A DNA stretch of 64,000 nt from an uncultured Bacteroidales bacterium. GTDB lineage: Bacteria; Bacteroidota; Bacteroidia; Bacteroidales; UBA932. The DNA lies in NCBI GenBank assembly GCA_905234285.1, contig CAJOHK010000005.1, positions 1 to 64,000 of the forward strand, given 5' to 3'. Under the pieces are notes generated by a model. The model was not told the DNA's origin, searched no databases, and saw only the letters and a list, made by a program, of their open reading frames with translations. The position numbers and the translations under genes were made by a program. The stretch's first letter is position 1. Each line of letters begins with the position of its first letter. Below, piece by piece: positions 1-64,000 of the stretch.

Positions 1-135
1 CGCTGCCCCCGAGTAGCCGCCGCTGCCACCCAGATGCCCCACCACCGCAATATCCACCATCCCCACCAGGGGCACGGTGATATTGGCCAGGATACTGGGC
101 CCGGCCAGACGGAGGATTTCGCGGCTGAGTTTCAT
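1..135 (-). CDS. MATE-family efflux transporter, N-terminal part (runs off the window)
   Basis: Only the first 45 codons are present. They read MKLSREILRLAGPSILANITVPLVGMVDIAVVGHLGG and onward, the first transmembrane helix of a MATE/DinF-type Na+ or H+ coupled drug exporter (motif PLVGMVD-AVVGHLG). The ORF is too short for the supplied track. The start codon at 135 overlaps the rsgA stop in an ATGA junction, so it is translationally coupled to and probably co-transcribed with rsgA. The family assignment rests on this N-terminal helix alone, and the substrate cannot be told. Confidence 0.75.
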   Translation of the reverse strand, partial: MKLSREILRLAGPSILANITVPLVGMVDIAVVGHLGGSGGYSGAA

Positions 136-1061
136 CGGAATTTCTTATCTTCTTCCAGCATCCCCAGGTAGGAGTTGTACCGCTCCGGGGAGATGAGACC
201 GGCATCCACGGCAGCCTTTACGGCGCAACCGGGTTCGTGGGTGTGGGTGCAGGGGGTGAATCGGCAATCGGCGCCAACGCGTAGCATCTCGGGGAAGTAT
301 CGGGCGATTTCCTCCTTCTCCAGGTCCACCAGGCCGAAGCCGCGCAGGCCGGGGGAATCAATCACGTAGCCGCCCGAAGCCAGCGGATACATCTCGTACA
401 GCGAAGTAGTGTGCTTCCCCTGCAGATGGGCGGCCGATATAACGCCGATCTTGGGATCCAGCGAAGGGTCCAGCGCCTTTATGAGGGACGACTTTCCCAC
501 GCCGGACTCCCCGGAGAAGAGGTTCACACAGCCCTTGCAGGCCTCCCGGATGGCGTCGATGCCCTCTCCGGTGCGCACGGATGTCTCGATAACTTGGTAG
601 CCGGCACCCTCATAGATAGCACGGAAGTGCGCCAACTCCTCGGCCGCAGGTTCCCGGTAAAGGTCCGTTTTACTCAAGACGATGGTGGCGGGAATGCCGT
701 AAACCTCGCAAGTGACCAGCAGGCGGTCCAGGAACGGGAGCTTGACCTCCGGGAAATAGAGGGAGACAATCAGATAGGCCCGATCTACGTTGGCAGCAAT
801 GATATGCGCCTGCCGGGAAAGATTGGTGGAACGGCGGATGACGTAGTTGCTGCGGGGCAGGATTTCGGTGATGACCGTGGTGCCATCGGCGCCGGTTTCA
901 TAGTGCACATGGTCCCCGACGGCGATGGGATTGGTAATTTCGCTGGCCTTGAGGCGCACCTTTCCCCGCAGTACCGCCGGGAAGGGCTTCCACGCCGGCA
1001 GGGCCGACAGCAGATAATGGCTGCCCGCATTCTTTACCACCGTTGCTTCACCTTGCATCAT
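132..1061 (-). CDS. rsgA: Ribosome small-subunit-dependent GTPase A (RsgA/YjeQ)
   Basis: Circularly permuted GTPase that helps mature the 30S subunit by testing its decoding centre and releasing late assembly factors. An N-terminal OB-fold (about residues 5-70) comes first. The G motifs then appear in permuted order: SKTD near 130, the P-loop GESGVGKS near 184 and DSPG near 238. A C-terminal zinc-binding segment has Cys and His residues around CRFTPCTHTHEPGC. The length of 309 aa is normal. The start is ambiguous between two adjacent Met codons. A TATCTTTG promoter box ends only 4 nt upstream, so the message is probably leaderless. The downstream MATE gene overlaps by 4 nt. Confidence 0.95.
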   Translation of the reverse strand: MMQGEATVVKNAGSHYLLSALPAWKPFPAVLRGKVRLKASEITNPIAVGDHVHYETGADGTTVITEILPRSNYVIRRSTNLSRQAHIIAANVDRAYLIVSLYFPEVKLPFLDRLLVTCEVYGIPATIVLSKTDLYREPAAEELAHFRAIYEGAGYQVIETSVRTGEGIDAIREACKGCVNLFSGESGVGKSSLIKALDPSLDPKIGVISAAHLQGKHTTSLYEMYPLASGGYVIDSPGLRGFGLVDLEKEEIARYFPEMLRVGADCRFTPCTHTHEPGCAVKAAVDAGLISPERYNSYLGMLEEDKKFR

Positions 1062-1065
1062 GCTA

Positions 1066-1073
1066 CAAAGATA
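1066..1073 (-). promoter_or_regulatory. Bacteroidota -7 box for rsgA
   Basis: TATCTTTG on the minus strand, 4 nt before the ATGATG of rsgA. No clear TTG -33 element lies at the usual 19-21 nt spacing, so the box is supported only by its exact match to TAnnTTTG and its position. Confidence 0.5.
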
Positions 1074-1125
1074 GCAAATTAAACTGACACGCTACAGCGT
1101 GAAATGGAAGCTGTTGATTATTAAT

Positions 1126-1176
1126 GTGTTATGAAAAATCAGTCCGGCGTTTAGCCGGACTGATTTTCTGTAACAC
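1126..1176. terminator. Long hairpin terminator downstream of malQ (shared SCGG-core family, copy 1)
   Basis: GTGTTATGAAAAATCAGTCCGGC pairs with GCCGGACTGATTTTCTGTAACAC around the loop gttta. The inner 14 bp are perfect and the outer arms pair with a few mismatches. It sits 49 nt beyond the malQ stop (minus strand) and upstream of rsgA. Its core TCAGTCCGGC-N5-GCCGGACTGA recurs at 43.1 and 45.4 kb. The poly-A/T flanks make it a plausible bidirectional intrinsic terminator. Confidence 0.75.
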
Positions 1177-1224
1177 GCTGACAGTGAGCGCTTTGCGTTT
1201 TACAGTAACGCCAGCGTCAACGCA

Positions 1225-3651
1225 CTAACCCCGGCCGGCTGCAGCGACCAGCATGCGCAGGTGGGCGTTGAGTTTGTCGTTGGCCAGCAGGCTCTCCAGT
1301 GTGCAGTGCATGCGGTAGCGCCAGTAGTGGCGGGGGATAGCCGGGATGTTGATGCGTTCGTCGGCGGGGTTGCCCTGGTAGCGTACATCGCCGTCGGTGG
1401 CCAGCCAGTCCTGCAGGGGGAGGATAGCCAGCATGGCCGGGGACTTCATGTGCTGGGCCACAATGAGATCGGCCACCCAAGGTTCGCAGAAATACGGGGC
1501 GTCGCCCTCGCAGCCCAGCATTTGGTTGTAGAAGCGCTGGGTGGCGGCACGGTCCTCTTCCCACCAGGCCCGCAGCGGCGAGGTGTCGTGGGTGCCGGTG
1601 GCGCAGACGCACCAGTACGGGTAGCGGTCCGGATGGGCGAAGGCATCCTTGGGATCCTTGGGCATGCGCTGAATCTCCAGCGACAGGATGTTGAGCTGGT
1701 CCATGACCGAAGCCACGCAGCCGGGGATCATGCCCAGATCCTCGCCGCAGGCCAGCATGCCGGTAGAACGTAGCAGAGCCGGGAGTTTGCGCATGGCCGT
1801 TTCCCGCCAGAAGTCGTCGTGCCTGTGCCAGAAGAAGTCCTGGTACAGCTCGTTGAAGCGGTTTTTCTGCCACTCCGGCAGGCTGGCGTACAGTTCGGTC
1901 TTTTCGGCCGAAATACGCGGGTGCCAGAAGCCGGGCTTGCGGGGATCCTCCACAAAGAGGACGTTGGTTCCGGATCCCAGATGCGGGTCGAAGCCCAGGC
2001 CCCTCAGTTCGCTCTCGGCGTAGGGGAGTGCCGGGCTGAAGTGCCCCATGAGGCCGCTCTTGTGCGGAATGGGGATTTCCCAGATGCGGAAGAAGCCCAG
2101 GATGTGGTCAATTCTGAACGCGTCAAAATACTGGGACATCTTGCCCATGCGGGCCTTCCACCAGGCATAGCCGTCCCCCGCCATCTCTTCCCAGTTGTAG
2201 GTGGGGAAGCCCCAGTTTTGGCCGTCTTCGGCAAAGGCATCCGGCGGAGCACCGGCCTGGCTGTCCATGTGGAAGAGGTGCGGGTGCTGCCAGGCGTCCA
2301 CGCTGCAGCGGCTCACACCGATAGGGAGGTCTCCCTTGATGGCGATGCCTCTGAGGTGGGCATACTGTACGGCATCTTTGAGCTGCTGGTCCAGGAGGAA
2401 CTGGAGGTAGCAGTAGAAGCCTACCTCGGCGGGATGCTCCTGTTCAATGGTATCGGCCTTTTGGGCGCTGTAACTGGCATATTTGCCCCAGGTGCCGAAG
2501 TCCGGCGTCCCATGGATGTCCCGGAGCACGCTAAAGACGGCATAAGGCTTGAGCCATTCCTTATTCTCCTCTACGAAGGCCTTATACTCGGGCGTACTGC
2601 ACACCTCTGCGCCAACCTTGTTGTAGCGCTTGCGCAGCATCTCCAGCTTGGCGCTGTTTACGGCCTCATAGTCGATGGCCGGCAATGCCTCCAGCTCGGC
2701 CTGCTTGGCCTTATAGGCTGCGTCCTTGCGGATACCGGCGTCCGGCAGATGGATGAACTGCGGATGCAGGGCGAAGGAACTCACCGCGTTGTAGGGGTAG
2801 GAATCCTGCCAGCTGTGGGTCATGGTGGTATCGTTCACCGGCAGCAGCTGAATGACGTTTTGCCCCGCGGCCACGGCCCAATCGGCCAGCTTCTTAATGT
2901 CGTTGAATTCGCCCACGCCGAAGCTGTCCTCGGTCTTGAGGGAGAAAACGGGAACGGCCACGCCGGAACCGCGCCAGGGACGGGTGGGGAATACGGGGTG
3001 GAGGTCCGAGATGATGAGCTGGGTATGGGACGGGGGAATCTCGGCCAGGAAGTGGTTGGGACCTTCTTCCCAGAGCCGGATTTCCTTGGTTTTGGTGTCT
3101 ACAATCACAAACTTATACTCCATGGGCTCGGTCACGTCCATGGTGATGAACCACCAGGGGAAGGAGGCGTCCGACATCAGGTGGACCTTTTTCCAGTCCC
3201 CCAGTTTTTTACCGGAACCCACAATGGCCACCGATTCATTGCTGCGAACCTCTGCGGCGGGGATGCGGATGCAGATATTGCCCAGGTCTGGCCCCTCGTC
3301 CCTGTGATGGCGGAAGGACGAGCCGTCGGGCCGACGGAAAATGACATCGCTGAAAGCCGATGCATAAAAGGCCGAATTGGACGGCCGGTCTCTCCAGCGG
3401 GACCGTACAATGATGTTCTTTTGGGCGACGGGAGCCTTAAAATGGTGCTGGCGCCACTCCCGGCGGATCACCTTTCCGTCTTTGACGACCTCGAAGGTGA
3501 AAAAGTCTCCGTCGTGCAGGTCTTTGCCCGTAATCACGATTTGCCAAAGACCGCCGAAGGAAAACTCCATGGGAATGCGCCGCTTGCCAACGCGAAGCTG
3601 GACACTCTCGCCCCAATTGGTATGGTACTGTAACTGAATGTTAATGCTCAT
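1225..3651 (-). CDS. malQ: 4-alpha-glucanotransferase (amylomaltase, GH77) with N-terminal starch-binding domains
   Basis: Transfers alpha-1,4-glucan segments between maltodextrins in cytoplasmic starch or glycogen metabolism. The 808 aa protein begins with two beta-sandwich CBM20-like modules (about residues 1-110 and 120-230, each with the WK..M..FPWW type of aromatic pattern). The GH77 barrel follows. The nucleophile is in FDAFRIDHILGFFRIWE, the acid in ACGEDLG, and a third conserved motif in GTHDTSPLRAWWEED. The CBM-bearing architecture is common in Bacteroidota and plants. It stands alone, divergent from the SUI1 gene, and ends at the 1126-1176 hairpin. It is slightly shorter than some Bacteroides homologues, but all catalytic motifs are present. 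Confidence 0.93.
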   Translation of the reverse strand: MSINIQLQYHTNWGESVQLRVGKRRIPMEFSFGGLWQIVITGKDLHDGDFFTFEVVKDGKVIRREWRQHHFKAPVAQKNIIVRSRWRDRPSNSAFYASAFSDVIFRRPDGSSFRHHRDEGPDLGNICIRIPAAEVRSNESVAIVGSGKKLGDWKKVHLMSDASFPWWFITMDVTEPMEYKFVIVDTKTKEIRLWEEGPNHFLAEIPPSHTQLIISDLHPVFPTRPWRGSGVAVPVFSLKTEDSFGVGEFNDIKKLADWAVAAGQNVIQLLPVNDTTMTHSWQDSYPYNAVSSFALHPQFIHLPDAGIRKDAAYKAKQAELEALPAIDYEAVNSAKLEMLRKRYNKVGAEVCSTPEYKAFVEENKEWLKPYAVFSVLRDIHGTPDFGTWGKYASYSAQKADTIEQEHPAEVGFYCYLQFLLDQQLKDAVQYAHLRGIAIKGDLPIGVSRCSVDAWQHPHLFHMDSQAGAPPDAFAEDGQNWGFPTYNWEEMAGDGYAWWKARMGKMSQYFDAFRIDHILGFFRIWEIPIPHKSGLMGHFSPALPYAESELRGLGFDPHLGSGTNVLFVEDPRKPGFWHPRISAEKTELYASLPEWQKNRFNELYQDFFWHRHDDFWRETAMRKLPALLRSTGMLACGEDLGMIPGCVASVMDQLNILSLEIQRMPKDPKDAFAHPDRYPYWCVCATGTHDTSPLRAWWEEDRAATQRFYNQMLGCEGDAPYFCEPWVADLIVAQHMKSPAMLAILPLQDWLATDGDVRYQGNPADERINIPAIPRHYWRYRMHCTLESLLANDKLNAHLRMLVAAAGRG

Positions 3652-3670
3652 GATTATGCGGTTTACGAAA

Positions 3671-3701
3671 TAAAGATACCTATAATAATAGGGAAAACCA
3701 A
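3671..3701 (-). promoter_or_regulatory. Promoter of malQ
   Basis: On the minus strand TTG is followed after exactly 20 nt by TATCTTTA, one base off TAnnTTTG, ending 19 nt before the malQ ATG. It is arranged back to back with the promoter of the SUI1 operon. Confidence 0.55.
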
Positions 3702-3737
3702 GGGGCGGCCGAAGTTTGTCGCCGAACAGGCCGATTA

Positions 3738-3768
3738 TTGCGACGAATGAAAAAAAACGCTAATTTTG
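3738..3768 (+). promoter_or_regulatory. Promoter of the SUI1-DUF4271 operon
   Basis: TTG-N20-TAATTTTG, an exact fit to the Bacteroidota -33/-7 layout. The -7 box ends 7 nt before the start codon at 3776, which predicts a leaderless or nearly leaderless mRNA. Confidence 0.65.
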
Positions 3769-3775
3769 CGGTACT

Positions 3776-4120
3776 ATGGCAGAGAATGATTGGAAAAGCA
3801 GATTGGGTGTAGTGTATTCCACCAACCCGGACTTTCAGTATACCACAGAGCAGGCGCAGGAAGCGCAGACGCTGCCCCCGGAAAAGCAGCGGCTTATTGT
3901 GGGCATTGACCGCAGAAACCGCGGAGGCAAGCAGGTGACGCTCATCACCGGCTTTGTGGGCGGGGCCGACGACCTCAAGGAACTGGGACGCGCGCTTAAG
4001 ACCAAACTGGGCGTGGGCGGCAGCGCCAAGGACGGGGAAATCACCATCCAGGGCGATTTCAGGGACAAGGTGACCGAGCTGCTCAAAGGCATGGGATATA
4101 ACGCCAAAAGGGGAAATTAA
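3776..4120 (+). CDS. Translation initiation factor SUI1/YciH family protein
   Basis: 114 aa homologue of eukaryotic eIF1. In bacteria YciH-type proteins are thought to influence start-site selection on the 30S subunit. The SUI1 core runs from about residue 40 to 112. It carries the typical strand IDRRNRGGKQVTLITGF, the helix LKELGRALKTKLGVGGSAKDGEITIQGD and the ending LLKGMGYNAKR. The first 35 residues are a variable, polar arm. The stop codon abuts the ATG of the DUF4271 gene (TAAATG), so the two are coupled. Function in this phylum is inferred from the family. Confidence 0.9.
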   Translation: MAENDWKSRLGVVYSTNPDFQYTTEQAQEAQTLPPEKQRLIVGIDRRNRGGKQVTLITGFVGGADDLKELGRALKTKLGVGGSAKDGEITIQGDFRDKVTELLKGMGYNAKRGN

Positions 4121-4825
4121 ATGCTGGAGGAGGCCTTCAAGAGCGGAGAGTTGCTCCTGCCCGCCACCCCGGGAGAGGTAGTGGCGCAGGCATCGGAAGG
4201 GACGCCTCTTCTGATGTCGGTGCTGGTGGTGGTGTTCGTCCTATGTACCATCGCCATGCTGCCCTCTTTCCTGTATCTGCTGCCCGCCCTGGCCGACAGC
4301 GTCTTCCGCGCCCGCGGCAGTTCCTCCCTGGAGCACAGTGTCCGCCTGAACCGGGACCGTACCCTGATAGCGCTCATGAACATGATTCCGGCCGTCCTGC
4401 TCGTCTACCGGTACCGGCTGTACAATCCCTCTTTTCTCTGTGATCTGGCGCCTACTGGGCGGCTGCTGGCCATAGCTGCCGTGTTTTTGGGCTACCTGTT
4501 GTTGCGCGGCCTGTTGTACCAGTTAGGCAAACCCCGCCGGCGCTCCGATTATTATCGGCAGGCGCATCGTGGCGGTTTTACCTTTTTCATCCTCCTGATG
4601 TTCGCCGAGCTGGTTACGGTGGGCATCCTCTTTCTGTTTGGGTGTAACGATGTCATTATCAGGCACTCCATATACGTCGAACTCCTCATCGCCTACGCCT
4701 TCTACCTGTTCCGCAGAACACAAATTTTGTCACTTTCTTGCAATCCTTTGACAACTTTTTTGTACCTTTGCACCCTTGAAATTTTACCCACTGCTTTGCT
4801 CATCATTTCAGCGGTTATTTTGTAG
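4121..4825 (+). CDS. DUF4271 integral membrane protein
   Basis: 234 aa hydrophobic protein with about six predicted membrane helices, for example LMSVLVVVFVLCTIAMLPSFLYLL near the N-terminus and FFILLMFAELVTVGILFLF in the middle. It matches DUF4271, a Bacteroidota family of unknown function that is regularly found just upstream of hemD, as here. No catalytic motif is visible. The start is fixed by its direct abutment to the preceding stop. The 3' end of the gene contains the probable hemD promoter. Confidence 0.8.
   Translation: MLEEAFKSGELLLPATPGEVVAQASEGTPLLMSVLVVVFVLCTIAMLPSFLYLLPALADSVFRARGSSSLEHSVRLNRDRTLIALMNMIPAVLLVYRYRLYNPSFLCDLAPTGRLLAIAAVFLGYLLLRGLLYQLGKPRRRSDYYRQAHRGGFTFFILLMFAELVTVGILFLFGCNDVIIRHSIYVELLIAYAFYLFRRTQILSLSCNPLTTFLYLCTLEILPTALLIISAVIL
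4738..4770 (+). promoter_or_regulatory. Probable internal promoter for hemD-rnpA-yidD-menG
   Basis: TTG-N22-TACCTTTG inside the end of the DUF4271 gene, 73 nt before the hemD ATG. It would give a leadered transcript of about 65 nt. The spacing is slightly long, so it is moderately supported. Confidence 0.45.
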
Positions 4826-4843
4826 TGTAGAGAGAAAACAAAA

Positions 4844-5584
4844 ATGAGTGTCAAGAATATCTTGGTTTCCCAGAACGCTCCCCGCGTTCTAACGCAGTAT
4901 CAGGCCGTAACAGACAAATACGGTGTTCAGTTCACCTTCCATCCTTTCTTTAGAGTAGAACCCCTGACATCCCGGGAATTCCGTGCCCAGCGTATCAACC
5001 TGCTGGATTACACCGCCATCGTGTTCTCTTCCCGGCACGTGATCGATGCCTTCTTCTCTCTGGCCGAGGAACTGCGCGCCAAGATTCCCGAGACCATGAA
5101 GTATTTCTGCTCTACGGAGGCTGTTGCCATGTATCTGCAAAAGCACATCGTGTACCGCAAGCGCAAAATTTTCTACGGTACCGGCACGCCCGAGAGCATC
5201 GTGGCCCTCATCGGCCCCAAGCATAAGGGGGAAAAATTCCTCATTGCCACCAGCGATTCTTCATCGGCCGCTGCTATGTCCGCGCTTCTGCAGGCCCATC
5301 AGCTGGAATGCAATATCGGTGTGTTTGTAAAGTCCGTGAGCCAGGATTTAAAGGACCTGGACCTCAAGGCTTACGACATGATTGTATTCTACAATCCCGC
5401 CGACGTCAAGTCCCTTCAGGAGAACTTCCCGGATTTCCAGCAGGGCGATACCAAAATGGTCTCCTATGGCCGCTCCATCGTCAAGTCCATGGAAGAGGCC
5501 GGCCTTCGCATCGACGTTAAGGCTCCCTCCCCGGAGGCTCCTTCCGTAGCGCGCGCCATCGAACTGTATCTGGAAAGCCTCTGA
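4844..5584 (+). CDS. hemD: Uroporphyrinogen-III synthase
   Basis: Closes hydroxymethylbilane to uroporphyrinogen III in tetrapyrrole synthesis. The 246 aa protein shows the poorly conserved two-lobed HemD layout. The first lobe includes the segment YTAIVFSSRHVIDAFF near 60-75. The second ends in PSVARAIELYLESL, with AYDMIVFYNPADVKSL near 175-190, the usual F-x-S/N-P/S motif at the lobe junction. The DUF4271-hemD-rnpA-yidD order supports the call. The stop overlaps rnpA by one base (TGATG). Confidence 0.85.
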   Translation: MSVKNILVSQNAPRVLTQYQAVTDKYGVQFTFHPFFRVEPLTSREFRAQRINLLDYTAIVFSSRHVIDAFFSLAEELRAKIPETMKYFCSTEAVAMYLQKHIVYRKRKIFYGTGTPESIVALIGPKHKGEKFLIATSDSSSAAAMSALLQAHQLECNIGVFVKSVSQDLKDLDLKAYDMIVFYNPADVKSLQENFPDFQQGDTKMVSYGRSIVKSMEEAGLRIDVKAPSPEAPSVARAIELYLESL

Positions 5585-5961
5585 TGGATGCCTCGTTCCC
5601 AAAGTCTGAGCGGCTCTGCGGCAAAACTGCCGTGGCGGCTTTGTTCGGGCAGGGAAAGAGCCTGACGGGCGGTTGTCTGCGCTGCCGTTTCCTCCATCGC
5701 GCCGATGATGCCCCTTCCCGCATTGTGGTTTCTGTGCCCAAGCGCTACTTCAAGCGCGCCGTCAAGCGCAATCTCCTCAAGCGCCGTATCCGCGAGAGCT
5801 ACCGTCGGCAAAAAGACCTCCTAGGTCCCGGCCTTGATGTGCTTTTTGTCTATTCATCGGCCGAAGTGCTGCCCTACGAGGCTATCTATGCCGATATGAC
5901 CGCCTTGCTAACCCGCTGTGCCCAATCGGCCCGTTGCACTCAATCTGCTGATAATCAATAA
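5584..5961 (+). CDS. rnpA: Ribonuclease P protein component
   Basis: Basic protein subunit that helps RNase P RNA cut the 5' leader from pre-tRNAs. It has 125 aa with the diagnostic RNR segment YFKRAVKRNLLKRRIRESYRR near 55-75 and the following LDVLFVYSSAEVLPY strand. Translation is coupled to hemD (TGATG). The C-terminal tail ARCTQSADNQ is variable. A 12-bp perfect hairpin follows within 6 nt of the stop. yidD comes next, the usual neighbour of rnpA. Confidence 0.93.
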   Translation: MDASFPKSERLCGKTAVAALFGQGKSLTGGCLRCRFLHRADDAPSRIVVSVPKRYFKRAVKRNLLKRRIRESYRRQKDLLGPGLDVLFVYSSAEVLPYEAIYADMTALLTRCAQSARCTQSADNQ

Positions 5962-5966
5962 AATAA

Positions 5967-6004
5967 GCAAAAGTGATTATATAAAAATGCCCAATCACTT
6001 TTGC
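5967..6004 (+). repeat. Perfect 12-bp inverted repeat between rnpA and yidD
   Basis: GCAAAAGTGATT and AATCACTTTTGC flank a 14-nt AT-rich loop. The right arm ends 14 nt before the yidD ATG and no T-run follows. It therefore looks more like a processing site or translational control hairpin than a simple terminator. Confidence 0.7.
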
Positions 6005-6018
6005 ATAAGGAGTTAGTA

Positions 6019-6315
6019 ATGAACGGCTTAGGTGCTGCACTGAAAAAGGTCCTGATTTTCCCTTTTGTGCTGCTGATCAAATTCTATCAGCTGTGCATCA
6101 GCCCCTTTACGCCGCCCAGCTGCCGCTTTACGCCCACCTGTTCCCAATATGGGCTGGAGGCTTTCCGCAAGCACGGGCCCATCAAAGGCCTGTACCTTAC
6201 CACGCGCCGCATTCTCAGGTGCCATCCCTGGGGCGGCAGCGGCTATGATCCCGTTCCCGAGGAGTTTCATTTCTTCCGTAAAAACACCCATGCCCCAGAA
6301 AGAGAAAATCCGTGA
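6019..6315 (+). CDS. yidD: Membrane protein insertion efficiency factor YidD
   Basis: Small amphipathic inner-membrane-associated protein thought to aid YidC-dependent insertion. The family signature is complete: [59 protein letters not shown]. Three conserved cysteines lie in the SCRFTPTCS and RCHPW motifs. The track starts at a TTG, but the ATG at 6019 follows an AAGGAGT ribosome-binding site and gives the normal 98 aa. The 3' end overlaps menG by 26 nt. Confidence 0.93.
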
Positions 6316-6988
6316 CATGTTTGACGGCATTGCTCCGTCCTATGACCGGCTCAACCACCTCATGTCCCTGAACGTGGACAAGTTGTGGCGGCGCCGGGCC
6401 ATGCGTGAGATTGTGGACGGTACCCAGCAGCAGCTGCTGGATGTGGCTTGTGGAACGGGGGACAGTACCATCGCCATGGCCCGCAAGGCCGCACTGGGCA
6501 GTCGGGTTACCGGTGTGGATATATCGGAGGGCATGATGGCGCTCATCATGCGCAAGGCCGCCCGCGAAGGCGTGCACGACCGCATCAATCTGCAAGCGGC
6601 CGACGGGGAAAACCTGCCCTTTGCCGAGTCCAGTTTCCACCGGGTATTCTGCGCCTTCGGCATTCGCAATTTCGAGCACCGGGACAAGGGGCTGCAGGAA
6701 TTCTATCGGGTCCTCAAGCCCGGCGGCAAAGTGGTTATCCTGGAACTTTCCGAACCCCGCAAACGCTGGTTCAGGATGCTGTACGATTTGTATTTCCAGC
6801 ACATTCTGCCCGTCATCGGCGGCCTGATCTCGGGCCAAAAAGCCGCTTACAAGTACCTCCCGGCCTCGGTCAAGGCTTTTCCTGTTCCGGTAAAGTTCTG
6901 TGCCATGATGCAGGACGCCGGCTTCACCCGCGTTCGCGCCATTTCCCTCTCTGGCGGGTTGTGCCAGATGTTTGTGGGGGAAAAGTGA
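6290..6988 (+). CDS. menG: Demethylmenaquinone methyltransferase (MenG/UbiE)
   Basis: SAM-dependent C-methylation of demethylmenaquinone, the last step of menaquinone synthesis. Class I methyltransferase motifs are clear: [26 protein letters not shown] (the UbiE N-terminal signature), [24 protein letters not shown] and [26 protein letters not shown]. Translation from the ATG at 6290 gives 232 aa. The longer track ORF runs through yidD in another frame and is not used. The start lies inside the end of yidD. The gene ends 6 nt before the convergent acyl carrier protein gene. Confidence 0.93.
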
Positions 6989-6993
6989 ATCGC

Positions 6994-7233
6994 TTACTTA
7001 GCGGCCAGGACGGCGTCGCACACCTCGCCCACGGTGGTGGGGGCGTCGGCGTCGGCGGGGAAGCGTATCTGGAACTTTTCCTCCACGGCCAGCGAGAGCA
7101 GCATCATGGACAGGGAGTCGATGCCCAAGTCACGTACCAGCTGGGTGTCAAAGTTCACATGGGAAAGCTCCGTACTGGGACGGATGATGCCGATTACCTC
7201 CTTGAGGCCGGCAAAAACTTCTTCTTTGGTCAT
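6994..7233 (-). CDS. Acyl carrier protein
   Basis: 79 aa ACP fold with the phosphopantetheine site GIDSLSMM (Ser near residue 41) and the flanking FDTQLVRDL and FPADADAPTTVGE segments. It carries acyl chains on a 4'-phosphopantetheine arm. It is coupled by an ATGA junction to the upstream acyl ligase, which probably loads it. The sequence is not the usual FabH-cluster AcpP, and it sits far from other fatty acid genes, so a dedicated role in this three-gene unit is likely. Confidence 0.9.
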   Translation of the reverse strand: MTKEEVFAGLKEVIGIIRPSTELSHVNFDTQLVRDLGIDSLSMMLLSLAVEEKFQIRFPADADAPTTVGEVCDAVLAAK

Positions 7234-8717
7234 ACGCGGGCTACTTTCATGCTGCCGGTGCGCTTGAAGTCCTCGGTGCGCACGGTTACTTTTCTGATCT
7301 GATGGGTAGTGGGAAGCGTAGCGTTAATCTTGGCTACCAGGTTGTTTACATAGGCTTCCACTTCCTCGAAAGGCTTGCCTTCGAAGGCGGGCATCAGGGG
7401 AAGTACCTCTACGGCAATCACGGGCTGGCCGTTCACTTCCTCTTCCTTGACCATGGCGTCGCGTACGCAAGAATCGGCGTAGAAGGGCTCTTCCAGGGCC
7501 TCGGGGCTCACATTCTCGCCGTTGGGCAGGATGATGAGGTTCTTGATGCGGCCGGTGATGTAAAGGAATCCATCCTCGTCAAAGCGGCAGAGGTCGCCGG
7601 TGCGCAGCCAGCCGTCGGGGGTAAGTACTTCGGCGGTCTTCTCGGGATCCTTATAGTAGCCGCTGAAGAGGTTATCGCCCTTGACCCACAGCTCGCCGTC
7701 CACAATCTTGGCCTCTTGCTCGGGATAGATCTTGCCGATGGAGGTGGGGTGTGTAATGGCGTCGGCGTTGGCCGATGTGAGGTTGGCGGTTTCCGTAAGG
7801 CCGTAGCCGAAGGTGAAGGTAACGCCCATCTTGGAGAAGACTTCGGTGAGGCGCGGCGGCACGTTGGCGGCACCGGAGATGATCATCTTGAGGCTGCCCA
7901 GGAACTGGGGGCCGTACATCTTGCACAGGCCGGCCAGGATGTCGCAGATACCGGGAACAATTACCAGCAGGGTGGGACGGATCACAGGCAGCTTGCCGAT
8001 GGTGGCCTTCATATCCTCGCAGGTGAACATGAGGTTGCCGGAGTAGAAGCAGCCGCACAGGCCGGCGATGGCGCCAAACACATGGCTCAGCGGCAGCAGG
8101 GCAATGTAGCGGTGCTGGCCGATGATGGGGCCGGGTTTGAAGATGGTATTGTAGTTGCCGCGCATGAGGGCACGGTGGGTCAGGACGGCACCTTTGGGCT
8201 GACCGGTAGTACCACCGGTGAAGAAGATGGCGGCGGTGCTGTCGGGGTCGATATCGGCGCTGGGAGCCTCGGTATCGGCGATGCTGGCGGCGGGGAGCAC
8301 CTTCACATTCTGCAGTTTGGCGGTGAGGGGCATGAACTCCTCGCGCACAAAGATAGCGGCAATGTCAAACTTCATGCAGGAGCCGATGAGGGCCATCTCG
8401 GGCAGCTGGGCCGGAAGCATCATCACCACATATCCGGCGCTGGTGATGGCAAGGTACAGCTCGATGGCATCCTGGCTGTTACGGTCAAAAACGGCAATGT
8501 GGGAGCCCTTGGGCAGGCCCAGTCCGTTGATAAAAGCGCGACGGCGGGCTACTCTCTGGCCTAATTCCTTGTAAGTGATGGTGTTGGTCTGGTCGCTCAG
8601 GGCCGGGCTGTCGGCGTATTCTTTGGTGAACCAGTCAACGAATTTTCCCATAGTGGGAAGATAAGGAAGGCGCTCAAGCTCTTCCTTGGGGAGCATGTCG
8701 TAAAAGTAATTGGACAT
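7230..8717 (-). CDS. AMP-forming acyl-CoA synthetase / acyl-ACP ligase family
   Basis: Activates a carboxylic acid as acyl-AMP and passes it to CoA or to a carrier protein. The ANL-superfamily motifs are intact: AAIFFTGGTTGQPKGAVLTH (P-loop), FGYGLTETANLT, GWLRTGDLCRFDEDGFLYITGRIKNLII (hinge) and a C-terminal catalytic lysine in TGSMKVARV. The 495 aa length is standard. It lies between a GNAT-type gene (13 nt upstream) and an ACP gene (4-nt overlap), which suggests that it charges that ACP. The acid substrate cannot be read from the sequence. Confidence 0.88.
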   Translation of the reverse strand: MSNYFYDMLPKEELERLPYLPTMGKFVDWFTKEYADSPALSDQTNTITYKELGQRVARRRAFINGLGLPKGSHIAVFDRNSQDAIELYLAITSAGYVVMMLPAQLPEMALIGSCMKFDIAAIFVREEFMPLTAKLQNVKVLPAASIADTEAPSADIDPDSTAAIFFTGGTTGQPKGAVLTHRALMRGNYNTIFKPGPIIGQHRYIALLPLSHVFGAIAGLCGCFYSGNLMFTCEDMKATIGKLPVIRPTLLVIVPGICDILAGLCKMYGPQFLGSLKMIISGAANVPPRLTEVFSKMGVTFTFGYGLTETANLTSANADAITHPTSIGKIYPEQEAKIVDGELWVKGDNLFSGYYKDPEKTAEVLTPDGWLRTGDLCRFDEDGFLYITGRIKNLIILPNGENVSPEALEEPFYADSCVRDAMVKEEEVNGQPVIAVEVLPLMPAFEGKPFEEVEAYVNNLVAKINATLPTTHQIRKVTVRTEDFKRTGSMKVARV

Positions 8718-8730
8718 AAGGTATTGGTTA

Positions 8731-9867
8731 TTAGATATTTTTCACGTAACTGCGGCGGCGCTGGTATTCCTGCGGGTTGTACTCTTCGCCGAAGAGGGTT
8801 TGCACCTTGTGGTTGTCTTCCAGCTGCGGATTCAGGAGCATGCGCTTGATGCCCAGTTTCTGGAAGTTCTGCAGCAGGTATTTGAACATGAGCAGCGCAG
8901 CGCCCTTGGCCTGATACTCGGGGAGAATGCCGATGAGCAGGGCCTCGGCGGTATCGTTGCGCTTGGGGTTGAGGGCGGGCAGCAGGTGTATCCAGCCGAA
9001 GGGGAGGATCTTGCCCTTGGCCTTGCGCACGGCCTCGGAGATGTGCGGCATGGTTACGGTGAATCCCACCAGCTCGTCCTGCTCGTTCACTACAAACGCC
9101 ACCATGTCCTTGTTGAGCACGGGGACATACTGCTTTACATAGCCGTCGATCTGCTCCTCGGAGAGCTTGCTATACTCGTACAGGCCGGCAAAGGCGGCGT
9201 TGAGCACGTGGAACATCTCCCGGCCGCGGCGGGCCATCTGCTTGAGGGTGCGCGCCGTGTAGATGTGGATGCCGAAGCGGCTCTCGATGATATCGGCATA
9301 TTTGAACATTGCGGGGAGCGTGTCCGGGATGGTGACCACCTTCTGGGTCCAGTCGGTATCCTTGATGAAGCCCATGCGCTCCAGGAACTGCGGATAGTAG
9401 GGATGGTTGTAGATGACGGTGAAGGGGCTCTCGTTCTCGAAGCCTTCTACCAGCAGGCCTTCGCGGTCCATGTCGGTAAAGCCCAGGGGGCCTTTGATCT
9501 TGGTGGCGCCGCGGGCCTTACCCCACTCGACAACAGCGCCGATGAGCGCCTCGGCCACGTCAAAATCGTCCACCAAATCCCACCAGCCGAAGCGGACGGT
9601 ATTCTCGTTCCACTTCTTGTTGGCGTTGTGGTTGATGATGGCGGCTACGCGGCCCACGATTTTCCCGTCCTTGTAGGCCAGGTACAACTCGCGTTCGCAG
9701 AATTCCAGGGAGGGGTTCTTGTCCCCTAAAGAATTGTATTCATCGTCTTCAAATGCGGGAACCCACTTGTCGCTGCCTTTATACAGCTTGAGCGGGAAAT
9801 CGATGAAGCTTTTGAGCATACGGCGTCCTTGTACGGGGACGACCGCAATGGAGGTTTCAGGTTTCAT
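8731..9867 (-). CDS. GNAT-fold N-acyltransferase-like protein (possible bacterial ceramide-synthase relative)
   Basis: 378 aa protein with a GNAT-type core. Visible segments are ELYLAYKDGKIVGRVAAIINHNANKKW near 70, a central GATKIKGPLGFTDMDREGLLVEGF, and a second half with ELVGFTVTMPHISEAV and the acyl-CoA-loop-like LLIGILPEYQAKGAALLMFKYL. The ATG at 9867 was chosen over the TTG at 9888, because the TTG lies inside the TATATTTG promoter box. It leads an operon with an acyl ligase and an ACP. Large two-lobed GNATs with this neighbourhood have been linked to sphingolipid N-acylation in other bacteria; that role is inferred here, not shown. Confidence 0.7.
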   Translation of the reverse strand: MKPETSIAVVPVQGRRMLKSFIDFPLKLYKGSDKWVPAFEDDEYNSLGDKNPSLEFCERELYLAYKDGKIVGRVAAIINHNANKKWNENTVRFGWWDLVDDFDVAEALIGAVVEWGKARGATKIKGPLGFTDMDREGLLVEGFENESPFTVIYNHPYYPQFLERMGFIKDTDWTQKVVTIPDTLPAMFKYADIIESRFGIHIYTARTLKQMARRGREMFHVLNAAFAGLYEYSKLSEEQIDGYVKQYVPVLNKDMVAFVVNEQDELVGFTVTMPHISEAVRKAKGKILPFGWIHLLPALNPKRNDTAEALLIGILPEYQAKGAALLMFKYLLQNFQKLGIKRMLLNPQLEDNHKVQTLFGEEYNPQEYQRRRSYVKNI

Positions 9868-9885
9868 TACACTAGGTTTGACTTG

Positions 9886-9916
9886 CAAATATACTATTTT
9901 TTACGAAAGGTCACAA
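9886..9916 (-). promoter_or_regulatory. Promoter of the GNAT-ligase-ACP operon
   Basis: TTG-N20-TATATTTG on the minus strand, ending 18 nt before the ATG at 9867. The -33 element overlaps the last codons of the AraC remnant, so the promoter has survived its decay. Confidence 0.65.
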
Positions 9917-10120
9917 TCCGGCCATCAGGGACTTTCTTACGGAGAGCCGGTAATCGGAGGGCGACATGCCCACCAGCCGCCTGAAGTAGCGTCCGAACAG
10001 GGACTGGGAGGGGAAGTTAAGGTCGTACGCGATTTGCTGTACCGTGTTCGCGGTAGTGTTGCTTCACCAGTTGCAGAAATTGCATCATCACTTCATTGGA
10101 GCGGTGCTGCGCATCGTTTC
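9911..10120 (-). pseudogene. Remnant of an AraC-family transcription regulator (C-terminal HTH domain only)
   Basis: Minus-strand translation gives DAQHRSNEVMMQFLQLVKQHYREH in one frame. VQQIAYDLNFPSQSLFGRYF, then RRLVGMSPSDYRLSVRKSLMAGL and a stop follow in another. Together these are the two helix-turn-helix motifs of an AraC/XylS domain. A frameshift near 10046 separates them and an in-frame TAG near 10125 cuts off the N-terminal side, so the sensor domain is missing. It is not in the ORF track. It cannot make a functional regulator unless recoded. Confidence 0.8.
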
Positions 10121-10209
10121 CAGCGGTGCTGCATACCTACCAGGACTATGAGTGGACCATTACCGCCTCGCAGCCTATTGATCGCTATGTGCAGTGCATC
10201 GACGCTTAT
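10096..10209 (+). other. Unassigned coding-like fragment
   Basis: The plus frame reads HTYQDYEWTITASQPIDRYVQCIDAYC with codon use like neighbouring genes, but it has no start context, no family I recognise and no normal end (it runs through the promoter palindrome). It may be the tail of a lost gene that was joined to the AraC remnant, or chance. Confidence 0.2.
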
Positions 10210-10239
10210 TGTAAGCCTGCGAAGTTTTTGCTAACTTTG
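10209..10239 (+). promoter_or_regulatory. Promoter of the DUF2723 gene, embedded in a palindrome
   Basis: TTG-N20-TAACTTTG, ending 20 nt before the ATG at 10260. The -7 box falls in the loop and right arm of the inverted repeat at 10211-10248. Confidence 0.6.
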
Positions 10240-10248
10240 CAGGCTTAC
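10211..10248 (+). repeat. 14-bp inverted repeat over the DUF2723 promoter
   Basis: GTAAGCCTGCGAAG pairs with CTTTGCAGGCTTAC (13 Watson-Crick pairs and one G-T) around TTTTTGCTAA. The whole element is 38 nt and ends 11 nt before the start codon. It could be an operator, or an RNA hairpin at the very 5' end of the message. Confidence 0.75.
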
Positions 10249-10259
10249 TGTAATAAGAT

Positions 10260-13200
10260 ATGGATCGGAAATCTTTCAATAAGTGGAATTGGATAGTGGC
10301 GCTGGCCGTATTTGTGATTTCGGCCTGCACCTATCTTTCCACCATAGAGCCCACGGCGTCCTTCTGGGACTGCGGCGAGTTCATTGCATCGTCCTATAAA
10401 CTGGAAGTGGGCCACCCTCCGGGAAACCCCGTGTTCCAGCTCATCGCCCGCTTCTTTACCATTCCGGTAGCGCCGGAACATGCTGCCGTGGCCGTAAATG
10501 CCATGAATGCCCTCCTGAGCGCCCTCACCATCTTCTTCCTGTACCTCACCATCGTGTTCTTTGCCAAACGGCTGGTGTTGGGCCGGGGAGAGGAGACTAT
10601 CGGCCTGGGAAAGGCAATTTCCATCTTCGGCGCTGGTGCTGTGGGTGCTTTGGCCTATTGCTTTAGCGACACCTTCTGGTTCAGTGCGGTAGAGGGCGAG
10701 GTGTATGCCATGAGCTCGCTGTTCACGGCGCTGGTGTTCTGGGCCATGTGCCGCTGGTACGAGACCGCCGATGAGCCTCATGCCAACCGCTGGATTGTGC
10801 TTATAGCCTTCCTCATGGGCCTGAGTATCGGCGTCCATCTGCTGAACCTCCTTACCATCCCGGCCTTCGTGTTCATGTACTACTATCGCATGAACGAGGA
10901 TAAAAAGCTGCCCTTCGCGAAGCTGGCGGGCATTTTTGCTATCGGCGTGGTCATCGAGTTCCTGCTGGTGTACCTGTTCATCCCGTATCTTCCCAAGCTG
11001 GCCGCCTTCTTCGACCGTGTGTTCGTGAACGGCTTCGGCCTGCCGTATAACAGCGGCGCCCTGTTCTTCATGGTGGCCCTGCTGGGTCTGTGCTTCTGGG
11101 CGCTGTTTGTCACTCTCCGGAAGGGGAAAGTGTTCTGGAATACCGTGCTGCTGTGCGTTACCACGCTGGTTATCGGCTTTTCGCTCTTCTCTATCGTGAT
11201 TATCCGTTCCAGCGTAAAAACGCCCACCAACGAGTATCAGCCCGATAACCCCTACACCCTGGTGCGCTACCTCAGCCGTGAGCAATACGGCAGCACGCCG
11301 CTCATCTACGGCCAGTACTTTGACGCTCCCTACGACCTCAAGATGGACAAATACTGGGCACCCCTGGACGGCAAATACATCAAGGCCGATTCTCCGGCCG
11401 ATGCCGCCTACAAGCCCGAGGGCAAGATGCTGTTCCCGCGCATGTGGTCGGCGGCCGATTCCCGCTATATAGACTTCTACAACCAGTATACAGAAGGCAA
11501 GGGAACGCGGGTGCGTGGAGCCACATACCGCAAGCCCACTTTTGCCGCCAATATGGCCTACTTCTTTGACTATCAGCTCAATTGGATGTATTGGCGCTAC
11601 TTTATGTGGAACTTTGTGGGCCGCCAGAACGAGATTCACAGCCCGGTGCCGGGCAACGTGTTCTACGGCAACTGGGAGAGCGGTATCACCATCCTGGACC
11701 AGATCAGGCTGGGGGACCAGTCCGACGCCCCGGCTCCGCTGCGGGACAACAAGGGCAAGAATCACTATTACTTCCTGCCCCTGCTGCTGGGCCTGCTGGG
11801 TCTTATTGTCCAGTTCGACCGCGACAAACGCGGCAGCTGGCTGGTGTTCCTCATGTTCTTCATGACCGGCATCGCCATTGTGCTGTACCTTAACCAGCCG
11901 CCTTATCAGGTGCGCGAGCGGGATTACGCCTATGCGGGTTCCTTCTATATGTTTGCCATCTGGATTGGCCTGGGCGTGGTGGCCATTTATCAATGGCTGA
12001 CCGATGTCCTCAAGGGGCGGCAGCAGGTGGTATCGGCCTCGGCCGTGACGCTGCTGTGCCTGGGTGTGCCGGCCCTCATGGCCGCGCAAAACTGGGACGA
12101 CCACGACCGCTCCCATCGCTATACGGCTCCCGAAATGGCTGCCAACTACCTCAATTCGGTGGGGCCGAACGGCTTTCTGGTAACCCACGGTGACAACGAT
12201 ACCTTCCCGCTCTGGTATGCCCAGGAGATCGGGGGCGTGCGCACCGACGTTCGCGTTGTGAACACCTCCCTGCTGGGCACCGACTGGTACATCGACCAGA
12301 TGAAGTGGGCCTGCAACGAGAGTGCTCCGCTGCCGCTCACCGTCCCGGCCTCGCAATACCTCTATGGTACCAACGAGTTCGTTTACATTGCCTACGACGA
12401 CGGTTCGCCCATGTTCATCAAGGATGTGATGGACGTGTTCAAGGATCCCAAGATGAAGGTGGCGCTGGAGGGCGGCCGAAAGCTGGACTTCATTTGCGCC
12501 CGCAACATCGTGCTTCCCGTGAACAAGGAGAACTGCATCAAATACGGCATTGTTCCGGCCCGGTTTGCCGACGAGATTCCGGACCAGATCATGCTCACCA
12601 TGTCCAAGGACAAGAACTACCTCTCCAAGCCGGAACTGTTCATGCTGGACCTGCTGTCGGGCTATGAGTGGGACCGTCCGCTCCATGTGCTCAACATGGG
12701 CGGGGACATCAATGTGGGCATCAAGGACTATCTGATGTACGACGGTTTTTCCTACCGCTTTACACCCATCAAGAACAAGCCCGCCTCTACCGATGCAGGA
12801 AAGGTGGACGCCCTGGCACTCTATGACCGCATGAAGAACCTGTACAAATGGGATGCCCTCAAGCGTACAGATTACTTTGTAGACTACCAGAATATGTACA
12901 CCTTCCTGGGTGTGCTGTCCCAGCGGCAGATGTTCACCACGGTGGCCAATGCGCTCATCGATGCCAACGAGGACCAGAAGGCCCTGGAAATCATGGATCT
13001 TTGTCAGGAGAACTTCCCGGAAGCCAACTTCCCGCTGGAAAGCATTCCCATTGGCTTTGCCGGCAATGACTACATGGTGGCTCAGATGATAGAGAATTAC
13101 TACTATCTGGGTGCTACGGAGAAAGCCCACGACCTGGCCGCTCGCATGGGAGAGCAGTTATTGGAAACCGCTACCTTCTACGTGGAATGGGGCTCCCTGG

Positions 13201-13367
13201 GCCAGAACGAGTTCGAGACCGCCGGCCGCGTACTCCTGTACATAGCCGATGTAGCCAAACAGTACGGTGACAAGGAGCTGGCAAAAGACTTGACCGACCG
13301 CTTTGAAGACCTCCTCCATGCCGTAACCGGCAGTTACGGGCAGGAAGAAGGAGCCCCGGCCGAGTAG
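10260..13367 (+). CDS. DUF2723 / GT117-family membrane protein
   Basis: 1035 aa polytopic protein. The DUF2723 signature starts at the N-terminus: STIEPTASFWDCGEFIASSYKLEVGHPPGNPVFQLIARFF. About ten to twelve helices fill the first 600 residues, and a soluble C-terminal half with helical repeats follows. The family resembles GT-C glycosyltransferases that use lipid-linked sugars and is widespread in Bacteroidota, where a role in protein or envelope glycosylation is proposed. Acidic residues D38 and E41 in the first loop are candidates for catalysis by analogy with GT-C enzymes. The gene stands alone with its own promoter. The 961-aa antisense ORF is a shadow. Confidence 0.88.
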   Translation: MDRKSFNKWNWIVALAVFVISACTYLSTIEPTASFWDCGEFIASSYKLEVGHPPGNPVFQLIARFFTIPVAPEHAAVAVNAMNALLSALTIFFLYLTIVFFAKRLVLGRGEETIGLGKAISIFGAGAVGALAYCFSDTFWFSAVEGEVYAMSSLFTALVFWAMCRWYETADEPHANRWIVLIAFLMGLSIGVHLLNLLTIPAFVFMYYYRMNEDKKLPFAKLAGIFAIGVVIEFLLVYLFIPYLPKLAAFFDRVFVNGFGLPYNSGALFFMVALLGLCFWALFVTLRKGKVFWNTVLLCVTTLVIGFSLFSIVIIRSSVKTPTNEYQPDNPYTLVRYLSREQYGSTPLIYGQYFDAPYDLKMDKYWAPLDGKYIKADSPADAAYKPEGKMLFPRMWSAADSRYIDFYNQYTEGKGTRVRGATYRKPTFAANMAYFFDYQLNWMYWRYFMWNFVGRQNEIHSPVPGNVFYGNWESGITILDQIRLGDQSDAPAPLRDNKGKNHYYFLPLLLGLLGLIVQFDRDKRGSWLVFLMFFMTGIAIVLYLNQPPYQVRERDYAYAGSFYMFAIWIGLGVVAIYQWLTDVLKGRQQVVSASAVTLLCLGVPALMAAQNWDDHDRSHRYTAPEMAANYLNSVGPNGFLVTHGDNDTFPLWYAQEIGGVRTDVRVVNTSLLGTDWYIDQMKWACNESAPLPLTVPASQYLYGTNEFVYIAYDDGSPMFIKDVMDVFKDPKMKVALEGGRKLDFICARNIVLPVNKENCIKYGIVPARFADEIPDQIMLTMSKDKNYLSKPELFMLDLLSGYEWDRPLHVLNMGGDINVGIKDYLMYDGFSYRFTPIKNKPASTDAGKVDALALYDRMKNLYKWDALKRTDYFVDYQNMYTFLGVLSQRQMFTTVANALIDANEDQKALEIMDLCQENFPEANFPLESIPIGFAGNDYMVAQMIENYYYLGATEKAHDLAARMGEQLLETATFYVEWGSLGQNEFETAGRVLLYIADVAKQYGDKELAKDLTDRFEDLLHAVTGSYGQEEGAPAE

Positions 13368-13395
13368 CGCTTGGGGCGTAAGGATCGGCCCTAAT

Positions 13396-14340
13396 TTACC
13401 GCTTGAGCCGTACGTAGATGCTGAGCGGCAGGACTTTACCGAAAGAATCGTTGAAAGCCAGTTCCCCGGAAGTCATTTCGCGGAACTGGTTTTTAAATGC
13501 CTCCTTCACCACTGTCTCGCCCAGGGCGGCGCTGTAGCCGTTGGAGTACAAGTTCAAGACCATGAAGGCATCTCGTTCCGAAAGGATGGCGGCCACATTC
13601 TGCAGCAGGCCAAACAACAGCTCGTCCAGCTTCCATTTTTCGCCGTCCGGACCATGGCCATAGGCCGGCGGGTCCAGGATGATGCCGTCGTACTTATTGC
13701 CGCGTTTGGCCTCACGCTTGGCAAATTTGAGGGCGTCCTCCACCACCCAGCGAATGCCGTCCAGGCCGCTGCGCTCCATGTTTTCACGGGCCCAGGTAAC
13801 TACCTGACGCACACTGTCCAGGTGGGTGACATCGGCCCCGGCGCAGCGGGCGGCCAGGGAGGCGGCACCCGTATAGGCAAAGAGATTGAGCACGCGCGGT
13901 GCGGGCAGGCCGTTGGCCTTGTGGATGCGCACCAGGCGGGACGTCTCACGATAGATAAATTCCCAGTTGGGCGCCTGTTCGGGGAACACGCCCACATGTT
14001 TGAAGGAAGTGAGTCCCAGGCGCAGGGAAAGATGCAGATCGCTGGCAGCATGGGTCTCCGGGTCCGGGGCGCCATTGTAGGCAATGCCCCACTGGTCCTC
14101 CATGCGGCCGGTGCGCTCCCAGGTGCCGCTGTCTTCTTTCCCGGCCTTGCCAAAGCCGGCACCCGGCTTGAACACCACGTTGGCACGGCGACGCCAGTCG
14201 CTTTCCGGCAAGGACGGCGTCCACAGAGCCTTGGGCTCGGGACGCCGTAGTACATACTTGCCGAATCGCTCCAGCTTTTCTCCGTTGCCGGAGTCCAGGA
14301 GCTCGTAATCTTTCCAGTAGGATGCGGGAAACTCTACCAT
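13396..14340 (-). CDS. Class I SAM-dependent methyltransferase (RlmI/RlmL-K-like rRNA methyltransferase)
   Basis: 314 aa with a Rossmann methyltransferase core. Motif I is VLNLFAYTGAASLAARCAGADVTHLDSV, followed by WVVEDALKFAKREAKRGNKYDGIILDPPAYGHG. The ILDPPAYG motif (NPPY-like) is typical of enzymes that methylate bases in rRNA. The N-terminal 100 residues are a degenerate RNA-binding or substrate lobe without an obvious PUA domain. It overlaps pgk by one base (TAATG) and is coupled to it. The exact target nucleotide is unknown. Confidence 0.82.
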   Translation of the reverse strand: MVEFPASYWKDYELLDSGNGEKLERFGKYVLRRPEPKALWTPSLPESDWRRRANVVFKPGAGFGKAGKEDSGTWERTGRMEDQWGIAYNGAPDPETHAASDLHLSLRLGLTSFKHVGVFPEQAPNWEFIYRETSRLVRIHKANGLPAPRVLNLFAYTGAASLAARCAGADVTHLDSVRQVVTWARENMERSGLDGIRWVVEDALKFAKREAKRGNKYDGIILDPPAYGHGPDGEKWKLDELLFGLLQNVAAILSERDAFMVLNLYSNGYSAALGETVVKEAFKNQFREMTSGELAFNDSFGKVLPLSIYVRLKR

Positions 14341-15593
14341 TAGTCCTGAATGGCAGCGATGCCGGGGAGGGTCTTGCCCTCGATGGCTTCCAGCATGGCG
14401 CCACCGCCGGTGGAAACGTAGCTCACCTTGTCGGCGTAACCCATCTGGGTAACAGCGGCCACGGAGTCACCGCCACCCACCAGGGTGTAGGCGCCGTTCT
14501 TGGTGGCCTCGGCCAGGTCTTCGGCGATTTGGAGGGTACCTTTGGCAAAGTTAGGCAGCTCGAACACACCCACGGGACCGTTCCAGAGGATGGTCTTGGA
14601 GCTCAGGATGATCTTCTTCCAGTTCTCCAGGCTCTCCGGGGCGGCATCCATGCCTTCCCAGTCTTCGGGAATCTGGTTGATGGGGAAAATCTTGCGGGGC
14701 GTATCGTTGTCGAAAGCCTGACCGCAAACGGTAGCAACGCTCAGGGAAAGGTTCACGCCCTTCTCCTTGGCTTCCTTCATGATTTCCAGTGCATCGGGAA
14801 TGAGCTCGTCCTCGTGCAGGGAGTTGCCGATCTGGCCACCCTGGGCCTTGATGAAGGTGTAACCCATGCCGCCGCCGATGATGAGGTTGTCCACTTTGCC
14901 CACCAAGTTCTTGAGAACGGCGAGTTTGGAGCTTACCTTGGAACCGCCGATGATGGCAGTGAGGGGACGCTGGGCGTTCTTGAGCACGTTGTCGATGGCC
15001 TTGATCTCGCCTTCCATGAGGTAGCCGAACATCTTGTCATTGGGGAAGTACTCGGCGATGAGGGCGGTAGAACCGTGTGCGCGGTGAGCGGTGCCGAAAG
15101 CGTCGTTGATGTAGCAGTCGGCGTAGCTGGCGAGCTTCTTGACGAACTCTTTCTGGGAGGCCTTCACGGCAGCCTTGGCGGCTTTCTTTTCCTCGTCGGA
15201 GGCATCCTCGGCCAGGCCGCGGGGTTTGCCTTCTTCCTCGGCGTAGTAGCGCAGGTTCTCCAGCAGCAGGGCCTGTCCGGGCTTAAGGGCGGCAGCCTCG
15301 GCATCGGCCTTCTGGCAATCCTCGGCGAACTGTACGGGAACGCCCAGGCACTCGCTCACATGAGCCACGATGTGCTTGAGGGAGAATTTGGGATCTACCT
15401 TCTTGGGACGGCCCAGGTGAGACATGATAATGACGGAACCGCCGCCGGCGAGCACCTTTTTGAGGGTGGGCATGGCCCTGCGGATACGGGTATCATCGGT
15501 AATCTCGAAGTTTTCGTTCAGGGGAACGTTGAAGTCTACGCGTACGATGGCACGTTTGCCGGTAAAGTCGTACTTGTCAATGAATTGTTGCAT
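14340..15593 (-). CDS. pgk: Phosphoglycerate kinase
   Basis: Glycolytic enzyme that makes ATP from 1,3-bisphosphoglycerate. The 417 aa are complete, with the N-lobe signature [14 protein letters not shown], the substrate site MSHLGRPKK, the hinge and nucleotide loop [14 protein letters not shown], and the C-terminal [22 protein letters not shown] strong TTTG-N19-TAAATTTG promoter lies 34 nt upstream. The rRNA methyltransferase-like gene overlaps its stop. Confidence 0.97.
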
Positions 15594-15627
15594 AGTTATG
15601 ATAGATGTTGAATATTTTTCCAGCCTG

Positions 15628-15658
15628 CAAATTTACGCATCTTTGCGCATAAATCAAA
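15628..15658 (-). promoter_or_regulatory. Promoter of pgk
   Basis: TTTG-N19-TAAATTTG on the minus strand, a perfect match to the Bacteroidota consensus at optimal spacing, giving a leader of about 30 nt. The -33 TTTG overlaps the last codons of the upstream phosphatase gene. Confidence 0.75.
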
Positions 15659-16967
15659 GCGACTTGTCGGTGCAGAGCGTCAGCAGGTAGGGGCGCAGTT
15701 CCTCCCAGTCGTAGTAGGGCGCGGGGGCCGATGACGCCAGGGCGGGGATGGTGGTCTCCTGCTCGTTGTACAGGAATTTGACCAGCACGCTACCGGCTTT
15801 GTTCTTGTAAAAAGCCATCTGGAGATTGCTGCCCATGCACAGGTATTTCCACAGATACATATTGCTCTCCGAGGCCTTCCCGGCAGGAATTTCGGTCCCC
15901 ATGGGATCCAGGCCGATGAGGCTGGCCAGCGGGAAGAGGGCGCTGTCGTGGCCGAATCGGAGGTCGGCGGCCACATTGCCGGCGGCAAGGGCGGCATCGG
16001 CCCGGTTCACCACGTCTTCCAGCAGCCATTTGGCCTGCCAGCGCAGGTACTTGCCGAATTCGACCGTGTTGCCGAAGGTCTGGTAATACTTTTCATTGAA
16101 GAACTTGCTCAGCGCCAGCAGTTCTTCCCGGGTGAAATAGCGGAATACATCCACCGGGCCGGCTTCCAGGAGCAGGTCCTGGGCATCGGCGGCAATGTAA
16201 AAGAGGTATTTGGCAAAGCGGTACGGGTCCGGAACCACGGCTGCCGTTTGGGGACCGGGGAGGAAGAAGGCTTCCATCATGTGCTGCGGGTTCACCAGGG
16301 CATGGAGTACGGAGTCCTCCAGCGCGACGCTGCGGTTCAGGGTGGCCTCATCGTACTCGTAGTAATCGTGCATGATGACGGTTTGCGTAGGGTCTCCGGT
16401 GATGAAATCCATTTCCAGTTCAGGTGCCTGGCTCCAGAGCGCACCGGTAAAGTTGGACATGCTTATGAGGCAGCGGCGGATCTTGCTGGACTGGCAGTGC
16501 ACCTTGCCGCCTTTGTCAAAAGCCGGCTGGAAGCGCTTGTACATGCGCCGGGCGATGCCCTGATGCTCCTGCCCGCCCCGCAAGGTGAGCTCGCCGTCCA
16601 TGCCCACGTGCTGGTCATACAGCCTGGAGACGTCCTGGAAGAGGGAATCGCCCTTGGGGGTGAGGATGCCGGCCTGGGAGGCTTCGTTCAGGAGGGTCCA
16701 GGCAACGGTGCCGCCGCCGCCAATCTGCCGGCGGGAGCCGTGACGGCCGTAGTGGCTCACATAAAAGGGTTCATAGCCTTTGGGCGCTGCGGTTTGCGGG
16801 CCAGGGATGCCCTCGTAGCTGTGGAAAAGACCGGCGGTGCGGTCCCATTGGCCCTGCAAATCGGCCTCATAGTCACCGGTGAGAACCTGAGGAACGGGTT
16901 CCTGATTCTTCGGTCCCTGGCAGGAGGCGAACAGAAGCCCGGCAAGGAGGAGTAACAATACCAGCAT
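15654..16967 (-). CDS. Histidine-type acid phosphatase lipoprotein (branch 2, phytase/MINPP-like)
   Basis: Predicted exported phosphomonoesterase of 437 aa. The N-terminus MLVLLLLLAGLLFASC has a lipobox with Cys16, so it should be lipid-anchored. The catalytic RHGSR is near residue 75 in FYVSHYGRHGSRR. The distal HD motif lies in LRFGHDSALFPLASLIGLD, the usual site of the general acid. Substrates in the family include inositol phosphates. The track start at 17138 runs through the neighbouring promoter. The ATG at 16967 has no basic n-region, so a non-ATG start in frame just upstream (FKKKI-M) is possible. Confidence 0.85.
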   Translation of the reverse strand: MLVLLLLLAGLLFASCQGPKNQEPVPQVLTGDYEADLQGQWDRTAGLFHSYEGIPGPQTAAPKGYEPFYVSHYGRHGSRRQIGGGGTVAWTLLNEASQAGILTPKGDSLFQDVSRLYDQHVGMDGELTLRGGQEHQGIARRMYKRFQPAFDKGGKVHCQSSKIRRCLISMSNFTGALWSQAPELEMDFITGDPTQTVIMHDYYEYDEATLNRSVALEDSVLHALVNPQHMMEAFFLPGPQTAAVVPDPYRFAKYLFYIAADAQDLLLEAGPVDVFRYFTREELLALSKFFNEKYYQTFGNTVEFGKYLRWQAKWLLEDVVNRADAALAAGNVAADLRFGHDSALFPLASLIGLDPMGTEIPAGKASESNMYLWKYLCMGSNLQMAFYKNKAGSVLVKFLYNEQETTIPALASSAPAPYYDWEELRPYLLTLCTDKSL

Positions 16968-17002
16968 AATCTTCTTTTTAAAGCGGCTGCAATTTACGAT
17001 TT

Positions 17003-17037
17003 TTTGGACAACCGGCCATAAAAAATCACTACCTTTG
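17003..17037 (+). promoter_or_regulatory. Promoter of the SGNH hydrolase gene
   Basis: TTTG-N23-TACCTTTG. The -7 box ends 6 nt before the ATG at 17044, so transcription probably starts at or next to the start codon. Confidence 0.55.
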
Positions 17038-17043
17038 TGTATT

Positions 17044-18108
17044 ATGAAAAGAATTGCACTGCTCCTCTTTCTGGTGAGCGCCCTCGCAGGTGCGCAAACC
17101 CGCTGGTATCCGGGCTGTGAAATGGGCCTGGGCGGCAAGTTGCTGCAAACCGGGAATCCCTATCACCGGGCCGACACCTCCCGCTACGCCTTTGTGGGCG
17201 CCGAACGCAACCTGGTGATGTGTTCGGCCGGCCTCACCCTGCATTTCAAGACCAACTCCAAGTTCATCAAGCTGCAGGCCGGGTACGGCTATATCTATGG
17301 TGGCCGCACCACTAACCAGTTGTCGGTGATGGGCTTCGACCTGTACATCCGGCAGGACGGCCGGTGGCTGTGGGCCTCGGCGGCCGTGCCATCGAAAGGC
17401 AAAGAGGATCAGGCCTTTACCCTCCTGGCCGATATGGACGGCAGCGAGCATGAGTGCCTGCTGTATCTTCCCATGTACAGTGAGCTTCGCAGCCTGCAGG
17501 TGGGCCTGGAGGAAGGTGCCACGCTGGCTATAGTGCCAGAAGCATCGGCCTTTAAGCTGGCGGTACACGGCTCCAGCTTTACCATGGGGGTGTCCACTAG
17601 CCGGCCGGGCATGAGCTACCCCGTGCAACTGGCCCGCCGCACCGGCCTCACCGTGCTGCCTTTCGGCATGAGCGGCAACTGCAAACTGCAGCCAGCCTAT
17701 GCCCAAGCCCTCTCCGACGCCCAGTTTGACGCACTGCTTCTGGACACCTTCTCCAATCCCTCCATCGAACAAATCAAGGAGCGCCTGTTCCCCTTTATTG
17801 AGCAGGTACAGGCGGCCCATCCGGGCGTTCCGCTCATCTTCCAGCGCACCATTTACCGGGAATACCGAAACTTTAACACGGTTAAAGATGCCTTTGAGGC
17901 CCGCCGGATAGAGGTGACCGATTCACTCATGTCCATCGCCTGTGAAAAGTACCCGGACGTGTATTACCTGCACCCCTGTGCTACGCCCAAGTCCCACGAG
18001 AGCTCCGTAGACGGAACCCATCCCGGCGATTACGGCTACACCCTCTGGGAACAGTCCATCGAAAAGCCCCTGCTAAAGATTCTGCGGAAGTACGGGTATA
18101 AGCGCTAG
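17044..18108 (+). CDS. Exported SGNH/GDSL-family esterase
   Basis: 354 aa with a cleavable signal peptide (MKRIALLLFLVSALAGAQT). An N-terminal beta-sandwich (about 20-160) comes before an SGNH fold. Block I is HGSSFTMGVSTSRPG with the nucleophile Ser near 185, block II has FGMSGNCKLQP, and block V is SSVDGTHPGDYGY with the Asp-x-x-His pair. This two-domain form resembles carbohydrate acetyl-esterases. The TTG start in the track falls inside the promoter box, so the ATG at 17044 is used. It is convergent with lgt and not in an operon. Confidence 0.82.
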   Translation: MKRIALLLFLVSALAGAQTRWYPGCEMGLGGKLLQTGNPYHRADTSRYAFVGAERNLVMCSAGLTLHFKTNSKFIKLQAGYGYIYGGRTTNQLSVMGFDLYIRQDGRWLWASAAVPSKGKEDQAFTLLADMDGSEHECLLYLPMYSELRSLQVGLEEGATLAIVPEASAFKLAVHGSSFTMGVSTSRPGMSYPVQLARRTGLTVLPFGMSGNCKLQPAYAQALSDAQFDALLLDTFSNPSIEQIKERLFPFIEQVQAAHPGVPLIFQRTIYREYRNFNTVKDAFEARRIEVTDSLMSIACEKYPDVYYLHPCATPKSHESSVDGTHPGDYGYTLWEQSIEKPLLKILRKYGYKR

Positions 18109-18171
18109 GCCGCAGCTTAACACCCCCAGAACTTAGCAACGGCCAGCCCGTCCGCATGCCCCCCCGGCGTC

Positions 18172-19056
18172 TTAGCGCCCGGTGGGCTTGGCGAAGTGCG
18201 TGGGCTCCTTCTTTTTGGGAAGGGGCTCGGGGTGCTGTGCCATGGCGGGATGCTTGGTTACGTAGGCGTACACCAGGAAACCAATGCCCAGCAGCACAAA
18301 GGGAATACTGAGCAGCTGGCCCATGTTCAGGGCCATGTTGGCCTCGAAGTCCACTTGGTCGTTCTTGATGAACTCAATGAGGAAGCGGCTGCCAAAGCAT
18401 ACAATGAAGAAAATGCCGAAGAAAGTGCCCCGGTACAGTTTTTCCAGTTTGTGGTTGTAAAGCCACAGCAGGCCAAGGCCCAGCAGCAGGTAAGTGCCGG
18501 CCTCGTACAGCTGGGTGGGGTGGCAGGGGACGGTTTCCCCGTTGCGCTCGAAGATGAATCCCCAGGGGAGACTGGTAGGACCGCCGTAAATCTCGGAATT
18601 GAATAGATTGCCCAGCCGGATAAAACAGGCGGCGAAGGCAATGGGAATGACCACGTGGTCTACAATCCAGAAGAAGTCAAAGCCGTTCTTGGGGCCGTAT
18701 TTGCGGGCATACCACCACATGCCCAGAATGAGTGCGATGGTGCCGCCGTGGCTGGCCAGACCTCCTTTCCAGGGCATGAAGATTTCCCAGAAACCGGCCC
18801 AGCTGCCAAAGTAGTAGTCGGGCTGGTAGAAGATGCAATGCCCCAGCCGGGCGCCCACGATGGTGCAGATGAGCATGGTATAGAGCAGGGGATCCAGCAG
18901 ATTGACATCTATCTTTTCCCGCTGGAAGAAATGCTTCATGATGAACCATCCCAGAATGAACCCGCCCACAAACAGGAGCGAGTACCAGCGCAATTCGAAT
19001 CCGCCCAGACGAAGGATGGCAGGATCGATATTCCAGTGAACAACCAAATATTCCAT
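18172..19056 (-). CDS. lgt: Prolipoprotein diacylglyceryl transferase
   Basis: Inner-membrane enzyme that moves diacylglycerol from phosphatidylglycerol to the lipobox cysteine of lipoprotein precursors. Seven helices are present. The Lgt signature GNLFNSEIYGGPTSLPWGFIF has the essential Arg/Asn region (CFIRLGNLFNSE), and there is a conserved SHGG in KGGLASHGGTIA. The ATG at 19056 gives 294 aa. The GTG at 19065 overlaps the -7 box and is unlikely. It is probably transcribed alone. Confidence 0.95.
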   Translation of the reverse strand: MEYLVVHWNIDPAILRLGGFELRWYSLLFVGGFILGWFIMKHFFQREKIDVNLLDPLLYTMLICTIVGARLGHCIFYQPDYYFGSWAGFWEIFMPWKGGLASHGGTIALILGMWWYARKYGPKNGFDFFWIVDHVVIPIAFAACFIRLGNLFNSEIYGGPTSLPWGFIFERNGETVPCHPTQLYEAGTYLLLGLGLLWLYNHKLEKLYRGTFFGIFFIVCFGSRFLIEFIKNDQVDFEANMALNMGQLLSIPFVLLGIGFLVYAYVTKHPAMAQHPEPLPKKKEPTHFAKPTGR

Positions 19057-19064
19057 AGCAGCCA

Positions 19065-19072
19065 CAAAGATA
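19065..19072 (-). promoter_or_regulatory. -7 box of lgt
   Basis: TATCTTTG on the minus strand, 8 nt before the lgt ATG, with no good TTG at the expected distance. Confidence 0.45.
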
Positions 19073-19157
19073 ATAAAAAATGCCGACAGTCATTCTGCCT
19101 TCTTCTGTCATTCTGAGCCAAGCGAAGAATCTATTTTATCAGGTGCGATTTTTGTAG

Positions 19158-19165
19158 TATATTTG
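19158..19165 (+). promoter_or_regulatory. -7 box of the efflux operon
   Basis: TATATTTG, 22 nt before the TolC-like start codon. The spacer region is T-rich (GCGATTTTTGTAG), without a clear -33 TTG. Confidence 0.45.
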
Positions 19166-19187
19166 CAACTTAATTTTGTAGTAGTGT

Positions 19188-20693
19188 ATGAAGATAAAAA
19201 AACTGATCCTGACCCTTGCGCTGCTGGTACCTGTTGCGGCGCAGGCGCAGTTTCAAGGCGATGAGCGGCCGGCCGCCGGGGATACGGTTCTGCTTTCCCT
19301 GGACGATGCCATCAAAATAGCCCTGTCGGAGAATACATCCGTAAAAGTGGCCGATATGGAAGTGCAGCGCACCAAGTATGCGCAGCGGGGCTCCTATGGC
19401 GCCCTTTTCCCGCAAATCAGCGCATCGGGCATGTACAGCTATGCTATTCAAAAGCAAAAGGTGTACTTCGGCTCGGACGACGACAGCGGCTCTTCCAGCT
19501 CCGGCGGCATGGCCTCCATGATGACCAGCGCCTTTGAGCCCATTATGTATTACATCAATCAGCTGTACGAGGCTACCAATACGCCCTTTGTTCCCTATGT
19601 GGCCCCTAAGCAGGAAGAGACTGCCTCCAGCGGCGGTGACGCCATAGAGATGGGCCGGCGCAACCAGGTAACCCTGGGGCTGTCGGCCGCCATGCCCATC
19701 GTAAATGTCCAGCTGTGGGAGAGCCTGCGCCTGACCGGCGACCAGGTGGAGCTGGCCGTGGAGCAGGCCCGCGAATCCCGCCTGGGAACGGTGTCTTCGG
19801 TCAAACAGGCCTATTACGCCGTGCTCATGGCCAAAGCCTCCTACGATGTGTATAACGCCGTATTTGAGAACGCCGTCCAAAACTGCAAGCTCACCGAGAT
19901 GCGGTATAACGCCCAAAAGGCCTCCGACATGGATCTGGCCCGTGCGCAAAGCTCGCTGGCGGCCGCCATCCCCAACGTGTACAACGCCGAGAATGCCATC
20001 TACCTGGCCCTGTGGCAGCTTAAGGCTGTGATGGGCGTAGACCTGGATATGGCAGTGGACGTGAGGGGCCGTCTGGAAGACTATGCCGCCCAGATGTTTT
20101 ACGACATCAATGAGGGCAGCGAGGCCACCCTGGACCGCAACAGCCAGATGCGCCAGCTCGCCACCCAGGCCGAGATGCTGGCCAAGCAAATCCGCATGCA
20201 GACATATGCCTGCCTGCCCACCCTGTCCATGCAGCTGAGCTACAATTACTACACCCAGAGCGACAAATTCAATCTGAGCCAGTGGAAATGGCTGCCGTCC
20301 AGCACCCTGGTGTTCAACCTCAGCATTCCCATCTTCACCGGCGGGCAGCGCTATCACGCCATCAAGCAAGCGCGCGTGCAGGCCAATGAGCTGGAACTCC
20401 AGCGCCAGAACGCCGAGCGCCAGCTCCGTATCGGCATCCGGCAGAGCCTTTCCACCATGGAAACATCCATGAAAACCTACGACGCCTCCAAGGAGGCCCT
20501 CAGGAGTGCCGAGAAAGCCTACGACATAGCTGCCAAGAGCTATCAGGTGGGCAAGAGCACCCTCACCGACCTCAACAACACCGAGCTCACCCTCACGCAA
20601 ACCCGTTTGCAGGTGGCCCAGGCCGTTTATAGTTTTGTGGTGGCCAAAGCAGGGCTGGAGCAGACCCTGGGCTACGATTTTTCCCAAGAATAA
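19188..20693 (+). CDS. TolC-family outer membrane efflux protein
   Basis: 501 aa outer-membrane channel subunit of a tripartite pump. A signal peptide (MKIKKLILTLALLVPVAAQAQ) precedes two OEP repeats made of long coiled-coil helices. An example is LEDAIKIALSENTSVKVADMEVQRTKYAQRGSYGALFPQI in the first repeat, mirrored in the second. A low-complexity insert DDDSGSSSSGGMASMM near 100-115 is unusual and may be an outer loop. It is followed after 13 nt by the adaptor gene, and the three pump genes form one operon. Confidence 0.92.
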   Translation: MKIKKLILTLALLVPVAAQAQFQGDERPAAGDTVLLSLDDAIKIALSENTSVKVADMEVQRTKYAQRGSYGALFPQISASGMYSYAIQKQKVYFGSDDDSGSSSSGGMASMMTSAFEPIMYYINQLYEATNTPFVPYVAPKQEETASSGGDAIEMGRRNQVTLGLSAAMPIVNVQLWESLRLTGDQVELAVEQARESRLGTVSSVKQAYYAVLMAKASYDVYNAVFENAVQNCKLTEMRYNAQKASDMDLARAQSSLAAAIPNVYNAENAIYLALWQLKAVMGVDLDMAVDVRGRLEDYAAQMFYDINEGSEATLDRNSQMRQLATQAEMLAKQIRMQTYACLPTLSMQLSYNYYTQSDKFNLSQWKWLPSSTLVFNLSIPIFTGGQRYHAIKQARVQANELELQRQNAERQLRIGIRQSLSTMETSMKTYDASKEALRSAEKAYDIAAKSYQVGKSTLTDLNNTELTLTQTRLQVAQAVYSFVVAKAGLEQTLGYDFSQE

Positions 20694-20706
20694 ATAGAGA
20701 ACAAAT

Positions 20707-21726
20707 ATGAAGATTCAAGTTGCCATTCTTCCCGCCCTGCTGGCCTTGTGGGCCTGCGGAAACAGCGGTGCCAATCAATCCCAGACCCAGGGCCCGGCTC
20801 AGGTGCCCAATGTGGAGGTCGTAACGGCCCAGGTCCAGACCGTGGCGCAGGAGAGCACCTACGCCTCCACGGTCCAGGCCTATGCCGTGAACAACATCAT
20901 GCCCCAGAGCGGCGGCCGTATCCGCAAAATAAATGTAGAAGTAGGGGACTACGTCCAAAAAGGACAGGTCCTGGCCGAAATGGACCGCCTGCAGCTGGAG
21001 CAGCTGGAACTGCAAGTGAAGAACGACGAGGTGGAATACGAGCGCCTGAAGCAGCTCTATGCCCAGGGCGGCGTATCCCAGAGCGATTTCGAGACCGCCG
21101 AACTGGGTTACAAGGTGCGCAAGACCAATTACGAGAACGTAAAGGAAAACACCATCCTCAAGAGCCCGGTAACCGGCTATGTCACCGCCCGCAATTTTGA
21201 CGCCGGCGACATGTTCTCCATGAGCGCCCCGCTGTTTGTGGTACAGCAGGTGGTGCCCGTGAAGCTGCTGGTGGGCATCTCCGAGAGCGATTATACCAAA
21301 GTGAAAAAGGGCGATTCCGTCAAGATCACGGCCGATGCCATCCCTGGCCGCAGCTTCACCGGCAAGGTGGAACGCCTGTATCCTACCGTAGATGCCGCTA
21401 CGCACACCGTCAAGGTGGAACTGACGGTGTCCAACGCCGACAAAGCCTTGCGCCCCGGCATGTATGCCCGCGTGAGCGTGAACTTCGGCAATCTGAAAAG
21501 AGTGGTCATTCCCGACCAGGCCGTGGTGCGCATGGAGGGAACCGGCCAGCGCTTTGTCTATCTGCTGGGCGCCGACAACACCGTTTCCTTTACTCCTGTC
21601 ACCCTGGGCCGCCACCTCGGCAACACCTATGAAATCACCGAAGGCATCCCTGAGGGGAGCCAGGTGGTGGTGAAGGGTCAGTCGGCCCTCAAAGACGGTG
21701 TGAGCGTGCAGGTTCTTAATAAGTAG
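20707..21726 (+). CDS. RND efflux periplasmic adaptor (membrane fusion protein)
   Basis: 339 aa lipoprotein adaptor. The lipobox LLALWAC puts the lipidated Cys at residue 17. A barrel-sandwich hybrid follows (GGRIRKINVEVGDYVQKGQVLAEMD paired with NTILKSPVTGYVTARNFDAGD), split by a short alpha-hairpin (LEQLELQVKNDEVEYERLKQLYAQGGVSQSDFE). Then come the beta-barrel and membrane-proximal domains. It bridges the RND pump and the TolC-like channel encoded beside it. Confidence 0.93.
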   Translation: MKIQVAILPALLALWACGNSGANQSQTQGPAQVPNVEVVTAQVQTVAQESTYASTVQAYAVNNIMPQSGGRIRKINVEVGDYVQKGQVLAEMDRLQLEQLELQVKNDEVEYERLKQLYAQGGVSQSDFETAELGYKVRKTNYENVKENTILKSPVTGYVTARNFDAGDMFSMSAPLFVVQQVVPVKLLVGISESDYTKVKKGDSVKITADAIPGRSFTGKVERLYPTVDAATHTVKVELTVSNADKALRPGMYARVSVNFGNLKRVVIPDQAVVRMEGTGQRFVYLLGADNTVSFTPVTLGRHLGNTYEITEGIPEGSQVVVKGQSALKDGVSVQVLNK

Positions 21727-21732
21727 CCGGCC

Positions 21733-24700
21733 ATGAGCATTTACAGAACAGCCGTCAATAAACCGGTTACCACCGCCCTGGTGTTCCTGGCCTTTGCCAT
21801 CCTGGGTGTCTTCGCCCTGGTGCAACTGCCGGTAGACAACTTCCCGGACATCGAATCCAATACCATCATGGTCATGAGTTCCTATCCGGGCGCCAGCGCC
21901 GAAGACGTGGAGACCAACCTGACCAAACTGCTGGAGAACTCCCTCAACTCGGTAGCCAACCTGAAGGATGTCACCTCCTCTTCCCGCGAGAATGTCTCGC
22001 TCCTTACCCTGCAATTCCAGTACGGGACCGATATAGAGGTGGCCACCAACGATGTGCGCGACAAGCTGGACATGATCAAGTCCCAGCTGCCGGACGGCGC
22101 CTCCAACCCCACCATCTTCAAGTTCAGCGCCGACGACATGCCCATCATGATCCTGGCCTGCACGGCCAGTCAGAGCGTGAGCGCCCTGGACAAAATCCTG
22201 GAAGACCGCCTGGCTACGCCGCTGGCCCGCGTTTCCGGTGTGGGTACGGTGTCGGTGAGCGGTGCCCCCAACCGTGAAATCAAGGTGTACTGCGACCCTT
22301 CCAAGCTGGAAGCCTATGGCCTCACCATTACCGGCATTTCCGGCATCATTGCGGCCGAAAACCGGAATGTGCCCTCGGGCAGCATCGACATCGGCTCCAA
22401 TACCTACTCGCTGCGCATCAAGAAGGAATTCTCCGATCCCCAGGAACTGATGGACGTGGTGGTGGGTTACCGGGGCGGCGCTGCCGTCTATCTGCGGGAT
22501 GTGGCCCGCGTAGAGGATGGCATGGAGGAAAAGTCGCAGGAGTCCTATACCAACGGTATCCGCGGCGCCCAGATTATTATCCAGAAGCAGTCGGGATACA
22601 ATACGGTAAACGTTATCAAGGATGTGAAGAAGGCGCTCAAAAAGATTGAGCCCAACCTGCCCTCGGACATCAAGATCAATACGGTGGTAGACTCTTCTAC
22701 CAACATTCTCAACACCATCCACTCCCTGCTGGAAACCATCCTCATTACCTTCCTGGTGGTGATGTTGGTGGTGTTCCTGTTCCTGGGCCGGTGGAGAGGT
22801 ACCCTCATTGTGGTGCTCTCCATCCCTATCGCCCTGCTGGCATCCCTGATGTATCTGTTCTTTACGGGCAACACCCTCAACATCATCTCCATGAGCGCCC
22901 TGGCCATTGCCGTGGGTATGGTGGTAGACGATGCCATTGTGGTGCTGGAGAATGTCTCGTCCCACATCGAGCGCGGCGAGAAACCCCGGGAGGCGGCCGT
23001 TCACGGCACCGCCGAGGTAGGTATCTCCGTGATTGCGTCCACCCTCACCATGCTGTGCGTGTTCCTGCCGCTTACCATGATCAACGGCATGGCGGGTATC
23101 ATGTTCCGTCAGCTGGGCTGGATTGTGAGCATCATCATGATTGTGTCCACCACCGCGGCCCTCACGCTGGTTCCCATGCTGTGTTCCCGGCTGCTCACGC
23201 CCGGCCGCAAAACCGGCAAGTTCCACAACCTCCTGTTCACGCCCGTGAACAAGTTCCTGGACGGTTTGTCGGCCGGTTATTCCCGTTTCATTGCCTGGTG
23301 CATGAATCACAAAAAGCTGGTGCTGCTGCTGTCCTTTGTGGTGTTTGCCGTGGTGCTGACCATCTACGGTCCCCGCATGAAGACGGAGTACTTCCCCACG
23401 CAGGACCAGGGGCGCTTGACCATATCGGCCGAGCTGCCCATCGGCACGGCGCAGGACGTTACCCGCGAAGTGGCGGCCGCCATTTATGAGCAAATCCTGG
23501 CCGATGTCCCCGAGATCAAGATCATGAGCTACAACTTTGGCCAGGCCGACGCCGACAACACCTGGGCCAACATGCGCTCCAACGGCACCTACATCATTTC
23601 CTATAACATCAATGTGCACACGGCCACCGAGCGTAAGGTGCTGGCCCGTGAGAAGGGCATTCCCTTCCGCACCACCTCCGAGATCTCCGATATCATCCGC
23701 GCCGACCTTCGCATGTTCCCCGAACTCAAGAAGGCCAACGTGACCGAGGGCGGCATGGGCATGGGCGGTGCCTCGCGCGTAGTACTGGAGATCTACGGCT
23801 ACGACTTTGACGAGACCGAGCAGGCCGCCAAGCAGTATCGTGACCAAATGATGGCCAGCGGCAAATTCTCGCAGGTCCTGCTGGGCCGAGACGATTATAC
23901 GCCCGAATATGAGGTAGACTTCGACCGCGAAAAACTGGCCCTGAACGGCCTGTCTTCCACTACCGCCGCGGCTGCGGTATCGGCCGCCATGAGCGGCTCG
24001 GTGGGCTCCTTCTACCGGGAGGACGGCGACGAGTACAACATCCGGGTGCGCTATGCACCGGAGTTCCGCCAGAGCATGGACGACATCGAGAACATTCTGG
24101 TGTATAACACGGCAGGCCAGGCCATCCGGGTTCGCGACCTGGGCCGTGTGGTGGAATCCAAGGTGCCTCCTACCATCCAGCGCAAGAACCGGGAACGGTA
24201 TATCTCGGCAACCGGCCTGGTGGCCCGCGGAACGGCTTTGTCCGAGGCCGTAGATGCCGTTAACGAAATCCTGAATGCCAATCCGCTGCCGCAGGAACTG
24301 TCCTATGCCATCAGCGGCGACTATGAAGAGCAACAGGAGATGTTCGGCTCGCTGCTCCTGCTGGTGGCCCTCATCATTATCCTGGTGTACATGGTCATGG
24401 CGTCCCAGTTCGAATCTTTCATGGGACCCTTCGTCATTATGTTCTCTATTCCGTTTGCCTTTACCGGTGTAGCTCTGGGGAACATGATCAGCGATCTGGC
24501 CATCGGCATGATGGGTATGGTCGGTATCATTATCCTGCTGGGCATTGTGGTTAAGAACGGTATCGTGCTCATCGACTACACCATCCTGTGCCAGGAAAGG
24601 GGCATGAGCGTACGGGAATCCTCGGTTACGGCCGCCCGAAGCCGCCTGCGCCCCATTCTCATGACCACCCTCACCACGGTCCTGGGTATGCTGCCCATGG

Positions 24701-24861
24701 CCCTGGGTACCGGCGAAGGCTCCGAGATGTGGCGCGGCCTGGGTGTTACGGTGGCCTGGGGTCTGAGTGTCTCTACCATTATCACCCTGGTCATTATCCC
24801 GGTCCTGTACTGCGGCCTCACCGAACACCGTGCAAGACGTAAAGCTAAGAAAGCTAAGTAG
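21733..24861 (+). CDS. RND efflux transporter permease (HAE-1/AcrB type)
   Basis: 1042 aa proton-driven inner-membrane pump with two repeats of six helices and large periplasmic loops. It starts IYRTAVNKPVTTALVFLAFAILGVFALVQLPVDNFPDIE. The TM4 proton-relay acidic residues lie in AIAVGMVVDDAIVVLENVSSHIE and the later conserved block is GIVVKNGIVLIDYTILCQERG. The start lies 6 nt after the adaptor stop. Ligand type (drug, bile acid, lipid) cannot be judged. The 1411-aa antisense ORF is a GC-driven shadow. Confidence 0.95.
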   Translation: MSIYRTAVNKPVTTALVFLAFAILGVFALVQLPVDNFPDIESNTIMVMSSYPGASAEDVETNLTKLLENSLNSVANLKDVTSSSRENVSLLTLQFQYGTDIEVATNDVRDKLDMIKSQLPDGASNPTIFKFSADDMPIMILACTASQSVSALDKILEDRLATPLARVSGVGTVSVSGAPNREIKVYCDPSKLEAYGLTITGISGIIAAENRNVPSGSIDIGSNTYSLRIKKEFSDPQELMDVVVGYRGGAAVYLRDVARVEDGMEEKSQESYTNGIRGAQIIIQKQSGYNTVNVIKDVKKALKKIEPNLPSDIKINTVVDSSTNILNTIHSLLETILITFLVVMLVVFLFLGRWRGTLIVVLSIPIALLASLMYLFFTGNTLNIISMSALAIAVGMVVDDAIVVLENVSSHIERGEKPREAAVHGTAEVGISVIASTLTMLCVFLPLTMINGMAGIMFRQLGWIVSIIMIVSTTAALTLVPMLCSRLLTPGRKTGKFHNLLFTPVNKFLDGLSAGYSRFIAWCMNHKKLVLLLSFVVFAVVLTIYGPRMKTEYFPTQDQGRLTISAELPIGTAQDVTREVAAAIYEQILADVPEIKIMSYNFGQADADNTWANMRSNGTYIISYNINVHTATERKVLAREKGIPFRTTSEISDIIRADLRMFPELKKANVTEGGMGMGGASRVVLEIYGYDFDETEQAAKQYRDQMMASGKFSQVLLGRDDYTPEYEVDFDREKLALNGLSSTTAAAAVSAAMSGSVGSFYREDGDEYNIRVRYAPEFRQSMDDIENILVYNTAGQAIRVRDLGRVVESKVPPTIQRKNRERYISATGLVARGTALSEAVDAVNEILNANPLPQELSYAISGDYEEQQEMFGSLLLLVALIIILVYMVMASQFESFMGPFVIMFSIPFAFTGVALGNMISDLAIGMMGMVGIIILLGIVVKNGIVLIDYTILCQERGMSVRESSVTAARSRLRPILMTTLTTVLGMLPMALGTGEGSEMWRGLGVTVAWGLSVSTIITLVIIPVLYCGLTEHRARRKAKKAK

Positions 24862-24868
24862 TCATGAG

Positions 24869-24908
24869 CCCCCGGCAGTGTTGTTTTGCAAAACAATACT
24901 GCCGGGGG
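24869..24908 (+). terminator. 40-nt near-perfect palindrome after the RND pump gene
   Basis: CCCCCGGCAGTGTTGTTTTGCAAAACAATACTGCCGGGGG, with a single G-T pair and the centre TGCA. It begins 7 nt after the pump stop and ends 24 nt before the PG0541-like ATG. It is likely a terminator or mRNA-stabilising hairpin that lowers expression of the last gene relative to the pump. Confidence 0.7.
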
Positions 24909-24932
24909 CGTAATCATTTAAGATTATTAGGT

Positions 24933-25226
24933 ATGAAAGCGATATTTGTAGCATATAATCAGGCATACAATCAGGAGATTGTCAACCTGCTGGAAGGTCT
25001 GGGCCAGCGGGGATATACCGTTTGGGAAGAGATTGGCGGCCGCGGGTCGGTAGACGGCGAGCCGCATCTGGGCTCGCATGCCTGGCCCACGCAGAACCAT
25101 GCCCTGTTGTCGGTGGTGGAGGACGCCCTAGTGCCCGCCATCATGAACCATTTACGGGATACCGACGCAGCCAACAAGGACCTGGGCCTACGGGCCTACG
25201 TCCTGCCTGTAGAACAGGCGTTGTAA
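24933..25226 (+). CDS. PG0541-type PII-like protein associated with an RND transporter
   Basis: 97 aa from the ATG at 24933 (the longer track start lies inside the palindrome). The sequence MKAIFVAYNQAYNQEIVNLLEGLGQRGYTVWEEIGGRGSVDGEPHLGSHAWP has the ferredoxin-like pattern of PII-related proteins, with an exposed loop (GGRGSVDGEPHLGSHAWPTQN) where PII has its T-loop. Small proteins of this kind follow RND operons in several Bacteroidales. A regulatory or ligand-sensing role for the pump is inferred from the fold and context only. Confidence 0.7.
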   Translation: MKAIFVAYNQAYNQEIVNLLEGLGQRGYTVWEEIGGRGSVDGEPHLGSHAWPTQNHALLSVVEDALVPAIMNHLRDTDAANKDLGLRAYVLPVEQAL

Positions 25227-25234
25227 AAAATGCT

Positions 25235-25242
25235 TATATTTG
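25235..25242 (+). promoter_or_regulatory. -7 box of trxA
   Basis: TATATTTG, 21 nt before the trxA ATG. The nearest TTG upstream is only 11 nt away, so the -33 element is unclear. Confidence 0.4.
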
Positions 25243-25263
25243 TAGAATTAAAGAACAAACCTT

Positions 25264-25578
25264 ATGGCAAAAGTAGCAACCAATAGCAATTTCAACGAGC
25301 TGCTGCAGGACAGCAAGCTGGTTGTGGTAGATTTCTGGGCAACCTGGTGCGGTCCCTGCCGCATGCTTTCTCCCATCCTGGATGAGGTGGAGGCCGAGAT
25401 GTCCAGCCAAATTACCGTGGTAAAAGTGAACGTGGACGACGCCGATGAAATTGCGGCCCAGTTCCGTATCATGAGCATTCCCACCCTGCTCTTCTTCAAG
25501 GGCGGCCAGGTGGTAGATAAAACCGTGGGTGCCATGCCCAAGCCGGCGCTGGTAGAAAAGATTAAAGCTAACCTCTAG
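25264..25578 (+). CDS. trxA: Thioredoxin
   Basis: 104 aa cytoplasmic disulfide reductase. The active site VVDFWATWCGPCRM has Cys29 and Cys32, and the cis-Pro loop is in RIMSIPTLLFFKGG. Length and motifs are canonical. It is followed after 4 nt by a small exported barrel gene and probably heads the operon that continues towards trmB. Confidence 0.96.
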   Translation: MAKVATNSNFNELLQDSKLVVVDFWATWCGPCRMLSPILDEVEAEMSSQITVVKVNVDDADEIAAQFRIMSIPTLLFFKGGQVVDKTVGAMPKPALVEKIKANL

Positions 25579-25582
25579 TCCC

Positions 25583-26290
25583 ATGAAACGATTACTTGCC
25601 GTTCTGGCCCTGAGCCTGACCACGGTGGTGGCCGCTCATGCCCAGTTTGGTGTTATTGGCGGTTTTACCTCTTCGGCCTCCTTTGTGGACACGCAGAACG
25701 CCATGGAAAACCTCAAGAATGTGAGCCTGTTCCATGCGGGTGTAGCCTACAAGATTAAAATGGGCCCCATGTTTGTCCTGGAGCCGGCCCTCATGTATCA
25801 GGTAAAGGGGGCCAACCTGCATCAGACCGTGGCCAATATCAAGTCCGGTGAACAAACCCTCGCCGACTTCTCGGGCAGTTTTGAGTCTAAGACCGGTTAC
25901 GTAGAGCTGGCCCTGGGTGCCCAGCTGGGCATCGACCTGCTGGCCTTTCGCCCGTATCTGCTCTTCGAGCCCTTCGTGGGCGTAAAGGTGTACGACGCCG
26001 AGAACTATGCTTCGACCTATCGGCTTGGGGCAGCTCAGAAGACCATTGGCAGCGAGGAAATCAACAAAGCCCTCTCCGGAGCCAAGAACTTGATAGAAGG
26101 CGGCTTTGGCGTAGGTGCCGGCGTAGAGCTGGTGAACCACGTGCAAATCTCTGTCCAATGGTTCATGAACCTGGGCAAGCTGTACAACGAGGATAAGCTC
26201 AACCAGGATGTCCTGGCCGAAGTCCAAGCCAGCTACAAGGACATCCAGAACTATCAGGGCGTCAAAATCACCCTTGGCATTTTCTTCTGA
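25583..26290 (+). CDS. Small outer-membrane beta-barrel (porin-family) protein
   Basis: 235 aa with the signal peptide MKRLLAVLALSLTTVVAAHAQ. Alternating hydrophobic strands end in an aromatic residue (GVKITLGIFF), as expected for an eight-stranded OMP barrel. Strands such as GYVELALGAQLGIDLLAFRPYLLFEPFVGVKVY are clear. An internal loop of about 30 polar residues (near 125-160) has no recognisable domain. The stop shares one base with the LOG gene start. Function is unknown. Confidence 0.75.
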   Translation: MKRLLAVLALSLTTVVAAHAQFGVIGGFTSSASFVDTQNAMENLKNVSLFHAGVAYKIKMGPMFVLEPALMYQVKGANLHQTVANIKSGEQTLADFSGSFESKTGYVELALGAQLGIDLLAFRPYLLFEPFVGVKVYDAENYASTYRLGAAQKTIGSEEINKALSGAKNLIEGGFGVGAGVELVNHVQISVQWFMNLGKLYNEDKLNQDVLAEVQASYKDIQNYQGVKITLGIFF

Positions 26291-26823
26291 TGAATCCGGG
26301 CAAAGTAGTTATCTTTTGCGCATCCAGCGACCAGATAGACCCGGCCTTCAACCAGGCGGCGCGGGCCTTGGTCCGTGCGCTTCATGAGCTGGACTATTCC
26401 TTTGTGAGCGGCGGTGGCAACCGCGGCACCATGGGCGCCATAGCCCGTGAAGCAGATGCATGCGGCGCCTTCCATACGGGGGTGCTGCCGCGTTTTATGA
26501 AGGGGCTGGAGTATCCGCACCTTTCGGCCGTTGAATGGACCGAAACCATGAGCGAACGCAAGGAGCTTATGCGCAAGGATACCTGCGCCGCCATTGCGCT
26601 TCCTGGCGGGATCGGCACGTTGGACGAATTTGCCGAAACCCATACGCTTCGCAAGCTGGGCCGCTATCATGGAGAGCTGTTTGTGCTCAATATCAAGGGC
26701 TTTTACAATCCTTTCAAAGCGTTGCTGGACCATTATGTGGCCACGGGCATGCTCTCTGTCCAGGACAAGGATCTGGTTCACTTCCCGGAATCGGTAGAAG
26801 AACTGGTAAGCTATTTCAAGTAA
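26290..26823 (+). CDS. LOG-family protein (cytokinin riboside 5'-monophosphate phosphoribohydrolase-like)
   Basis: 177 aa Rossmann-like hydrolase that can cleave nucleoside 5'-monophosphates. Both family motifs are present: FVSGGGNRGTMGAIA near residue 38 and LPGGIGTLDEFAE near 105. It overlaps the preceding barrel gene and the following prenyltransferase gene by one base each. Physiological substrates in Bacteroidota are uncertain. Confidence 0.88.
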   Translation: MNPGKVVIFCASSDQIDPAFNQAARALVRALHELDYSFVSGGGNRGTMGAIAREADACGAFHTGVLPRFMKGLEYPHLSAVEWTETMSERKELMRKDTCAAIALPGGIGTLDEFAETHTLRKLGRYHGELFVLNIKGFYNPFKALLDHYVATGMLSVQDKDLVHFPESVEELVSYFK

Positions 26824-27803
26824 TGGACATCAGGGAAATCAAGATATTCCTGGCTTCACAGCTGGAGGAAGTGGAGGCGCAGATCGATGCGGCCCTTAGG
26901 AGCGACATTGCCCTTTTGGACGCCACCAACCGCCTGCTGCGGGAGCATCCCGGCAAGATGATGCGCCCCATGCTGTCGCTGCTGGTAGCCGGTGCCTGCG
27001 GGGAGGTTAACAACGCCACATGCCGCTACGCCGCCGCCACCGAGCTTTTGCACAACGCTACCCTCATGCACGACGACGTGGTGGACGAGGCCCGGGAGCG
27101 TCGCGGCCAGCCTACCGTGAGCGCCTTGCTCAACAACTCGGCCGCCGTACTGGTGGGGGATTATTGGCTGGTGCGTTGCATGATAACGGTTCTGGACACC
27201 CCCAGCAAGGATAACCGCGTCCTGCGGCTGTATGCCCAAACGCTGGGTGCCCTGGCGCAGGGCGAGCTGCTCCAGATGCAAAAAGCGCAGTCGGGCGACA
27301 CCACCCAGGAGGATTACCTGCGCATCGTGTACTGCAAGACGGCCTCCCTCTTCGAGACTGCGGCGCTGTCGGCCGCCATTTCGGTGGCCCCGCCCGAGGA
27401 TACCATTGTCTCCATGGGCGCCTTTGCCCGCAACCTGGGCATCGCCTTCCAGATTAAGGACGATATCTTTGATTATCGGGAAGACCTGGCGGCGCTGGGA
27501 AAGCCTGTGGGCATCGACCTCAAGGAGCAAAAGATTACCCAGCCGCTGCTGTGCGCACTGGAAGGTCTGTCCCCGGAGGAGGCGTCCGTCATCCGTGATA
27601 AGGTAACGCGCATCGCAGACCATCCGGATCTAGCCCGCGAAGTCAAAACCTTCGTACATGCCCGCAAGGGCGTAGAAAAGGCCACAGATGTGATGGCGGA
27701 CTTCATCCAGAAGGCCATTGACTGCTTGTCCTGCCTGCCCGAGTCGGCCAGCAAACAGTATTTAAAACAACTCGCACTTTTTGTGGGAGAACGCAACTGG
27801 TAA
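26823..27803 (+). CDS. Polyprenyl synthetase (trans-isoprenyl diphosphate synthase)
   Basis: Makes the long all-trans prenyl diphosphate used for menaquinone side chains, or a shorter prenyl donor. The first Asp-rich motif is LMHDDVVDEARERRGQPT and the second is FQIKDDIFDYRED. GKMMRPMLSLL matches the usual GGKRxRP element with M in place of R/K. The track ORF starts 288 nt upstream in another gene. The ATG at 26823 in the TAATG junction gives 326 aa. It is coupled to LOG upstream and holB downstream. Confidence 0.92.
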   Translation: MDIREIKIFLASQLEEVEAQIDAALRSDIALLDATNRLLREHPGKMMRPMLSLLVAGACGEVNNATCRYAAATELLHNATLMHDDVVDEARERRGQPTVSALLNNSAAVLVGDYWLVRCMITVLDTPSKDNRVLRLYAQTLGALAQGELLQMQKAQSGDTTQEDYLRIVYCKTASLFETAALSAAISVAPPEDTIVSMGAFARNLGIAFQIKDDIFDYREDLAALGKPVGIDLKEQKITQPLLCALEGLSPEEASVIRDKVTRIADHPDLAREVKTFVHARKGVEKATDVMADFIQKAIDCLSCLPESASKQYLKQLALFVGERNW

Positions 27804-28777
27804 TGAAAGTGTACGGGAATACGGACGTTCAGGCCGCGCTGTTCCAGATGGTTCGGAGCGCGCACGTTCCGCATGCCCTGCTGCTGCACGAGGATGATGG
27901 CGGTGGCGCCCTGCCCCTGGCCCTTTCTTTCCTTACCGAGCTATACGGCGGCAGCCCCCGCGTAGAGAAACTCATCCACCCGGACATCCACTTTGTTTTC
28001 CCCGTAGCAGGGCCCGACAAACCGGTGTCGTTGCAGTTCATCGGCCCTTTCCGGGAGCTGGTGCTGGAGAATCCCTATTTCTTTGAGAATGAGCTCTATG
28101 AGGCCATCGGAATAGAGGGGAAGCAGAGCAATATCTCGGTGAATGAGGCCCGCAGCATCCTGGACCGGCTGTCCCTTTCGGCCGTGGAAGGCGGTTACCG
28201 GACAGTGGTCCTGTACCTGCCCGAGAAAATGAATGCGCAGGCGGCCAATGCCCTCCTCAAGATGGTAGAGGAACCGCCGCTCAAAACGCTTTTCATCTTC
28301 ATCACCCATGCGCCCGAAAAGGTGCTGGTTACCATCTCTTCCCGTTGCCTGCACCTGCGCGTGCAGCCGCTCAGCCTGGAGGCCGATGAAGAAGTCCATG
28401 CCAAGGAAGCCGCCGGCAATGCCGTCCTCCGGGACCTGTTCCACGATTTACTGGAAGCGGTAGTGGCCCGGGACCTCCTGAAGGCGCTGGAAACCGGCGA
28501 GGCCGTGGCCGACCTGAAAGTCCGCGAGCAGCAGAAGCTGTTCTGCAAACTGGCCTCGGAAGACCTTCGGCGGGTGTTTTTGCTGCAAAAAATGCCGCAG
28601 CTTTCCCGCGTGCCGGCAGGGGAGGACGCCTTCTTTTCCCGCATGGCCGCCAGCCTCAAACCCACGTTCCCCCGCAGGGGTATGCTCTGTCTGGACAGGG
28701 CCCTCCTCCTGGTGGAACGCAATGTAAACCAGAAAATTCTCTTCACCGACTTGGTGAATCAATTATATAACCTATGA
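27803..28777 (+). CDS. holB: DNA polymerase III subunit delta'
   Basis: Clamp-loader subunit of the replicase, 324 aa. It shows the weakly conserved N-terminal AAA+ region (VRSAHVPHALLLHEDDGGGALPLALSF), the strongly conserved central EKMNAQAANALLKMVEEPPLKTLFIFITHAPEKVLVTISSRC (sensor 1 and SRC motif), and a helical C-terminal collar domain. It is coupled upstream (TAATG) and overlaps ricT by 4 nt (ATGA). The P-loop is degenerate, as usual for delta'. Confidence 0.92.
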   Translation: MKVYGNTDVQAALFQMVRSAHVPHALLLHEDDGGGALPLALSFLTELYGGSPRVEKLIHPDIHFVFPVAGPDKPVSLQFIGPFRELVLENPYFFENELYEAIGIEGKQSNISVNEARSILDRLSLSAVEGGYRTVVLYLPEKMNAQAANALLKMVEEPPLKTLFIFITHAPEKVLVTISSRCLHLRVQPLSLEADEEVHAKEAAGNAVLRDLFHDLLEAVVARDLLKALETGEAVADLKVREQQKLFCKLASEDLRRVFLLQKMPQLSRVPAGEDAFFSRMAASLKPTFPRRGMLCLDRALLLVERNVNQKILFTDLVNQLYNL

Positions 28778-29922
28778 CCGAATATTCCAACGAGTCCATT
28801 CAGTTTGACTGTTTCCGGGGCTGCACTGTGGTTACCGACGAACAGTCCGGCGAGAAGGACATCAAATACAGGCAGGGATGCTGCAAGCTGGAGGTGTACG
28901 ATACCCTCAAGGGAATTGGCCAGGAGCAGTTTGACAGCTACTACGAGGTGCGTTTCAAGAACACTCGCAAGGGAATTTACCAGAACGCGTCGGGCCAGAG
29001 CATCAAAACCGGTGACTTGGTGGTGGTAGAGGCCGCCACAGGCCACGATTTGGGCATTGTGACGCTGGAAGGCGCCATTGTGGGCCGTCAGATGAAATGC
29101 AAGGGCGTGGACCCGTCCAAGCAGGAAATCAAGAAGATATACCGCAAGGCCCGTCCCTTCGATATCCAGCGTTGGCAGGAGGCCATTGCCCGGGAACAGG
29201 AAACCATGATCCGCGCCCGTGTACTGGCCAATAACCTGGGCCTGGAGATGAAAATCGGCGACGTGGAATTCCAGGGCGACGGCACCAAGGCCATCTTCTA
29301 CTACATTGCCGACGGCCGCGTGGACTTCCGCCAGCTCATCAAGGACTTTGCCGATGAATTCCACATCCGCGTGGAGATGAAGCAGATAGGCGCCCGCCAG
29401 GAAGCCGGCCTCATCGGCGGTCTGGGCGTTTGTGGCCGGGAGCTCTGCTGCGCCAACTATATCACGGAGTTCAAGTCCATCACCACTTCGGCCGCCCGCA
29501 CGCAGGACCTTTCCCTGAATCCGCAGAAACTGGCCGGACAGTGCGGCAAGCTCAAATGCTGCCTCAACTACGAGGTGGCGGCCTATATGGACGCCCATTC
29601 CCGCATCCCCCGCGTGGTGGAGCCGCTGGAGTTCCAGGACGGACAGGCCTGGCTGGTAAAGACCGACATCCTGGCCGAGACGCTGTACTTCTCCTACGAG
29701 AAAGGCTCTCTGGCACAGATCTATCCGCTTAGCGCCGATGCAGTGCGCGACATCATCTCCATGAACCGCCGCGGCGAGAAACCCGTGACGCTCCTGCCCG
29801 AGAAGGTGGCAGCCATGCCGGAGTTCGTGTCGGCAGTAGGCGATGATGCCATCAACCGGTTCGACCCCGAAAAACGCAAAAAACGCCATAAGAATAAGAA
29901 CCGGGGCAAAAAGAATGCGTAA
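28774..29922 (+). CDS. ricT: RicT-type PSP1-domain protein
   Basis: 382 aa PSP1/RicT family. In Bacillus the Ric complex binds Fe-S clusters and guides RNase Y. The PSP1 core spans about residues 60-300 and contains the cysteine motifs GVCGRELCCANYI and QCGKLKCCLNYEVAAYM. An additional N-terminal segment has GCTVVTDEQSG and a Cys pair (GCCKLEVYD). The lysine/arginine-rich tail (EKRKKRHKNKNRGKKNA) suggests RNA contact. It is placed between holB and a GldH-like lipoprotein, a common order in the phylum. Confidence 0.9.
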   Translation: MTEYSNESIQFDCFRGCTVVTDEQSGEKDIKYRQGCCKLEVYDTLKGIGQEQFDSYYEVRFKNTRKGIYQNASGQSIKTGDLVVVEAATGHDLGIVTLEGAIVGRQMKCKGVDPSKQEIKKIYRKARPFDIQRWQEAIAREQETMIRARVLANNLGLEMKIGDVEFQGDGTKAIFYYIADGRVDFRQLIKDFADEFHIRVEMKQIGARQEAGLIGGLGVCGRELCCANYITEFKSITTSAARTQDLSLNPQKLAGQCGKLKCCLNYEVAAYMDAHSRIPRVVEPLEFQDGQAWLVKTDILAETLYFSYEKGSLAQIYPLSADAVRDIISMNRRGEKPVTLLPEKVAAMPEFVSAVGDDAINRFDPEKRKKRHKNKNRGKKNA

Positions 29923-30307
29923 GTACCTGATCATCCTACTTTGCCTGCTGGCTACGGCCTGCCATGAGCCCGGTTCCCAGGAGCGTTTCATAAAGGGAAC
30001 GGGGCCCTTTGTGTTCACCGTAGATATGAGCGATACCACCGCCACCTACGATTTTGACCTGTATACCCGCCTGGAAGGGGATGTTTTTCCGCCGGAACTG
30101 GAACTGTTGATGCGCTGGAGTTCGCCTTCCGATTCCGTGTATCAGGAAACGGTCTTCCTGCCCCTTTCCAACCAGGTTTATGCGCCCTACCGGTCCGGCG
30201 TGGCCCCTTCGGAGCCCGGCATCTGGATGCTCACCATCTCGGCTCCCTCTTGCCACCTCATTCCCGATTTCAGAGGCTTGGGGCTGGTAGTTGAGAAAAA
30301 GAAGTAA
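29915..30307 (+). CDS. GldH-like lipoprotein
   Basis: 130 aa with a lipoprotein signal (MRKYLIILLCLLATAC, Cys16) and a single beta-sandwich of about 100 residues. The pattern ELLMRWSSPSDSVYQETVFLPL and EPGIWMLTIS recalls GldH, one of the gliding/Por-associated lipoproteins often encoded after holB and ricT, although non-gliding Bacteroidales keep it too. It overlaps ricT by 8 nt. It is shorter than typical GldH, so the assignment leans on position. Confidence 0.6.
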   Translation: MRKYLIILLCLLATACHEPGSQERFIKGTGPFVFTVDMSDTTATYDFDLYTRLEGDVFPPELELLMRWSSPSDSVYQETVFLPLSNQVYAPYRSGVAPSEPGIWMLTISAPSCHLIPDFRGLGLVVEKKK

Positions 30308-30309
30308 TT

Positions 30310-31131
30310 ATGGGTCACGGAAAACTGAAAAAATTTGCCGAGAACGAGACGTTCCGCTGCCTGCTGCAGCCTTCTGCGGCCGAGGTGCTCAGTGTCAAGG
30401 AGCCTGGGAGCAAGGCGCTGCGTTTAAAGGACCATGCCATCAAGGGGCACTGGGGGCAGGAGATGTTTGGCAATGACCATCCCATTGTGCTGGAACTGGG
30501 ATGTGGGAAAGGGGACTATACCATAGCCCTGGCCAAGCGGAATCCGGATATCAACTACATTGGCGTGGATATCAAGGGCGCCCGCCTGTGGAAGGGCGCC
30601 AAAGAAGCCACCGAAACGGCCATGCCCAATGCGGCTTTTTTGCGCACCCGCATCGAGTTCATCGAGGCGTTCTTCGGCCCCGGAGAGGTGTCCGAAATCT
30701 GGCTCACCTTCAGTGACCCCCAGCTTCGCGGATCCGAGAACAGCCGCCTCTCCTCTCCGCTCTTCCTGGAGCGTTACCGCAAATTCCTCCAGCCCGGCGG
30801 TATTGTTCACCTAAAAACCGACTCCCGCTACCTCTACGAATACACCCAGGCCGTTTGCCAGGTGAACCATTTGGAAGTACTGGCTTTTGGTACTGACATT
30901 TATCGGGAGGGGATATATTCCCTCCCGATGGATTTTGAGGCAGTGACACAGGTCCAGACCTTCTATGAACGGATGTTCCTGGACATGGGCTTTCCTATCA
31001 CCTATATGGCGTTCTGCATAGACCATGAGGGGGCGTATGCGTTCCCCGGAGAGGTCTTTGACCATGAAAAGTGGCTGGAGGCCGAAGGTCCCCGCCGCAG
31101 TTTTTCGCACCAACCTACCAAAAAGGCCTGA
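30310..31131 (+). CDS. trmB: tRNA (guanine-N7)-methyltransferase
   Basis: Makes m7G46 in the variable loop of tRNAs. It has 273 aa with motif I VLELGCGKGDYTIALAKRNPDINYIGVDIKGARLWKGAKEA and the substrate loop VSEIWLTFSDPQLRGSENSRLSSPLFLERYRKFLQPGG. The loop has the Bacteroidota form in place of the proteobacterial FPDPWPKKRH. A conserved C-terminal TFYERMF follows. It lies 2 nt after the GldH-like gene and closes that operon. Confidence 0.9.
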   Translation: MGHGKLKKFAENETFRCLLQPSAAEVLSVKEPGSKALRLKDHAIKGHWGQEMFGNDHPIVLELGCGKGDYTIALAKRNPDINYIGVDIKGARLWKGAKEATETAMPNAAFLRTRIEFIEAFFGPGEVSEIWLTFSDPQLRGSENSRLSSPLFLERYRKFLQPGGIVHLKTDSRYLYEYTQAVCQVNHLEVLAFGTDIYREGIYSLPMDFEAVTQVQTFYERMFLDMGFPITYMAFCIDHEGAYAFPGEVFDHEKWLEAEGPRRSFSHQPTKKA

Positions 31132-31138
31132 TTTTTAT

Positions 31139-31146
31139 TATCTTTG
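31139..31146 (+). promoter_or_regulatory. -7 box of the MerR-Nif3 operon
   Basis: TATCTTTG, ending 7 nt before the MerR ATG at 31154 and starting just after the trmB stop. It predicts a leaderless message. No good -33 TTG is seen. Confidence 0.5.
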
Positions 31147-31153
31147 CATTACT

Positions 31154-31471
31154 ATGGCAAAGATGATTTATACAATGGGCGAGGTGGCGCAGCTGCTGGG
31201 GGAGCAAACCTCGGCCGTGCGCTACTGGAGCAACTATTTTGACAAGTTCGTGAAGCCCCGGCGCAACGCCAAGGGCAACCGCATGTATCACCCCGAGGAT
31301 GTGGAGACGCTGCAGCAAATTCAGTTTCTCCTTAAGAACCAGGGTCTTACGCTGGAAGGCGCCAAGCAGCGTCTCACGGAGAACCGCCGCAGCGTAGACA
31401 GGCGGGTAAAGGCCCTCAATGAACTCAAGGAAATCAGGGCACAGCTGGTGGCCGTTCGCAAAACCCTATGA
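31154..31471 (+). CDS. MerR-family transcriptional regulator
   Basis: 105 aa. The N-terminal winged HTH reads MIYTMGEVAQLLGEQTSAVRYWSNYFDKFVKPRRNAKGNRMYHPEDVETLQQIQFLLKNQGLTLEGAKQRL, and a short coiled coil follows. No effector domain or metal-binding cysteines remain, so the signal is unknown. The track ORF starts far upstream in trmB; the ATG at 31154 is the family start. It is coupled to the Nif3-like gene by ATGA. Confidence 0.88.
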   Translation: MAKMIYTMGEVAQLLGEQTSAVRYWSNYFDKFVKPRRNAKGNRMYHPEDVETLQQIQFLLKNQGLTLEGAKQRLTENRRSVDRRVKALNELKEIRAQLVAVRKTL

Positions 31472-32256
31472 AAGTAAAGGACATTACAGCAGCGCTGGAG
31501 TCGCTTGCTCCGCTCTGTATCCAGGAGCGCTGGGACAACAGCGGCCTCCTTATCGGCAGCCCGGAGGACGAGGTTCACGGGGTGCTGGTGGGCTTTGACT
31601 GCACGCCGGAACTCATAGACGAAGCCATAGCAAGCGGCTGCGACATGGTGGTTACGCACCATCCGCTCATTTTTAACGGCATCAAGCACATCAATGCCCT
31701 GGATCCGGTGGGAGCGGCCGTGATGAAGGCCGTGAAAGGTGGCGTGGCAGTTTATGCCGCGCACACGTCGGCCGACAAAGTACCGCAGGGCGTGAGCGGG
31801 GCCATGGCCAAAAGGCTGGGGCTGCAGGATATCGAAATCCTGCTCCCGGACCCGGATGCCTCTACCGGCCTGGGCTGCATCGGCTATCTTCCCATTCCCA
31901 TGACGGGGGAGGAGGTGCTGGCCTACGTAAAGGAGAAGTTCGGCCTGCAGGTCATCCGTTCGTCCAAGCCCCTGGAAACGCCCATCCAGAAAGTGGCGCT
32001 CCTGGGCGGCAGCGGCGCCTCGGAGATGGAAGCGGCCCTTCAAAAGGGAGCCCAGCTCTATATCACCGCCGATGTCTCCTATCACCATTTCTTTGTCCCG
32101 GAGGGGTTCATGGTCATGGACATCGGCCATTTTGAGAGCGAAGTGGAGATTGTAGACATTTTCTTGGCTCAGATACGGAAAAATTTTCCTACCTTTGCAA
32201 GCTACAAAAGTGCCGCGCTGGACAGGAGCAATCCGGTCCACTATTTTGTGATGTAA
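31468..32256 (+). CDS. Nif3-like dinuclear metal-centre hexameric protein
   Basis: 262 aa member of the YbgI/Nif3 family. Metal ligands are seen in CDMVVTHHPLIFNGIKHI near 60-75 and in the C-terminal MVMDIGHFESE. GVLVGFDCTPELIDEA is the usual first motif. The family forms toroidal hexamers with two metals per subunit, and proposed activities (GTP cyclohydrolase type 2, hydrolase) remain uncertain. It lies between MerR (ATGA overlap) and the zinc-ribbon protein (25 nt), a frequent arrangement. Confidence 0.88.
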   Translation: MKVKDITAALESLAPLCIQERWDNSGLLIGSPEDEVHGVLVGFDCTPELIDEAIASGCDMVVTHHPLIFNGIKHINALDPVGAAVMKAVKGGVAVYAAHTSADKVPQGVSGAMAKRLGLQDIEILLPDPDASTGLGCIGYLPIPMTGEEVLAYVKEKFGLQVIRSSKPLETPIQKVALLGGSGASEMEAALQKGAQLYITADVSYHHFFVPEGFMVMDIGHFESEVEIVDIFLAQIRKNFPTFASYKSAALDRSNPVHYFVM

Positions 32257-32281
32257 ATACATAAATCGATTTATAATTTTT

Positions 32282-33109
32282 ATGGCAAGTACCAAGAAAA
32301 CAACCGCCGCCGCTGTGAAAGTGGAGGCCCCTATCGATCAGAGGGAAACTTTTGTGTCGCTGCAGAAGAATTTCGCCGACTCCGACATGCCCGTAGAGGA
32401 AAAACTCAAGGTCCTCTATCAGCTTCAGGCCGCCGATTCCGAGATTGATAAAATCATCCAGCTCCGCGGAGAACTTCCCGCCGAGGTGGCCGCCCTGGAG
32501 GAGGAAATCGCTGGCCTAAAGGAGCGCAGCGCTTCCATCTCGGCCCTCATCGACCAGATGAACCGCAATATCGCCGATGCCAAGTTGTCCATCTCAGAGC
32601 ACGAGAGCATCATCGAGAAATACCAGCACCAGCTGGAGAGCATCGCCAACTCCCGCGAGTACGACTCCCTGAACAAGGAAATCGAGAACCAGGAGCTCCT
32701 GCGTCAGATCGACGAGAAAACCATCAACGACACCCGCGTAGAGATTGCCAGTCAAAAGGCCGAGTTGGACGAGCTCAAGGACCGTCTCACCATCCGCACG
32801 GAGGACCTCAAGGCCAAGAAGGCCGAGCTGGAGACCATCGTGGAAGAGACCGCCAAGGAAGAAGCCGTGCTGCGTGAGCGCCGCGAGGCCTGCGCCGCCA
32901 AGATTGACGCCCGCACCATGAGCGCCTACGAGCGCATCCGCGCCAGCGTACACAACCACCTGGCCGTGGTAGGCATCTACAACGGCGACTCCTGCGGAGG
33001 TTGCTTCAACACCATCACCCCCCAGCGTCGCGTAGAGATTGCCTCCAATCGCAAGCTCATCATCTGCGAGCACTGCGGCCGCATTATCATCAACCCGGAT
33101 TTCGAATAG
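32282..33109 (+). CDS. Coiled-coil protein with C4-type zinc ribbon (CdsZ/DUF164 family)
   Basis: 275 aa. An alanine/lysine-rich N-terminal tail is followed by a long antiparallel coiled coil (about 45-220) and a terminal four-cysteine ribbon, GDSCGGCFNTITPQRR...LIICEHCGRIIINPDFE. The family is widespread; a role in nucleic acid or secretion-related binding has been proposed. It is translated upstream of dnaB with a 4-nt gap. Confidence 0.88.
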   Translation: MASTKKTTAAAVKVEAPIDQRETFVSLQKNFADSDMPVEEKLKVLYQLQAADSEIDKIIQLRGELPAEVAALEEEIAGLKERSASISALIDQMNRNIADAKLSISEHESIIEKYQHQLESIANSREYDSLNKEIENQELLRQIDEKTINDTRVEIASQKAELDELKDRLTIRTEDLKAKKAELETIVEETAKEEAVLRERREACAAKIDARTMSAYERIRASVHNHLAVVGIYNGDSCGGCFNTITPQRRVEIASNRKLIICEHCGRIIINPDFE

Positions 33110-33113
33110 CCGT

Positions 33114-34601
33114 ATGCCGGACGCCTCCCGCAAGAAAAACAGACCGGAGCAGCCCCTCAATCTGGACACCCTTATGGGGAACAAACCCCCGCAGGCGCTG
33201 GATGTAGAAGAGGCTGTACTGGGTGCCATGCTGGTAGAGCCTGCCACCATAGACGAGTCTATGGAGGAGCTCAGCGCCAACTGCTTCTATGACCCGCAGC
33301 ATCGTATGATCTTCGAGGCCATGAGCGAGCTGGTGAACGAGCATGTGAGCATCGACCTGGTCACCGTGAGCGAGAAACTCCGCTCCAAGGGCAACCTGGA
33401 GGCGGTAGGCGGTCCCGTGGTGCTGGCGCGCCTTTCCCAAAACATCGGCGCCGCCGCCCACATCGAATACTACATCAAAATCCTCAAGCAGAAGACCATC
33501 CAGCGGGATCTTATTACGGCTTCGTACGAGATTCTCAAGCAGTCTTTTGACGAGTCCACCAACGTGGACGACCTCATCGACAATGCCCAGACCAAGGTCT
33601 TCGCCGCCATCCAGAACAACGTAAAGCGGGATGTGCAGGATATCGGCTCCATCATCAACTCGGTGCTGGACAACCTGCAGGAACTGCAAAACACCACCGG
33701 TCTGTCGGGTGTGCCCTCCGGTTTCCCCACCATAGACCGCATTACCCAGGGCTGGCAAAAGAGCGACCTCATTATCCTGGCGGCCCGTCCGTCGGTGGGT
33801 AAAACCGCCTTTGCCCTCAATATTGCCCGCAATGCGGCCGTTGAGGCCAACATGCCCGTGGCGGTGTTCTCACTGGAAATGAGCGCCGACCAACTGGGCA
33901 AGCGCCTCATTACCACGGAGTCGGGCTTGTCCGGAGAAAAGATCAAAGGCGGTATCAAGCTGGAACCTTATGAGTGGATCCAACTGGAAGATACGCTCAA
34001 GCGCCTGTCCAAGGCTCCGCTCTATATTGACGATACGCCCGGTATTCCCATCATGGAATTCCGTACCAAGGCCAAGCGTCTGGTCAAGCAAAAGGGCGTT
34101 CGTCTCATTGTGGTAGACTATCTCCAGCTCATGCAGGGCCCCGTAGAACTCCGCGGCCTGCGCGAGCAGGAGGTGGCAGCCATCTCCCGTACGCTAAAGG
34201 CTACGGCCAAGGAACTCAACATCCCCATCATTGCGCTTTCCCAGCTGTCCCGTAACGCCGTGCAGCGCACTGGCGGCACCGGCAAACCGCAGCTCAGCGA
34301 CCTCCGCGAATCCGGTTCCATCGAGCAGGACGCCGATATGGTCATCTTCATCCATCGCCCGGACTTTGTGGGCATGAGCGACAACCCGGAGGACAAGGAG
34401 AAAGCCATCATCGTCATAGCCAAGCACCGCAACGGCGAGGTCTGCGATATTGAGATGAAGTACAAAGCCGGCCAGGTGAAGTTTGTAGAGCCGGACCAGA
34501 GCCTTGACGTGTATGCCTCCCGTGGCCCCGTAGCCAGCGCTGTCAATGACACGCCTCCAGCTGCCGCACCGTACGATTTCGAGAATCAGGAAGCCTTCTA
34601 G
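33114..34601 (+). CDS. dnaB: Replicative DNA helicase DnaB
   Basis: Ring helicase of the replication fork. It has 495 aa with an N-terminal helical domain starting PQALDVEEAVLGAMLVEPATIDESMEEL. The RecA-like motor has Walker A AARPSVGKTAFAL, Walker B VRLIVVDYLQLM and the arginine-finger region. The ATG at 33114 is chosen because it lies 4 nt after the zinc-ribbon stop and gives the usual short polar tail. The track start at 33039 overlaps the upstream gene. No intein is present. Confidence 0.96.
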   Translation: MPDASRKKNRPEQPLNLDTLMGNKPPQALDVEEAVLGAMLVEPATIDESMEELSANCFYDPQHRMIFEAMSELVNEHVSIDLVTVSEKLRSKGNLEAVGGPVVLARLSQNIGAAAHIEYYIKILKQKTIQRDLITASYEILKQSFDESTNVDDLIDNAQTKVFAAIQNNVKRDVQDIGSIINSVLDNLQELQNTTGLSGVPSGFPTIDRITQGWQKSDLIILAARPSVGKTAFALNIARNAAVEANMPVAVFSLEMSADQLGKRLITTESGLSGEKIKGGIKLEPYEWIQLEDTLKRLSKAPLYIDDTPGIPIMEFRTKAKRLVKQKGVRLIVVDYLQLMQGPVELRGLREQEVAAISRTLKATAKELNIPIIALSQLSRNAVQRTGGTGKPQLSDLRESGSIEQDADMVIFIHRPDFVGMSDNPEDKEKAIIVIAKHRNGEVCDIEMKYKAGQVKFVEPDQSLDVYASRGPVASAVNDTPPAAAPYDFENQEAF

Positions 34602-34603
34602 CC

Positions 34604-35422
34604 ATGCGCCGCTTTTGTTGCCTCTGCTTGCTGTTCGTTTCCCTGACTGCATGGGCTCAGGTGAGCGCATGCCTCCCCACTCAGCAGGAAAAACCTTTCC
34701 GGAGCGGGGAGCAGTTTATTATGAGCATCATGTTCAAGTGGGGTGCCGTGAACCCCGAGGTTGCCAAGGTTTCGGTTTCCCTGGATTCCCTCCAGTATTT
34801 GGGAAAACCCTGCTATCATACAGCCCTCAAAGTGAAGAGCGCCTCTTTCTTTGACGCCTTCTTTAAAATGCGGGAGCATTTCCAAAGCTGGTTCGACGCA
34901 TCTACCATCAGGCCCTATAAATTCAGCCGGGAAACGCTGGAAGGCAACTATACGGCCACCAACCTGTATCTCTACGATTGGGAGGCCGGGAAGATTCATG
35001 CCGATGTAGAGTTTGACGGCAAGGATCCCAAAACGCTGGAGATTCCCCTCCGCGACGGCGTCTACGATCTTCCGTCCCTCATCTATTATGTGCGTTCCCT
35101 GGACTATTCCAAATTCCGCAAAGGACAGGTAATGACGCTTACCTTCGCCATTGACGATGATGTGTATGACGTCCGTCTCACCTATTATGGCACGGAGCGT
35201 ATCAAGGTGCGCAAGATGGGACAGGTGCAGGCCCATCGCTTTTCCTGTTCGGTGGTGTCGGGTGCCATGTTCGAGGGAAACCAGGAACTGCAGTTCTGGC
35301 TGTCCAGTGACAGAAACCGCATTCCGGTAGCCATCAAGGTCCCGTTGCGCTTCGGCTCGGTCCAGTGTTGGCTGTCCAATACATCCAACCTCAAGTATCC
35401 CTTCACGGCTCTGGGGAAATGA
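34604..35422 (+). CDS. Exported DUF3108 protein
   Basis: 272 aa with a signal peptide (MRRFCCLCLLFVSLTAWAQ) and the DUF3108 pattern: FRSGEQFIMSIMFKWGAVNPEVAKVSVSLDS at the start and a run of beta strands ending in VPLRFGSVQCWLSN. Members are periplasmic beta-rich proteins of unknown role in Bacteroidota and Proteobacteria. It begins 2 nt after dnaB and overlaps the RseC gene by ATGA, so it is in the same unit. Confidence 0.82.
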   Translation: MRRFCCLCLLFVSLTAWAQVSACLPTQQEKPFRSGEQFIMSIMFKWGAVNPEVAKVSVSLDSLQYLGKPCYHTALKVKSASFFDAFFKMREHFQSWFDASTIRPYKFSRETLEGNYTATNLYLYDWEAGKIHADVEFDGKDPKTLEIPLRDGVYDLPSLIYYVRSLDYSKFRKGQVMTLTFAIDDDVYDVRLTYYGTERIKVRKMGQVQAHRFSCSVVSGAMFEGNQELQFWLSSDRNRIPVAIKVPLRFGSVQCWLSNTSNLKYPFTALGK

Positions 35423-35844
35423 GCAAGGATGTGAGTCATATAGGGAAAGTCCTGCGCATGACGCCGCAGGTAACAACCGTATCCATCCAGCAACATTCGG
35501 CCTGCGGCGCCTGCCATGCCGCCGGGCTGTGCAGCATGAGCGAAATGGCCGAGAAGATTGTAGAAGTGCCCACCAGTCCCTATGCGTCCTATGGCGTAGG
35601 AGACCAGGTAGAAGTTGTGCTCAAGGCCTCCATGGGCATGAAAGCCGTATGGCTGGCCTATTGCATTCCGCTGGTGGTGCTGCTGGCCGTCATCCTTGGG
35701 CTCATGGCCCTGGGCCTGGCCGAGGTCCCTGCCGGCCTGGCCGGCATTGCCGCCGTAGCCTTGTATTATCTGGTGCTATGGCTGCTGCGCGACCGCTTAA
35801 AAAACGAGTATATCTTTACCATAAAAGATGCTTTGTCATCCTGA
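35419..35844 (+). CDS. rseC: RseC/MucC-family protein (SoxR-reducing system)
   Basis: 141 aa. An N-terminal cytoplasmic cysteine cluster is present in QQHSACGACHAAGLCSMSE, the expected RseC motif. Two transmembrane helices follow (MKAVWLAYCIPLVVLLAVILGLMAL and VPAGLAGIAAVALYYLVLWLL). In Escherichia coli, RseC acts with Rsx/Rnf proteins to reduce SoxR. Here it is immediately upstream of the rnf operon, which fits electron delivery or assembly of that complex. The start is set by the ATGA overlap with DUF3108. Confidence 0.85.
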   Translation: MSKDVSHIGKVLRMTPQVTTVSIQQHSACGACHAAGLCSMSEMAEKIVEVPTSPYASYGVGDQVEVVLKASMGMKAVWLAYCIPLVVLLAVILGLMALGLAEVPAGLAGIAAVALYYLVLWLLRDRLKNEYIFTIKDALSS

Positions 35845-35884
35845 CCGATATTGAAGATAATTAGTATACAATAAAAGGATAATT

Positions 35885-36778
35885 ATGGTTAATCTGATCA
35901 TTTGGACAATCGCAGTGGTTACCGTCCTGGGCCTCCTGCTTGCGCTGGTCCTCTACTTGGTCGCTCAAAAGTTCAAGGTAGAGGAAGACCCGCGCATCGA
36001 CGAGGTAGAGAAGGCCATGCCCGGTGCCAACTGCGGCGGTTGCGGCTTTGCCGGCTGCCGTGCTTTTGCCGAGGCTGCGGTGAAGGCCCCCAACCTGGAC
36101 AACAATTATTGTCCGGTGGGCGGGAACGACACCATGGCCAAGGTGGCGGCCATCCTGGGTTATGAGATCCAGGAGAAGGCGCCCATGGTGGCGGTGGTCC
36201 GCTGCAACGGCACGTGCGAGGCCCGTCCCCGCGTAAACGAGTATGACGGTTATGCGTCCTGCTATGTGAAGTCGCTCCTGTACACCGGCGATACAGGCTG
36301 CTCTTTCGGCTGTCTGGGTTGCGGCGACTGCGTGGCCGCCTGTCAGTTCGGCGCCCTTTCCATGGATCCTGCCACCGGCATGCCGGTCGTGGACCAGGAG
36401 AAGTGCACCGCCTGCGGCGCCTGCGTCAAGGCCTGCCCCAAGCGCATCATCGAGCTCAGGCCCAAGGGCCCCCGCGGTATGCGCATGTATGTGTCCTGCA
36501 TCAACAAGGACAAGGGACCCGTGGCCAAGAAGGCCTGCGCCAATGCCTGCATCGGTTGCGGCATTTGCGCCAAGACCTGCACCCACGACGCCATTGTAGT
36601 GGAAGGCAATGTGGCCTACATCGATGCGTCCAAGTGCAAGTTGTGCCGCGAGTGCGAGGCCATGTGCCCCACCGGCGCCATCCACGGCGTGAACTTCCCC
36701 AAGCCCCTGGACAAGGATGCCGTAAAAGAGCGTATCAAGATTAGAAATCAAAAAGCAAAGGAGGCCGCAAATGAGTAA
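35885..36778 (+). CDS. rnfB: Rnf electron transport complex subunit B
   Basis: Ferredoxin-like entry subunit of the Rnf ferredoxin:NAD+ oxidoreductase. An N-terminal helix (LIIWTIAVVTVLGLLLALVLYLVAQKF) is followed by the Fe-S domain NCGGCGFAGCRAFAEA. Clustered CxxCxxC motifs come next (CSFGCLGCGDCVAAC, CTACGACVKACP, CIGCGICAKTC, CKLCRECEAMCP), enough for several [4Fe-4S] centres. At 297 aa it has the extended ferredoxin form seen in Bacteroidota. It overlaps rnfC by 8 nt. Confidence 0.96.
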   Translation: MVNLIIWTIAVVTVLGLLLALVLYLVAQKFKVEEDPRIDEVEKAMPGANCGGCGFAGCRAFAEAAVKAPNLDNNYCPVGGNDTMAKVAAILGYEIQEKAPMVAVVRCNGTCEARPRVNEYDGYASCYVKSLLYTGDTGCSFGCLGCGDCVAACQFGALSMDPATGMPVVDQEKCTACGACVKACPKRIIELRPKGPRGMRMYVSCINKDKGPVAKKACANACIGCGICAKTCTHDAIVVEGNVAYIDASKCKLCRECEAMCPTGAIHGVNFPKPLDKDAVKERIKIRNQKAKEAANE

Positions 36779-38144
36779 GCATACATTCTCCATGGGCGGA
36801 GTTCATCCGCACGACAGCAAGATTTCCAGGGAATGCGCCATTGAGCAGCTTCCGCTGGCTCCTACCGTCTATCTTTCCGTGGCCCAGCACATCGGCGCCC
36901 CCTCCGTGCCCTGCGTGGCCGTGGGCGACAAAGTGAAGGTGGGCCAGGTAATTGCCGAACCTGGCGGTTTCGTGGGCGCTTTTATCCATTCCTCCGTGAG
37001 CGGCACCGTCAAGTCCGTCGGCCCCCGCGCCGATTTGGCCGGCCGCATGTCTACCCACATCGAGATTGCCGTAGAGGGCGATGAGTGGCTGGAGGGCATT
37101 GACACCTCCGATACGCTCGTTACCGCTATCCCCGATGACCCCAAGGCCATTATCGACAAGGTTCGCCTGGGCGGTGTCGTCGGCCTGGGGGGTGCCACCT
37201 TCCCCACGCACGTGAAACTTTCCCCGCCTCCGGGTTCCAAGTGCGAGCGCGTAATTATCAATGGCTGCGAATGCGAGCCGTACCTTACCTCCGACTTCCG
37301 CACCCTCCTGGAAAAGGGTGAGCAGGTAGTGGTGGGTGCCGCCCTCCTCCAAAAGGCCATGGGTGGCGTTCCCTGCACTATAGCCATCGAGGAAAACAAG
37401 CCCGAGGCCATTGCCCATATCAAGGAAGTGATTGCCAAGCTGGGCTACAAGGATATGGAAGTGATGGTGATGAAGATGATGTATCCGCAGGGCGGTGAAA
37501 AGCAGCTCATCGATGCTGTGATGCACCGTCAGGTGGGTTCCGGCGCCCTCCCCATCAGCGTGGGTGCCGTAGTGCAGAACGTAGCCACCGCGCTGGCCGT
37601 GTACGATGCCGTCCAAAAGAACAAGCCCATTGTGGATAATTCGGTTACCGTAACGGGCGAGTGCTTCCCCAAGCAGGCCAACCTGCTGGTGCGCGTAGGC
37701 ACACCCCTGCGTTACATCGTAGATTATCTGGGTGGCGTTCCCGCCGATGCGGCCAAGATCATCAGCGGCGGTCCCATGATGGGCCGTGCCGTTGCCAACC
37801 TGGATGCCGCCACGGTGAAGGGTACCGGCGCCCTGCTCTTCCTCACCGAGAAGCAGACCCGCCGCGCCCCCGAGACCAACTGCATCCGCTGCGGCAAATG
37901 TGCCGATGCCTGCCCCATGGGCCTGGAGCCGTTCCTCCTGAACAAACTGTCCAAGGCCAAGGACTGGGACGCCTGCGAGGCCAATGCCGCCCAGGACTGC
38001 ATCGAGTGCGGCTGCTGCCTGTATTCCTGCCCCGCCCATATTCCGCTGCTGGATAACATCCGCGTAGGGAAGGGCTTTGTTTTGAGTGCTATCCGTGCCC
38101 GTGCCGCAGCTGCCAAGGCTGCCGCCGAAGCCGCCAAAAAGTAA
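36771..38144 (+). CDS. rnfC: Rnf electron transport complex subunit C
   Basis: 457 aa peripheral subunit predicted to bind NADH/FMN and Fe-S clusters. The Complex I 51-kDa-like region holds GGVVGLGGATFPTHVKLSPP and NGCECEPYLTSD. Two [4Fe-4S] motifs near the C-terminus are CIRCGKCADACPMGLEP and CIECGCCLYSCPAHIPL. An alanine-rich tail (AIRARAAAAKAAAEAAKK) ends the protein. Order and overlaps match a canonical operon. Confidence 0.96.
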   Translation: MSKHTFSMGGVHPHDSKISRECAIEQLPLAPTVYLSVAQHIGAPSVPCVAVGDKVKVGQVIAEPGGFVGAFIHSSVSGTVKSVGPRADLAGRMSTHIEIAVEGDEWLEGIDTSDTLVTAIPDDPKAIIDKVRLGGVVGLGGATFPTHVKLSPPPGSKCERVIINGCECEPYLTSDFRTLLEKGEQVVVGAALLQKAMGGVPCTIAIEENKPEAIAHIKEVIAKLGYKDMEVMVMKMMYPQGGEKQLIDAVMHRQVGSGALPISVGAVVQNVATALAVYDAVQKNKPIVDNSVTVTGECFPKQANLLVRVGTPLRYIVDYLGGVPADAAKIISGGPMMGRAVANLDAATVKGTGALLFLTEKQTRRAPETNCIRCGKCADACPMGLEPFLLNKLSKAKDWDACEANAAQDCIECGCCLYSCPAHIPLLDNIRVGKGFVLSAIRARAAAAKAAAEAAKK

Positions 38145-38150
38145 CCGTGT

Positions 38151-39134
38151 ATGAGTAAGTTATTAGTTTCACCTTCTCCCCATATTCACAGCAAGGACTC
38201 TACCAAGCGTCTGATGCTGGATGTGGTGATTGCGCTCATCCCGGCCGTCATCTGTTCGGTCGTGTTCTATGGCTGGCAGGAGCTGCTGGTACTGGGCGTG
38301 AGCGTAGCCTCCTGCGTACTGCTGGAATGGGCCATTACCAAGTATATGCTCAAGCAGCCCTCTACGGTGGGCGATCTTTCGGCAGTTATCACGGGTATCC
38401 TGCTGGCTCTGAACCTGCCCTACACCACGCCCTGGTGGGTGGTGTTCATTGGCGCAGTGGTGGCCATCGGCATTGCCAAGATGACCTTCGGCGGCCTGGG
38501 CCAGAACATTTGGAATCCCGCCCTGGTGGGCCGTGTGTTCCTGCTGGTTTCCTTCCCCACGTACATGACGTCCTGGAGCGCCCCCAAGGGCCTCTTCGGC
38601 GTAGATGCCGTCTCTGGAGCCACCCCGCTGGGTGCTGTCCAGGAAGGCCTCATGCAGGGTTCTACCATCCAGGAAATCATGACGTCCGGTGGTTATGACT
38701 ACGGTCACATGCTGCTGGCCAACCTGGGCGGAAGTGCCGGTGAGGTGTGCGCCCTGGCTCTCCTGGCCGGTTTTGTGTACCTGTGCGTCCGCAAAGTCAT
38801 CAAGCCTTGGATTACCCTCAGCATCTTTGCTACGGTGGCACTGACGTCCCTGGTATTCTGGCTGGCCGATCCTTCCCGCTTCACGGATCCGCTGTTCAAC
38901 CTCCTTACCGGTGGTCTGGTGCTGGGGGCCTGCTTCATGGCTACGGACTACGTTACCTCGCCCATGTCCCTGTGGGGTGGCGTGGTGTTCGGCGTAGGCA
39001 TCGGCTTCCTTACCATGATGATCCGTTACTTCGGCTCCTATCCCGAAGGTGTTTCCTTTGCCATTTTGATTATGAACTCTGTGGTACCGCTGCTCAATAT
39101 GTGGTTCAAACAGAAAAAATTCGGGAGGAAGTAA
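38151..39134 (+). CDS. rnfD: Rnf electron transport complex subunit D
   Basis: 327 aa membrane subunit with about nine to ten helices and a covalent FMN site at the Thr of DAVSGATPLGA (SGAT motif). Conserved SPSPHIHSKDSTKRLMLDVVIALIPA opens the protein. It works with RnfG and RnfE/A to couple electron flow to ion pumping. It starts 6 nt after rnfC and is followed 1 nt later by rnfG. Confidence 0.96.
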   Translation: MSKLLVSPSPHIHSKDSTKRLMLDVVIALIPAVICSVVFYGWQELLVLGVSVASCVLLEWAITKYMLKQPSTVGDLSAVITGILLALNLPYTTPWWVVFIGAVVAIGIAKMTFGGLGQNIWNPALVGRVFLLVSFPTYMTSWSAPKGLFGVDAVSGATPLGAVQEGLMQGSTIQEIMTSGGYDYGHMLLANLGGSAGEVCALALLAGFVYLCVRKVIKPWITLSIFATVALTSLVFWLADPSRFTDPLFNLLTGGLVLGACFMATDYVTSPMSLWGGVVFGVGIGFLTMMIRYFGSYPEGVSFAILIMNSVVPLLNMWFKQKKFGRK

Positions 39135-39135
39135 T

Positions 39136-39759
39136 ATGGCTGCAAAATCCAATTTGACCAATATGGTGCTGGTGCTGGGCCTTACCTGTCTCTTTGCCTC
39201 GGCTTTGCTGGGCGGAGCGTATGCCCTCACTAAAGAGCCCATTCAGGCGGCTGCCGTTGCCAAGACGCAGCAGGCCATTGCCCAGGTGCTCCCTCATTTC
39301 ACCGACCTGTCCTACGACGCCGAAGGAAAGTTCTACACGGCTACCGACGGTGACGCTGTGGTAGGGTACGCCTTCGAGACCATGGCCGTGGGCTTTGGCG
39401 GCCCCTTGGAGATGATTGTGGGTGTTACCCCGGACGGCGTCATTTACAATACTGCCGTTCTTTCCCACGCCGAAACTCCCGGCCTGGGTGCCAAGTGCAC
39501 CTCGGATGCCAAGTTCATGGACCAGTGGCGCGGTTTTAATCCTTCGGTAAAGAAACTGTCCGTGACCAAGGACGGCGGTGACGTGGATGCCATCACGGCC
39601 TCTACCATCACTTCCCGCGCCTATACGCAGGCAGTAGCCGTTGCCCTGGAGGTATTTGCTCAGGTTCAGAGCGGCGAAGGGCTGCAAGAGCCCGATTTCG
39701 TACCCGGCGGCGAGATTGAAGTAACCAATGAAACCGATGGAGGACAAGACAATGAGTAA
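39136..39759 (+). CDS. rnfG: Rnf electron transport complex subunit G
   Basis: 207 aa with one N-terminal membrane helix and a periplasmic FMN-binding domain. The flavinylation motif lies in VDAITASTITSRAYTQAV (the second Thr of the S/T-A-S-T set). The conserved GLGAKC and DQWRGF segments are present. The last codons overlap the rnfE start, and the ribosome-binding site of rnfE (GGAGG at 39739) lies within rnfG. Confidence 0.94.
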   Translation: MAAKSNLTNMVLVLGLTCLFASALLGGAYALTKEPIQAAAVAKTQQAIAQVLPHFTDLSYDAEGKFYTATDGDAVVGYAFETMAVGFGGPLEMIVGVTPDGVIYNTAVLSHAETPGLGAKCTSDAKFMDQWRGFNPSVKKLSVTKDGGDVDAITASTITSRAYTQAVAVALEVFAQVQSGEGLQEPDFVPGGEIEVTNETDGGQDNE

Positions 39760-40339
39760 GTTCAAACTGATTACCGACGGTCTGGTTAAGAATAACCCCA
39801 CCTTCGTCCTGTTGCTGGGCATGTGCCCTACGCTGGCCACTACCACATCGGCCATCAACGGCCTTTCCATGGGGCTGGCCACGCTCTTTGTGCTGGTTCT
39901 GAGCAACATAGCCATATCGGCCATTGCCCCGGTGGTTCCCGACAAGGTGCATATTCCTGTTTATATTGTGGTGATTGCCACTTTTGTAACGCTGCTTCAG
40001 CTGCTCATGCAGGCCTATACCCCGGCCATTTATGAGACCCTGGGTCTGTTTATCCCGCTCATCGTGGTGAACTGCATTGTGCTGGGTCGTGCCGAAGCTT
40101 TTGCCAACAAGCATGGCGTAGGGGAGAGCGCACTGGACGGTATCGGCGTGGGCCTGGGTTTCACCTGCTCGCTCACCGTGCTGGGCCTCGTGCGTGAGAT
40201 CCTGGGTTCCGGCAGTGCTTTCGGCTGGAACTTCATTGGTGGCCACGACGGCATGCTGGCCTTTGTCATGGCCCCTGGCGCTTTCCTGTGCCTGGGTTAC
40301 CTGATGGTGCTTTTCAACAAATTCCTTAAAAAGAACTAG
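39752..40339 (+). CDS. rnfE: Rnf electron transport complex subunit E
   Basis: 195 aa with six helices and family motifs KNNPTFVLLLGMCPTLATTTSAINGL and PLIVVNCIVLGRAEAFA. The ATG at 39752 was chosen over the track ATG at 39728, since GGAGG lies 8 nt before it and MSKFKLITDGLVKNNP is the usual N-terminus. It overlaps rnfG by 8 nt and precedes rnfA by 3 nt. Confidence 0.94.
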   Translation: MSKFKLITDGLVKNNPTFVLLLGMCPTLATTTSAINGLSMGLATLFVLVLSNIAISAIAPVVPDKVHIPVYIVVIATFVTLLQLLMQAYTPAIYETLGLFIPLIVVNCIVLGRAEAFANKHGVGESALDGIGVGLGFTCSLTVLGLVREILGSGSAFGWNFIGGHDGMLAFVMAPGAFLCLGYLMVLFNKFLKKN

Positions 40340-40342
40340 GCT

Positions 40343-40939
40343 ATGGAGTACTTTCTGATTATCATTTCGGCGATTTTCGTCAACAATATCGTCCTGGCCC
40401 AGTTCCTGGGAATCTGCCCTTTCCTGGGCGTGTCCAACAAGCTTTCCACCGCCAGCGGCATGAGCATGGCCGTGTGCTTTGTGATTACCCTTGCCACGTT
40501 GGTTACCTACTTGATTAACCAGTATCTGCTGATTCCGCTGGGGATTACCTATCTACAGACCATTGCTTTTATCCTTGTTATCGCTGCCCTGGTGCAGATG
40601 GTAGAGATTGTGCTCAAGAAGGTTTCCCCCAGCCTGTATCAGGCCCTGGGTATCTTCCTGCCCCTCATTACCACCAACTGCGCCGTGCTGGGTGTGGCCA
40701 TCAATGTGGTCACCAAGGAGTTCTCCTTCGCAGGCGGTGCCCTTAATCTGGGGCAGGCCCTTGTGTATGCCTTTGCCACCTCACTGGGTTACGGCCTGGC
40801 CATGGTTATCTTTGCGGGTATCCGTGAGCACCTGGCCCTGAACAATGTGCCCAAGGCTTTCAAGGGCGTGCCCATCGCCATTATTTCCGTGGGTATCCTG
40901 GCCCTGGCCTTCATGGGCTTCAGCGGCATGGTGAAATAG
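40343..40939 (+). CDS. rnfA: Rnf electron transport complex subunit A
   Basis: 198 aa with six helices, homologous to RnfE and inserted in the opposite orientation. The half-cluster cysteines are in [19 protein letters not shown] and [14 protein letters not shown]. These two motifs supply the intramembrane [2Fe-2S] ligands together with RnfE. It is the last gene of the operon and is followed by a clear terminator. Confidence 0.96.
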
Positions 40940-40975
40940 TCTGGGCAATAAGTCCCCGACTAATAATTAGATGCG

Positions 40976-41012
40976 AAAAGAAGGATGCACTCCCAGGTGC
41001 ACCCTTTCTTTT
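40976..41012 (+). terminator. Terminator of the rnf operon
   Basis: AAAAGAAGGATGCAC and GTGCACCCTTTCTTTT form a stem with one mismatch and one bulge, followed by a T-rich 3' arm, 36 nt after the rnfA stop. Confidence 0.75.
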
Positions 41013-41071
41013 GTAATTAGCTGAATAATAGCCGTTTGCGTCCCACCTGGTGGACCGTTGGCTAATGGTTT

Positions 41072-41147
41072 GGACACCAAAACGACCAAATGGTGTCCTG
41101 AAGGTCCTTTTTTGACAACGCCGACACCAAAATGGCCGTATGGTGTC
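41072..41147 (+). repeat. Two tandem GGACACCA/TGGTGTCC palindromes upstream of the PPC gene
   Basis: GGACACCA-N11-TGGTGTCC (41072-41098) and GACACCA-N11-TGGTGTC (41123-41147) have identical spacers in length and are centred 50 bp apart, about five helical turns. The second is 49 nt before the ATG at 41197, just ahead of TATATTTA (41168-41175), a likely -7 box. This fits a paired operator. Confidence 0.6.
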
Positions 41148-41196
41148 CAGACAAGAATAAAAATTCGTATATTTACCAAACTAATCACATTCTAGC

Positions 41197-41658
41197 ATGT
41201 ATCAGTATACCCAAGTGAAGGAGCAGCCTGTGCTCAATGCCGGCACTAAAGGTGTCCGGCGTTATATCCTTAGTCTGGACAATCATGTGAGCATCCAGGA
41301 GGCGCTCACGGCGTTCTGCAAGGAAAAGGAGATTTATTGCGGCAAGGTGACCGGCCTGGGCGCCGTTAACAGCGCCACGTTCCGTTTTCTGGATCCGGCT
41401 ACCCTGCAATACGTAGACAAGACCTTCGAGGAGCAGATGGAAATCACCAATCTGACGGGCAATATTTCCCAGAAGGACAATCAGGTGTATCTGCATATCC
41501 ATATCACGGCCAGCCGCCGGGACTATACCTGCATCGGCGGGCATCTCCTGGATGCGCGCATCAATGGCGCCTGTGAGCTCTTTGTAGAGGATTATTACCT
41601 TACCTCGGCCGGACGCCGTGCCGATGAAGAAACCGGCCTGAACATGTATAAATTCTAG
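41197..41658 (+). CDS. PPC/DUF296-domain protein
   Basis: 153 aa single-domain protein. The PPC fold has the core RRYILSLDNHVSIQEALTAFCKEKEIYCGKVTGLGAVNSATFRF and a histidine-rich strand LHIHITASRRDYTCIGGHLLDARI. In homologues two of these histidines bind a metal ion. In plants the domain joins AT-hooks in DNA-binding proteins; the bacterial stand-alone form is poorly understood. It is 5 nt from the dicarboxylate transporter gene, so the pair is an operon. The palindromes upstream may be its control site. Confidence 0.85.
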   Translation: MYQYTQVKEQPVLNAGTKGVRRYILSLDNHVSIQEALTAFCKEKEIYCGKVTGLGAVNSATFRFLDPATLQYVDKTFEEQMEITNLTGNISQKDNQVYLHIHITASRRDYTCIGGHLLDARINGACELFVEDYYLTSAGRRADEETGLNMYKF

Positions 41659-41663
41659 GACTT

Positions 41664-43040
41664 ATGACCGTTACCATGATCATTGAGCTGCTCATTGTTC
41701 TGGCAGCACTGTATGTGGGTTCCCGCTACGGATCCCTGGCGCTGGGTGCCATCAGCGGCATCGGCCTGGCCATCCTGGTTTTCGGCTTCGGCCTCAAACC
41801 CGGTACGCCTCCCACGGATGTTATCTACATCATCATCGCCGCGGTCACCTGCGCAGGCACGCTACAGGCCTCGGGCGGTATGGACTGGATGATCCAGATT
41901 GCCGAGAAGATGCTTCGCAAGCACCCGGAGCACATCACTTTCCTGGGTCCGCTGGTGACCTTCTTCCTTACTGTGCTGGTGGGTACCGGTCACGTGGTTT
42001 ACACCATCATGCCCATCATCTGCGACATAGCGCTCAAGAAGAATATCCGTCCGGAGCGTCCCTGCGGTGTGGCTTCCGTGGCTTCCCAGGTGGGTATCAC
42101 TTGTTCGCCCATTGCCGCGGCTGTGGTGGCCTTTGTGACCATCTCCAATGCCAATGGGTACATGGTTTCGATTCCCCAGGTGCTCATGGTTACCATCCCG
42201 GCCTGCCTCACTGGCCTCATGTGCGCCGCCGCCGCTTCTTACAAGCGCGGCAAGGACCTGGACAAGGACCCCGAGTTCCTCAAGAGGAAGGCCGATCCCG
42301 AAACCTTCCAGTTCATGTACGGTCATTCGGCCACTACCCTGGACAAGGAGATTTCCAAGGAAGCCAAGGCTTCTGTGTTTGTGTTCCTGGGTTCCCTGCT
42401 CATTATTGTGACCTTTGCTTTCTGCCAGATGATTCATGTGGAGGACGGCCAAACCCTGGCCAAGGCCATCAACCTGCCCAAGATGAACATCTGCATCCAG
42501 ATTATCATGCTCATGGCCGCCGCCTGCAACATCATGTTCTGCAAAGCCTCTCCCAAGAAAGCCGTGGCCGGCGCCGTGTGGCAGAGCGGTATGGTGGCTG
42601 TGGTGGCCATTTATGGCATTGCCTGGCTGGCCGATACCTACTTCGGCAACTATATGGACGAGATGAAGGTCATGCTCACCGACCTGGTGACCAACTACCC
42701 CTGGAGCATTGCGCTGGTGTTCTTCCTGGTGTCGGTGCTCATTAACTCCCAGGGTGCTGTGGTGGTGGCCATGCTGCCGTTGGCCTACGAACTGGGCATT
42801 GCAGGTCCCGTGCTCCTGGGTGTACTCCCCAGTGTATACGGTTACTTCTTTATCCCCAACTATCCCTCCGACATTGCCACGGTGAACTTTGACCGTTCTG
42901 GCACTACCGTCATCGGCAAGTATCTCTTGAACCACAGTTTCATGATGCCGGGCCTCATCAGCGTCATTGTGGCCACGATGGTAGGCTACCTCATGACCAA
43001 CGTGCTGTTTGCCGGCTATTTCGCCAGCTTTATCCAGTAA
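41664..43040 (+). CDS. Anaerobic C4-dicarboxylate transporter (DcuA/DcuB family)
   Basis: 458 aa inner-membrane antiporter with about ten to twelve helices, likely exchanging succinate for fumarate, malate or aspartate. Family segments are clear: PTDVIYIIIAAVTCAGTLQASGGMDWMIQIAEKMLRKHPEHITFLGPLVTFFLTVLVGTGHVVYTIMPIICDIA and IPNYPSDIATVNFDRSGTTVIGKYLLNHSFMMPG. It fits succinate-producing anaerobic metabolism together with Rnf. It ends at the long hairpin at 43080. Confidence 0.92.
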   Translation: MTVTMIIELLIVLAALYVGSRYGSLALGAISGIGLAILVFGFGLKPGTPPTDVIYIIIAAVTCAGTLQASGGMDWMIQIAEKMLRKHPEHITFLGPLVTFFLTVLVGTGHVVYTIMPIICDIALKKNIRPERPCGVASVASQVGITCSPIAAAVVAFVTISNANGYMVSIPQVLMVTIPACLTGLMCAAAASYKRGKDLDKDPEFLKRKADPETFQFMYGHSATTLDKEISKEAKASVFVFLGSLLIIVTFAFCQMIHVEDGQTLAKAINLPKMNICIQIIMLMAAACNIMFCKASPKKAVAGAVWQSGMVAVVAIYGIAWLADTYFGNYMDEMKVMLTDLVTNYPWSIALVFFLVSVLINSQGAVVVAMLPLAYELGIAGPVLLGVLPSVYGYFFIPNYPSDIATVNFDRSGTTVIGKYLLNHSFMMPGLISVIVATMVGYLMTNVLFAGYFASFIQ

Positions 43041-43079
43041 GCGTGGCCCGCGGTCGCTTAACCTTCTGATTCACAGTTA

Positions 43080-43126
43080 TTTACAGAAATTCAGTCCGGC
43101 TATTTGCCGGACTGAATTTCTGTAAA
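43080..43126. terminator. Bidirectional terminator between the dicarboxylate transporter and lyase genes (copy 2)
   Basis: TTTACAGAAATTCAGTCCGGC and GCCGGACTGAATTTCTGTAAA form a perfect 21-bp stem with the loop tattt. It lies between two convergent stops. It shares the core TCAGTCCGGC-N5-GCCGGACTGA with the hairpins at 1126 and 45392. Confidence 0.85.
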
Positions 43127-43170
43127 TGGCTCTGTGATAATTACTTAGGTGAACGCCTGGCTGGGCGTGA

Positions 43171-44619
43171 TTACAACGAATCACCAAAGTCCTGGCGGAA
43201 CTTCTTTACCAGGTCTTCCTGCCAATAGCCAATTTCCTCCAATCGGCCAAAGAAGAAGCGCAGCACCTTTGGTTCTGATACCCACTGGAGACCGCCGATG
43301 AGTTCACGGTTGTCCCAGAGCCACTTTACGCGGTCGGCGCAGTACTTGACCTGTGACAAGGTAAACACGCGGCGGGGCATGGCCAGACGCAGGAGTTCCA
43401 GCTCGGCAAAGCGCTCGGTGCCATCGGGCTCACGCTGCTCGCTGAGGGTACCGCGCTCCATGCCACGGATACCGCCGGCAAGGTAGAGGGCCGCGCCCAC
43501 GGCGGCGGCAGGATATTGGTCGTGCGGGATACCAGGAACAATCTCCGAGCAGTTCAGGTGGGCACCCAGACCGCCAGCAGGTTTGATCACGGGTACGCCG
43601 TAATCGTCCAGTTCCTTTACCAAATAGGCAATGAATTCCGGCCCCTGACTGATGTATTCCATGTCCAGGGACTCGTACAGGCCCACGGCCATGGCTTCCA
43701 TGGAACGTACTTCCATGCCGCCATAGGTGAGGAATCCTTCATAGAGCGGCACAAACTCCATCATTTCGTCGGTGAACTTCTTGTTGTGGGCCGTGATGAT
43801 ACCGCCACGGGAGAAGCCCAGCTTACGGGCGCTGAAGTAGATGATGTCAAAGCGGTCTGCCAGGGTATGGTAGATCTCTTTGGTGGTCATGTACTTGCAG
43901 CGGGGCTCGCGGGTTTTCATGAAGTACACGTTGTCCTGCAGCAGGGAGGCATCCAGCACGCTCTTTACGCAGAACTCATGGCAGATATCGGTTACCGCCA
44001 GCATATTCTCCAGGCTTACCGGCTGGCCGCCGATAAGGTTGGTACCGGCCTCTACCCGTACAAAGGCAATCTTCTCAGGACCCAGGTCCTTGATGGTCTT
44101 GCGCAGAGCCTTGAGGTCGAAGTCTCCTTTGAAGGGATCGTCGCTCTGGGGGATGAGGCCTTTTTTGTCTACCAGCTCAATTACCTCGCCGCCCAGGCGC
44201 GTAATATGGGCCTTGGTGGTGGTGAAGTGGAAGTTCATGAGGGTGTACATGCCGGGCTTTACGTAGGCCTCGGCCAGGATGTTCTCGGCCGCACGGCCCT
44301 GGTGGGCGGGCAGCACATTCTCGGTACCAAAGACAGCCTTTACGGCTTCCTTGACACGGTTAAAGGTTTCGGAGCCAGCATAGGCGTCATCGGCAATGCT
44401 CATGGACGCCACTTGCTCGTCGGACATGCCGTTTACACCGGAGTCGGTGAGCATATCCATATAGATGTCCTTATTTTGAAGGAGGAACGTGTTGTTCCCT
44501 GCCTCTTGAATACGTTTGAGACGCTCTTCTACGGGGAGGAGCGAGAGTTTCTGGACGACGCGCACTTTGTGCATCTCCAGGGGGACCTGATTTTGGGGGT
44601 GGTAAAATTTGACTGCCAT
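43171..44619 (-). CDS. Tryptophanase-family beta-eliminating lyase
   Basis: 482 aa PLP enzyme related to tryptophanase and tyrosine phenol-lyase. Matching blocks include DMLTDSGVNGMSDEQVASMSIADDAYAGS, PAHQGRAAENIL and GGQPVSLENMLAV. The PLP lysine is expected in IIYFSARKLGFSRGG, aligning with the SAKK site of the E. coli enzyme, and EGFLTYGGMEVRSMEAMAVGLYES follows. Several substrate-binding stretches differ from classical TnaA (FSARKLGF against MSAKKDAM), so the substrate could be tryptophan, tyrosine or another amino acid. The track ORF is longer; the ATG at 44619 starts the homology. Confidence 0.82.
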   Translation of the reverse strand: MAVKFYHPQNQVPLEMHKVRVVQKLSLLPVEERLKRIQEAGNNTFLLQNKDIYMDMLTDSGVNGMSDEQVASMSIADDAYAGSETFNRVKEAVKAVFGTENVLPAHQGRAAENILAEAYVKPGMYTLMNFHFTTTKAHITRLGGEVIELVDKKGLIPQSDDPFKGDFDLKALRKTIKDLGPEKIAFVRVEAGTNLIGGQPVSLENMLAVTDICHEFCVKSVLDASLLQDNVYFMKTREPRCKYMTTKEIYHTLADRFDIIYFSARKLGFSRGGIITAHNKKFTDEMMEFVPLYEGFLTYGGMEVRSMEAMAVGLYESLDMEYISQGPEFIAYLVKELDDYGVPVIKPAGGLGAHLNCSEIVPGIPHDQYPAAAVGAALYLAGGIRGMERGTLSEQREPDGTERFAELELLRLAMPRRVFTLSQVKYCADRVKWLWDNRELIGGLQWVSEPKVLRFFFGRLEEIGYWQEDLVKKFRQDFGDSL

Positions 44620-44660
44620 AGCAATGGGGTTTGAACCGCTAAGATACAAAGTTTTTTTGG

Positions 44661-44668
44661 TATATTTG
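44661..44668 (+). promoter_or_regulatory. -7 box of the DUF554 gene
   Basis: TATATTTG ends 5 nt before the ATG at 44674 in the short space divergent from the lyase gene, predicting a leaderless message. Confidence 0.5.
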
Positions 44669-44673
44669 CATCC

Positions 44674-45354
44674 ATGCTGGGTACCATTGTCAATACAGGA
44701 TGCATTATTGTGGGCTCCCTTGTGGGAAGCCTCATCAAGAAAGGTTTGGGAGAGAAATACCAGACCGTTCTCTATTACGCTATGGGCCTGGCCGCCATGG
44801 CTCTGGGCTTCAATACCTTTGTGCAGAACATGCCCAAGAGCGAGTTTCCCGTGCTGTTTATCCTTAGCTTGGCGCTGGGCGGGATTATAGGAACCGCCCT
44901 GGATTTGGACGGCCGCACCAAGGCGCTCATCGCCAAACGCGGCGGCGAGGGGCTGGCCAGCGGACTTATCACCGCCTGCCTGCTGTTCTGCGTGGGCACT
45001 TTTTCCATTGTGGGTCCCATCTTGAGCGCCACCACGGGAGACAATACGTTCCTGTACACCAATGCCACGCTGGACCTCGTGACCTCCATGGTGTTTGCGG
45101 CTACCTACGGGATCGGCATTATTGTATCGGCCGCTGTGCTGTTTTGCTGGCAGGGTATGTTCTATTTGCTGGGCAAGCTCCTGGCTGGCTCGTTCCTCAT
45201 GCAAAGCACCCTGGTGAACGAACTTTCCATCGTGGGAGGCGTGCTCATTGTGGCTTCCGGCCTGTCCCTGCTCAATGTCAAAGACTGCAAACCCCTGAAT
45301 TACCTCCCCGCCCTGCTGGTTCCGGTCCTCTGGTTCCTAATCAAAGCCTTATAG
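44674..45354 (+). CDS. DUF554 (YdfK/YqgA-like) membrane protein
   Basis: 226 aa with six to seven helices. The DUF554 opening MLGTIVNTGCIIVGSLVGSLIKKGLGEKYQ and the middle GLITACLLFCVGTFSIVGPILSA are typical. The family is thought to be a transporter, but no substrate is known. It is monocistronic with a leaderless-type promoter, and the third copy of the shared hairpin follows 37 nt after the stop. Confidence 0.88.
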   Translation: MLGTIVNTGCIIVGSLVGSLIKKGLGEKYQTVLYYAMGLAAMALGFNTFVQNMPKSEFPVLFILSLALGGIIGTALDLDGRTKALIAKRGGEGLASGLITACLLFCVGTFSIVGPILSATTGDNTFLYTNATLDLVTSMVFAATYGIGIIVSAAVLFCWQGMFYLLGKLLAGSFLMQSTLVNELSIVGGVLIVASGLSLLNVKDCKPLNYLPALLVPVLWFLIKAL

Positions 45355-45391
45355 GTAATCACCCAGGTCATTGATGCTGAACCATTTACAA

Positions 45392-45424
45392 ATATTCAGT
45401 CCGGCAAATAGCCGGACTGAATAT
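45392..45424. terminator. Terminator after the DUF554 gene (shared core, copy 3)
   Basis: ATATTCAGTCCGGC and GCCGGACTGAATAT form a 14-bp perfect stem with the loop aaata, the same core as the hairpins at 1126 and 43080. Confidence 0.8.
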
Positions 45425-45464
45425 CTATATTCCGCTCAAAATCAATCAGTTAAGTGATCGGCAA

Positions 45465-45660
45465 AAGACAAAAAACCTTTCGGGATTTGGCCCTGCGGGC
45501 CACTTCCCTTCCCCTGCGGGGGGCTCATCACGAGCATAGCATGGACGCCAACCTGCGATGCAGGTCTGACATTCGTCATAAAGATAGGCTCTCAAGCAAG
45601 CTTGGAGCCTATCTTTATGCCAAACGCCACAGTCTCCGACCGTGGCGTCCATGCCTTTTG
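45465..45660 (-). ncRNA. Candidate structured RNA or palindrome cluster downstream of tRNA-Arg
   Basis: This gene-free stretch is packed with nested inverted repeats. A 12-bp outer stem GCATGGACGCCA/TGGCGTCCATGC (45539-45550 with 45643-45654) encloses ACCTGC-GAT-GCAGGT and a 15-bp stem CATAAAGATAGGCTC/GAGCCTATCTTTATG (45577-45619). Two small stems with a TGC loop (45489-45501 and 45511-45521) lie outside. On the minus strand the array ends in a T-run near 45470. It could be a trailer RNA of the tRNA transcript, a separate small RNA, or a DNA-level repeat element. No known RNA family is recognised. Confidence 0.45.
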
Positions 45661-45734
45661 TGATTCCGTCGGGATTCGAACCCGAGACCCACAGCTTAGA
45701 AGGCTGTTGCTCTATCCAGCTGAGCTACGGAACC
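45661..45734 (-). tRNA. tRNA-Arg (anticodon TCT)
   Basis: The 74-nt cloverleaf is complete. The acceptor GGTTCCG pairs with CGGAATC, the anticodon arm is ACAGC-CTTCTAA-GCTGT with anticodon TCT, and the T-arm is TCGGGTTCGAATCCCGA. Discriminator A; CCA is not encoded. It reads AGA codons. Confidence 0.95.
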
Positions 45735-45782
45735 ATCCGTTAAGGGCTGCAAAGTTAGTTATTTTTCCCGAAATGGCAAAAG

Positions 45783-46784
45783 TTACCTGGGACTCAGGGA
45801 AAGCAGCAACTGCGTCTCTTGCGTTACGGCATCGGAGAAGCCGTCATGTGCATCGGAGGCGGGGAAACTGTCTTCCAGGGTACCGTTTTCATGGTCTATG
45901 GACAGGCTCTCAATACCCACGGCCATTATTTTGTAGATATCGTCCATGGTGGGATAGACGTACACGAAGTTTTCGTCGTCCCGGGCCTGCAGCAGGCTGA
46001 TTACCGTTCCGTCCCTAAGGGTAAAGCGCACGCCGGCATCGTAGGGGATATGGTACTTCACCTGCTCTTTGGTGCCGATAGCAAAGGCCAGGTCCATGTC
46101 TTCTCCGTTGGTATTCTTATAATAGAGGTGCGAGAGGAGGATGTTGTAGTCGAAGTTGGTTCCGTGGGCCATGCGGGGATTGGCGTCGGTCATGACGCTG
46201 TTCTGGTTCTCGCTGTGGCTGGCCAGCGTGGCATCCAGGTCTATGGTCTGTTCCGAGGCTTTGAGAATGGCCTGGCAATGGTGGAGCAGCAGGTCTCCCA
46301 GCTCATTGTCGGCAAAATGCACCTGCAGGTAATCTTCCGGGTTCCATCCGGTAACAATGTCTATGCTCTTGATGCCTTTAACCATGGCTTCCATATCCTT
46401 GCTTTCGGCGGCATACTTGAGCCGGTTGAGGAAAGTGCCATCCTCCAGCCTGCGTTTGGTGGCCGAATCCGTGCCGATTTGCTCTACGCGCACAATCTTG
46501 CCGTTTTTGAGGGTGACGCCCATCTTGACGCCCTTGGGCACTACCGTGGCATTTTTCTCGATGAGGTTTACATAGAGCAGGTAGAGGGTGGAACCGTCGG
46601 GGAAGCCTGCCAGCTCTACCCGGATATCGGCCGGCGTGGTGCCCAGGCTGATGGATTCATAATCGGTAGAGATGTGCGTCATGCCGCCCGAACGGAAGTT
46701 GGTTCGGACCGACTGGGCCCCGGCCGAAAGGCTTAGCAGGATGGCGAGGGCAAAAAGGACCGTTCTTTTCATTGCTTCATTCAT
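45783..46784 (-). CDS. Exported protein of unknown function
   Basis: 333 aa with a signal peptide beginning at MKRTVLFALAILLSLSAGAQ (Met5 of the longest reading; the ATG at 46784 sits 8 nt from a -7 box and the ATG at 46772 gives the cleaner signal). The mature part is rich in beta-like segments (ADIRVELAGFPDGSTLYLLYVNL, GVKMGVTLKNGKIVRVEQIG). No family or catalytic motif is recognised. It is divergent from an unknown lipoprotein gene through a shared 70-nt promoter region. Confidence 0.7.
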   Translation of the reverse strand: MNEAMKRTVLFALAILLSLSAGAQSVRTNFRSGGMTHISTDYESISLGTTPADIRVELAGFPDGSTLYLLYVNLIEKNATVVPKGVKMGVTLKNGKIVRVEQIGTDSATKRRLEDGTFLNRLKYAAESKDMEAMVKGIKSIDIVTGWNPEDYLQVHFADNELGDLLLHHCQAILKASEQTIDLDATLASHSENQNSVMTDANPRMAHGTNFDYNILLSHLYYKNTNGEDMDLAFAIGTKEQVKYHIPYDAGVRFTLRDGTVISLLQARDDENFVYVYPTMDDIYKIMAVGIESLSIDHENGTLEDSFPASDAHDGFSDAVTQETQLLLSLSPR

Positions 46785-46792
46785 TGTGAATA

Positions 46793-46800
46793 CAAATGTA
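46793..46800 (-). promoter_or_regulatory. -7 box of the exported-protein gene at 45783
   Basis: TACATTTG on the minus strand, 8 nt before the ATG at 46784. Confidence 0.45.
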
Positions 46801-46822
46801 CATAAAATCGCGAGAATTTGTG

Positions 46823-46830
46823 TACATTTG
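46823..46830 (+). promoter_or_regulatory. -7 box of the lipoprotein gene at 46854
   Basis: TACATTTG on the plus strand, 23 nt before the ATG at 46854 and only 22 nt from its divergent twin, so the two promoters overlap. Confidence 0.45.
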
Positions 46831-46853
46831 CATGTTTGAACTACCGTTTTGAG

Positions 46854-47723
46854 ATGATGAAGAAAGTCTTGTCTTATGTGCTTGCCGCCATGGCTGCCAT
46901 GCTATTGGCCGGCTCCTGCAAAAAAGACGCCCTCTATATCCAGATGACCGATCGCGTATGGGAGTATTCCTCGTCGGCCCAGTTTGCCCGTATTACCTTC
47001 TGCGGGGAAAACAATGCCAGCGTACTCCAGACCAATCTTAGCACCGGCTATACCCAGGCCTACAATGGATCTTATACCACCGACGGCCATTCCGTAGACA
47101 TACTAAGTGAAACCAACACCCATCTGGTGCGCACCTTCTCCCATCTCAAGCATTCCACCACCAACAAGAACCTCACAGAGTTGCAGCCCCAGTCCTGGTC
47201 CTCGCTCAACAAGAGCGTCTGGACAACCATCGTGGACGGGAATGTCTATCTTGCCTTTTTTAACAAATACGGCAAGTGCGTACAGGGTTTATACCGCAAT
47301 ATTATCCAAAAGGAAGGGTATCCGTTTGGTTGGGAGTGGTCTCTCCAGGATTATTCCCTAAACGGGAGTTCCGTCAGCTGCAAGGGGACTACGGGCATTT
47401 TGTATAAGGATGTCATGCGTCTGCCCAAATATGGTGTCCTGTGCAGTGCTTTCCCTGTAGAGGAAACAGCCACTTCGTCTTTGGAGGGAACCCTCTGGAC
47501 CCTGGAGAGTACGGGTTATCCCGGCGTTTTCATCTTCAACTCGGCCAGTCATTTTACGCGCGTCATCATTATGTCCCCGCTCATTTGGGAAGTGAAGAAC
47601 GGCACCTATTCCATAGAGACCGATGGCATCCATCTCCAGCTGGCCGAATTAAAAGAAACCTGCCCCATTACGGAAGGCAGGTTCACATTCTTGAATAAGA
47701 CCTATGTCTTGGTAAAAGACTAA
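46854..47723 (+). CDS. Lipoprotein of unknown function
   Basis: 289 aa with the lipobox MLLAGSC (Cys22). The body alternates short beta strands with two similar portions, RVWEYSSSAQFARITFCGENNASVL near 35 and GTLWTLESTGYPGVFIFNSASHFTRVII near 215. This suggests an internal duplication of a lipocalin-like unit of the kind seen in many Bacteroidota lipoproteins. No enzyme motif is visible. It is convergent with the Wzz gene and overlaps it by 4 nt. Confidence 0.7.
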   Translation: MMKKVLSYVLAAMAAMLLAGSCKKDALYIQMTDRVWEYSSSAQFARITFCGENNASVLQTNLSTGYTQAYNGSYTTDGHSVDILSETNTHLVRTFSHLKHSTTNKNLTELQPQSWSSLNKSVWTTIVDGNVYLAFFNKYGKCVQGLYRNIIQKEGYPFGWEWSLQDYSLNGSSVSCKGTTGILYKDVMRLPKYGVLCSAFPVEETATSSLEGTLWTLESTGYPGVFIFNSASHFTRVIIMSPLIWEVKNGTYSIETDGIHLQLAELKETCPITEGRFTFLNKTYVLVKD

Positions 47724-48859
47724 GCGGCTTTTTCTTCCTCTTCTTTTTTGAACATGGCTTTAACCTTGGGAAGGTATTCCTTGCCCAGGACGATGCCGCA
47801 TCCCAGAATCACGCCAAAGAAAGTCCATACGAAGAGCGTCTTGGCCCGGCTGTTGGAAGGCTGGCGAGGAACGGTGATGGGCTGGATGACGGCGAGGACA
47901 GGCGTGTCCCGCTTTACCTGCATTTTAACCTGCTCCAGCTGCTTGGCCATCTCGGCGTAGATGGAACTGGATACCGTATACTTGGTCTGGATGCGCTCCT
48001 GCTCAATGAGGGAGCGGGAAGTGGGCATGTTCTTGGAACGGTCCCGCACGGTGGCCAGCTGGGTCTGATAGGCCTCGGTTTCGGCCTTGATTTCGTTGTA
48101 GCGGGCCTGAACATAGTCCAGCTGTTGCTTGGCTTTCTCTGTGCGGAAGCGGGTAACTTCTGTTTGCAGCAACTGCTGGGCCTTGAGGGCCAGTTCGGCC
48201 GTCATGACGGGCTCTGAGCCGATGACGGTGAGGGTGAGGTATCCTTCCTTTTTGTCTACGGCGAGGGAAACGCTGTGGGCGATGCTCTTAATGAGCTTGT
48301 CCTCATCCTTGGTAAGGACCAGGGGCTTGGGTGAATTGTCTCCTTCTTTGGAAACCACAATATCTGTCTCCGGCTTTTCCTTGCGCAGGGCGTTCAGGAT
48401 GGTGAACGGCAGGCCGATGGTATACTTCATCACCTTGCTCATGACGGAAGGCTTAGCGTATTCCTTGGCGTAGGTATAGATGCTCACCGCGGTGTCGGCC
48501 TTCTCAAAGTGGAGTGGCGTATAAAGCAGCTCCAGGCGATAGGGGACGCTGTTCACGATTTGCGGATAAACCAGCGGGGACAGATCGGAGCTTGACAGAT
48601 TGGTGGCGCCGATGTCAAAGCCGGCCAGGGAGGCCAGGCTGGAGAGGGAAGAGTTGGACCGGGAGCCCACCTGGGGCACCATGACACTGCTCACCGTGTA
48701 GGTGCGCTTCATGGTGATTGCGGCAAAAAGACCCAGCACTATGAAAACGCAGGTGCAGATGATGATGGTCTTGCGGCCGTCCCAAAGGCTCTTGACAAGG
48801 GCGATGATGTCCAGCCCTTCTTCCTCTTCGGGGTACTGATAGTTGCGGTTCTCTTCCAT
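47720..48859 (-). CDS. Wzz/GNVR-type polysaccharide chain-length determinant
   Basis: 379 aa inner-membrane protein with two helices (TIIICTCVFIVLGLFAAITM near 35-55 and TLFVWTFFGVILGCGIVLGKEY near 345). They enclose a periplasmic coiled coil (LLQTEVTRFRTEKAKQQLDYVQARYNEIKAETEAYQTQLATV) and the proline-rich VIQPITVPRQPSNSRAK of Wzz proteins. There is no cytoplasmic tyrosine-kinase domain. It begins one base after the Wza-like gene stop, so the two are coupled. Confidence 0.88.
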   Translation of the reverse strand: MEENRNYQYPEEEEGLDIIALVKSLWDGRKTIIICTCVFIVLGLFAAITMKRTYTVSSVMVPQVGSRSNSSLSSLASLAGFDIGATNLSSSDLSPLVYPQIVNSVPYRLELLYTPLHFEKADTAVSIYTYAKEYAKPSVMSKVMKYTIGLPFTILNALRKEKPETDIVVSKEGDNSPKPLVLTKDEDKLIKSIAHSVSLAVDKKEGYLTLTVIGSEPVMTAELALKAQQLLQTEVTRFRTEKAKQQLDYVQARYNEIKAETEAYQTQLATVRDRSKNMPTSRSLIEQERIQTKYTVSSSIYAEMAKQLEQVKMQVKRDTPVLAVIQPITVPRQPSNSRAKTLFVWTFFGVILGCGIVLGKEYLPKVKAMFKKEEEEKAA

Positions 48860-48860
48860 G

Positions 48861-51560
48861 TTAATTGAGTCTTTCGATGAGCAGGATCATGGACACGATG
48901 GAGGTGAGGGCGCTCAGGGAACCTGCGGCGATTCTATCCCACTCAATCTTTTCCTTAGGCTTCTCGCTCTTTTCTATCTTCTTTTGGTCCATGGACAGGG
49001 TAATGACACAGTCGGGCGTCACCTTAGGATAGAAACGCATCCACAGGAATTTGGAGGTGCTTTTGCTCTCGTTGTTGGGAGTGGTCACTGTCACGCTATT
49101 GCGGTCGGCAAACTTATGGAAGCCGCCGGCGCAGTGCTTGATGTACCATTTGGCACTGTGAGGTCCCTGGTAAACGATGGTTTTTTGTACCGACGAATAA
49201 TCTTCCGGCACGTACTGGGCCATGCGGGTGCCCATTTCGAAAATGGTCACGGTATTCTCCAGACGCGTCACATTGATAACGTCGCCGTCCATGAGGATGG
49301 GATCATAACGGGTGTTGCCGCTGTGGCGCCTGGCTTCCTTGAGGTTGATGCCGATGCTGCCGCGTCCTTTGAAGGTACGGAACAGGGTGCTGTTGGGGTT
49401 GGCATCGTCCAGCAGCCCGCCGGCCATCTTGATAATCTCGGACAGCTGCGTGCGGCCGTCTTCCAGGACATAAACGCCCGGATACTTCACGCGGCCATTC
49501 AGCTCTACGGTGCGGCCCTGGGTAAAGTTGGGCGTGAGGCGCACCACAATGTGGTCGTAGGGGTGCAGCTGGAAATCTCCGTTTACAGGATAGTAGTTCT
49601 CGTCTACCGCCAGCGTAATGGTGTCGAACTTTACCTCGTCCTTTTTGGATACAGACATGCGGAACACCTGTACGTTATCAAAGGAAGCGCCCAGTTCAAA
49701 GCCGCCGGCCATAGTAAGGAGGTCGTGAACGGTGAGCGAAGTGTCAAAGGCAGTTTTCACAGGGTTCTTGACGGCGCCGCTTACCCTGATTTCGCCGATA
49801 TTGGTGTAGGTGCTGTTGTCGTAGACGTTGAGGTCGTCACCGGGCTGCAGGAGCACATCGGATTCTTTCTCCAGATTAACGGCAATGTACTGCATCTTGT
49901 CCGGGTTGGTGATGTCCTTCCTGAAGATGTAGGCAACGGGGTATACGCTGGGCTTGAGGCCGCCGGCATACTCGATGGCCTGGCCTACGGTCATGCGGTC
50001 ATTCACGCCGAACTCGCGGGAGAAAGGCTTGCGGACCTGTCCGTTTACCGACAAGGTGGCCACGTCACTGTAACTGGCCAGTTCCAGGATGGTTACCAGG
50101 TCTTTGGCTTCCAGGGTGAAGTCCGGGTTGCCGCCAACGCCGGGGAAGGGAACGGTGAGCACCTCTACGGTCTGGTCCGGTTTGGTGCGCTCTACAAACA
50201 GATAGTCGGTGCGGGCGGTGTAGCGGGGTTTGGCAATGTCCAGCAGGTTCTTCAGGCTGCGGTTATTGGCCAGGTTGAAGCGGCCGCCGAAGTAAACATC
50301 GCCATCTACGTCTACGTATTCCTCTACGGGGACATGGGACCGTTTGATGCGCACGGAGTCGCCGGGAGCCAGGGGAACAATCTGGCCGCCTTCCAGGACA
50401 TTGTGCAGGTTATACTCCAGCAATTCCGGGAATCCATTCTTATAGCGCTGGATTTGCAGGTAATCTGTATAGGCGTCATCGGTGAGGCCGCCGGCATACT
50501 CGAGGAGGTCTTTGAGGTCTTCCCCGTCCAGGAGTTCATAGCTCATGGGGCGCCGTACGGCTCCCTGGATGGCAACTACCTTGGTGGCCATGGGAACAAA
50601 GATGACATCGTTGTTCTGGATGTCGTAGTAGGAACCGTCGGTGGGGTTCTTCATGTATTTGTACAGGTCCAGGGCGCGGGTTTTGCCGGCGCGGGAAAGC
50701 TGGATGTTACGCACTGAGCCCTTTTCTGTAGGGCCACCGGCGGCCGACAGGGCGTTGAAGGCCGTGTTGAGGGCGCTGATGGTAAAGCCGCCCTGTACGC
50801 CCACCTCACCGTAGATGTTTACAGTAAGGGTGCGGGCCGTGCTGATGGTGACGGCAATCTGGTCGGGTCTGAAGGAATAGTGCTGAGCCAACTTGGTGCG
50901 GATGGCCTGGCGTCCCTGGGCCAGGGTAAGGCCTTTGAGGAAAATCTTGGTGGCGCCGGTGGGCTGGATAGAGCCGTCCGGGCTGATGCGCTGATGAATC
51001 TCGGTTTGTGACGAGCCGAAGATGGAGATGTGCACTTCGTCGCCTTCGGCCAGGATGTAAGTGTCCGGGGCCTGGGCGCCGTCCGTGGTACGGAAGACAT
51101 CCAGCGACTTGCCGGTGAAGAAGGAGTGCCCGTAAATGTCGTTACCGGCAGTAGGGGATACATTATTCTGGGCCAGTGTTTTTTCCAGGGCCTGCTCTGC
51201 GGCAGATTCTCCCTCGGTGGTCTGGGCAAAGTCGGACGGTGTTACCGTGGGAGCTACAACGGGGGCGTCAAAATTTCCCTGGCCCACGGCGGTGCTGTCG
51301 GCACCCATCTTATTCTGGCCATTTTTCTCGGCCTGCATCTTATTGATGATGGTCATTACGCGTCCCTGGTAGTTGGCGTACTCGGACGGTGGAATAACGT
51401 CTACGTTAATGCCTTCCTGCATGAGTCGGGCGCGGACCTCGGTCTCGGTGAGGCCTCTCTTCTCCAATTCTGCGCGGGCCATGGACAGCATGGTGGCAGA
51501 CTGGGCGAAGGCCACAACGGAGAGGAGGCATAGTGCTAAAACAGTGAGAAACTTCTTCAT
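48861..51560 (-). CDS. SLBB-domain polysaccharide export outer membrane protein (Wza-like)
   Basis: 899 aa from the Met at 51560, with a signal peptide MKKFLTVLALCLLSVVAFAQ. It has a Poly_export domain (DTYILAEGDEVHISIFGSSQTEIHQRISPDGSIQPTGATKIFLKGLTLAQGRQAI), then several SLBB repeats such as VNIYGEVGVQGGFTISALNTAFNALSAAGGPTEKGSVR. It ends in a hydrophobic segment LSALTSIVSMILLIERLN. Multi-SLBB forms of this length are typical of Bacteroidota. It partners the Wzz gene, but no glycosyltransferases are in the window. Confidence 0.9.
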   Translation of the reverse strand: MKKFLTVLALCLLSVVAFAQSATMLSMARAELEKRGLTETEVRARLMQEGINVDVIPPSEYANYQGRVMTIINKMQAEKNGQNKMGADSTAVGQGNFDAPVVAPTVTPSDFAQTTEGESAAEQALEKTLAQNNVSPTAGNDIYGHSFFTGKSLDVFRTTDGAQAPDTYILAEGDEVHISIFGSSQTEIHQRISPDGSIQPTGATKIFLKGLTLAQGRQAIRTKLAQHYSFRPDQIAVTISTARTLTVNIYGEVGVQGGFTISALNTAFNALSAAGGPTEKGSVRNIQLSRAGKTRALDLYKYMKNPTDGSYYDIQNNDVIFVPMATKVVAIQGAVRRPMSYELLDGEDLKDLLEYAGGLTDDAYTDYLQIQRYKNGFPELLEYNLHNVLEGGQIVPLAPGDSVRIKRSHVPVEEYVDVDGDVYFGGRFNLANNRSLKNLLDIAKPRYTARTDYLFVERTKPDQTVEVLTVPFPGVGGNPDFTLEAKDLVTILELASYSDVATLSVNGQVRKPFSREFGVNDRMTVGQAIEYAGGLKPSVYPVAYIFRKDITNPDKMQYIAVNLEKESDVLLQPGDDLNVYDNSTYTNIGEIRVSGAVKNPVKTAFDTSLTVHDLLTMAGGFELGASFDNVQVFRMSVSKKDEVKFDTITLAVDENYYPVNGDFQLHPYDHIVVRLTPNFTQGRTVELNGRVKYPGVYVLEDGRTQLSEIIKMAGGLLDDANPNSTLFRTFKGRGSIGINLKEARRHSGNTRYDPILMDGDVINVTRLENTVTIFEMGTRMAQYVPEDYSSVQKTIVYQGPHSAKWYIKHCAGGFHKFADRNSVTVTTPNNESKSTSKFLWMRFYPKVTPDCVITLSMDQKKIEKSEKPKEKIEWDRIAAGSLSALTSIVSMILLIERLN

Positions 51561-51603
51561 ATCTGTTGGCAATTTTTAATGCGTATTTGGGAATTTAAGC
51601 CTA

Positions 51604-51631
51604 CAAATTTACAATTTTTTCTCTATATTTG
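51604..51631. promoter_or_regulatory. Divergent -7 boxes between the Wza-like and alarmone synthetase genes
   Basis: TAAATTTG on the minus strand (51611-51604) and TATATTTG on the plus strand (51624-51631), 12 nt apart. Each polymerase would cover the other box. The plus box is 17 nt before the ATG at 51649. Confidence 0.45.
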
Positions 51632-51648
51632 CGTGTTAAGCCAAACAA

Positions 51649-52713
51649 ATGTCTCAAATGATTCAGTTGGATGCCCACGCAGAGATGATTCTGGACGAAT
51701 ATCGGGAGCATGTGTCCCAATTTGCAGAGATGTCCGTCACAATCAAAAACCGACTCAATGAAATCCTTTCATCGGCCGGCATTGTGGTGGCGTCCGTAGA
51801 GAGTCGCGTCAAATCGGAATCTTCCCTGGCCGGCAAGCTGGAACTCAAGGGCGCCAAGTATAAGAGCCTGGCCGATATCACCGATATCGTGGGCCTTCGC
51901 GTCATCACGTTTTATCTGGACGACGTAGATAAGGTGGCCTCGGTGCTGGAACGCCATTTCCAGGTGGACTGGGAGAACTCCATCGACAAACGCAAAATCC
52001 ACGAGCTGGACAGCTTCGGCTATCTGTCGCTGCATTATGTGTGTTCTACGGATGACTTTCCCTACCGCTTCGAAATCCAGATGCGCACCCTGCTGCAGCA
52101 TGCCTGGGCCAACATGAACCACGATACAGGCTATAAGTCGGGCGTAGAGATTCCCCGTGAATATGTGCGCACCATGAACCGCCTGGCCGGCATGCTGGAA
52201 CTGGCCGACGATGAATTCAGCCGCATCCGGGCCAGCCTTACCGACTATCGGCGCCGCATGCAGGCGCTGGTGGCCTCCGGCAACCTGGACGATGTTCCGC
52301 TGGACGGCGATACCTTCCGCAGCTACCTCAACCTGGATCCCTTCGAGCTGCTCAACCGCCGTATCGCCTCGGTGAACCAGGCCGAGATTCACGAGGTGCC
52401 CCTCATGCCCTACCTGGCTGTATTCAAGGGGCTTGGCTGCAAGACCCTGGGCGATATCAACCGCCTCATCAAAGAATACTCCGATGCCGCCTACCAGATT
52501 GCCTGCTACCAAATCAGCCTCACCGATTTGGATATCATAGCCTCTTCGGTGGCTCCTCAGGACATCTGCATTGCCTACATTCTAAAAAGCGGTGGCGGCA
52601 AAGCCGGGATCCGCCGCCTCTTCGACGAGCTCAACGGCCCGTCCGAAGGCCACGAAATCATCGCTTCCATGCTTTTGGAGCAAGCCAAGGATCTTCCCTT
52701 CATGAACCAATAG
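51649..52713 (+). CDS. RelA/SpoT-type small alarmone synthetase
   Basis: 354 aa (p)ppGpp synthetase lacking HD, TGS and ACT domains. The synthetase core spans about 40-185. The substrate-loop basic motif is VASVESRVKSESSLAGKLELKGAKYKSLADITDIVGLRVITFY, and the catalytic Glu lies in FPYRFEIQMRTLLQHAWANMNHDTGYK. A helical C-terminal half of about 150 residues is unusually long and has no named domain; it may be a sensor. It is followed after 3 nt by a stand-alone RSH-like HD hydrolase gene. Confidence 0.88.
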   Translation: MSQMIQLDAHAEMILDEYREHVSQFAEMSVTIKNRLNEILSSAGIVVASVESRVKSESSLAGKLELKGAKYKSLADITDIVGLRVITFYLDDVDKVASVLERHFQVDWENSIDKRKIHELDSFGYLSLHYVCSTDDFPYRFEIQMRTLLQHAWANMNHDTGYKSGVEIPREYVRTMNRLAGMLELADDEFSRIRASLTDYRRRMQALVASGNLDDVPLDGDTFRSYLNLDPFELLNRRIASVNQAEIHEVPLMPYLAVFKGLGCKTLGDINRLIKEYSDAAYQIACYQISLTDLDIIASSVAPQDICIAYILKSGGGKAGIRRLFDELNGPSEGHEIIASMLLEQAKDLPFMNQ

Positions 52714-52716
52714 ATT

Positions 52717-53292
52717 ATGCCCAATCAATCCCTGGATACCCAACTACTGGACCGCGCCATCATTTTTGCGGTAAAAGCCCACGCCGGCACGGAGCGCCGC
52801 GGAAAGGGTTTCCCCTACATAGTTCACCCCATGGAAGCCATGGAGATTGTAGCCACCATGACCCCGGACCAGGAACTGCTGGCCGCCGCCGCCCTCCACG
52901 ACACAGTAGAAGATACCGATGTTACGGTGGAGCAGCTAAGGGCCGAATTCGGTAACAGAATTGCCTCCCTGGTGGCAGATGAAAGCGACGAGATGCACGC
53001 CGGAATACCCGAGTCGGCCAGCTGGCATGCGCGCAAGCAGGCGGCCATCGACCGTCTGGCCAAAGCCTCCCGCGATGCCAAAATGGTGGCGCTGGGAGAC
53101 AAGCTTTCCAACATGCGGGCCATCGCTAGGGACTATGCCGTGCAGGGCGATGCCCTCTGGTCGCTCTTCCACGTAAAGGACCGCAAGGACCATGAGTGGC
53201 ATTACAGGGGCCTTGCCGATTCTCTCCGCGACTTGGAGGGAACGCCCGCTTTCCAGGAATTCGAATCATTGATCAATCAAGTCTTTGCCTGA
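52717..53292 (+). CDS. Stand-alone RSH-type HD phosphohydrolase (small alarmone hydrolase)
   Basis: 191 aa. The layout matches the hydrolase half of RelA/SpoT proteins: AIIFAVKAHAGTERRGKGFPYIVHPMEAMEIVATM, ALHDTVEDTDVTVEQLRAEFG (HDxxED) and MVALGDKLSNMRAIARDY (D-K-L-x-N). All Mn2+-binding and catalytic positions appear present. It probably removes the 3' pyrophosphate from (p)ppGpp and so opposes its neighbour; ppApp or another magic-spot nucleotide is possible. The stop shares one base with the next start. Confidence 0.85.
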   Translation: MPNQSLDTQLLDRAIIFAVKAHAGTERRGKGFPYIVHPMEAMEIVATMTPDQELLAAAALHDTVEDTDVTVEQLRAEFGNRIASLVADESDEMHAGIPESASWHARKQAAIDRLAKASRDAKMVALGDKLSNMRAIARDYAVQGDALWSLFHVKDRKDHEWHYRGLADSLRDLEGTPAFQEFESLINQVFA

Positions 53293-54122
53293 TGGAGCCT
53301 GTTAAAATTTCCCTCAACGATTACGTACTTTCCGGTGGCGGTGCCAACGGAGAGAGTTTCGATCATAAAACAGATCCTTCCGTGATGCTTAAGCTCTACT
53401 TTCCCGGTAAAATCCAGCAGCCCCTGGACGAGATGTGCCTGGCAAGGAAAGTATATGAAATTGGCATCCCTACGCCAGAACCCGGCGAATATGTGGTTAC
53501 GGAGGAAGGTCGTTATGGCATCCGTTTCAAGCGTATCCTGGGCAAGAAATCCTTCTCCCGTGCCACGGCCGACGAGCCCGAGAAAGTGGCCGAATATGCA
53601 ACTGTCTTTGCGCAAATGTGCAAGAAACTGCATGCCACTCACGTGGATATCACTCAGTTCGAGAACGTGAAGGACCGCTACTACAGGCTCCTGACCCAGA
53701 ATCCCTTCTTTACGGCAGCCGAAAAGGACAAACTGGCCCGTTTTATAGCCGATACCCCGGACGAGGATACGGCCGTCCACGGGGATCTTCAGTACAGCAA
53801 CGCCATTTTTGTGGGAGACCAGCGCTATTTCATAGACCTGGGCGATTTCTGCTATGGTAATCATCTCTTCGATGTGGCTATGGTGTACCTTTGCTGCTAT
53901 TTGAGCGATGATATCTTTATCCGGGAGACTTTCCATATGCCCAAGTCGCTGGCCATGAAGTTTTGGGATCACTTTGCCCCCGAATACTTCGGCGCCGATA
54001 TCCCGCTCAAAGAGATTGAAGCCCTGGTCAAGCCTTATGCCGGTCTCAAGACCCTCATTATTGAACGGGACACCAACTGTCCCATGCCGGAATTCCGTGC
54101 AGCCTTATCCTCCATTTTATGA
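53292..54122 (+). CDS. Aminoglycoside-phosphotransferase-like kinase
   Basis: 276 aa APH/choline-kinase fold. The Brenner-type catalytic loop is VHGDLQYSNAIFV and the metal-binding segment is YFIDLGDFCYG. The N-lobe reads YVLSGGGANGESFDHKTDPSVMLKLYF with the ATP-binding Lys. The family includes TIGR02172-type proteins of unknown substrate. The track ORF begins in the upstream gene; the ATG at 53292 in the TGATG junction is preferred. Overlap with the next gene (ATGA) places it within the signalling operon. Confidence 0.8.
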   Translation: MEPVKISLNDYVLSGGGANGESFDHKTDPSVMLKLYFPGKIQQPLDEMCLARKVYEIGIPTPEPGEYVVTEEGRYGIRFKRILGKKSFSRATADEPEKVAEYATVFAQMCKKLHATHVDITQFENVKDRYYRLLTQNPFFTAAEKDKLARFIADTPDEDTAVHGDLQYSNAIFVGDQRYFIDLGDFCYGNHLFDVAMVYLCCYLSDDIFIRETFHMPKSLAMKFWDHFAPEYFGADIPLKEIEALVKPYAGLKTLIIERDTNCPMPEFRAALSSIL

Positions 54123-56305
54123 AACAGGATTCAAAGCTCGCAAATAAACAGATGAGTCTGTCCATACGGGCGGGATTGCTTATCGTGGTGATGGCCGCCC
54201 TCTTTCTGGAAACCACCAATGTCCTGCAATACGTATTTGCCCGCAGGGTACTCAGAAATGAGGCCTCCCTCCGGGCTGAGGGAGAACTGGAAAAAGCCCA
54301 GATTCACATTCAGAGTATTGTCAATCAGGCCGAAGTCGCCGTCCACAACAGTATTTGGATAGCCCAGTGGTGCCTGACTCATAAAGACAGCCTGTATCGG
54401 GTACCGGAGCGTTTGGTGCGGGAGAACCCCATCATCGAGGGCTCTACGCTTGCCCTGGTCCCGTCCAGGGGAGGACTCATGGCTCCGTATGTGTTCCAGG
54501 AGGGGGGGGCCGGTGAAATCAAGCATCTTTCCCTGGCCACCGAAGCCTATGACTATCCCTCCAAGGAGTGGTTTACCAAACCCATAGAGTTGGGCGAGGG
54601 TTATTGGTCGGAGCCTTATCTGGACGTAGGGGGTGGAGATGTGGTCATGACTACGTATTCCATGCCGGTTAGGGATGCAGACGGGAATATCTGCGCCGTT
54701 CTTACGGCCGATATTTCCCTGGACTGGCTTTCCGGCCTGATGGGGAAGAATAGCGTCTATCCCCATGCTTTTAACCTGGTGGTGAGCCGTGGCGGCCAAA
54801 TAATGGTAAGCCCCATCCAGGATTTTATCATGCGAAAAACTACGGATGAGGTAGCTGCCTCATCCGGCGATTCGGCCAGTTTCATGCGGGTAAACCGGGC
54901 CCTGCGCTCGGGAGAATCAGGTGAGGTGAGCCTGAAGATTAACGGGAAGGGCAATATCGTTTATTACGCTCCCGTAGCAAAAACCGGTTGGGCCATGGCC
55001 GTAGTCCTTCCAGAGGATGAAGTGTACGCCGGAATCCACCGGGTGGGCATCTATGTCAAACTCATGCAAATACTGGCCATCATCCTCCTTGCGCTCATTC
55101 TCCGCTCTGCGGCCAAAAGCACCGCCGGATTCGAGGTCCTTAACAAGCAAAAAGAGCGCATGGAAGGAGAGTTGCACGTGGGCCACGAGATACAGATGTC
55201 CATGATTCCCAAGACTTTCCCTCCTTTCCCGGACCGGAAAGACCTGGATTTTGCCGCTTCCATCACGCCGGCCAAGGAGGTGGGCGGAGACCTTTACGAC
55301 TACTATCTCCGCGACGGGAAGCTCCTCTTTTGCATAGGGGATGTTTCCGGTAAAGGTGTGCCGGCGGCGCTGGTGATGGCCGTAACCCGAAGCCTCTTCC
55401 GGGCGGCATCGGCCCATGAATTCAGCCCGCAGCGCATAGTGACGTACATGAACGATTCCATGGCCGAGACCAACGAGAATGACATGTTTGTGACCTTCTT
55501 CTGCGGCACGCTGGACCTTACCACCGGGCATTTGAGATATTGCAATGCCGGCCATAATCCTCCGTTCATGCTCACCGATGCCATTCGCCCTTTGCAGGTA
55601 GATGCCAATATCCCGCTGGGCGTGATGTCCGGGTTCGCCTTTACGGAGCAGGAGGTAGACATGTATTACGACGATGCCCTGTTCCTGTTCACCGACGGCC
55701 TCACCGAAGCCGAGAATGCACAGGCCGAACAGTTTGGCCTGGAACGTACAGAGACCGTACTGCACGCCCGCCGTTCCTCCCAGGGCCATCTGGAGGCCCT
55801 CAAGTCGGCCGTAGATGAATTTGTGGGTGACGCGCCCCAGAGCGACGATCTTACCATGCTGTTTATCCATTATCTGGGGACGGCAGATCCCGAACAGTCG
55901 GAGCGGCATCTTCTCCTGCATAACGATATCCAGCAAATCCCCCAGCTGGCCGATTTCGTGGGAACCATCGCCCATGACATGAAACTCAGCCAGAGTTTGG
56001 CCATGGGCCTGAATCTGGCCTTGGAGGAGGCGGTAACCAACGTCATCCTCTATGCCTATCCCAAAGGCTCGGACGGCCTGGTGGACATAGAGGCCATCCT
56101 TCGGCAGAACTCCCTGGAGTTTATCATCAGCGACAGCGGCATTCCTTTCGACCCCACGGCGGCTCCGGAGGCCGATGTTACCCTTTCGGCCGAAGAACGT
56201 CCCATCGGCGGTCTGGGTATCTTCCTGGTGCGTCAGATAATGGATGAGGTCCATTATGAGCACAGGGACAATAAGAATTTCCTTTCCATGATTAAAAACA
56301 TATAG
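54119..56305 (+). CDS. Membrane-bound SpoIIE-type PP2C phosphatase with Cache-like sensor and C-terminal HATPase
   Basis: 728 aa. Helix 1 (about 16-36), an extracytoplasmic Cache-like domain (EWFTKPIELGEGYWSEPYLDVGGGDVVMTTYSMPVRDADGNICAVLTADIS) and helix 2 (near 315-335) come first. The SpoIIE/PP2C domain follows, with metal motifs VGGDLYDYY, GDVSGKGVPAALVMA, LFTDGLTEAEN and SDDLTMLFI. A GHKL ATPase domain ends the protein (ALEEAVTNVILYAYP, FIISDSGIPFDP, GGLGIFLVRQIMDEV), resembling RsbW anti-sigma kinases. Phosphatase and kinase arms of a partner switch are therefore fused in one sensor. Confidence 0.9.
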   Translation: MKQDSKLANKQMSLSIRAGLLIVVMAALFLETTNVLQYVFARRVLRNEASLRAEGELEKAQIHIQSIVNQAEVAVHNSIWIAQWCLTHKDSLYRVPERLVRENPIIEGSTLALVPSRGGLMAPYVFQEGGAGEIKHLSLATEAYDYPSKEWFTKPIELGEGYWSEPYLDVGGGDVVMTTYSMPVRDADGNICAVLTADISLDWLSGLMGKNSVYPHAFNLVVSRGGQIMVSPIQDFIMRKTTDEVAASSGDSASFMRVNRALRSGESGEVSLKINGKGNIVYYAPVAKTGWAMAVVLPEDEVYAGIHRVGIYVKLMQILAIILLALILRSAAKSTAGFEVLNKQKERMEGELHVGHEIQMSMIPKTFPPFPDRKDLDFAASITPAKEVGGDLYDYYLRDGKLLFCIGDVSGKGVPAALVMAVTRSLFRAASAHEFSPQRIVTYMNDSMAETNENDMFVTFFCGTLDLTTGHLRYCNAGHNPPFMLTDAIRPLQVDANIPLGVMSGFAFTEQEVDMYYDDALFLFTDGLTEAENAQAEQFGLERTETVLHARRSSQGHLEALKSAVDEFVGDAPQSDDLTMLFIHYLGTADPEQSERHLLLHNDIQQIPQLADFVGTIAHDMKLSQSLAMGLNLALEEAVTNVILYAYPKGSDGLVDIEAILRQNSLEFIISDSGIPFDPTAAPEADVTLSAEERPIGGLGIFLVRQIMDEVHYEHRDNKNFLSMIKNI

Positions 56306-56309
56306 AACC

Positions 56310-56615
56310 ATGAATATAGACATCGCAAAAGACAACGGCGTTGTGACGGCCCGCCTGGAAGGCCGTCTGGATACGGCTGCATCCATGGAGGTGGCCCCCA
56401 TTTTTGAATCGCTCAATCAGGAGGCCGATAAAACTGTCGTTTTAGATTGCAAGGCGCTCAGCTATATTTCCAGCTCGGGACTCCGTCTCTTCCTGGGCCT
56501 GCGCAAGGCTTCCACCGTCAAGGGAGGAAAGGTGATTGTGAGTGGTATGTCGGATGATATCCGTCAGGTGTTCATGATGACCGGTTTCCTGAATCTTTTC
56601 CAGATCGAGGACTAA
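56310..56615 (+). CDS. STAS-domain anti-sigma factor antagonist (RsbV/SpoIIAA type)
   Basis: 101 aa STAS domain with the phosphorylation-site helix SYISSSGLRLFLGLRKA (candidate Ser in SSSGL) and the preceding strand KTVVLDCKAL. It should be phosphorylated by the HATPase arm and dephosphorylated by the PP2C arm of the protein encoded 4 nt upstream. The downstream target (sigma factor or other effector) is not in this window. Confidence 0.92.
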   Translation: MNIDIAKDNGVVTARLEGRLDTAASMEVAPIFESLNQEADKTVVLDCKALSYISSSGLRLFLGLRKASTVKGGKVIVSGMSDDIRQVFMMTGFLNLFQIED

Positions 56616-56627
56616 CTTTTCCTCGCC

Positions 56628-56968
56628 ATGCGAAGGCTTTTAGCGGTGGCATTGCTGTGCCTGGGCATCTTTTGTCAGGCCCAGGAGCGGCCATCCGCCT
56701 CATGGAGAACCCCGAGCTTCCCGACACCAAGATTGCTTCCACGGACGGCAACAGCGTGGTGCGTGACCTTTTGGGCGTGGTAAACAGCAATTCCCTTTAT
56801 CACATCTCGGGCACCTATACGGGCCACGATGTGGATGGTTCCCCCCTTCGACTCTCAGGGAAACTGCTCATCCCCAAGAACGGGGAAATCAACACCCCGG
56901 TCTATACCGCCAAGTTCTCCAAAACCAATGGCAAGATTACCGTAGGGCCCCTGCAGCCCGCCCAGTGA
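56628..56968 (+). pseudogene. Frameshifted small exported protein gene
   Basis: The first frame encodes a clean signal peptide, MRRLLAVALLCLGIFCQAQE, but then runs out of phase. The adjacent frame continues IRLMENPELPDTKIASTDGNSVVRDLLGVVNSNSLYHISGTYTGHDVDGSPLRLSGKLLIPKNGEINTPVYTAKFSKTNGKITV to 56968. Adding one base in GAGCGGCC near 56688 would join them (Q-E-A-A-I-R). The joined protein of about 113 aa has no recognised family. It is either a recent single-base loss or an assembly error. It sits 12 nt after the STAS gene. Confidence 0.75.
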
Positions 56969-56974
56969 CGGCTT

Positions 56975-58780
56975 CTAGAAATTCCACTTTGCGCCGAGGA
57001 TAACCATTCGGCGGTTGCTGCGCACAACTTCTACCCAGTACTCCTGCGACTCGGCCGATTCATAGCTGGTTTCCATTGGCTGGTCCAGAAGATCCTTGCC
57101 CTCCAGGAAGAGGGTAAACTTCTTGAACTCCTTAGTAATGCGGGCGTTTAGCTCACAGTACTGGTCGAACATGGTGAAGAAGGTTTTAACCTTACTCTGA
57201 TACTTGACGTTGGTTCCCACGCTCCAGCCTTTGCCAAGAAGGGCCGAGATGTCTCCCTTGAGGCACCAGTCGTAGCTGTCCTTTGTGTTGCCGTTGTCCT
57301 TGGACACCCTGCGGGACCGGTTGTATTTAATCTCTGCGTTGGCATTGATGATTCGCCCGTGCCAGCCCACCGTCTGTAAAAGTCCCAGGGAACGGCTGTC
57401 GGCCGAATTGATCCAGTGGAACACCTTGTACATACGGCCGTCAATCTCCTCGTTGGTCCATGTCTGGTCAATCTCGTCCATGACATGTTTATAGGATATG
57501 CCGGTCTTTGCCACGAAGCGCTTGTATTTGAACTGGTAATCAAGCCCGTAGAGCATTGTGTGCGGGGAACGCAGATTCTCATTTCCCCTATACAGTTGGT
57601 CCAGGTATCCGGCGGTGCGGTCGTACCAGCATATCTTGAGGTATTCGGGGTGCTTCACCGTCATCTCGTTCTTGAAATTGATGGAGTGACCGGAAGAGAT
57701 GGTCCATTTGATATTGGCCTTTCCTACAGGATAGACCCCTTTGATTTTGAAGGGCTGCTGGTGCGTCTCGTTATTCAGGCGACGGCCGTAAATCTGGGTG
57801 GCGATGTCGGCGTGGGCCTCTACGTTTTTCCATACAAAATCGGCGGCAATGAAAGATTCTGCCCTGAGGCTCAGGAAGTTGAAAGTTTCCCTAAGGGAGG
57901 TTGAATCCTTCCACTGTTCCTCTACCTGATCTGTGGTGAAGTTGATGCGGGTGGCGCCGCTGTTCTGGTCCAGCGAATGCTGGATAGAGAGGCGCGCTCC
58001 CGGAATAAGGTTAAGGGAGATGTCGTCGTCAATCAGCTTCATCTTGAAGTTGACATCGGCATCCAGCTTGAAGTCTGTGCTGTTGGGCGTTATGCGGTAT
58101 TTCCAGATGTAGCCCTTTATGTCTTCATCCAGGTCAATCTGGGTGCTTCCCTTGCCGTCGTCAGTTGTTTTGACTGCGGTCCAGGTGTTGTATTTCTTGC
58201 TGTTGACGGCCTGGAACTTGAGGCTGGCGTTGAGGATTTTCCGGCCCCCATCGAACTCGGTATGGCCGGATAGCCCCGTTTCTATCTTATGGTCGTTCTT
58301 AGAGGGAACCTCGTAGTAGTAAGACATGTCCCCAACGGCTTCTTCGGTGCCTTTGATGTTCAGGGAGTGATTGGTGGCCTTGTCATGGTCGTACTGGTAC
58401 AGGATCCATGCTCCGTAATTGCTCCTTTGGGTGGGCATCCACTGGAAGTCCTGCTTGATGCTTAAGGTGAGTGGTCTTGTAGATGCGGCCTTTTGGACAG
58501 CCGCCACATTCGCCTGCTTCATGGACAGGCGGGCGTTATCCGTTGTCTTGGGCTCCCACTTACCCTTGAGGGTAGATTTCCAGACAAACTTATCGGTCTT
58601 ATGGCCCAGCAGGAACTCTCCGCGCGCCAGGGCGTGGACCATCAGTTCTCCGTCGTCCGTAATTTCGTTGCCTTCAATGGCACCGAACCCGCCAGCCAGG
58701 TCTACCGCCCCAAACCACTGAGCGTGCATCGGAACGCCCAGCAGCAAAAGTATAAAGCAAAGGACAAGTCTATTCTTCAT
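56975..58780 (-). CDS. Outer-membrane beta-barrel protein (OMP_b-brl_3-like, plug-less)
   Basis: 601 aa from the ATG at 58780, with the signal MKNRLVLCFILLLLGVPMHAQ. The rest is a series of amphipathic strands such as KIETGLSGHTEFDGGRKILNASLKFQAV and NLRSPHTMLYGLDYQFKYKRFVAKTGISYKHV, ending in MVILGAKWNF. The C-terminal half looks like OMP_b-brl_3 of TonB-dependent proteins, but no TonB box, carboxypeptidase-like or plug domain precedes it. Function is unknown. The -7 box lies 7 nt before the start codon. Confidence 0.78.
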   Translation of the reverse strand: MKNRLVLCFILLLLGVPMHAQWFGAVDLAGGFGAIEGNEITDDGELMVHALARGEFLLGHKTDKFVWKSTLKGKWEPKTTDNARLSMKQANVAAVQKAASTRPLTLSIKQDFQWMPTQRSNYGAWILYQYDHDKATNHSLNIKGTEEAVGDMSYYYEVPSKNDHKIETGLSGHTEFDGGRKILNASLKFQAVNSKKYNTWTAVKTTDDGKGSTQIDLDEDIKGYIWKYRITPNSTDFKLDADVNFKMKLIDDDISLNLIPGARLSIQHSLDQNSGATRINFTTDQVEEQWKDSTSLRETFNFLSLRAESFIAADFVWKNVEAHADIATQIYGRRLNNETHQQPFKIKGVYPVGKANIKWTISSGHSINFKNEMTVKHPEYLKICWYDRTAGYLDQLYRGNENLRSPHTMLYGLDYQFKYKRFVAKTGISYKHVMDEIDQTWTNEEIDGRMYKVFHWINSADSRSLGLLQTVGWHGRIINANAEIKYNRSRRVSKDNGNTKDSYDWCLKGDISALLGKGWSVGTNVKYQSKVKTFFTMFDQYCELNARITKEFKKFTLFLEGKDLLDQPMETSYESAESQEYWVEVVRSNRRMVILGAKWNF

Positions 58781-58787
58781 TATTTTG

Positions 58788-58795
58788 CAAAGGTA
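58788..58795 (-). promoter_or_regulatory. -7 box of the beta-barrel gene
   Basis: TACCTTTG on the minus strand, 7 nt before the ATG at 58780. Confidence 0.5.
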
Positions 58796-58904
58796 CAAAA
58801 AAACAGGAATAGCCTAGTTTTTCTACGGCGCGATTAATGAAGTTCGTTGCCGGATAGTATGAACCCGAGATTCCGTCGGCCTGCGGCCGCCGCCATTTCG
58901 CTTT

Positions 58905-58929
58905 GCGGAGAGACAGAGATTTGAACTCG
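58905..58929 (-). repeat. Truncated copy of the tRNA-Ser 3' end (putative att site)
   Basis: A 25-nt segment equivalent to the T-arm and acceptor end of tRNA-Ser, with two mismatches to the intact copy and no 5' half of the tRNA nearby. It lies 4 nt from the stop of the first island gene. Confidence 0.7.
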
Positions 58930-58932
58930 CCA

Positions 58933-59148
58933 TTATGCTGCCAGGTATTCTTGGTACAGAGCCACAGGACCATAATGCCACAGTTTGGTGCTTTCTTGCT
59001 CCAAGCGTTTGTAGGTGCTGGAGGCGTAGAACTTGGTCAAAGCATCGACAAGACTTAAATGCTCGTCTTCTGCTATAAAAGCGGCTACGGCAGCCACTTT
59101 GCCCGCAATAATCAAATAAAGATTTTGCTGGGTGATTTCGGCTCTCAT
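58933..59148 (-). CDS. Small protein of a DUF3990-associated cassette
   Basis: 71 aa, mostly helical: MRAEITQQNLYLIIAGKVAAVAAFIAEDEHLSLVDALTKFYASSTYKRLEQESTKLWHYGPVALYQEYLAA. No named domain is certain; the acidic HLSLVDALTKFY and the YG.VALYQEY ending look like a compact helical partner. It overlaps the DUF3990 gene by ATGA and is third in the cassette. A role as antitoxin or partner is inferred from size and coupling. Confidence 0.6.
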   Translation of the reverse strand: MRAEITQQNLYLIIAGKVAAVAAFIAEDEHLSLVDALTKFYASSTYKRLEQESTKLWHYGPVALYQEYLAA

Positions 59149-59627
59149 ACGCGCACCTCCTTCACTTGTGACAATGTCAATGTTTGCAGTGCTTTTTCTG
59201 TATGGAAAAGCATCTGGTCTATAAGCTTGTACGTTTTAAGTTCGGCAATCAGTTCTTGCTTGCTCAGAAGACCTTGTTCATAAAGCGCGAAAGCGGCATA
59301 AACGCGATCGTTGGCTACAGGTCCATAAACCAAATCGTGATTGTGCGTGAAGCCTCGTTGCGTACGGTTTGCATGCACAAAGTCCACCCAGTCTTCTCCG
59401 GGCGGGTTGTCAAATGAAAGCCTATCCAGGGCCAACGCTTTTTGCTCATCAAAAACATAGACGTTAATATACCCGATGTCTGAATTGGAAAGTTTCCTTA
59501 GAACCCATTCACGTGCTTGCTGCTCGGAAGTAGTAGTATAAAAACCGGAACCATAGTCCAACGTTCGGGTGGGAACCAAGATTCTTGGCTCTCTTACAAT
59601 TTGCAAACTTCCGTGAAAGAGTATCAT
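59145..59627 (-). CDS. DUF3990 protein (ADP-ribosyltransferase-like fold)
   Basis: 160 aa. The start MILFHGSLQIV and the later LDYGSGFYTTTSEQQAREWVLRKL are the DUF3990 signatures. His5 and Tyr30 would correspond to the first two positions of an H-Y-E/Q ADP-ribosyltransferase triad; the third position is unclear (candidates in HDLVYGPVANDRVYAAF or the ELIAELK helix). The gene lies between two tiny genes with 4-nt overlaps on both sides. Enzyme activity and toxicity are inferences from fold similarity. Confidence 0.7.
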   Translation of the reverse strand: MILFHGSLQIVREPRILVPTRTLDYGSGFYTTTSEQQAREWVLRKLSNSDIGYINVYVFDEQKALALDRLSFDNPPGEDWVDFVHANRTQRGFTHNHDLVYGPVANDRVYAAFALYEQGLLSKQELIAELKTYKLIDQMLFHTEKALQTLTLSQVKEVRV

Positions 59628-59830
59628 AAGCCCATCATTTCATCAATTTCTTCCAATAACCATGGCATACCCTGAGTGTGGAGTATATCGTAGTTTTTGA
59701 CAAGGTACTGCTTCACTCCAAATTTGTCAAACATTTCTGAAGCCTCTTCTCCGCGAATCCCATGCTTGTTCTTGAAGGATTCCATGCAGAAAGCAACAAA
59801 ATAGAGTATGTCTTGATCGTTCTGGCTCAT
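59624..59830 (-). CDS. DUF3791 small protein
   Basis: 68 aa from the ATG at 59830 (the track start is 57 nt upstream). DYIL-type DUF3791 pattern: ILYFVAFCMESFKNKHGIRGEEASEMFDKFGVKQYLVKNYDILHTQGMPWLLEEIDEMMGL. It is commonly encoded beside DUF3990. First in the cassette, it overlaps DUF3990 by 4 nt. This order, with a small acidic helical protein first, fits an antitoxin translated ahead of its toxin. Confidence 0.75.
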   Translation of the reverse strand: MSQNDQDILYFVAFCMESFKNKHGIRGEEASEMFDKFGVKQYLVKNYDILHTQGMPWLLEEIDEMMGL

Positions 59831-59834
59831 ACTG

Positions 59835-59867
59835 CAAAAATAAGCATTTTTGTCAATAACTGTGCAA
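59835..59867 (-). promoter_or_regulatory. Promoter of the DUF3791-DUF3990 cassette
   Basis: TTG-N22-TATTTTTG on the minus strand, ending 4 nt before the ATG at 59830, so the first gene is probably leaderless. Further TA..TTTG-like boxes (near 59905-59925) could be alternative starts. The rest of the 260-nt gap to the NERD gene shows no gene. Confidence 0.5.
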
Positions 59868-60149
59868 TTAGAAAATGTTAACCACAAGATTTAAACATTT
59901 GTGCAAAGCTAGCAAATATATGTATTCTTGTTGGATTATTCGCAAGTTGAATCTATTTCATCCCCAGACTATCACTTCGCCGCGCAATGAACACAGTACC
60001 GATAGTTCTATTCCGGTGAGATATTCCCGCCATTGGGGAACCTCAGCGTGCTAGCGCGTTCAATAGCAGGTTTCCGTAAATCTGTAAATCAGTAATAGTG
60101 TAATTCAACTCAAAATCACTATCTTTACGAAATAACGAAGTAATAATAG

Positions 60150-61016
60150 ATGAGAATTCTCTATTATATCGGTTTGGCAGTCGTTGGTGCACTCATTATA
60201 TACCTGTTAGTCAAGGCTATAGCAGAGGGCATAGAGCATTATCGGTTTTGGAGAAAGAATCATGATGCTCAGTTTTGCGGCAGTGCCAAAACCCGTTCAA
60301 AGAGGAAATCATACGAAGAATCCATAGGAGATTATGGCGAAAAGAGGGTATCTTCGTATTTAGGTGAATTACCTTGCGAAGAGTATCAGGTATTCAACGA
60401 CCTTCTGGTCCGTAACGGTAAGTACACCACTCAAATAGACCACATTATTATTTCTCGGTTCGGCGTCTTTGTTCTGGAGACAAAGAACATACACGGAAAA
60501 GTATACGGCAGCGAAAACGCCGAGTTCTGGAAACAATACCTGCCCGATACTGGTTATAGGCGCTATGGAACCACGCAAGAGCACGAGTTAAGGAACCCAA
60601 TTTGGCAGAATGACGGGCATATTAAATTCCTTCGTCGGCTTGTGTTTGGCGATGATGTTCCTATTCATGGAATCGTGGTGTTCCCTGGTGATACTGACGT
60701 CAACGTTACCGCAAATAAGCCTGTATTGTCACGGTGGGAGTTAGTGTCTTACATCAAAGGGTTTCATAGTGTTGTGATGTCCGCAGAGCAGGTGAACGGT
60801 TTTAGAAGACGCCTGCTTGAGGTCATCTCAACTGACGAAGCAGACCGTGAACATCACCTTGATAATGTTGGACGCAGTAAAGCACGCCGTGACGAGGCGG
60901 TTGCCAACGGCAAATGTCCACGCTGTGGCGGGAATCTCGTTCTGCGAAACGGAAAGTACGGCCAGTTCTACGGGTGTTCCAATTACCCCAAGTGCAATTA
61001 CATCCTCAACAGGTAA
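60150..61016 (+). CDS. NERD-domain membrane protein with topoisomerase-type zinc finger
   Basis: 288 aa. One N-terminal helix (ILYYIGLAVVGALIIYLLVKAI) comes first. A NERD (nuclease-related) domain at about 50-175 has the catalytic-type residues D and E-T-K in TTQIDHIIISRFGVFVLETKNIHGKVYG. A C-terminal CPRCGGNLVLRNGKYGQFYGCSNYPKCNYI zinc finger ends it, as in topoisomerase I. NERD proteins are predicted nucleases of the restriction-endonuclease-like fold and occur in mobile and defence loci. Target and activity are not known. Codon use is more A/T-rich than the core genes. Confidence 0.85.
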   Translation: MRILYYIGLAVVGALIIYLLVKAIAEGIEHYRFWRKNHDAQFCGSAKTRSKRKSYEESIGDYGEKRVSSYLGELPCEEYQVFNDLLVRNGKYTTQIDHIIISRFGVFVLETKNIHGKVYGSENAEFWKQYLPDTGYRRYGTTQEHELRNPIWQNDGHIKFLRRLVFGDDVPIHGIVVFPGDTDVNVTANKPVLSRWELVSYIKGFHSVVMSAEQVNGFRRRLLEVISTDEADREHHLDNVGRSKARRDEAVANGKCPRCGGNLVLRNGKYGQFYGCSNYPKCNYILNR

Positions 61017-61017
61017 A

Positions 61018-61225
61018 ATGTCTTCCACTGTTCAGTATCCATGCGCTCTTGATGAGAACAATAATCTTGTTTTCATTGACGACGTCATACGCGAGACTCG
61101 CCACGAGCACTCTTTCCGTTGTCCTAACTGCGGACATTTGATGCGCCCACTACAAGCCCGGGCACGAAAATGCAGGGAAACGTGGAAAGCCGAATAAGAT
61201 TAATAATTTAAAACCATGCTTTTAG
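61018..61225 (+). pseudogene. CoiA-like N-terminal fragment, frameshifted
   Basis: The reading frame gives MSSTVQYPCALDENNNLVFIDDVIRETRHEHSFRCPNCGHLMRPLQARARKCRETWKAE (59 aa). The start resembles proteins annotated as CoiA-like, with the zinc-knuckle CPNCGHLMRP. After MRP the neighbouring frame reads HYKPGHENAGKRGKPNKINNLKPC and then stops, so one base appears gained or lost and the large C-terminal nuclease-like part is absent. It starts 1 nt after the NERD stop. Confidence 0.55.
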
Positions 61226-62589
61226 TCCGCTTGTTAACGACGTTAATACTTGCGTTCATGTTTCTGCCTTGTATGGCACAGTTACATGAGCATAAGCCAC
61301 TGATGTCTGATATTCTGATGTATCTCACCAAGGAGCATAGCCCGTCTGACACGCTATTACTGCAGGACAATCCGTGGATGGCCTCAAATAAAACCGTCAT
61401 ATGGAGCCTGTCAGAGAATCGAATGGACATAGAACAGATTTCTTCCGACGCGGCTGTCCAAAACGGAGCGGGAGGGATTATCTCGGTTTCCATATCGCCG
61501 AATGATTTCTGGACGCTGGCCTCGGACGCGCCATGGCTGAAGGTTTCGACCACCTCCGGCAAGAAGGGACGCCGCAAGTTCACCGTCACCACCTATGCTA
61601 ACATGACAGACACTGTCCGGACGGGTGCAGTTTCACTATCTTCCGGGGGCTCTTCGTCTACGCTGGTAATCCGGCAAAGGCCATATATCTTCTACAGGAG
61701 GGAAATGGCCGAAGCGGACATCGTCAACGCCTTGAGGTTGCGGAGCGAAGGAACGGAATTCACTAGAGTGTACTCCATACTGCCAATCCCTGTATCTAAT
61801 CTTTATCAAGACATCTCCAACATATCTGCAATCAAAAAAGGAAGGGAATTCATTTGTCCCGACGGGGTTAATCATTATTTGGTTACCGACATCGACGAGC
61901 GCGACATCCCCCAGACCGGTGGCGAAGCGGCCGCCGAGTATTTCCACATTAAGGTTTATGAGGTGGCTGCTAATCTGAGCCATATAAAGGACATTCCTGC
62001 CTACGACCCAGATTCGGAAGAATGCCGGCTCTATCTTGGAAAGGAGGACGGTGATTATGTGGACCCTTTCTATCCCGAAATAGCAGAGTTGGCAGACAGA
62101 CTTTGGAACGAGACCTCCGGCAAACTGATAGCCTATGCCAGGGCATGCTTCGACTGGACGGCTCAAAACCTTACGTACGGGAACGCCGCCCATATGGGCC
62201 TTCAGAAAATGGACTTTGTGATGAGAAACAAGATTACCGATTGCAGCAACTTCGCCTCGGTCTTCATCTCCCTTCTGCGGGCGAAGGGTATTCCTGCGAG
62301 GCATGTCTCAGTAATCTCACCTTGGTTAAAAAAAGACATCGATAGGGAGCACTCAAGGGCGGAGTTCTATATTCCTGCCTACGGCTGGATACCCGCCGAT
62401 CCTACACATCAGAACGGTAATCCAAATGGTGAGCACTTCGCCTTGTTCAACGGACGTTATGTGGTAATGACCAGAGGCATAAACCTCATCCTCCGTGGGC
62501 CGGACAAGACCGACGACAAGGTCAATAGCCTGAGTTGTCGTTATTGGTATTGGTATTCTACCGGAGGGAGAGGAGTCAAGGAGCATTAA
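61216..62589 (+). CDS. Exported BACON-domain transglutaminase-like protein
   Basis: 457 aa with a signal peptide (MLLVRLLTTLILAFMFLPCMAQ). A BACON domain follows at about 85-160 (ISPNDFWTLASDAPWLKVSTTSGKKGRRKFTVTTYANMTDTVRTGAVSLSSGGSSSTLVIRQ). A transglutaminase-like cysteine protease domain comes after it: ITDCSNFASVFISLLRAKGIPARHV holds the Cys, HSRAEFYIPAYGWIPADPT the His and Asp. BACON often binds glycans or mucin-like surfaces in gut Bacteroidota. It could trim peptides or isopeptide bonds at the envelope. It is the last gene of the island. Confidence 0.82.
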   Translation: MLLVRLLTTLILAFMFLPCMAQLHEHKPLMSDILMYLTKEHSPSDTLLLQDNPWMASNKTVIWSLSENRMDIEQISSDAAVQNGAGGIISVSISPNDFWTLASDAPWLKVSTTSGKKGRRKFTVTTYANMTDTVRTGAVSLSSGGSSSTLVIRQRPYIFYRREMAEADIVNALRLRSEGTEFTRVYSILPIPVSNLYQDISNISAIKKGREFICPDGVNHYLVTDIDERDIPQTGGEAAAEYFHIKVYEVAANLSHIKDIPAYDPDSEECRLYLGKEDGDYVDPFYPEIAELADRLWNETSGKLIAYARACFDWTAQNLTYGNAAHMGLQKMDFVMRNKITDCSNFASVFISLLRAKGIPARHVSVISPWLKKDIDREHSRAEFYIPAYGWIPADPTHQNGNPNGEHFALFNGRYVVMTRGINLILRGPDKTDDKVNSLSCRYWYWYSTGGRGVKEH

Positions 62590-62681
62590 AATGAGCGATG
62601 AGAATGCAAAAAAGCCGATGTCACGCCAGGCCACAATAACACGGAAAAACGTGGCCGCAGATGAATACAGATACACAAAAA

Positions 62682-62704
62682 CCCGCCGAAAAGGCGGGCT
62701 TTTA
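62682..62704. terminator. Terminator beside tRNA-Ser
   Basis: CCCGCC-gaaaa-GGCGGG with CTTTT on one side and, on the minus strand, TTTTTGT after the stem. It works best for minus-strand transcription of tRNA-Ser. Confidence 0.7.
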
Positions 62705-62707
62705 GGG

Positions 62708-62732
62708 GCGGAGAGACCGAGATTCGAACTCG
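62708..62732 (-). repeat. tRNA-Ser 3' end, intact att copy
   Basis: The 25-nt partner of the truncated copy at 58905, forming the T-arm and acceptor end of the tRNA. Confidence 0.7.
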
Positions 62733-62796
62733 GGATACCCTTTTGGAGTATACACGCTTTCCAGGCGTGCCTCTTAAGCCACTCGAGCATCTCTCC
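62709..62796 (-). tRNA. tRNA-Ser (anticodon GGA)
   Basis: 88 nt with the long variable arm of serine tRNAs. The acceptor GGAGAGA pairs with TCTCTCC, the anticodon arm is CACGC-CTGGAAA-GCGTG (anticodon GGA), the variable arm is TACTCC-AAAA-GGGTA and the T-arm is CCGAGTTCGAATCTCGG. Discriminator G; CCA is not encoded. It serves as the probable integration target of the adjacent island. Confidence 0.95.
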
Positions 62797-62840
62797 AGGA
62801 TGGCTTTCCCGAAAACGGGACTGCAAAGATATAAATAATT

Positions 62841-62871
62841 TTTGAAATACGAAGGGGATTCCCTAAATTTG
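62841..62871 (+). promoter_or_regulatory. Promoter of the PorV/PorQ-like gene
   Basis: TTTG-N19-TAAATTTG, a perfect consensus promoter, ending 27 nt before the ATG at 62899. Confidence 0.75.
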
Positions 62872-62898
62872 TGCGTTTTTACACCCAAAGAGGACGCT

Positions 62899-63822
62899 AT
62901 GAGAAAACTTTTTGCAGTTATTGGACTTTCTTTTTTGACTGTCATCCCCGTGCTGGCACAGGATGCACAGGCTTTGTTGTTTACCCGTTTTGAGCGCAAT
63001 CCCCGCACGGCGGCCTTCGCCGGGGCCGGTACCGCTTCGGTAAACGGGATGTCCTACTCTGCTTTCCGTCAGGCTGCCGTGCTCCCTCTGAGCGGCAAAA
63101 AATTTGACGCCGGCTTCAATTTCCAAATGTGGAGGCCCGGTGACACTTTTGATAAAACCAACAGTTTCAACCTGGGCGCCGCTCTCCATCTGGGCCGCTT
63201 CGGCTTTTCTTTGGGCGGTGCGCTTCAGAGAGGCGTAACGGAAGATAACTTCACCCCCTCCCAGAAAATGTTAGGCCTGGGTCTCGGCTTTGCCATTATT
63301 CCCGGCAAACTGAGCATCGGCCTCAATGCCCGCCTGGCCAAGGAGTCCATCTTCAAAGATGCCGAAACCGGGAATGAAGTGGCCCTTAATGGCTTCAGCG
63401 CCGATTTCAGTGCCCTCTATTGCATCAATAACGCCTTCAGCGCCACGCTGGGTGTGGCCACGCTGGGTAATTCCGTGAAGGGCTCCGAGGGGACCGATCC
63501 CATGCCGCAGCCGGCATCGGCCTACCTGGGCGGCTCCTGGCATCCCACCTTTGACCAGCACTCCCTGGAACTCATGCTGGACGGTGAGTTCTACTTTGCC
63601 GGCTCTGCTACCATGGCATTGGGTGCCGAATATGGTTTTAAGAATATGCTGTTTGCCCGTGCGGGTTATCGGCTCGCCGGCCGATATGGCGTTCCTTCCC
63701 ACCTGGCCCTTGGTCTGGGCTTCCAGTTTGCCGGCTTCCGCCTGGATGCCAGCTACATCACCCTTTCCCAGAACAAAGTGCTTAACAACAGCTTTAGCGT
63801 AGGACTGGGCTACAGTTTCTAA
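62899..63822 (+). CDS. PorV/PorQ-family outer membrane protein
   Basis: 307 aa from the ATG at 62899, which follows an AAAGAGGACG ribosome-binding region and gives the signal peptide MRKLFAVIGLSFLTVIPVLAQ. The track start at 62842 lies inside the promoter. The N-terminal motif RNPRTAAFAGAGTASVNGMSYSAFRQAAVLPL and the FadL-like barrel strands with the final SVGLGYSF match the PorV/PorQ family. That family includes type IX secretion accessory proteins, but no other T9SS gene is in the window. Confidence 0.8.
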   Translation: MRKLFAVIGLSFLTVIPVLAQDAQALLFTRFERNPRTAAFAGAGTASVNGMSYSAFRQAAVLPLSGKKFDAGFNFQMWRPGDTFDKTNSFNLGAALHLGRFGFSLGGALQRGVTEDNFTPSQKMLGLGLGFAIIPGKLSIGLNARLAKESIFKDAETGNEVALNGFSADFSALYCINNAFSATLGVATLGNSVKGSEGTDPMPQPASAYLGGSWHPTFDQHSLELMLDGEFYFAGSATMALGAEYGFKNMLFARAGYRLAGRYGVPSHLALGLGFQFAGFRLDASYITLSQNKVLNNSFSVGLGYSF

Positions 63823-64000
63823 GCAGCATCCAACTGGCTGCGCCGTATAGGCCAATCAAACCAGTATTGACGACGAGTCGCCCCCAGATGGGACCCACAT
63901 GGCCCAGACTGAGGGCGATTCCCGCATAACATACCCCCATGAACACAAAATACAGCAAGATCCGCTTCCATTTATAGGGGATGGGATAATACTTGGCACC
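63794..64000 (-). CDS. C-terminal end of a multi-helix membrane protein (polysaccharide flippase-like), runs off the window
   Basis: The last 68 codons are present: GAKYYPIPYKWKRILLYFVFMGVCYAGIALSLGHVGPIWGRLVVNTGLIGLYGAASWMLLRNCSPVLR and stop. Two helices follow a KYYPIPYKWKRI motif that is common near the end of Wzx-type lipopolysaccharide flippases in Bacteroidota. It overlaps the convergent PorV/PorQ-like gene by 29 nt. It was missing from the ORF track. Confidence 0.6.
   Translation of the reverse strand, partial: GAKYYPIPYKWKRILLYFVFMGVCYAGIALSLGHVGPIWGRLVVNTGLIGLYGAASWMLLRNCSPVLR

Follow-up and report, generated by a model that had tools for sequence, protein, structure and literature searches.

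A dispersed REP-like dyad element probably associated with a Y1 tyrosine transposase in an uncultured Bacteroidales bacterium

The closest described systems are the REP sequences and REPtrons of E. coli and Pseudomonas, which involve the group 2/3 TnpA_REP/RAYT proteins (REP-associated tyrosine transposases; PMC2817692, PMC8266576). A second relative, found mostly in Bacteroidetes, is TnpA_Y1 subclass 2.6, or Bertels RAYT group 5. Its genes lie between 'atypical secondary structures' that recur at other places of the genome, and the protein of ~179 aa carries the motifs NH[LIV]H, WQ and YIH[QN]NP; the text consulted gives no element anatomy (PMC6006769). In TIRtrons (TIRYT), long repeats, inverted or self-complementary, bracket RAYT-like genes, and some of these repeats have a moderate number of further copies in the genome (PMC3733652).

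Here we analysed a window of 64,000 nucleotides (C5:1-64000), the whole stretch under study, together with the draft genome from which it comes (2,075,521 bases or 2.08 Mb, 63 contigs, 78% complete). The hairpins of the window are very probably the centres of a RAYT-associated, REP-like element of about 96 copies, whose cognate RAYT lies on contig C4, outside the window. As in REPtrons, the palindromes are dispersed and intergenic, copies flank a Y1 HUH gene, and the palindrome is species-specific and matched to the RAYT. Unlike REPs of 20-50 nt, the unit is 103 bp with arms and ends; only 6 of 162 arms have a GT[AG]G tetranucleotide, the counterpart of the GTAG/GTGG tag, at 22 nt or less from the core; and the protein, ~304 aa, has a conserved C-terminal half. 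The likeness to subclass 2.6 is that of a Y1 gene with structures on its flanks that recur at other sites; the proteins differ, those of the genus studied here being ~304 aa long with mostly DHxH, mostly WN and, in most, YxxNNP, which places them outside that subclass as described. The TIRs of TIRtrons are largely unrelated to each other (PMC3733652), whereas one arm scaffold with a variable core recurs across the RAYTs of this genus. The elements are best labelled as non-canonical REP/REPtron elements that lack the GTAG tag and belong to one RAYT clade. REP/RAYT biology is known, while the anatomy of this element is apparently undescribed in detail, as judged from a limited search of the open-access literature.

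Anatomy and distribution of the element

A preliminary description had placed identical 10-bp stems with different flanks at three sites of the window, and the positions proved correct. The copies are as follows.

1100..1203, + strand: element copy 1, whole dyad; end type GTGAAA../..TTTTAC; intergenic, tandem genes
1139..1163, unstranded: core hairpin copy 1, TCAGTCCGGC-GTTTA-GCCGGACTGA
43052..43155, + strand: element copy 2, whole dyad; ends GGTCGCTTAA../..TTAGGTGAACG; convergent genes
43091..43115, unstranded: core hairpin copy 2, loop TATTT
45356..45459, - strand (assigned from the T-rich loop): element copy 3, whole dyad; one end TTAAGTGATCG on the + strand
45396..45420, unstranded: core hairpin copy 3, loop AAATA (TATTT on the opposite strand)

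The identity of the stems stands. The difference of the flanks does not, as degenerate arms and ends are common to the copies, and pairing exceeds 10 bp. The DNA of all three copies folds into a stable hairpin (z = -6 to -11), with the best pairing in copy 2. A search of the window against Rfam returned a tRNA only. An unrelated inverted repeat, TTATTGTAAGCCTGCGAAGTT, with arms 86% complementary, was seen at window positions 10206-10253.

Exact palindromes of the form AGTCCGGC-N5-GCCGGACT number 81 genome-wide, which disposes of the first refuting outcome named beforehand, that only three copies exist, and the 0-1 matches of a reversed-pattern control show them to be commoner than expected, which disposes of the second. 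The loop is A/T-rich and 5 nt long in 81/81, mostly TATTT or TTTTT. When up to two mismatches were allowed the count rose to about 96 copies, 81 of which have an intact stem; the 100% stem identity among those 81 is a product of sample selection. Comparison with related species found the family in none of 36 congeners, nor in 24 other genomes of the order that were checked. Single palindromes with unrelated loops occurred in two of the 36 congeners, public genome contigs yielded two isolated, unrelated hairpins, both devoid of arms, and the public viral contigs scanned yielded no hairpin. The suggestion of a dispersed repeat or recognised signal is borne out by these ~96 species-specific copies, some of which flank a RAYT gene.

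The stretches around all 81 exact copies showed that the hairpin sits in the middle of a dyad of exactly 103 bp, with indels in 0/81 copies and outer ends TCACTTAA/TTAAGTGA. Read from the outside inward, each half consists of TCAC-TAA, a degenerate stretch (YTGATNATCAR), TTA, an A-rich spacer and CAGTCCGGC. The arm scaffold is degenerate, TAA-N4-YTGATNATCAR-N4-TTA, and within the degenerate stretch the position 36 from the centre is always T and position 28 almost always A. About eleven of the genome's own copies, including window copy 1, combine the same core with a second end type, GTGAAA../..TTTCAC. The two ends of one copy agree in type (positions 48-53, z = 5.9). This second type resembles ends in other RAYT lineages (CGTAAAATG, CGTCGAATG).

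On average, copies were 51% identical to one another over positions 17-41, 61% over positions 42-53 and 26% in the flanks. Mean arm identity among own copies was 55%, indicating that the arms have diverged. Positions 17-41 contained 948 paired cells, against 1028 ± 19 in shuffled arms (z = -4.3). This stretch is thus not a conserved stem, and long perfect hairpins may be under negative selection. An RNA or stem covariation signal was sought and rejected, since interior positions showed no covariation, whether across the two arms or inside one of them, and are under-paired relative to chance. REPINs are symmetric two-arm units of ~100 bp, able to fold as a single hairpin. The symmetric two-arm layout of ~100 bp is shared here, but the arms are not tagged REPs, and their interior positions pair below chance rather than above.

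In the 505 kb of fetched sequence, nine further full-length copies with core changes scored 73-86 bits; below these came one half copy at ~30 bits, and then nothing above 10. The closest pair of copies, L033 1980 and L049 2720, is 94% identical and also has its upstream flank in common. The common flanking DNA suggests a segmental duplication.

A simple ORF call assigned 93% of the sequence to open frames, and almost all copies fell between genes. Among gaps of 60 bp or longer, those with an element comprised 33 tandem, 23 convergent and 12 divergent gene pairs; those without comprised 43, 15 and 37, respectively. The ratio of convergent to divergent gaps, 23/12 when occupied and 15/37 when empty, reveals a convergent bias (Fisher p = 0.0009). 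The view that the sites mark gene ends therefore holds as a bias and fails as a rule, 12 of 68 element gaps of this length being divergent. The neighbours are ordinary genes, single sites occur in both orientations, and adjacent copies spaced 124-142 bp are found. A gene-cassette arrangement was considered and dropped, as close element pairs enclose ordinary genes (RNase HII, EF-P, ABC transporters). The EF-P gene has an element on either side here, and none in the stretch covered in two congeners, G028 and G003.

RAYT genes and their private cores

Two RAYT genes of this genome are relevant.

C4:15524-16435, outside the window: RAYT1 gene, 304 aa
L117 2514-3413 (= G000:C38:9213-10112): second RAYT of the genome, with its own palindrome family CACCCTRCCG..CGGYAGGGTG

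RAYT1 adjoins a gene that reads as rpmH, judged from the gene start, and is flanked by three element copies (L025 3511 and 3647 on one side, 5378 on the other). The protein matched Pfam Y1_Tnp (PF01797) and NCBIfam NF047646 (REP_Tyr_transpos; E = 9e-12), the latter at 45 bits, below the curated equivalog cut-off of 80. A profile of RAYT1 relatives searched against the PDB retrieved only three chains, the transposases 2xo6, 2xm3 and 2xma, weakly (E = 0.007). Residues H58, H60, Y118 and W137 were present in 50/50 RAYTs, so that the HUH motif, the Trp and the catalytic Tyr are intact. Also present in all 50 is the conserved C-terminal half that follows the HUH domain, beyond residue ~150 of RAYT1; it is a candidate for arm or end recognition. 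Of 85 genomes of the genus, 61 had homologues (E ≤ 0.001), frequently more than one each. At E ≤ 1e-20, none was found in 197 other genomes drawn from the order, so that at this threshold the clade was not seen outside the genus.

The association was examined at 50 RAYT loci from the source genome and its congeners by an arm-motif scan of the flanks within 800 bp. Elements lay beside 48 of the 50 loci, flanking the RAYT on both sides at 36 and on a single side at 12, usually at a distance of 10-180 bp; the remaining 2 loci had none. The scan gave 102 matches in 209 kb and 0-1 in shuffled loci. The scan relies on the arm motif, but hairpins detected independently of that motif carry arms of the same kind. 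The arm scaffold is thus common to the RAYT-flanking elements of the genus, while the core is private to each RAYT: upstream and downstream cores of a locus agreed with a mean score of 9.6, against 0.02 between loci (0/20,000 permutations).

When the cores next to RAYTs were used as predictors, dispersed families of 11 to 55 copies turned up in exactly the genomes concerned. The core of the C38 RAYT, CACCCTRCCG, had 11 dispersed copies in its own genome and 0 in 84 congeners. The TCCTCGGC core was found 52 times in G005, 17 in G061 and 2 in G062, and the TYCTCGTTC core 55 times in G062, 45 in G061, 39 in G019 and once in G005; in other genomes each was found 0 times. Over 61 genomes, 26 had both element and RAYT, 1 the element only, 20 the RAYT only and 14 neither (Fisher p = 0.0007), the element count being a lower bound because the model was trained on the source genome. 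One genome, G061 (L170-L199, L200-L208, L220-L239), holds two core families together, 45 TCCTCGTTC and 17 TCCTCGGC, as if replacement were under way.

From these patterns we infer that the element is mobile and cleaved by the RAYT. The protein would bind the core hairpin in single-stranded DNA, for example on the lagging-strand template, and the conserved arm words and outer ends would set the element boundary or the cleavage sites. Past or ongoing RAYT activity may have dispersed the family and made it uniform. An influence on transcript ends, if there is one, would be a secondary matter. Counting against this reading are the diverged arms of the genome's own copies, the fact that the sole near-identical pair looks like a segmental duplication, the missing GT[AG]G tag, the two loci lacking elements and the Mantel result given below.

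Orthologous sites and rival explanations

RAYT1 occupies an orthologous place, beside the rpmH-like gene, in the source genome and in G005, G061, G062 and G019. Its identity to those orthologues was 53-55%, compared with a median ortholog identity of 70% against G061 and G062. The RAYTs of G061 and G062 are 82% identical and have the same core. At ~70% RAYT identity cores differ slightly or partly, and below ~60% they are unrelated. Over all pairs, RAYT and core similarity did not correlate (Mantel p = 0.2), likeness being confined to RAYT identities above ~60%.

Among 46 conserved gene-pair gaps, 6 were occupied in both genomes, with different cores, 1 here only, 1 in the congener only and 38 in neither (p = 5e-6), although this co-occupancy is weaker than it appears because most empty gaps are short operon gaps. 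When each genome was required to have a gap of 60 bp or more, 6 gaps held an element in both and 4 in neither (p = 0.005). The sites gave no evidence that arm letters are inherited vertically, since by eye arms and ends differ in the shared sites inspected. Given the different cores and unrelated-looking arms at shared gaps, preferred landing sites and turnover in place are both possible. There are two clear cases of presence and absence: at one the genes abut here and an element lies between them in G061 (L064 798), and at the other an element is present here and the genes abut in G061 (L028 15109).

Several features would also suit a regulatory or chromosome-organising dyad maintained by the host, such as a nucleoid-protein, gyrase or structural-maintenance site, where a host protein sets the core and the RAYT is a passenger or exapted partner. 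The fixed length without indels, the scarcity of decayed copies, the strong column constraint, the avoidance of extended arm pairing and the frequent occupancy of orthologous gaps in both species all fit. Yet the cores are private to each RAYT locus, two core families accompany the two RAYTs of a single genome, and elements are almost always missing from RAYT-less congeners, which makes this reading unlikely, if still worth serious thought. Intrinsic, possibly bidirectional terminators that have a stem in common by chance would account for the stable hairpins of the window, the convergent bias and the resemblance of some congener cores to an A-tract, GC stem and T-tract. However, no U-tract terminator (a GC stem with a direct T run) was called at the two of three window sites that were scanned, divergent gaps are occupied, and a terminator could dispense with the arms, with an invariant core and with a RAYT. 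The terminator reading is accordingly quite improbable.

The element also recalls integron attC sites in its ends, ACTTAAC/GTTAAGT, which resemble RYYYAAC/GTTRRRY, and classical DDE-transposase MITEs in its paired ends, which resemble terminal inverted repeats. Against attC, the invariant AAC/GTT was not upheld, the required C being present in 36/81 copies and the G in 42/81, and the sites are single, in both orientations and beside housekeeping genes rather than in cassette arrays. The linked gene encodes a HUH Y1 enzyme. Either identity is highly improbable. The preliminary analogy with uptake-sequence terminators, such as the inverted DNA-uptake words of Neisseria and Pasteurellaceae, has in its favour a short conserved word that recurs genome-wide, inverted near gene ends. 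In the window AGTCCGGC did occur 9 times against 2.55 expected (9 reached in 0/100 shuffles), but the single copies are not in excess because 6 of the 9 belong to the three palindromes, and in 505 kb the word was found 24 times outside palindromes, where 8-mers matched to it in composition had a median count of 20. The analogy also leaves the 103-bp architecture and the RAYT linkage unexplained; it is strongly disfavoured, to the point of being barely credible.

Target turnover and its significance

The RAYT-associated reading admits a further proposal, tentative and less likely than not. The constant arm scaffold might keep the sites, while core and outer ends would be replaced throughout the genome as the RAYT, itself vertically inherited, shifts its specificity, amounting to RAYT-driven turnover of ~50-100 dispersed targets in place. 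If this were true, G061, with its 45 and 17 copies, would be a genome caught midway.

The element supplies an anatomy for the 'atypical secondary structures' of the literature, and it bears on the persistence of domesticated Y1 transposases with their palindromes and on the way the two change together. With at least 50 RAYT loci, a readable core at each and a shared scaffold, and with multi-RAYT genomes among them, the genus offers material for computational and biochemical tests of recognition and target turnover.
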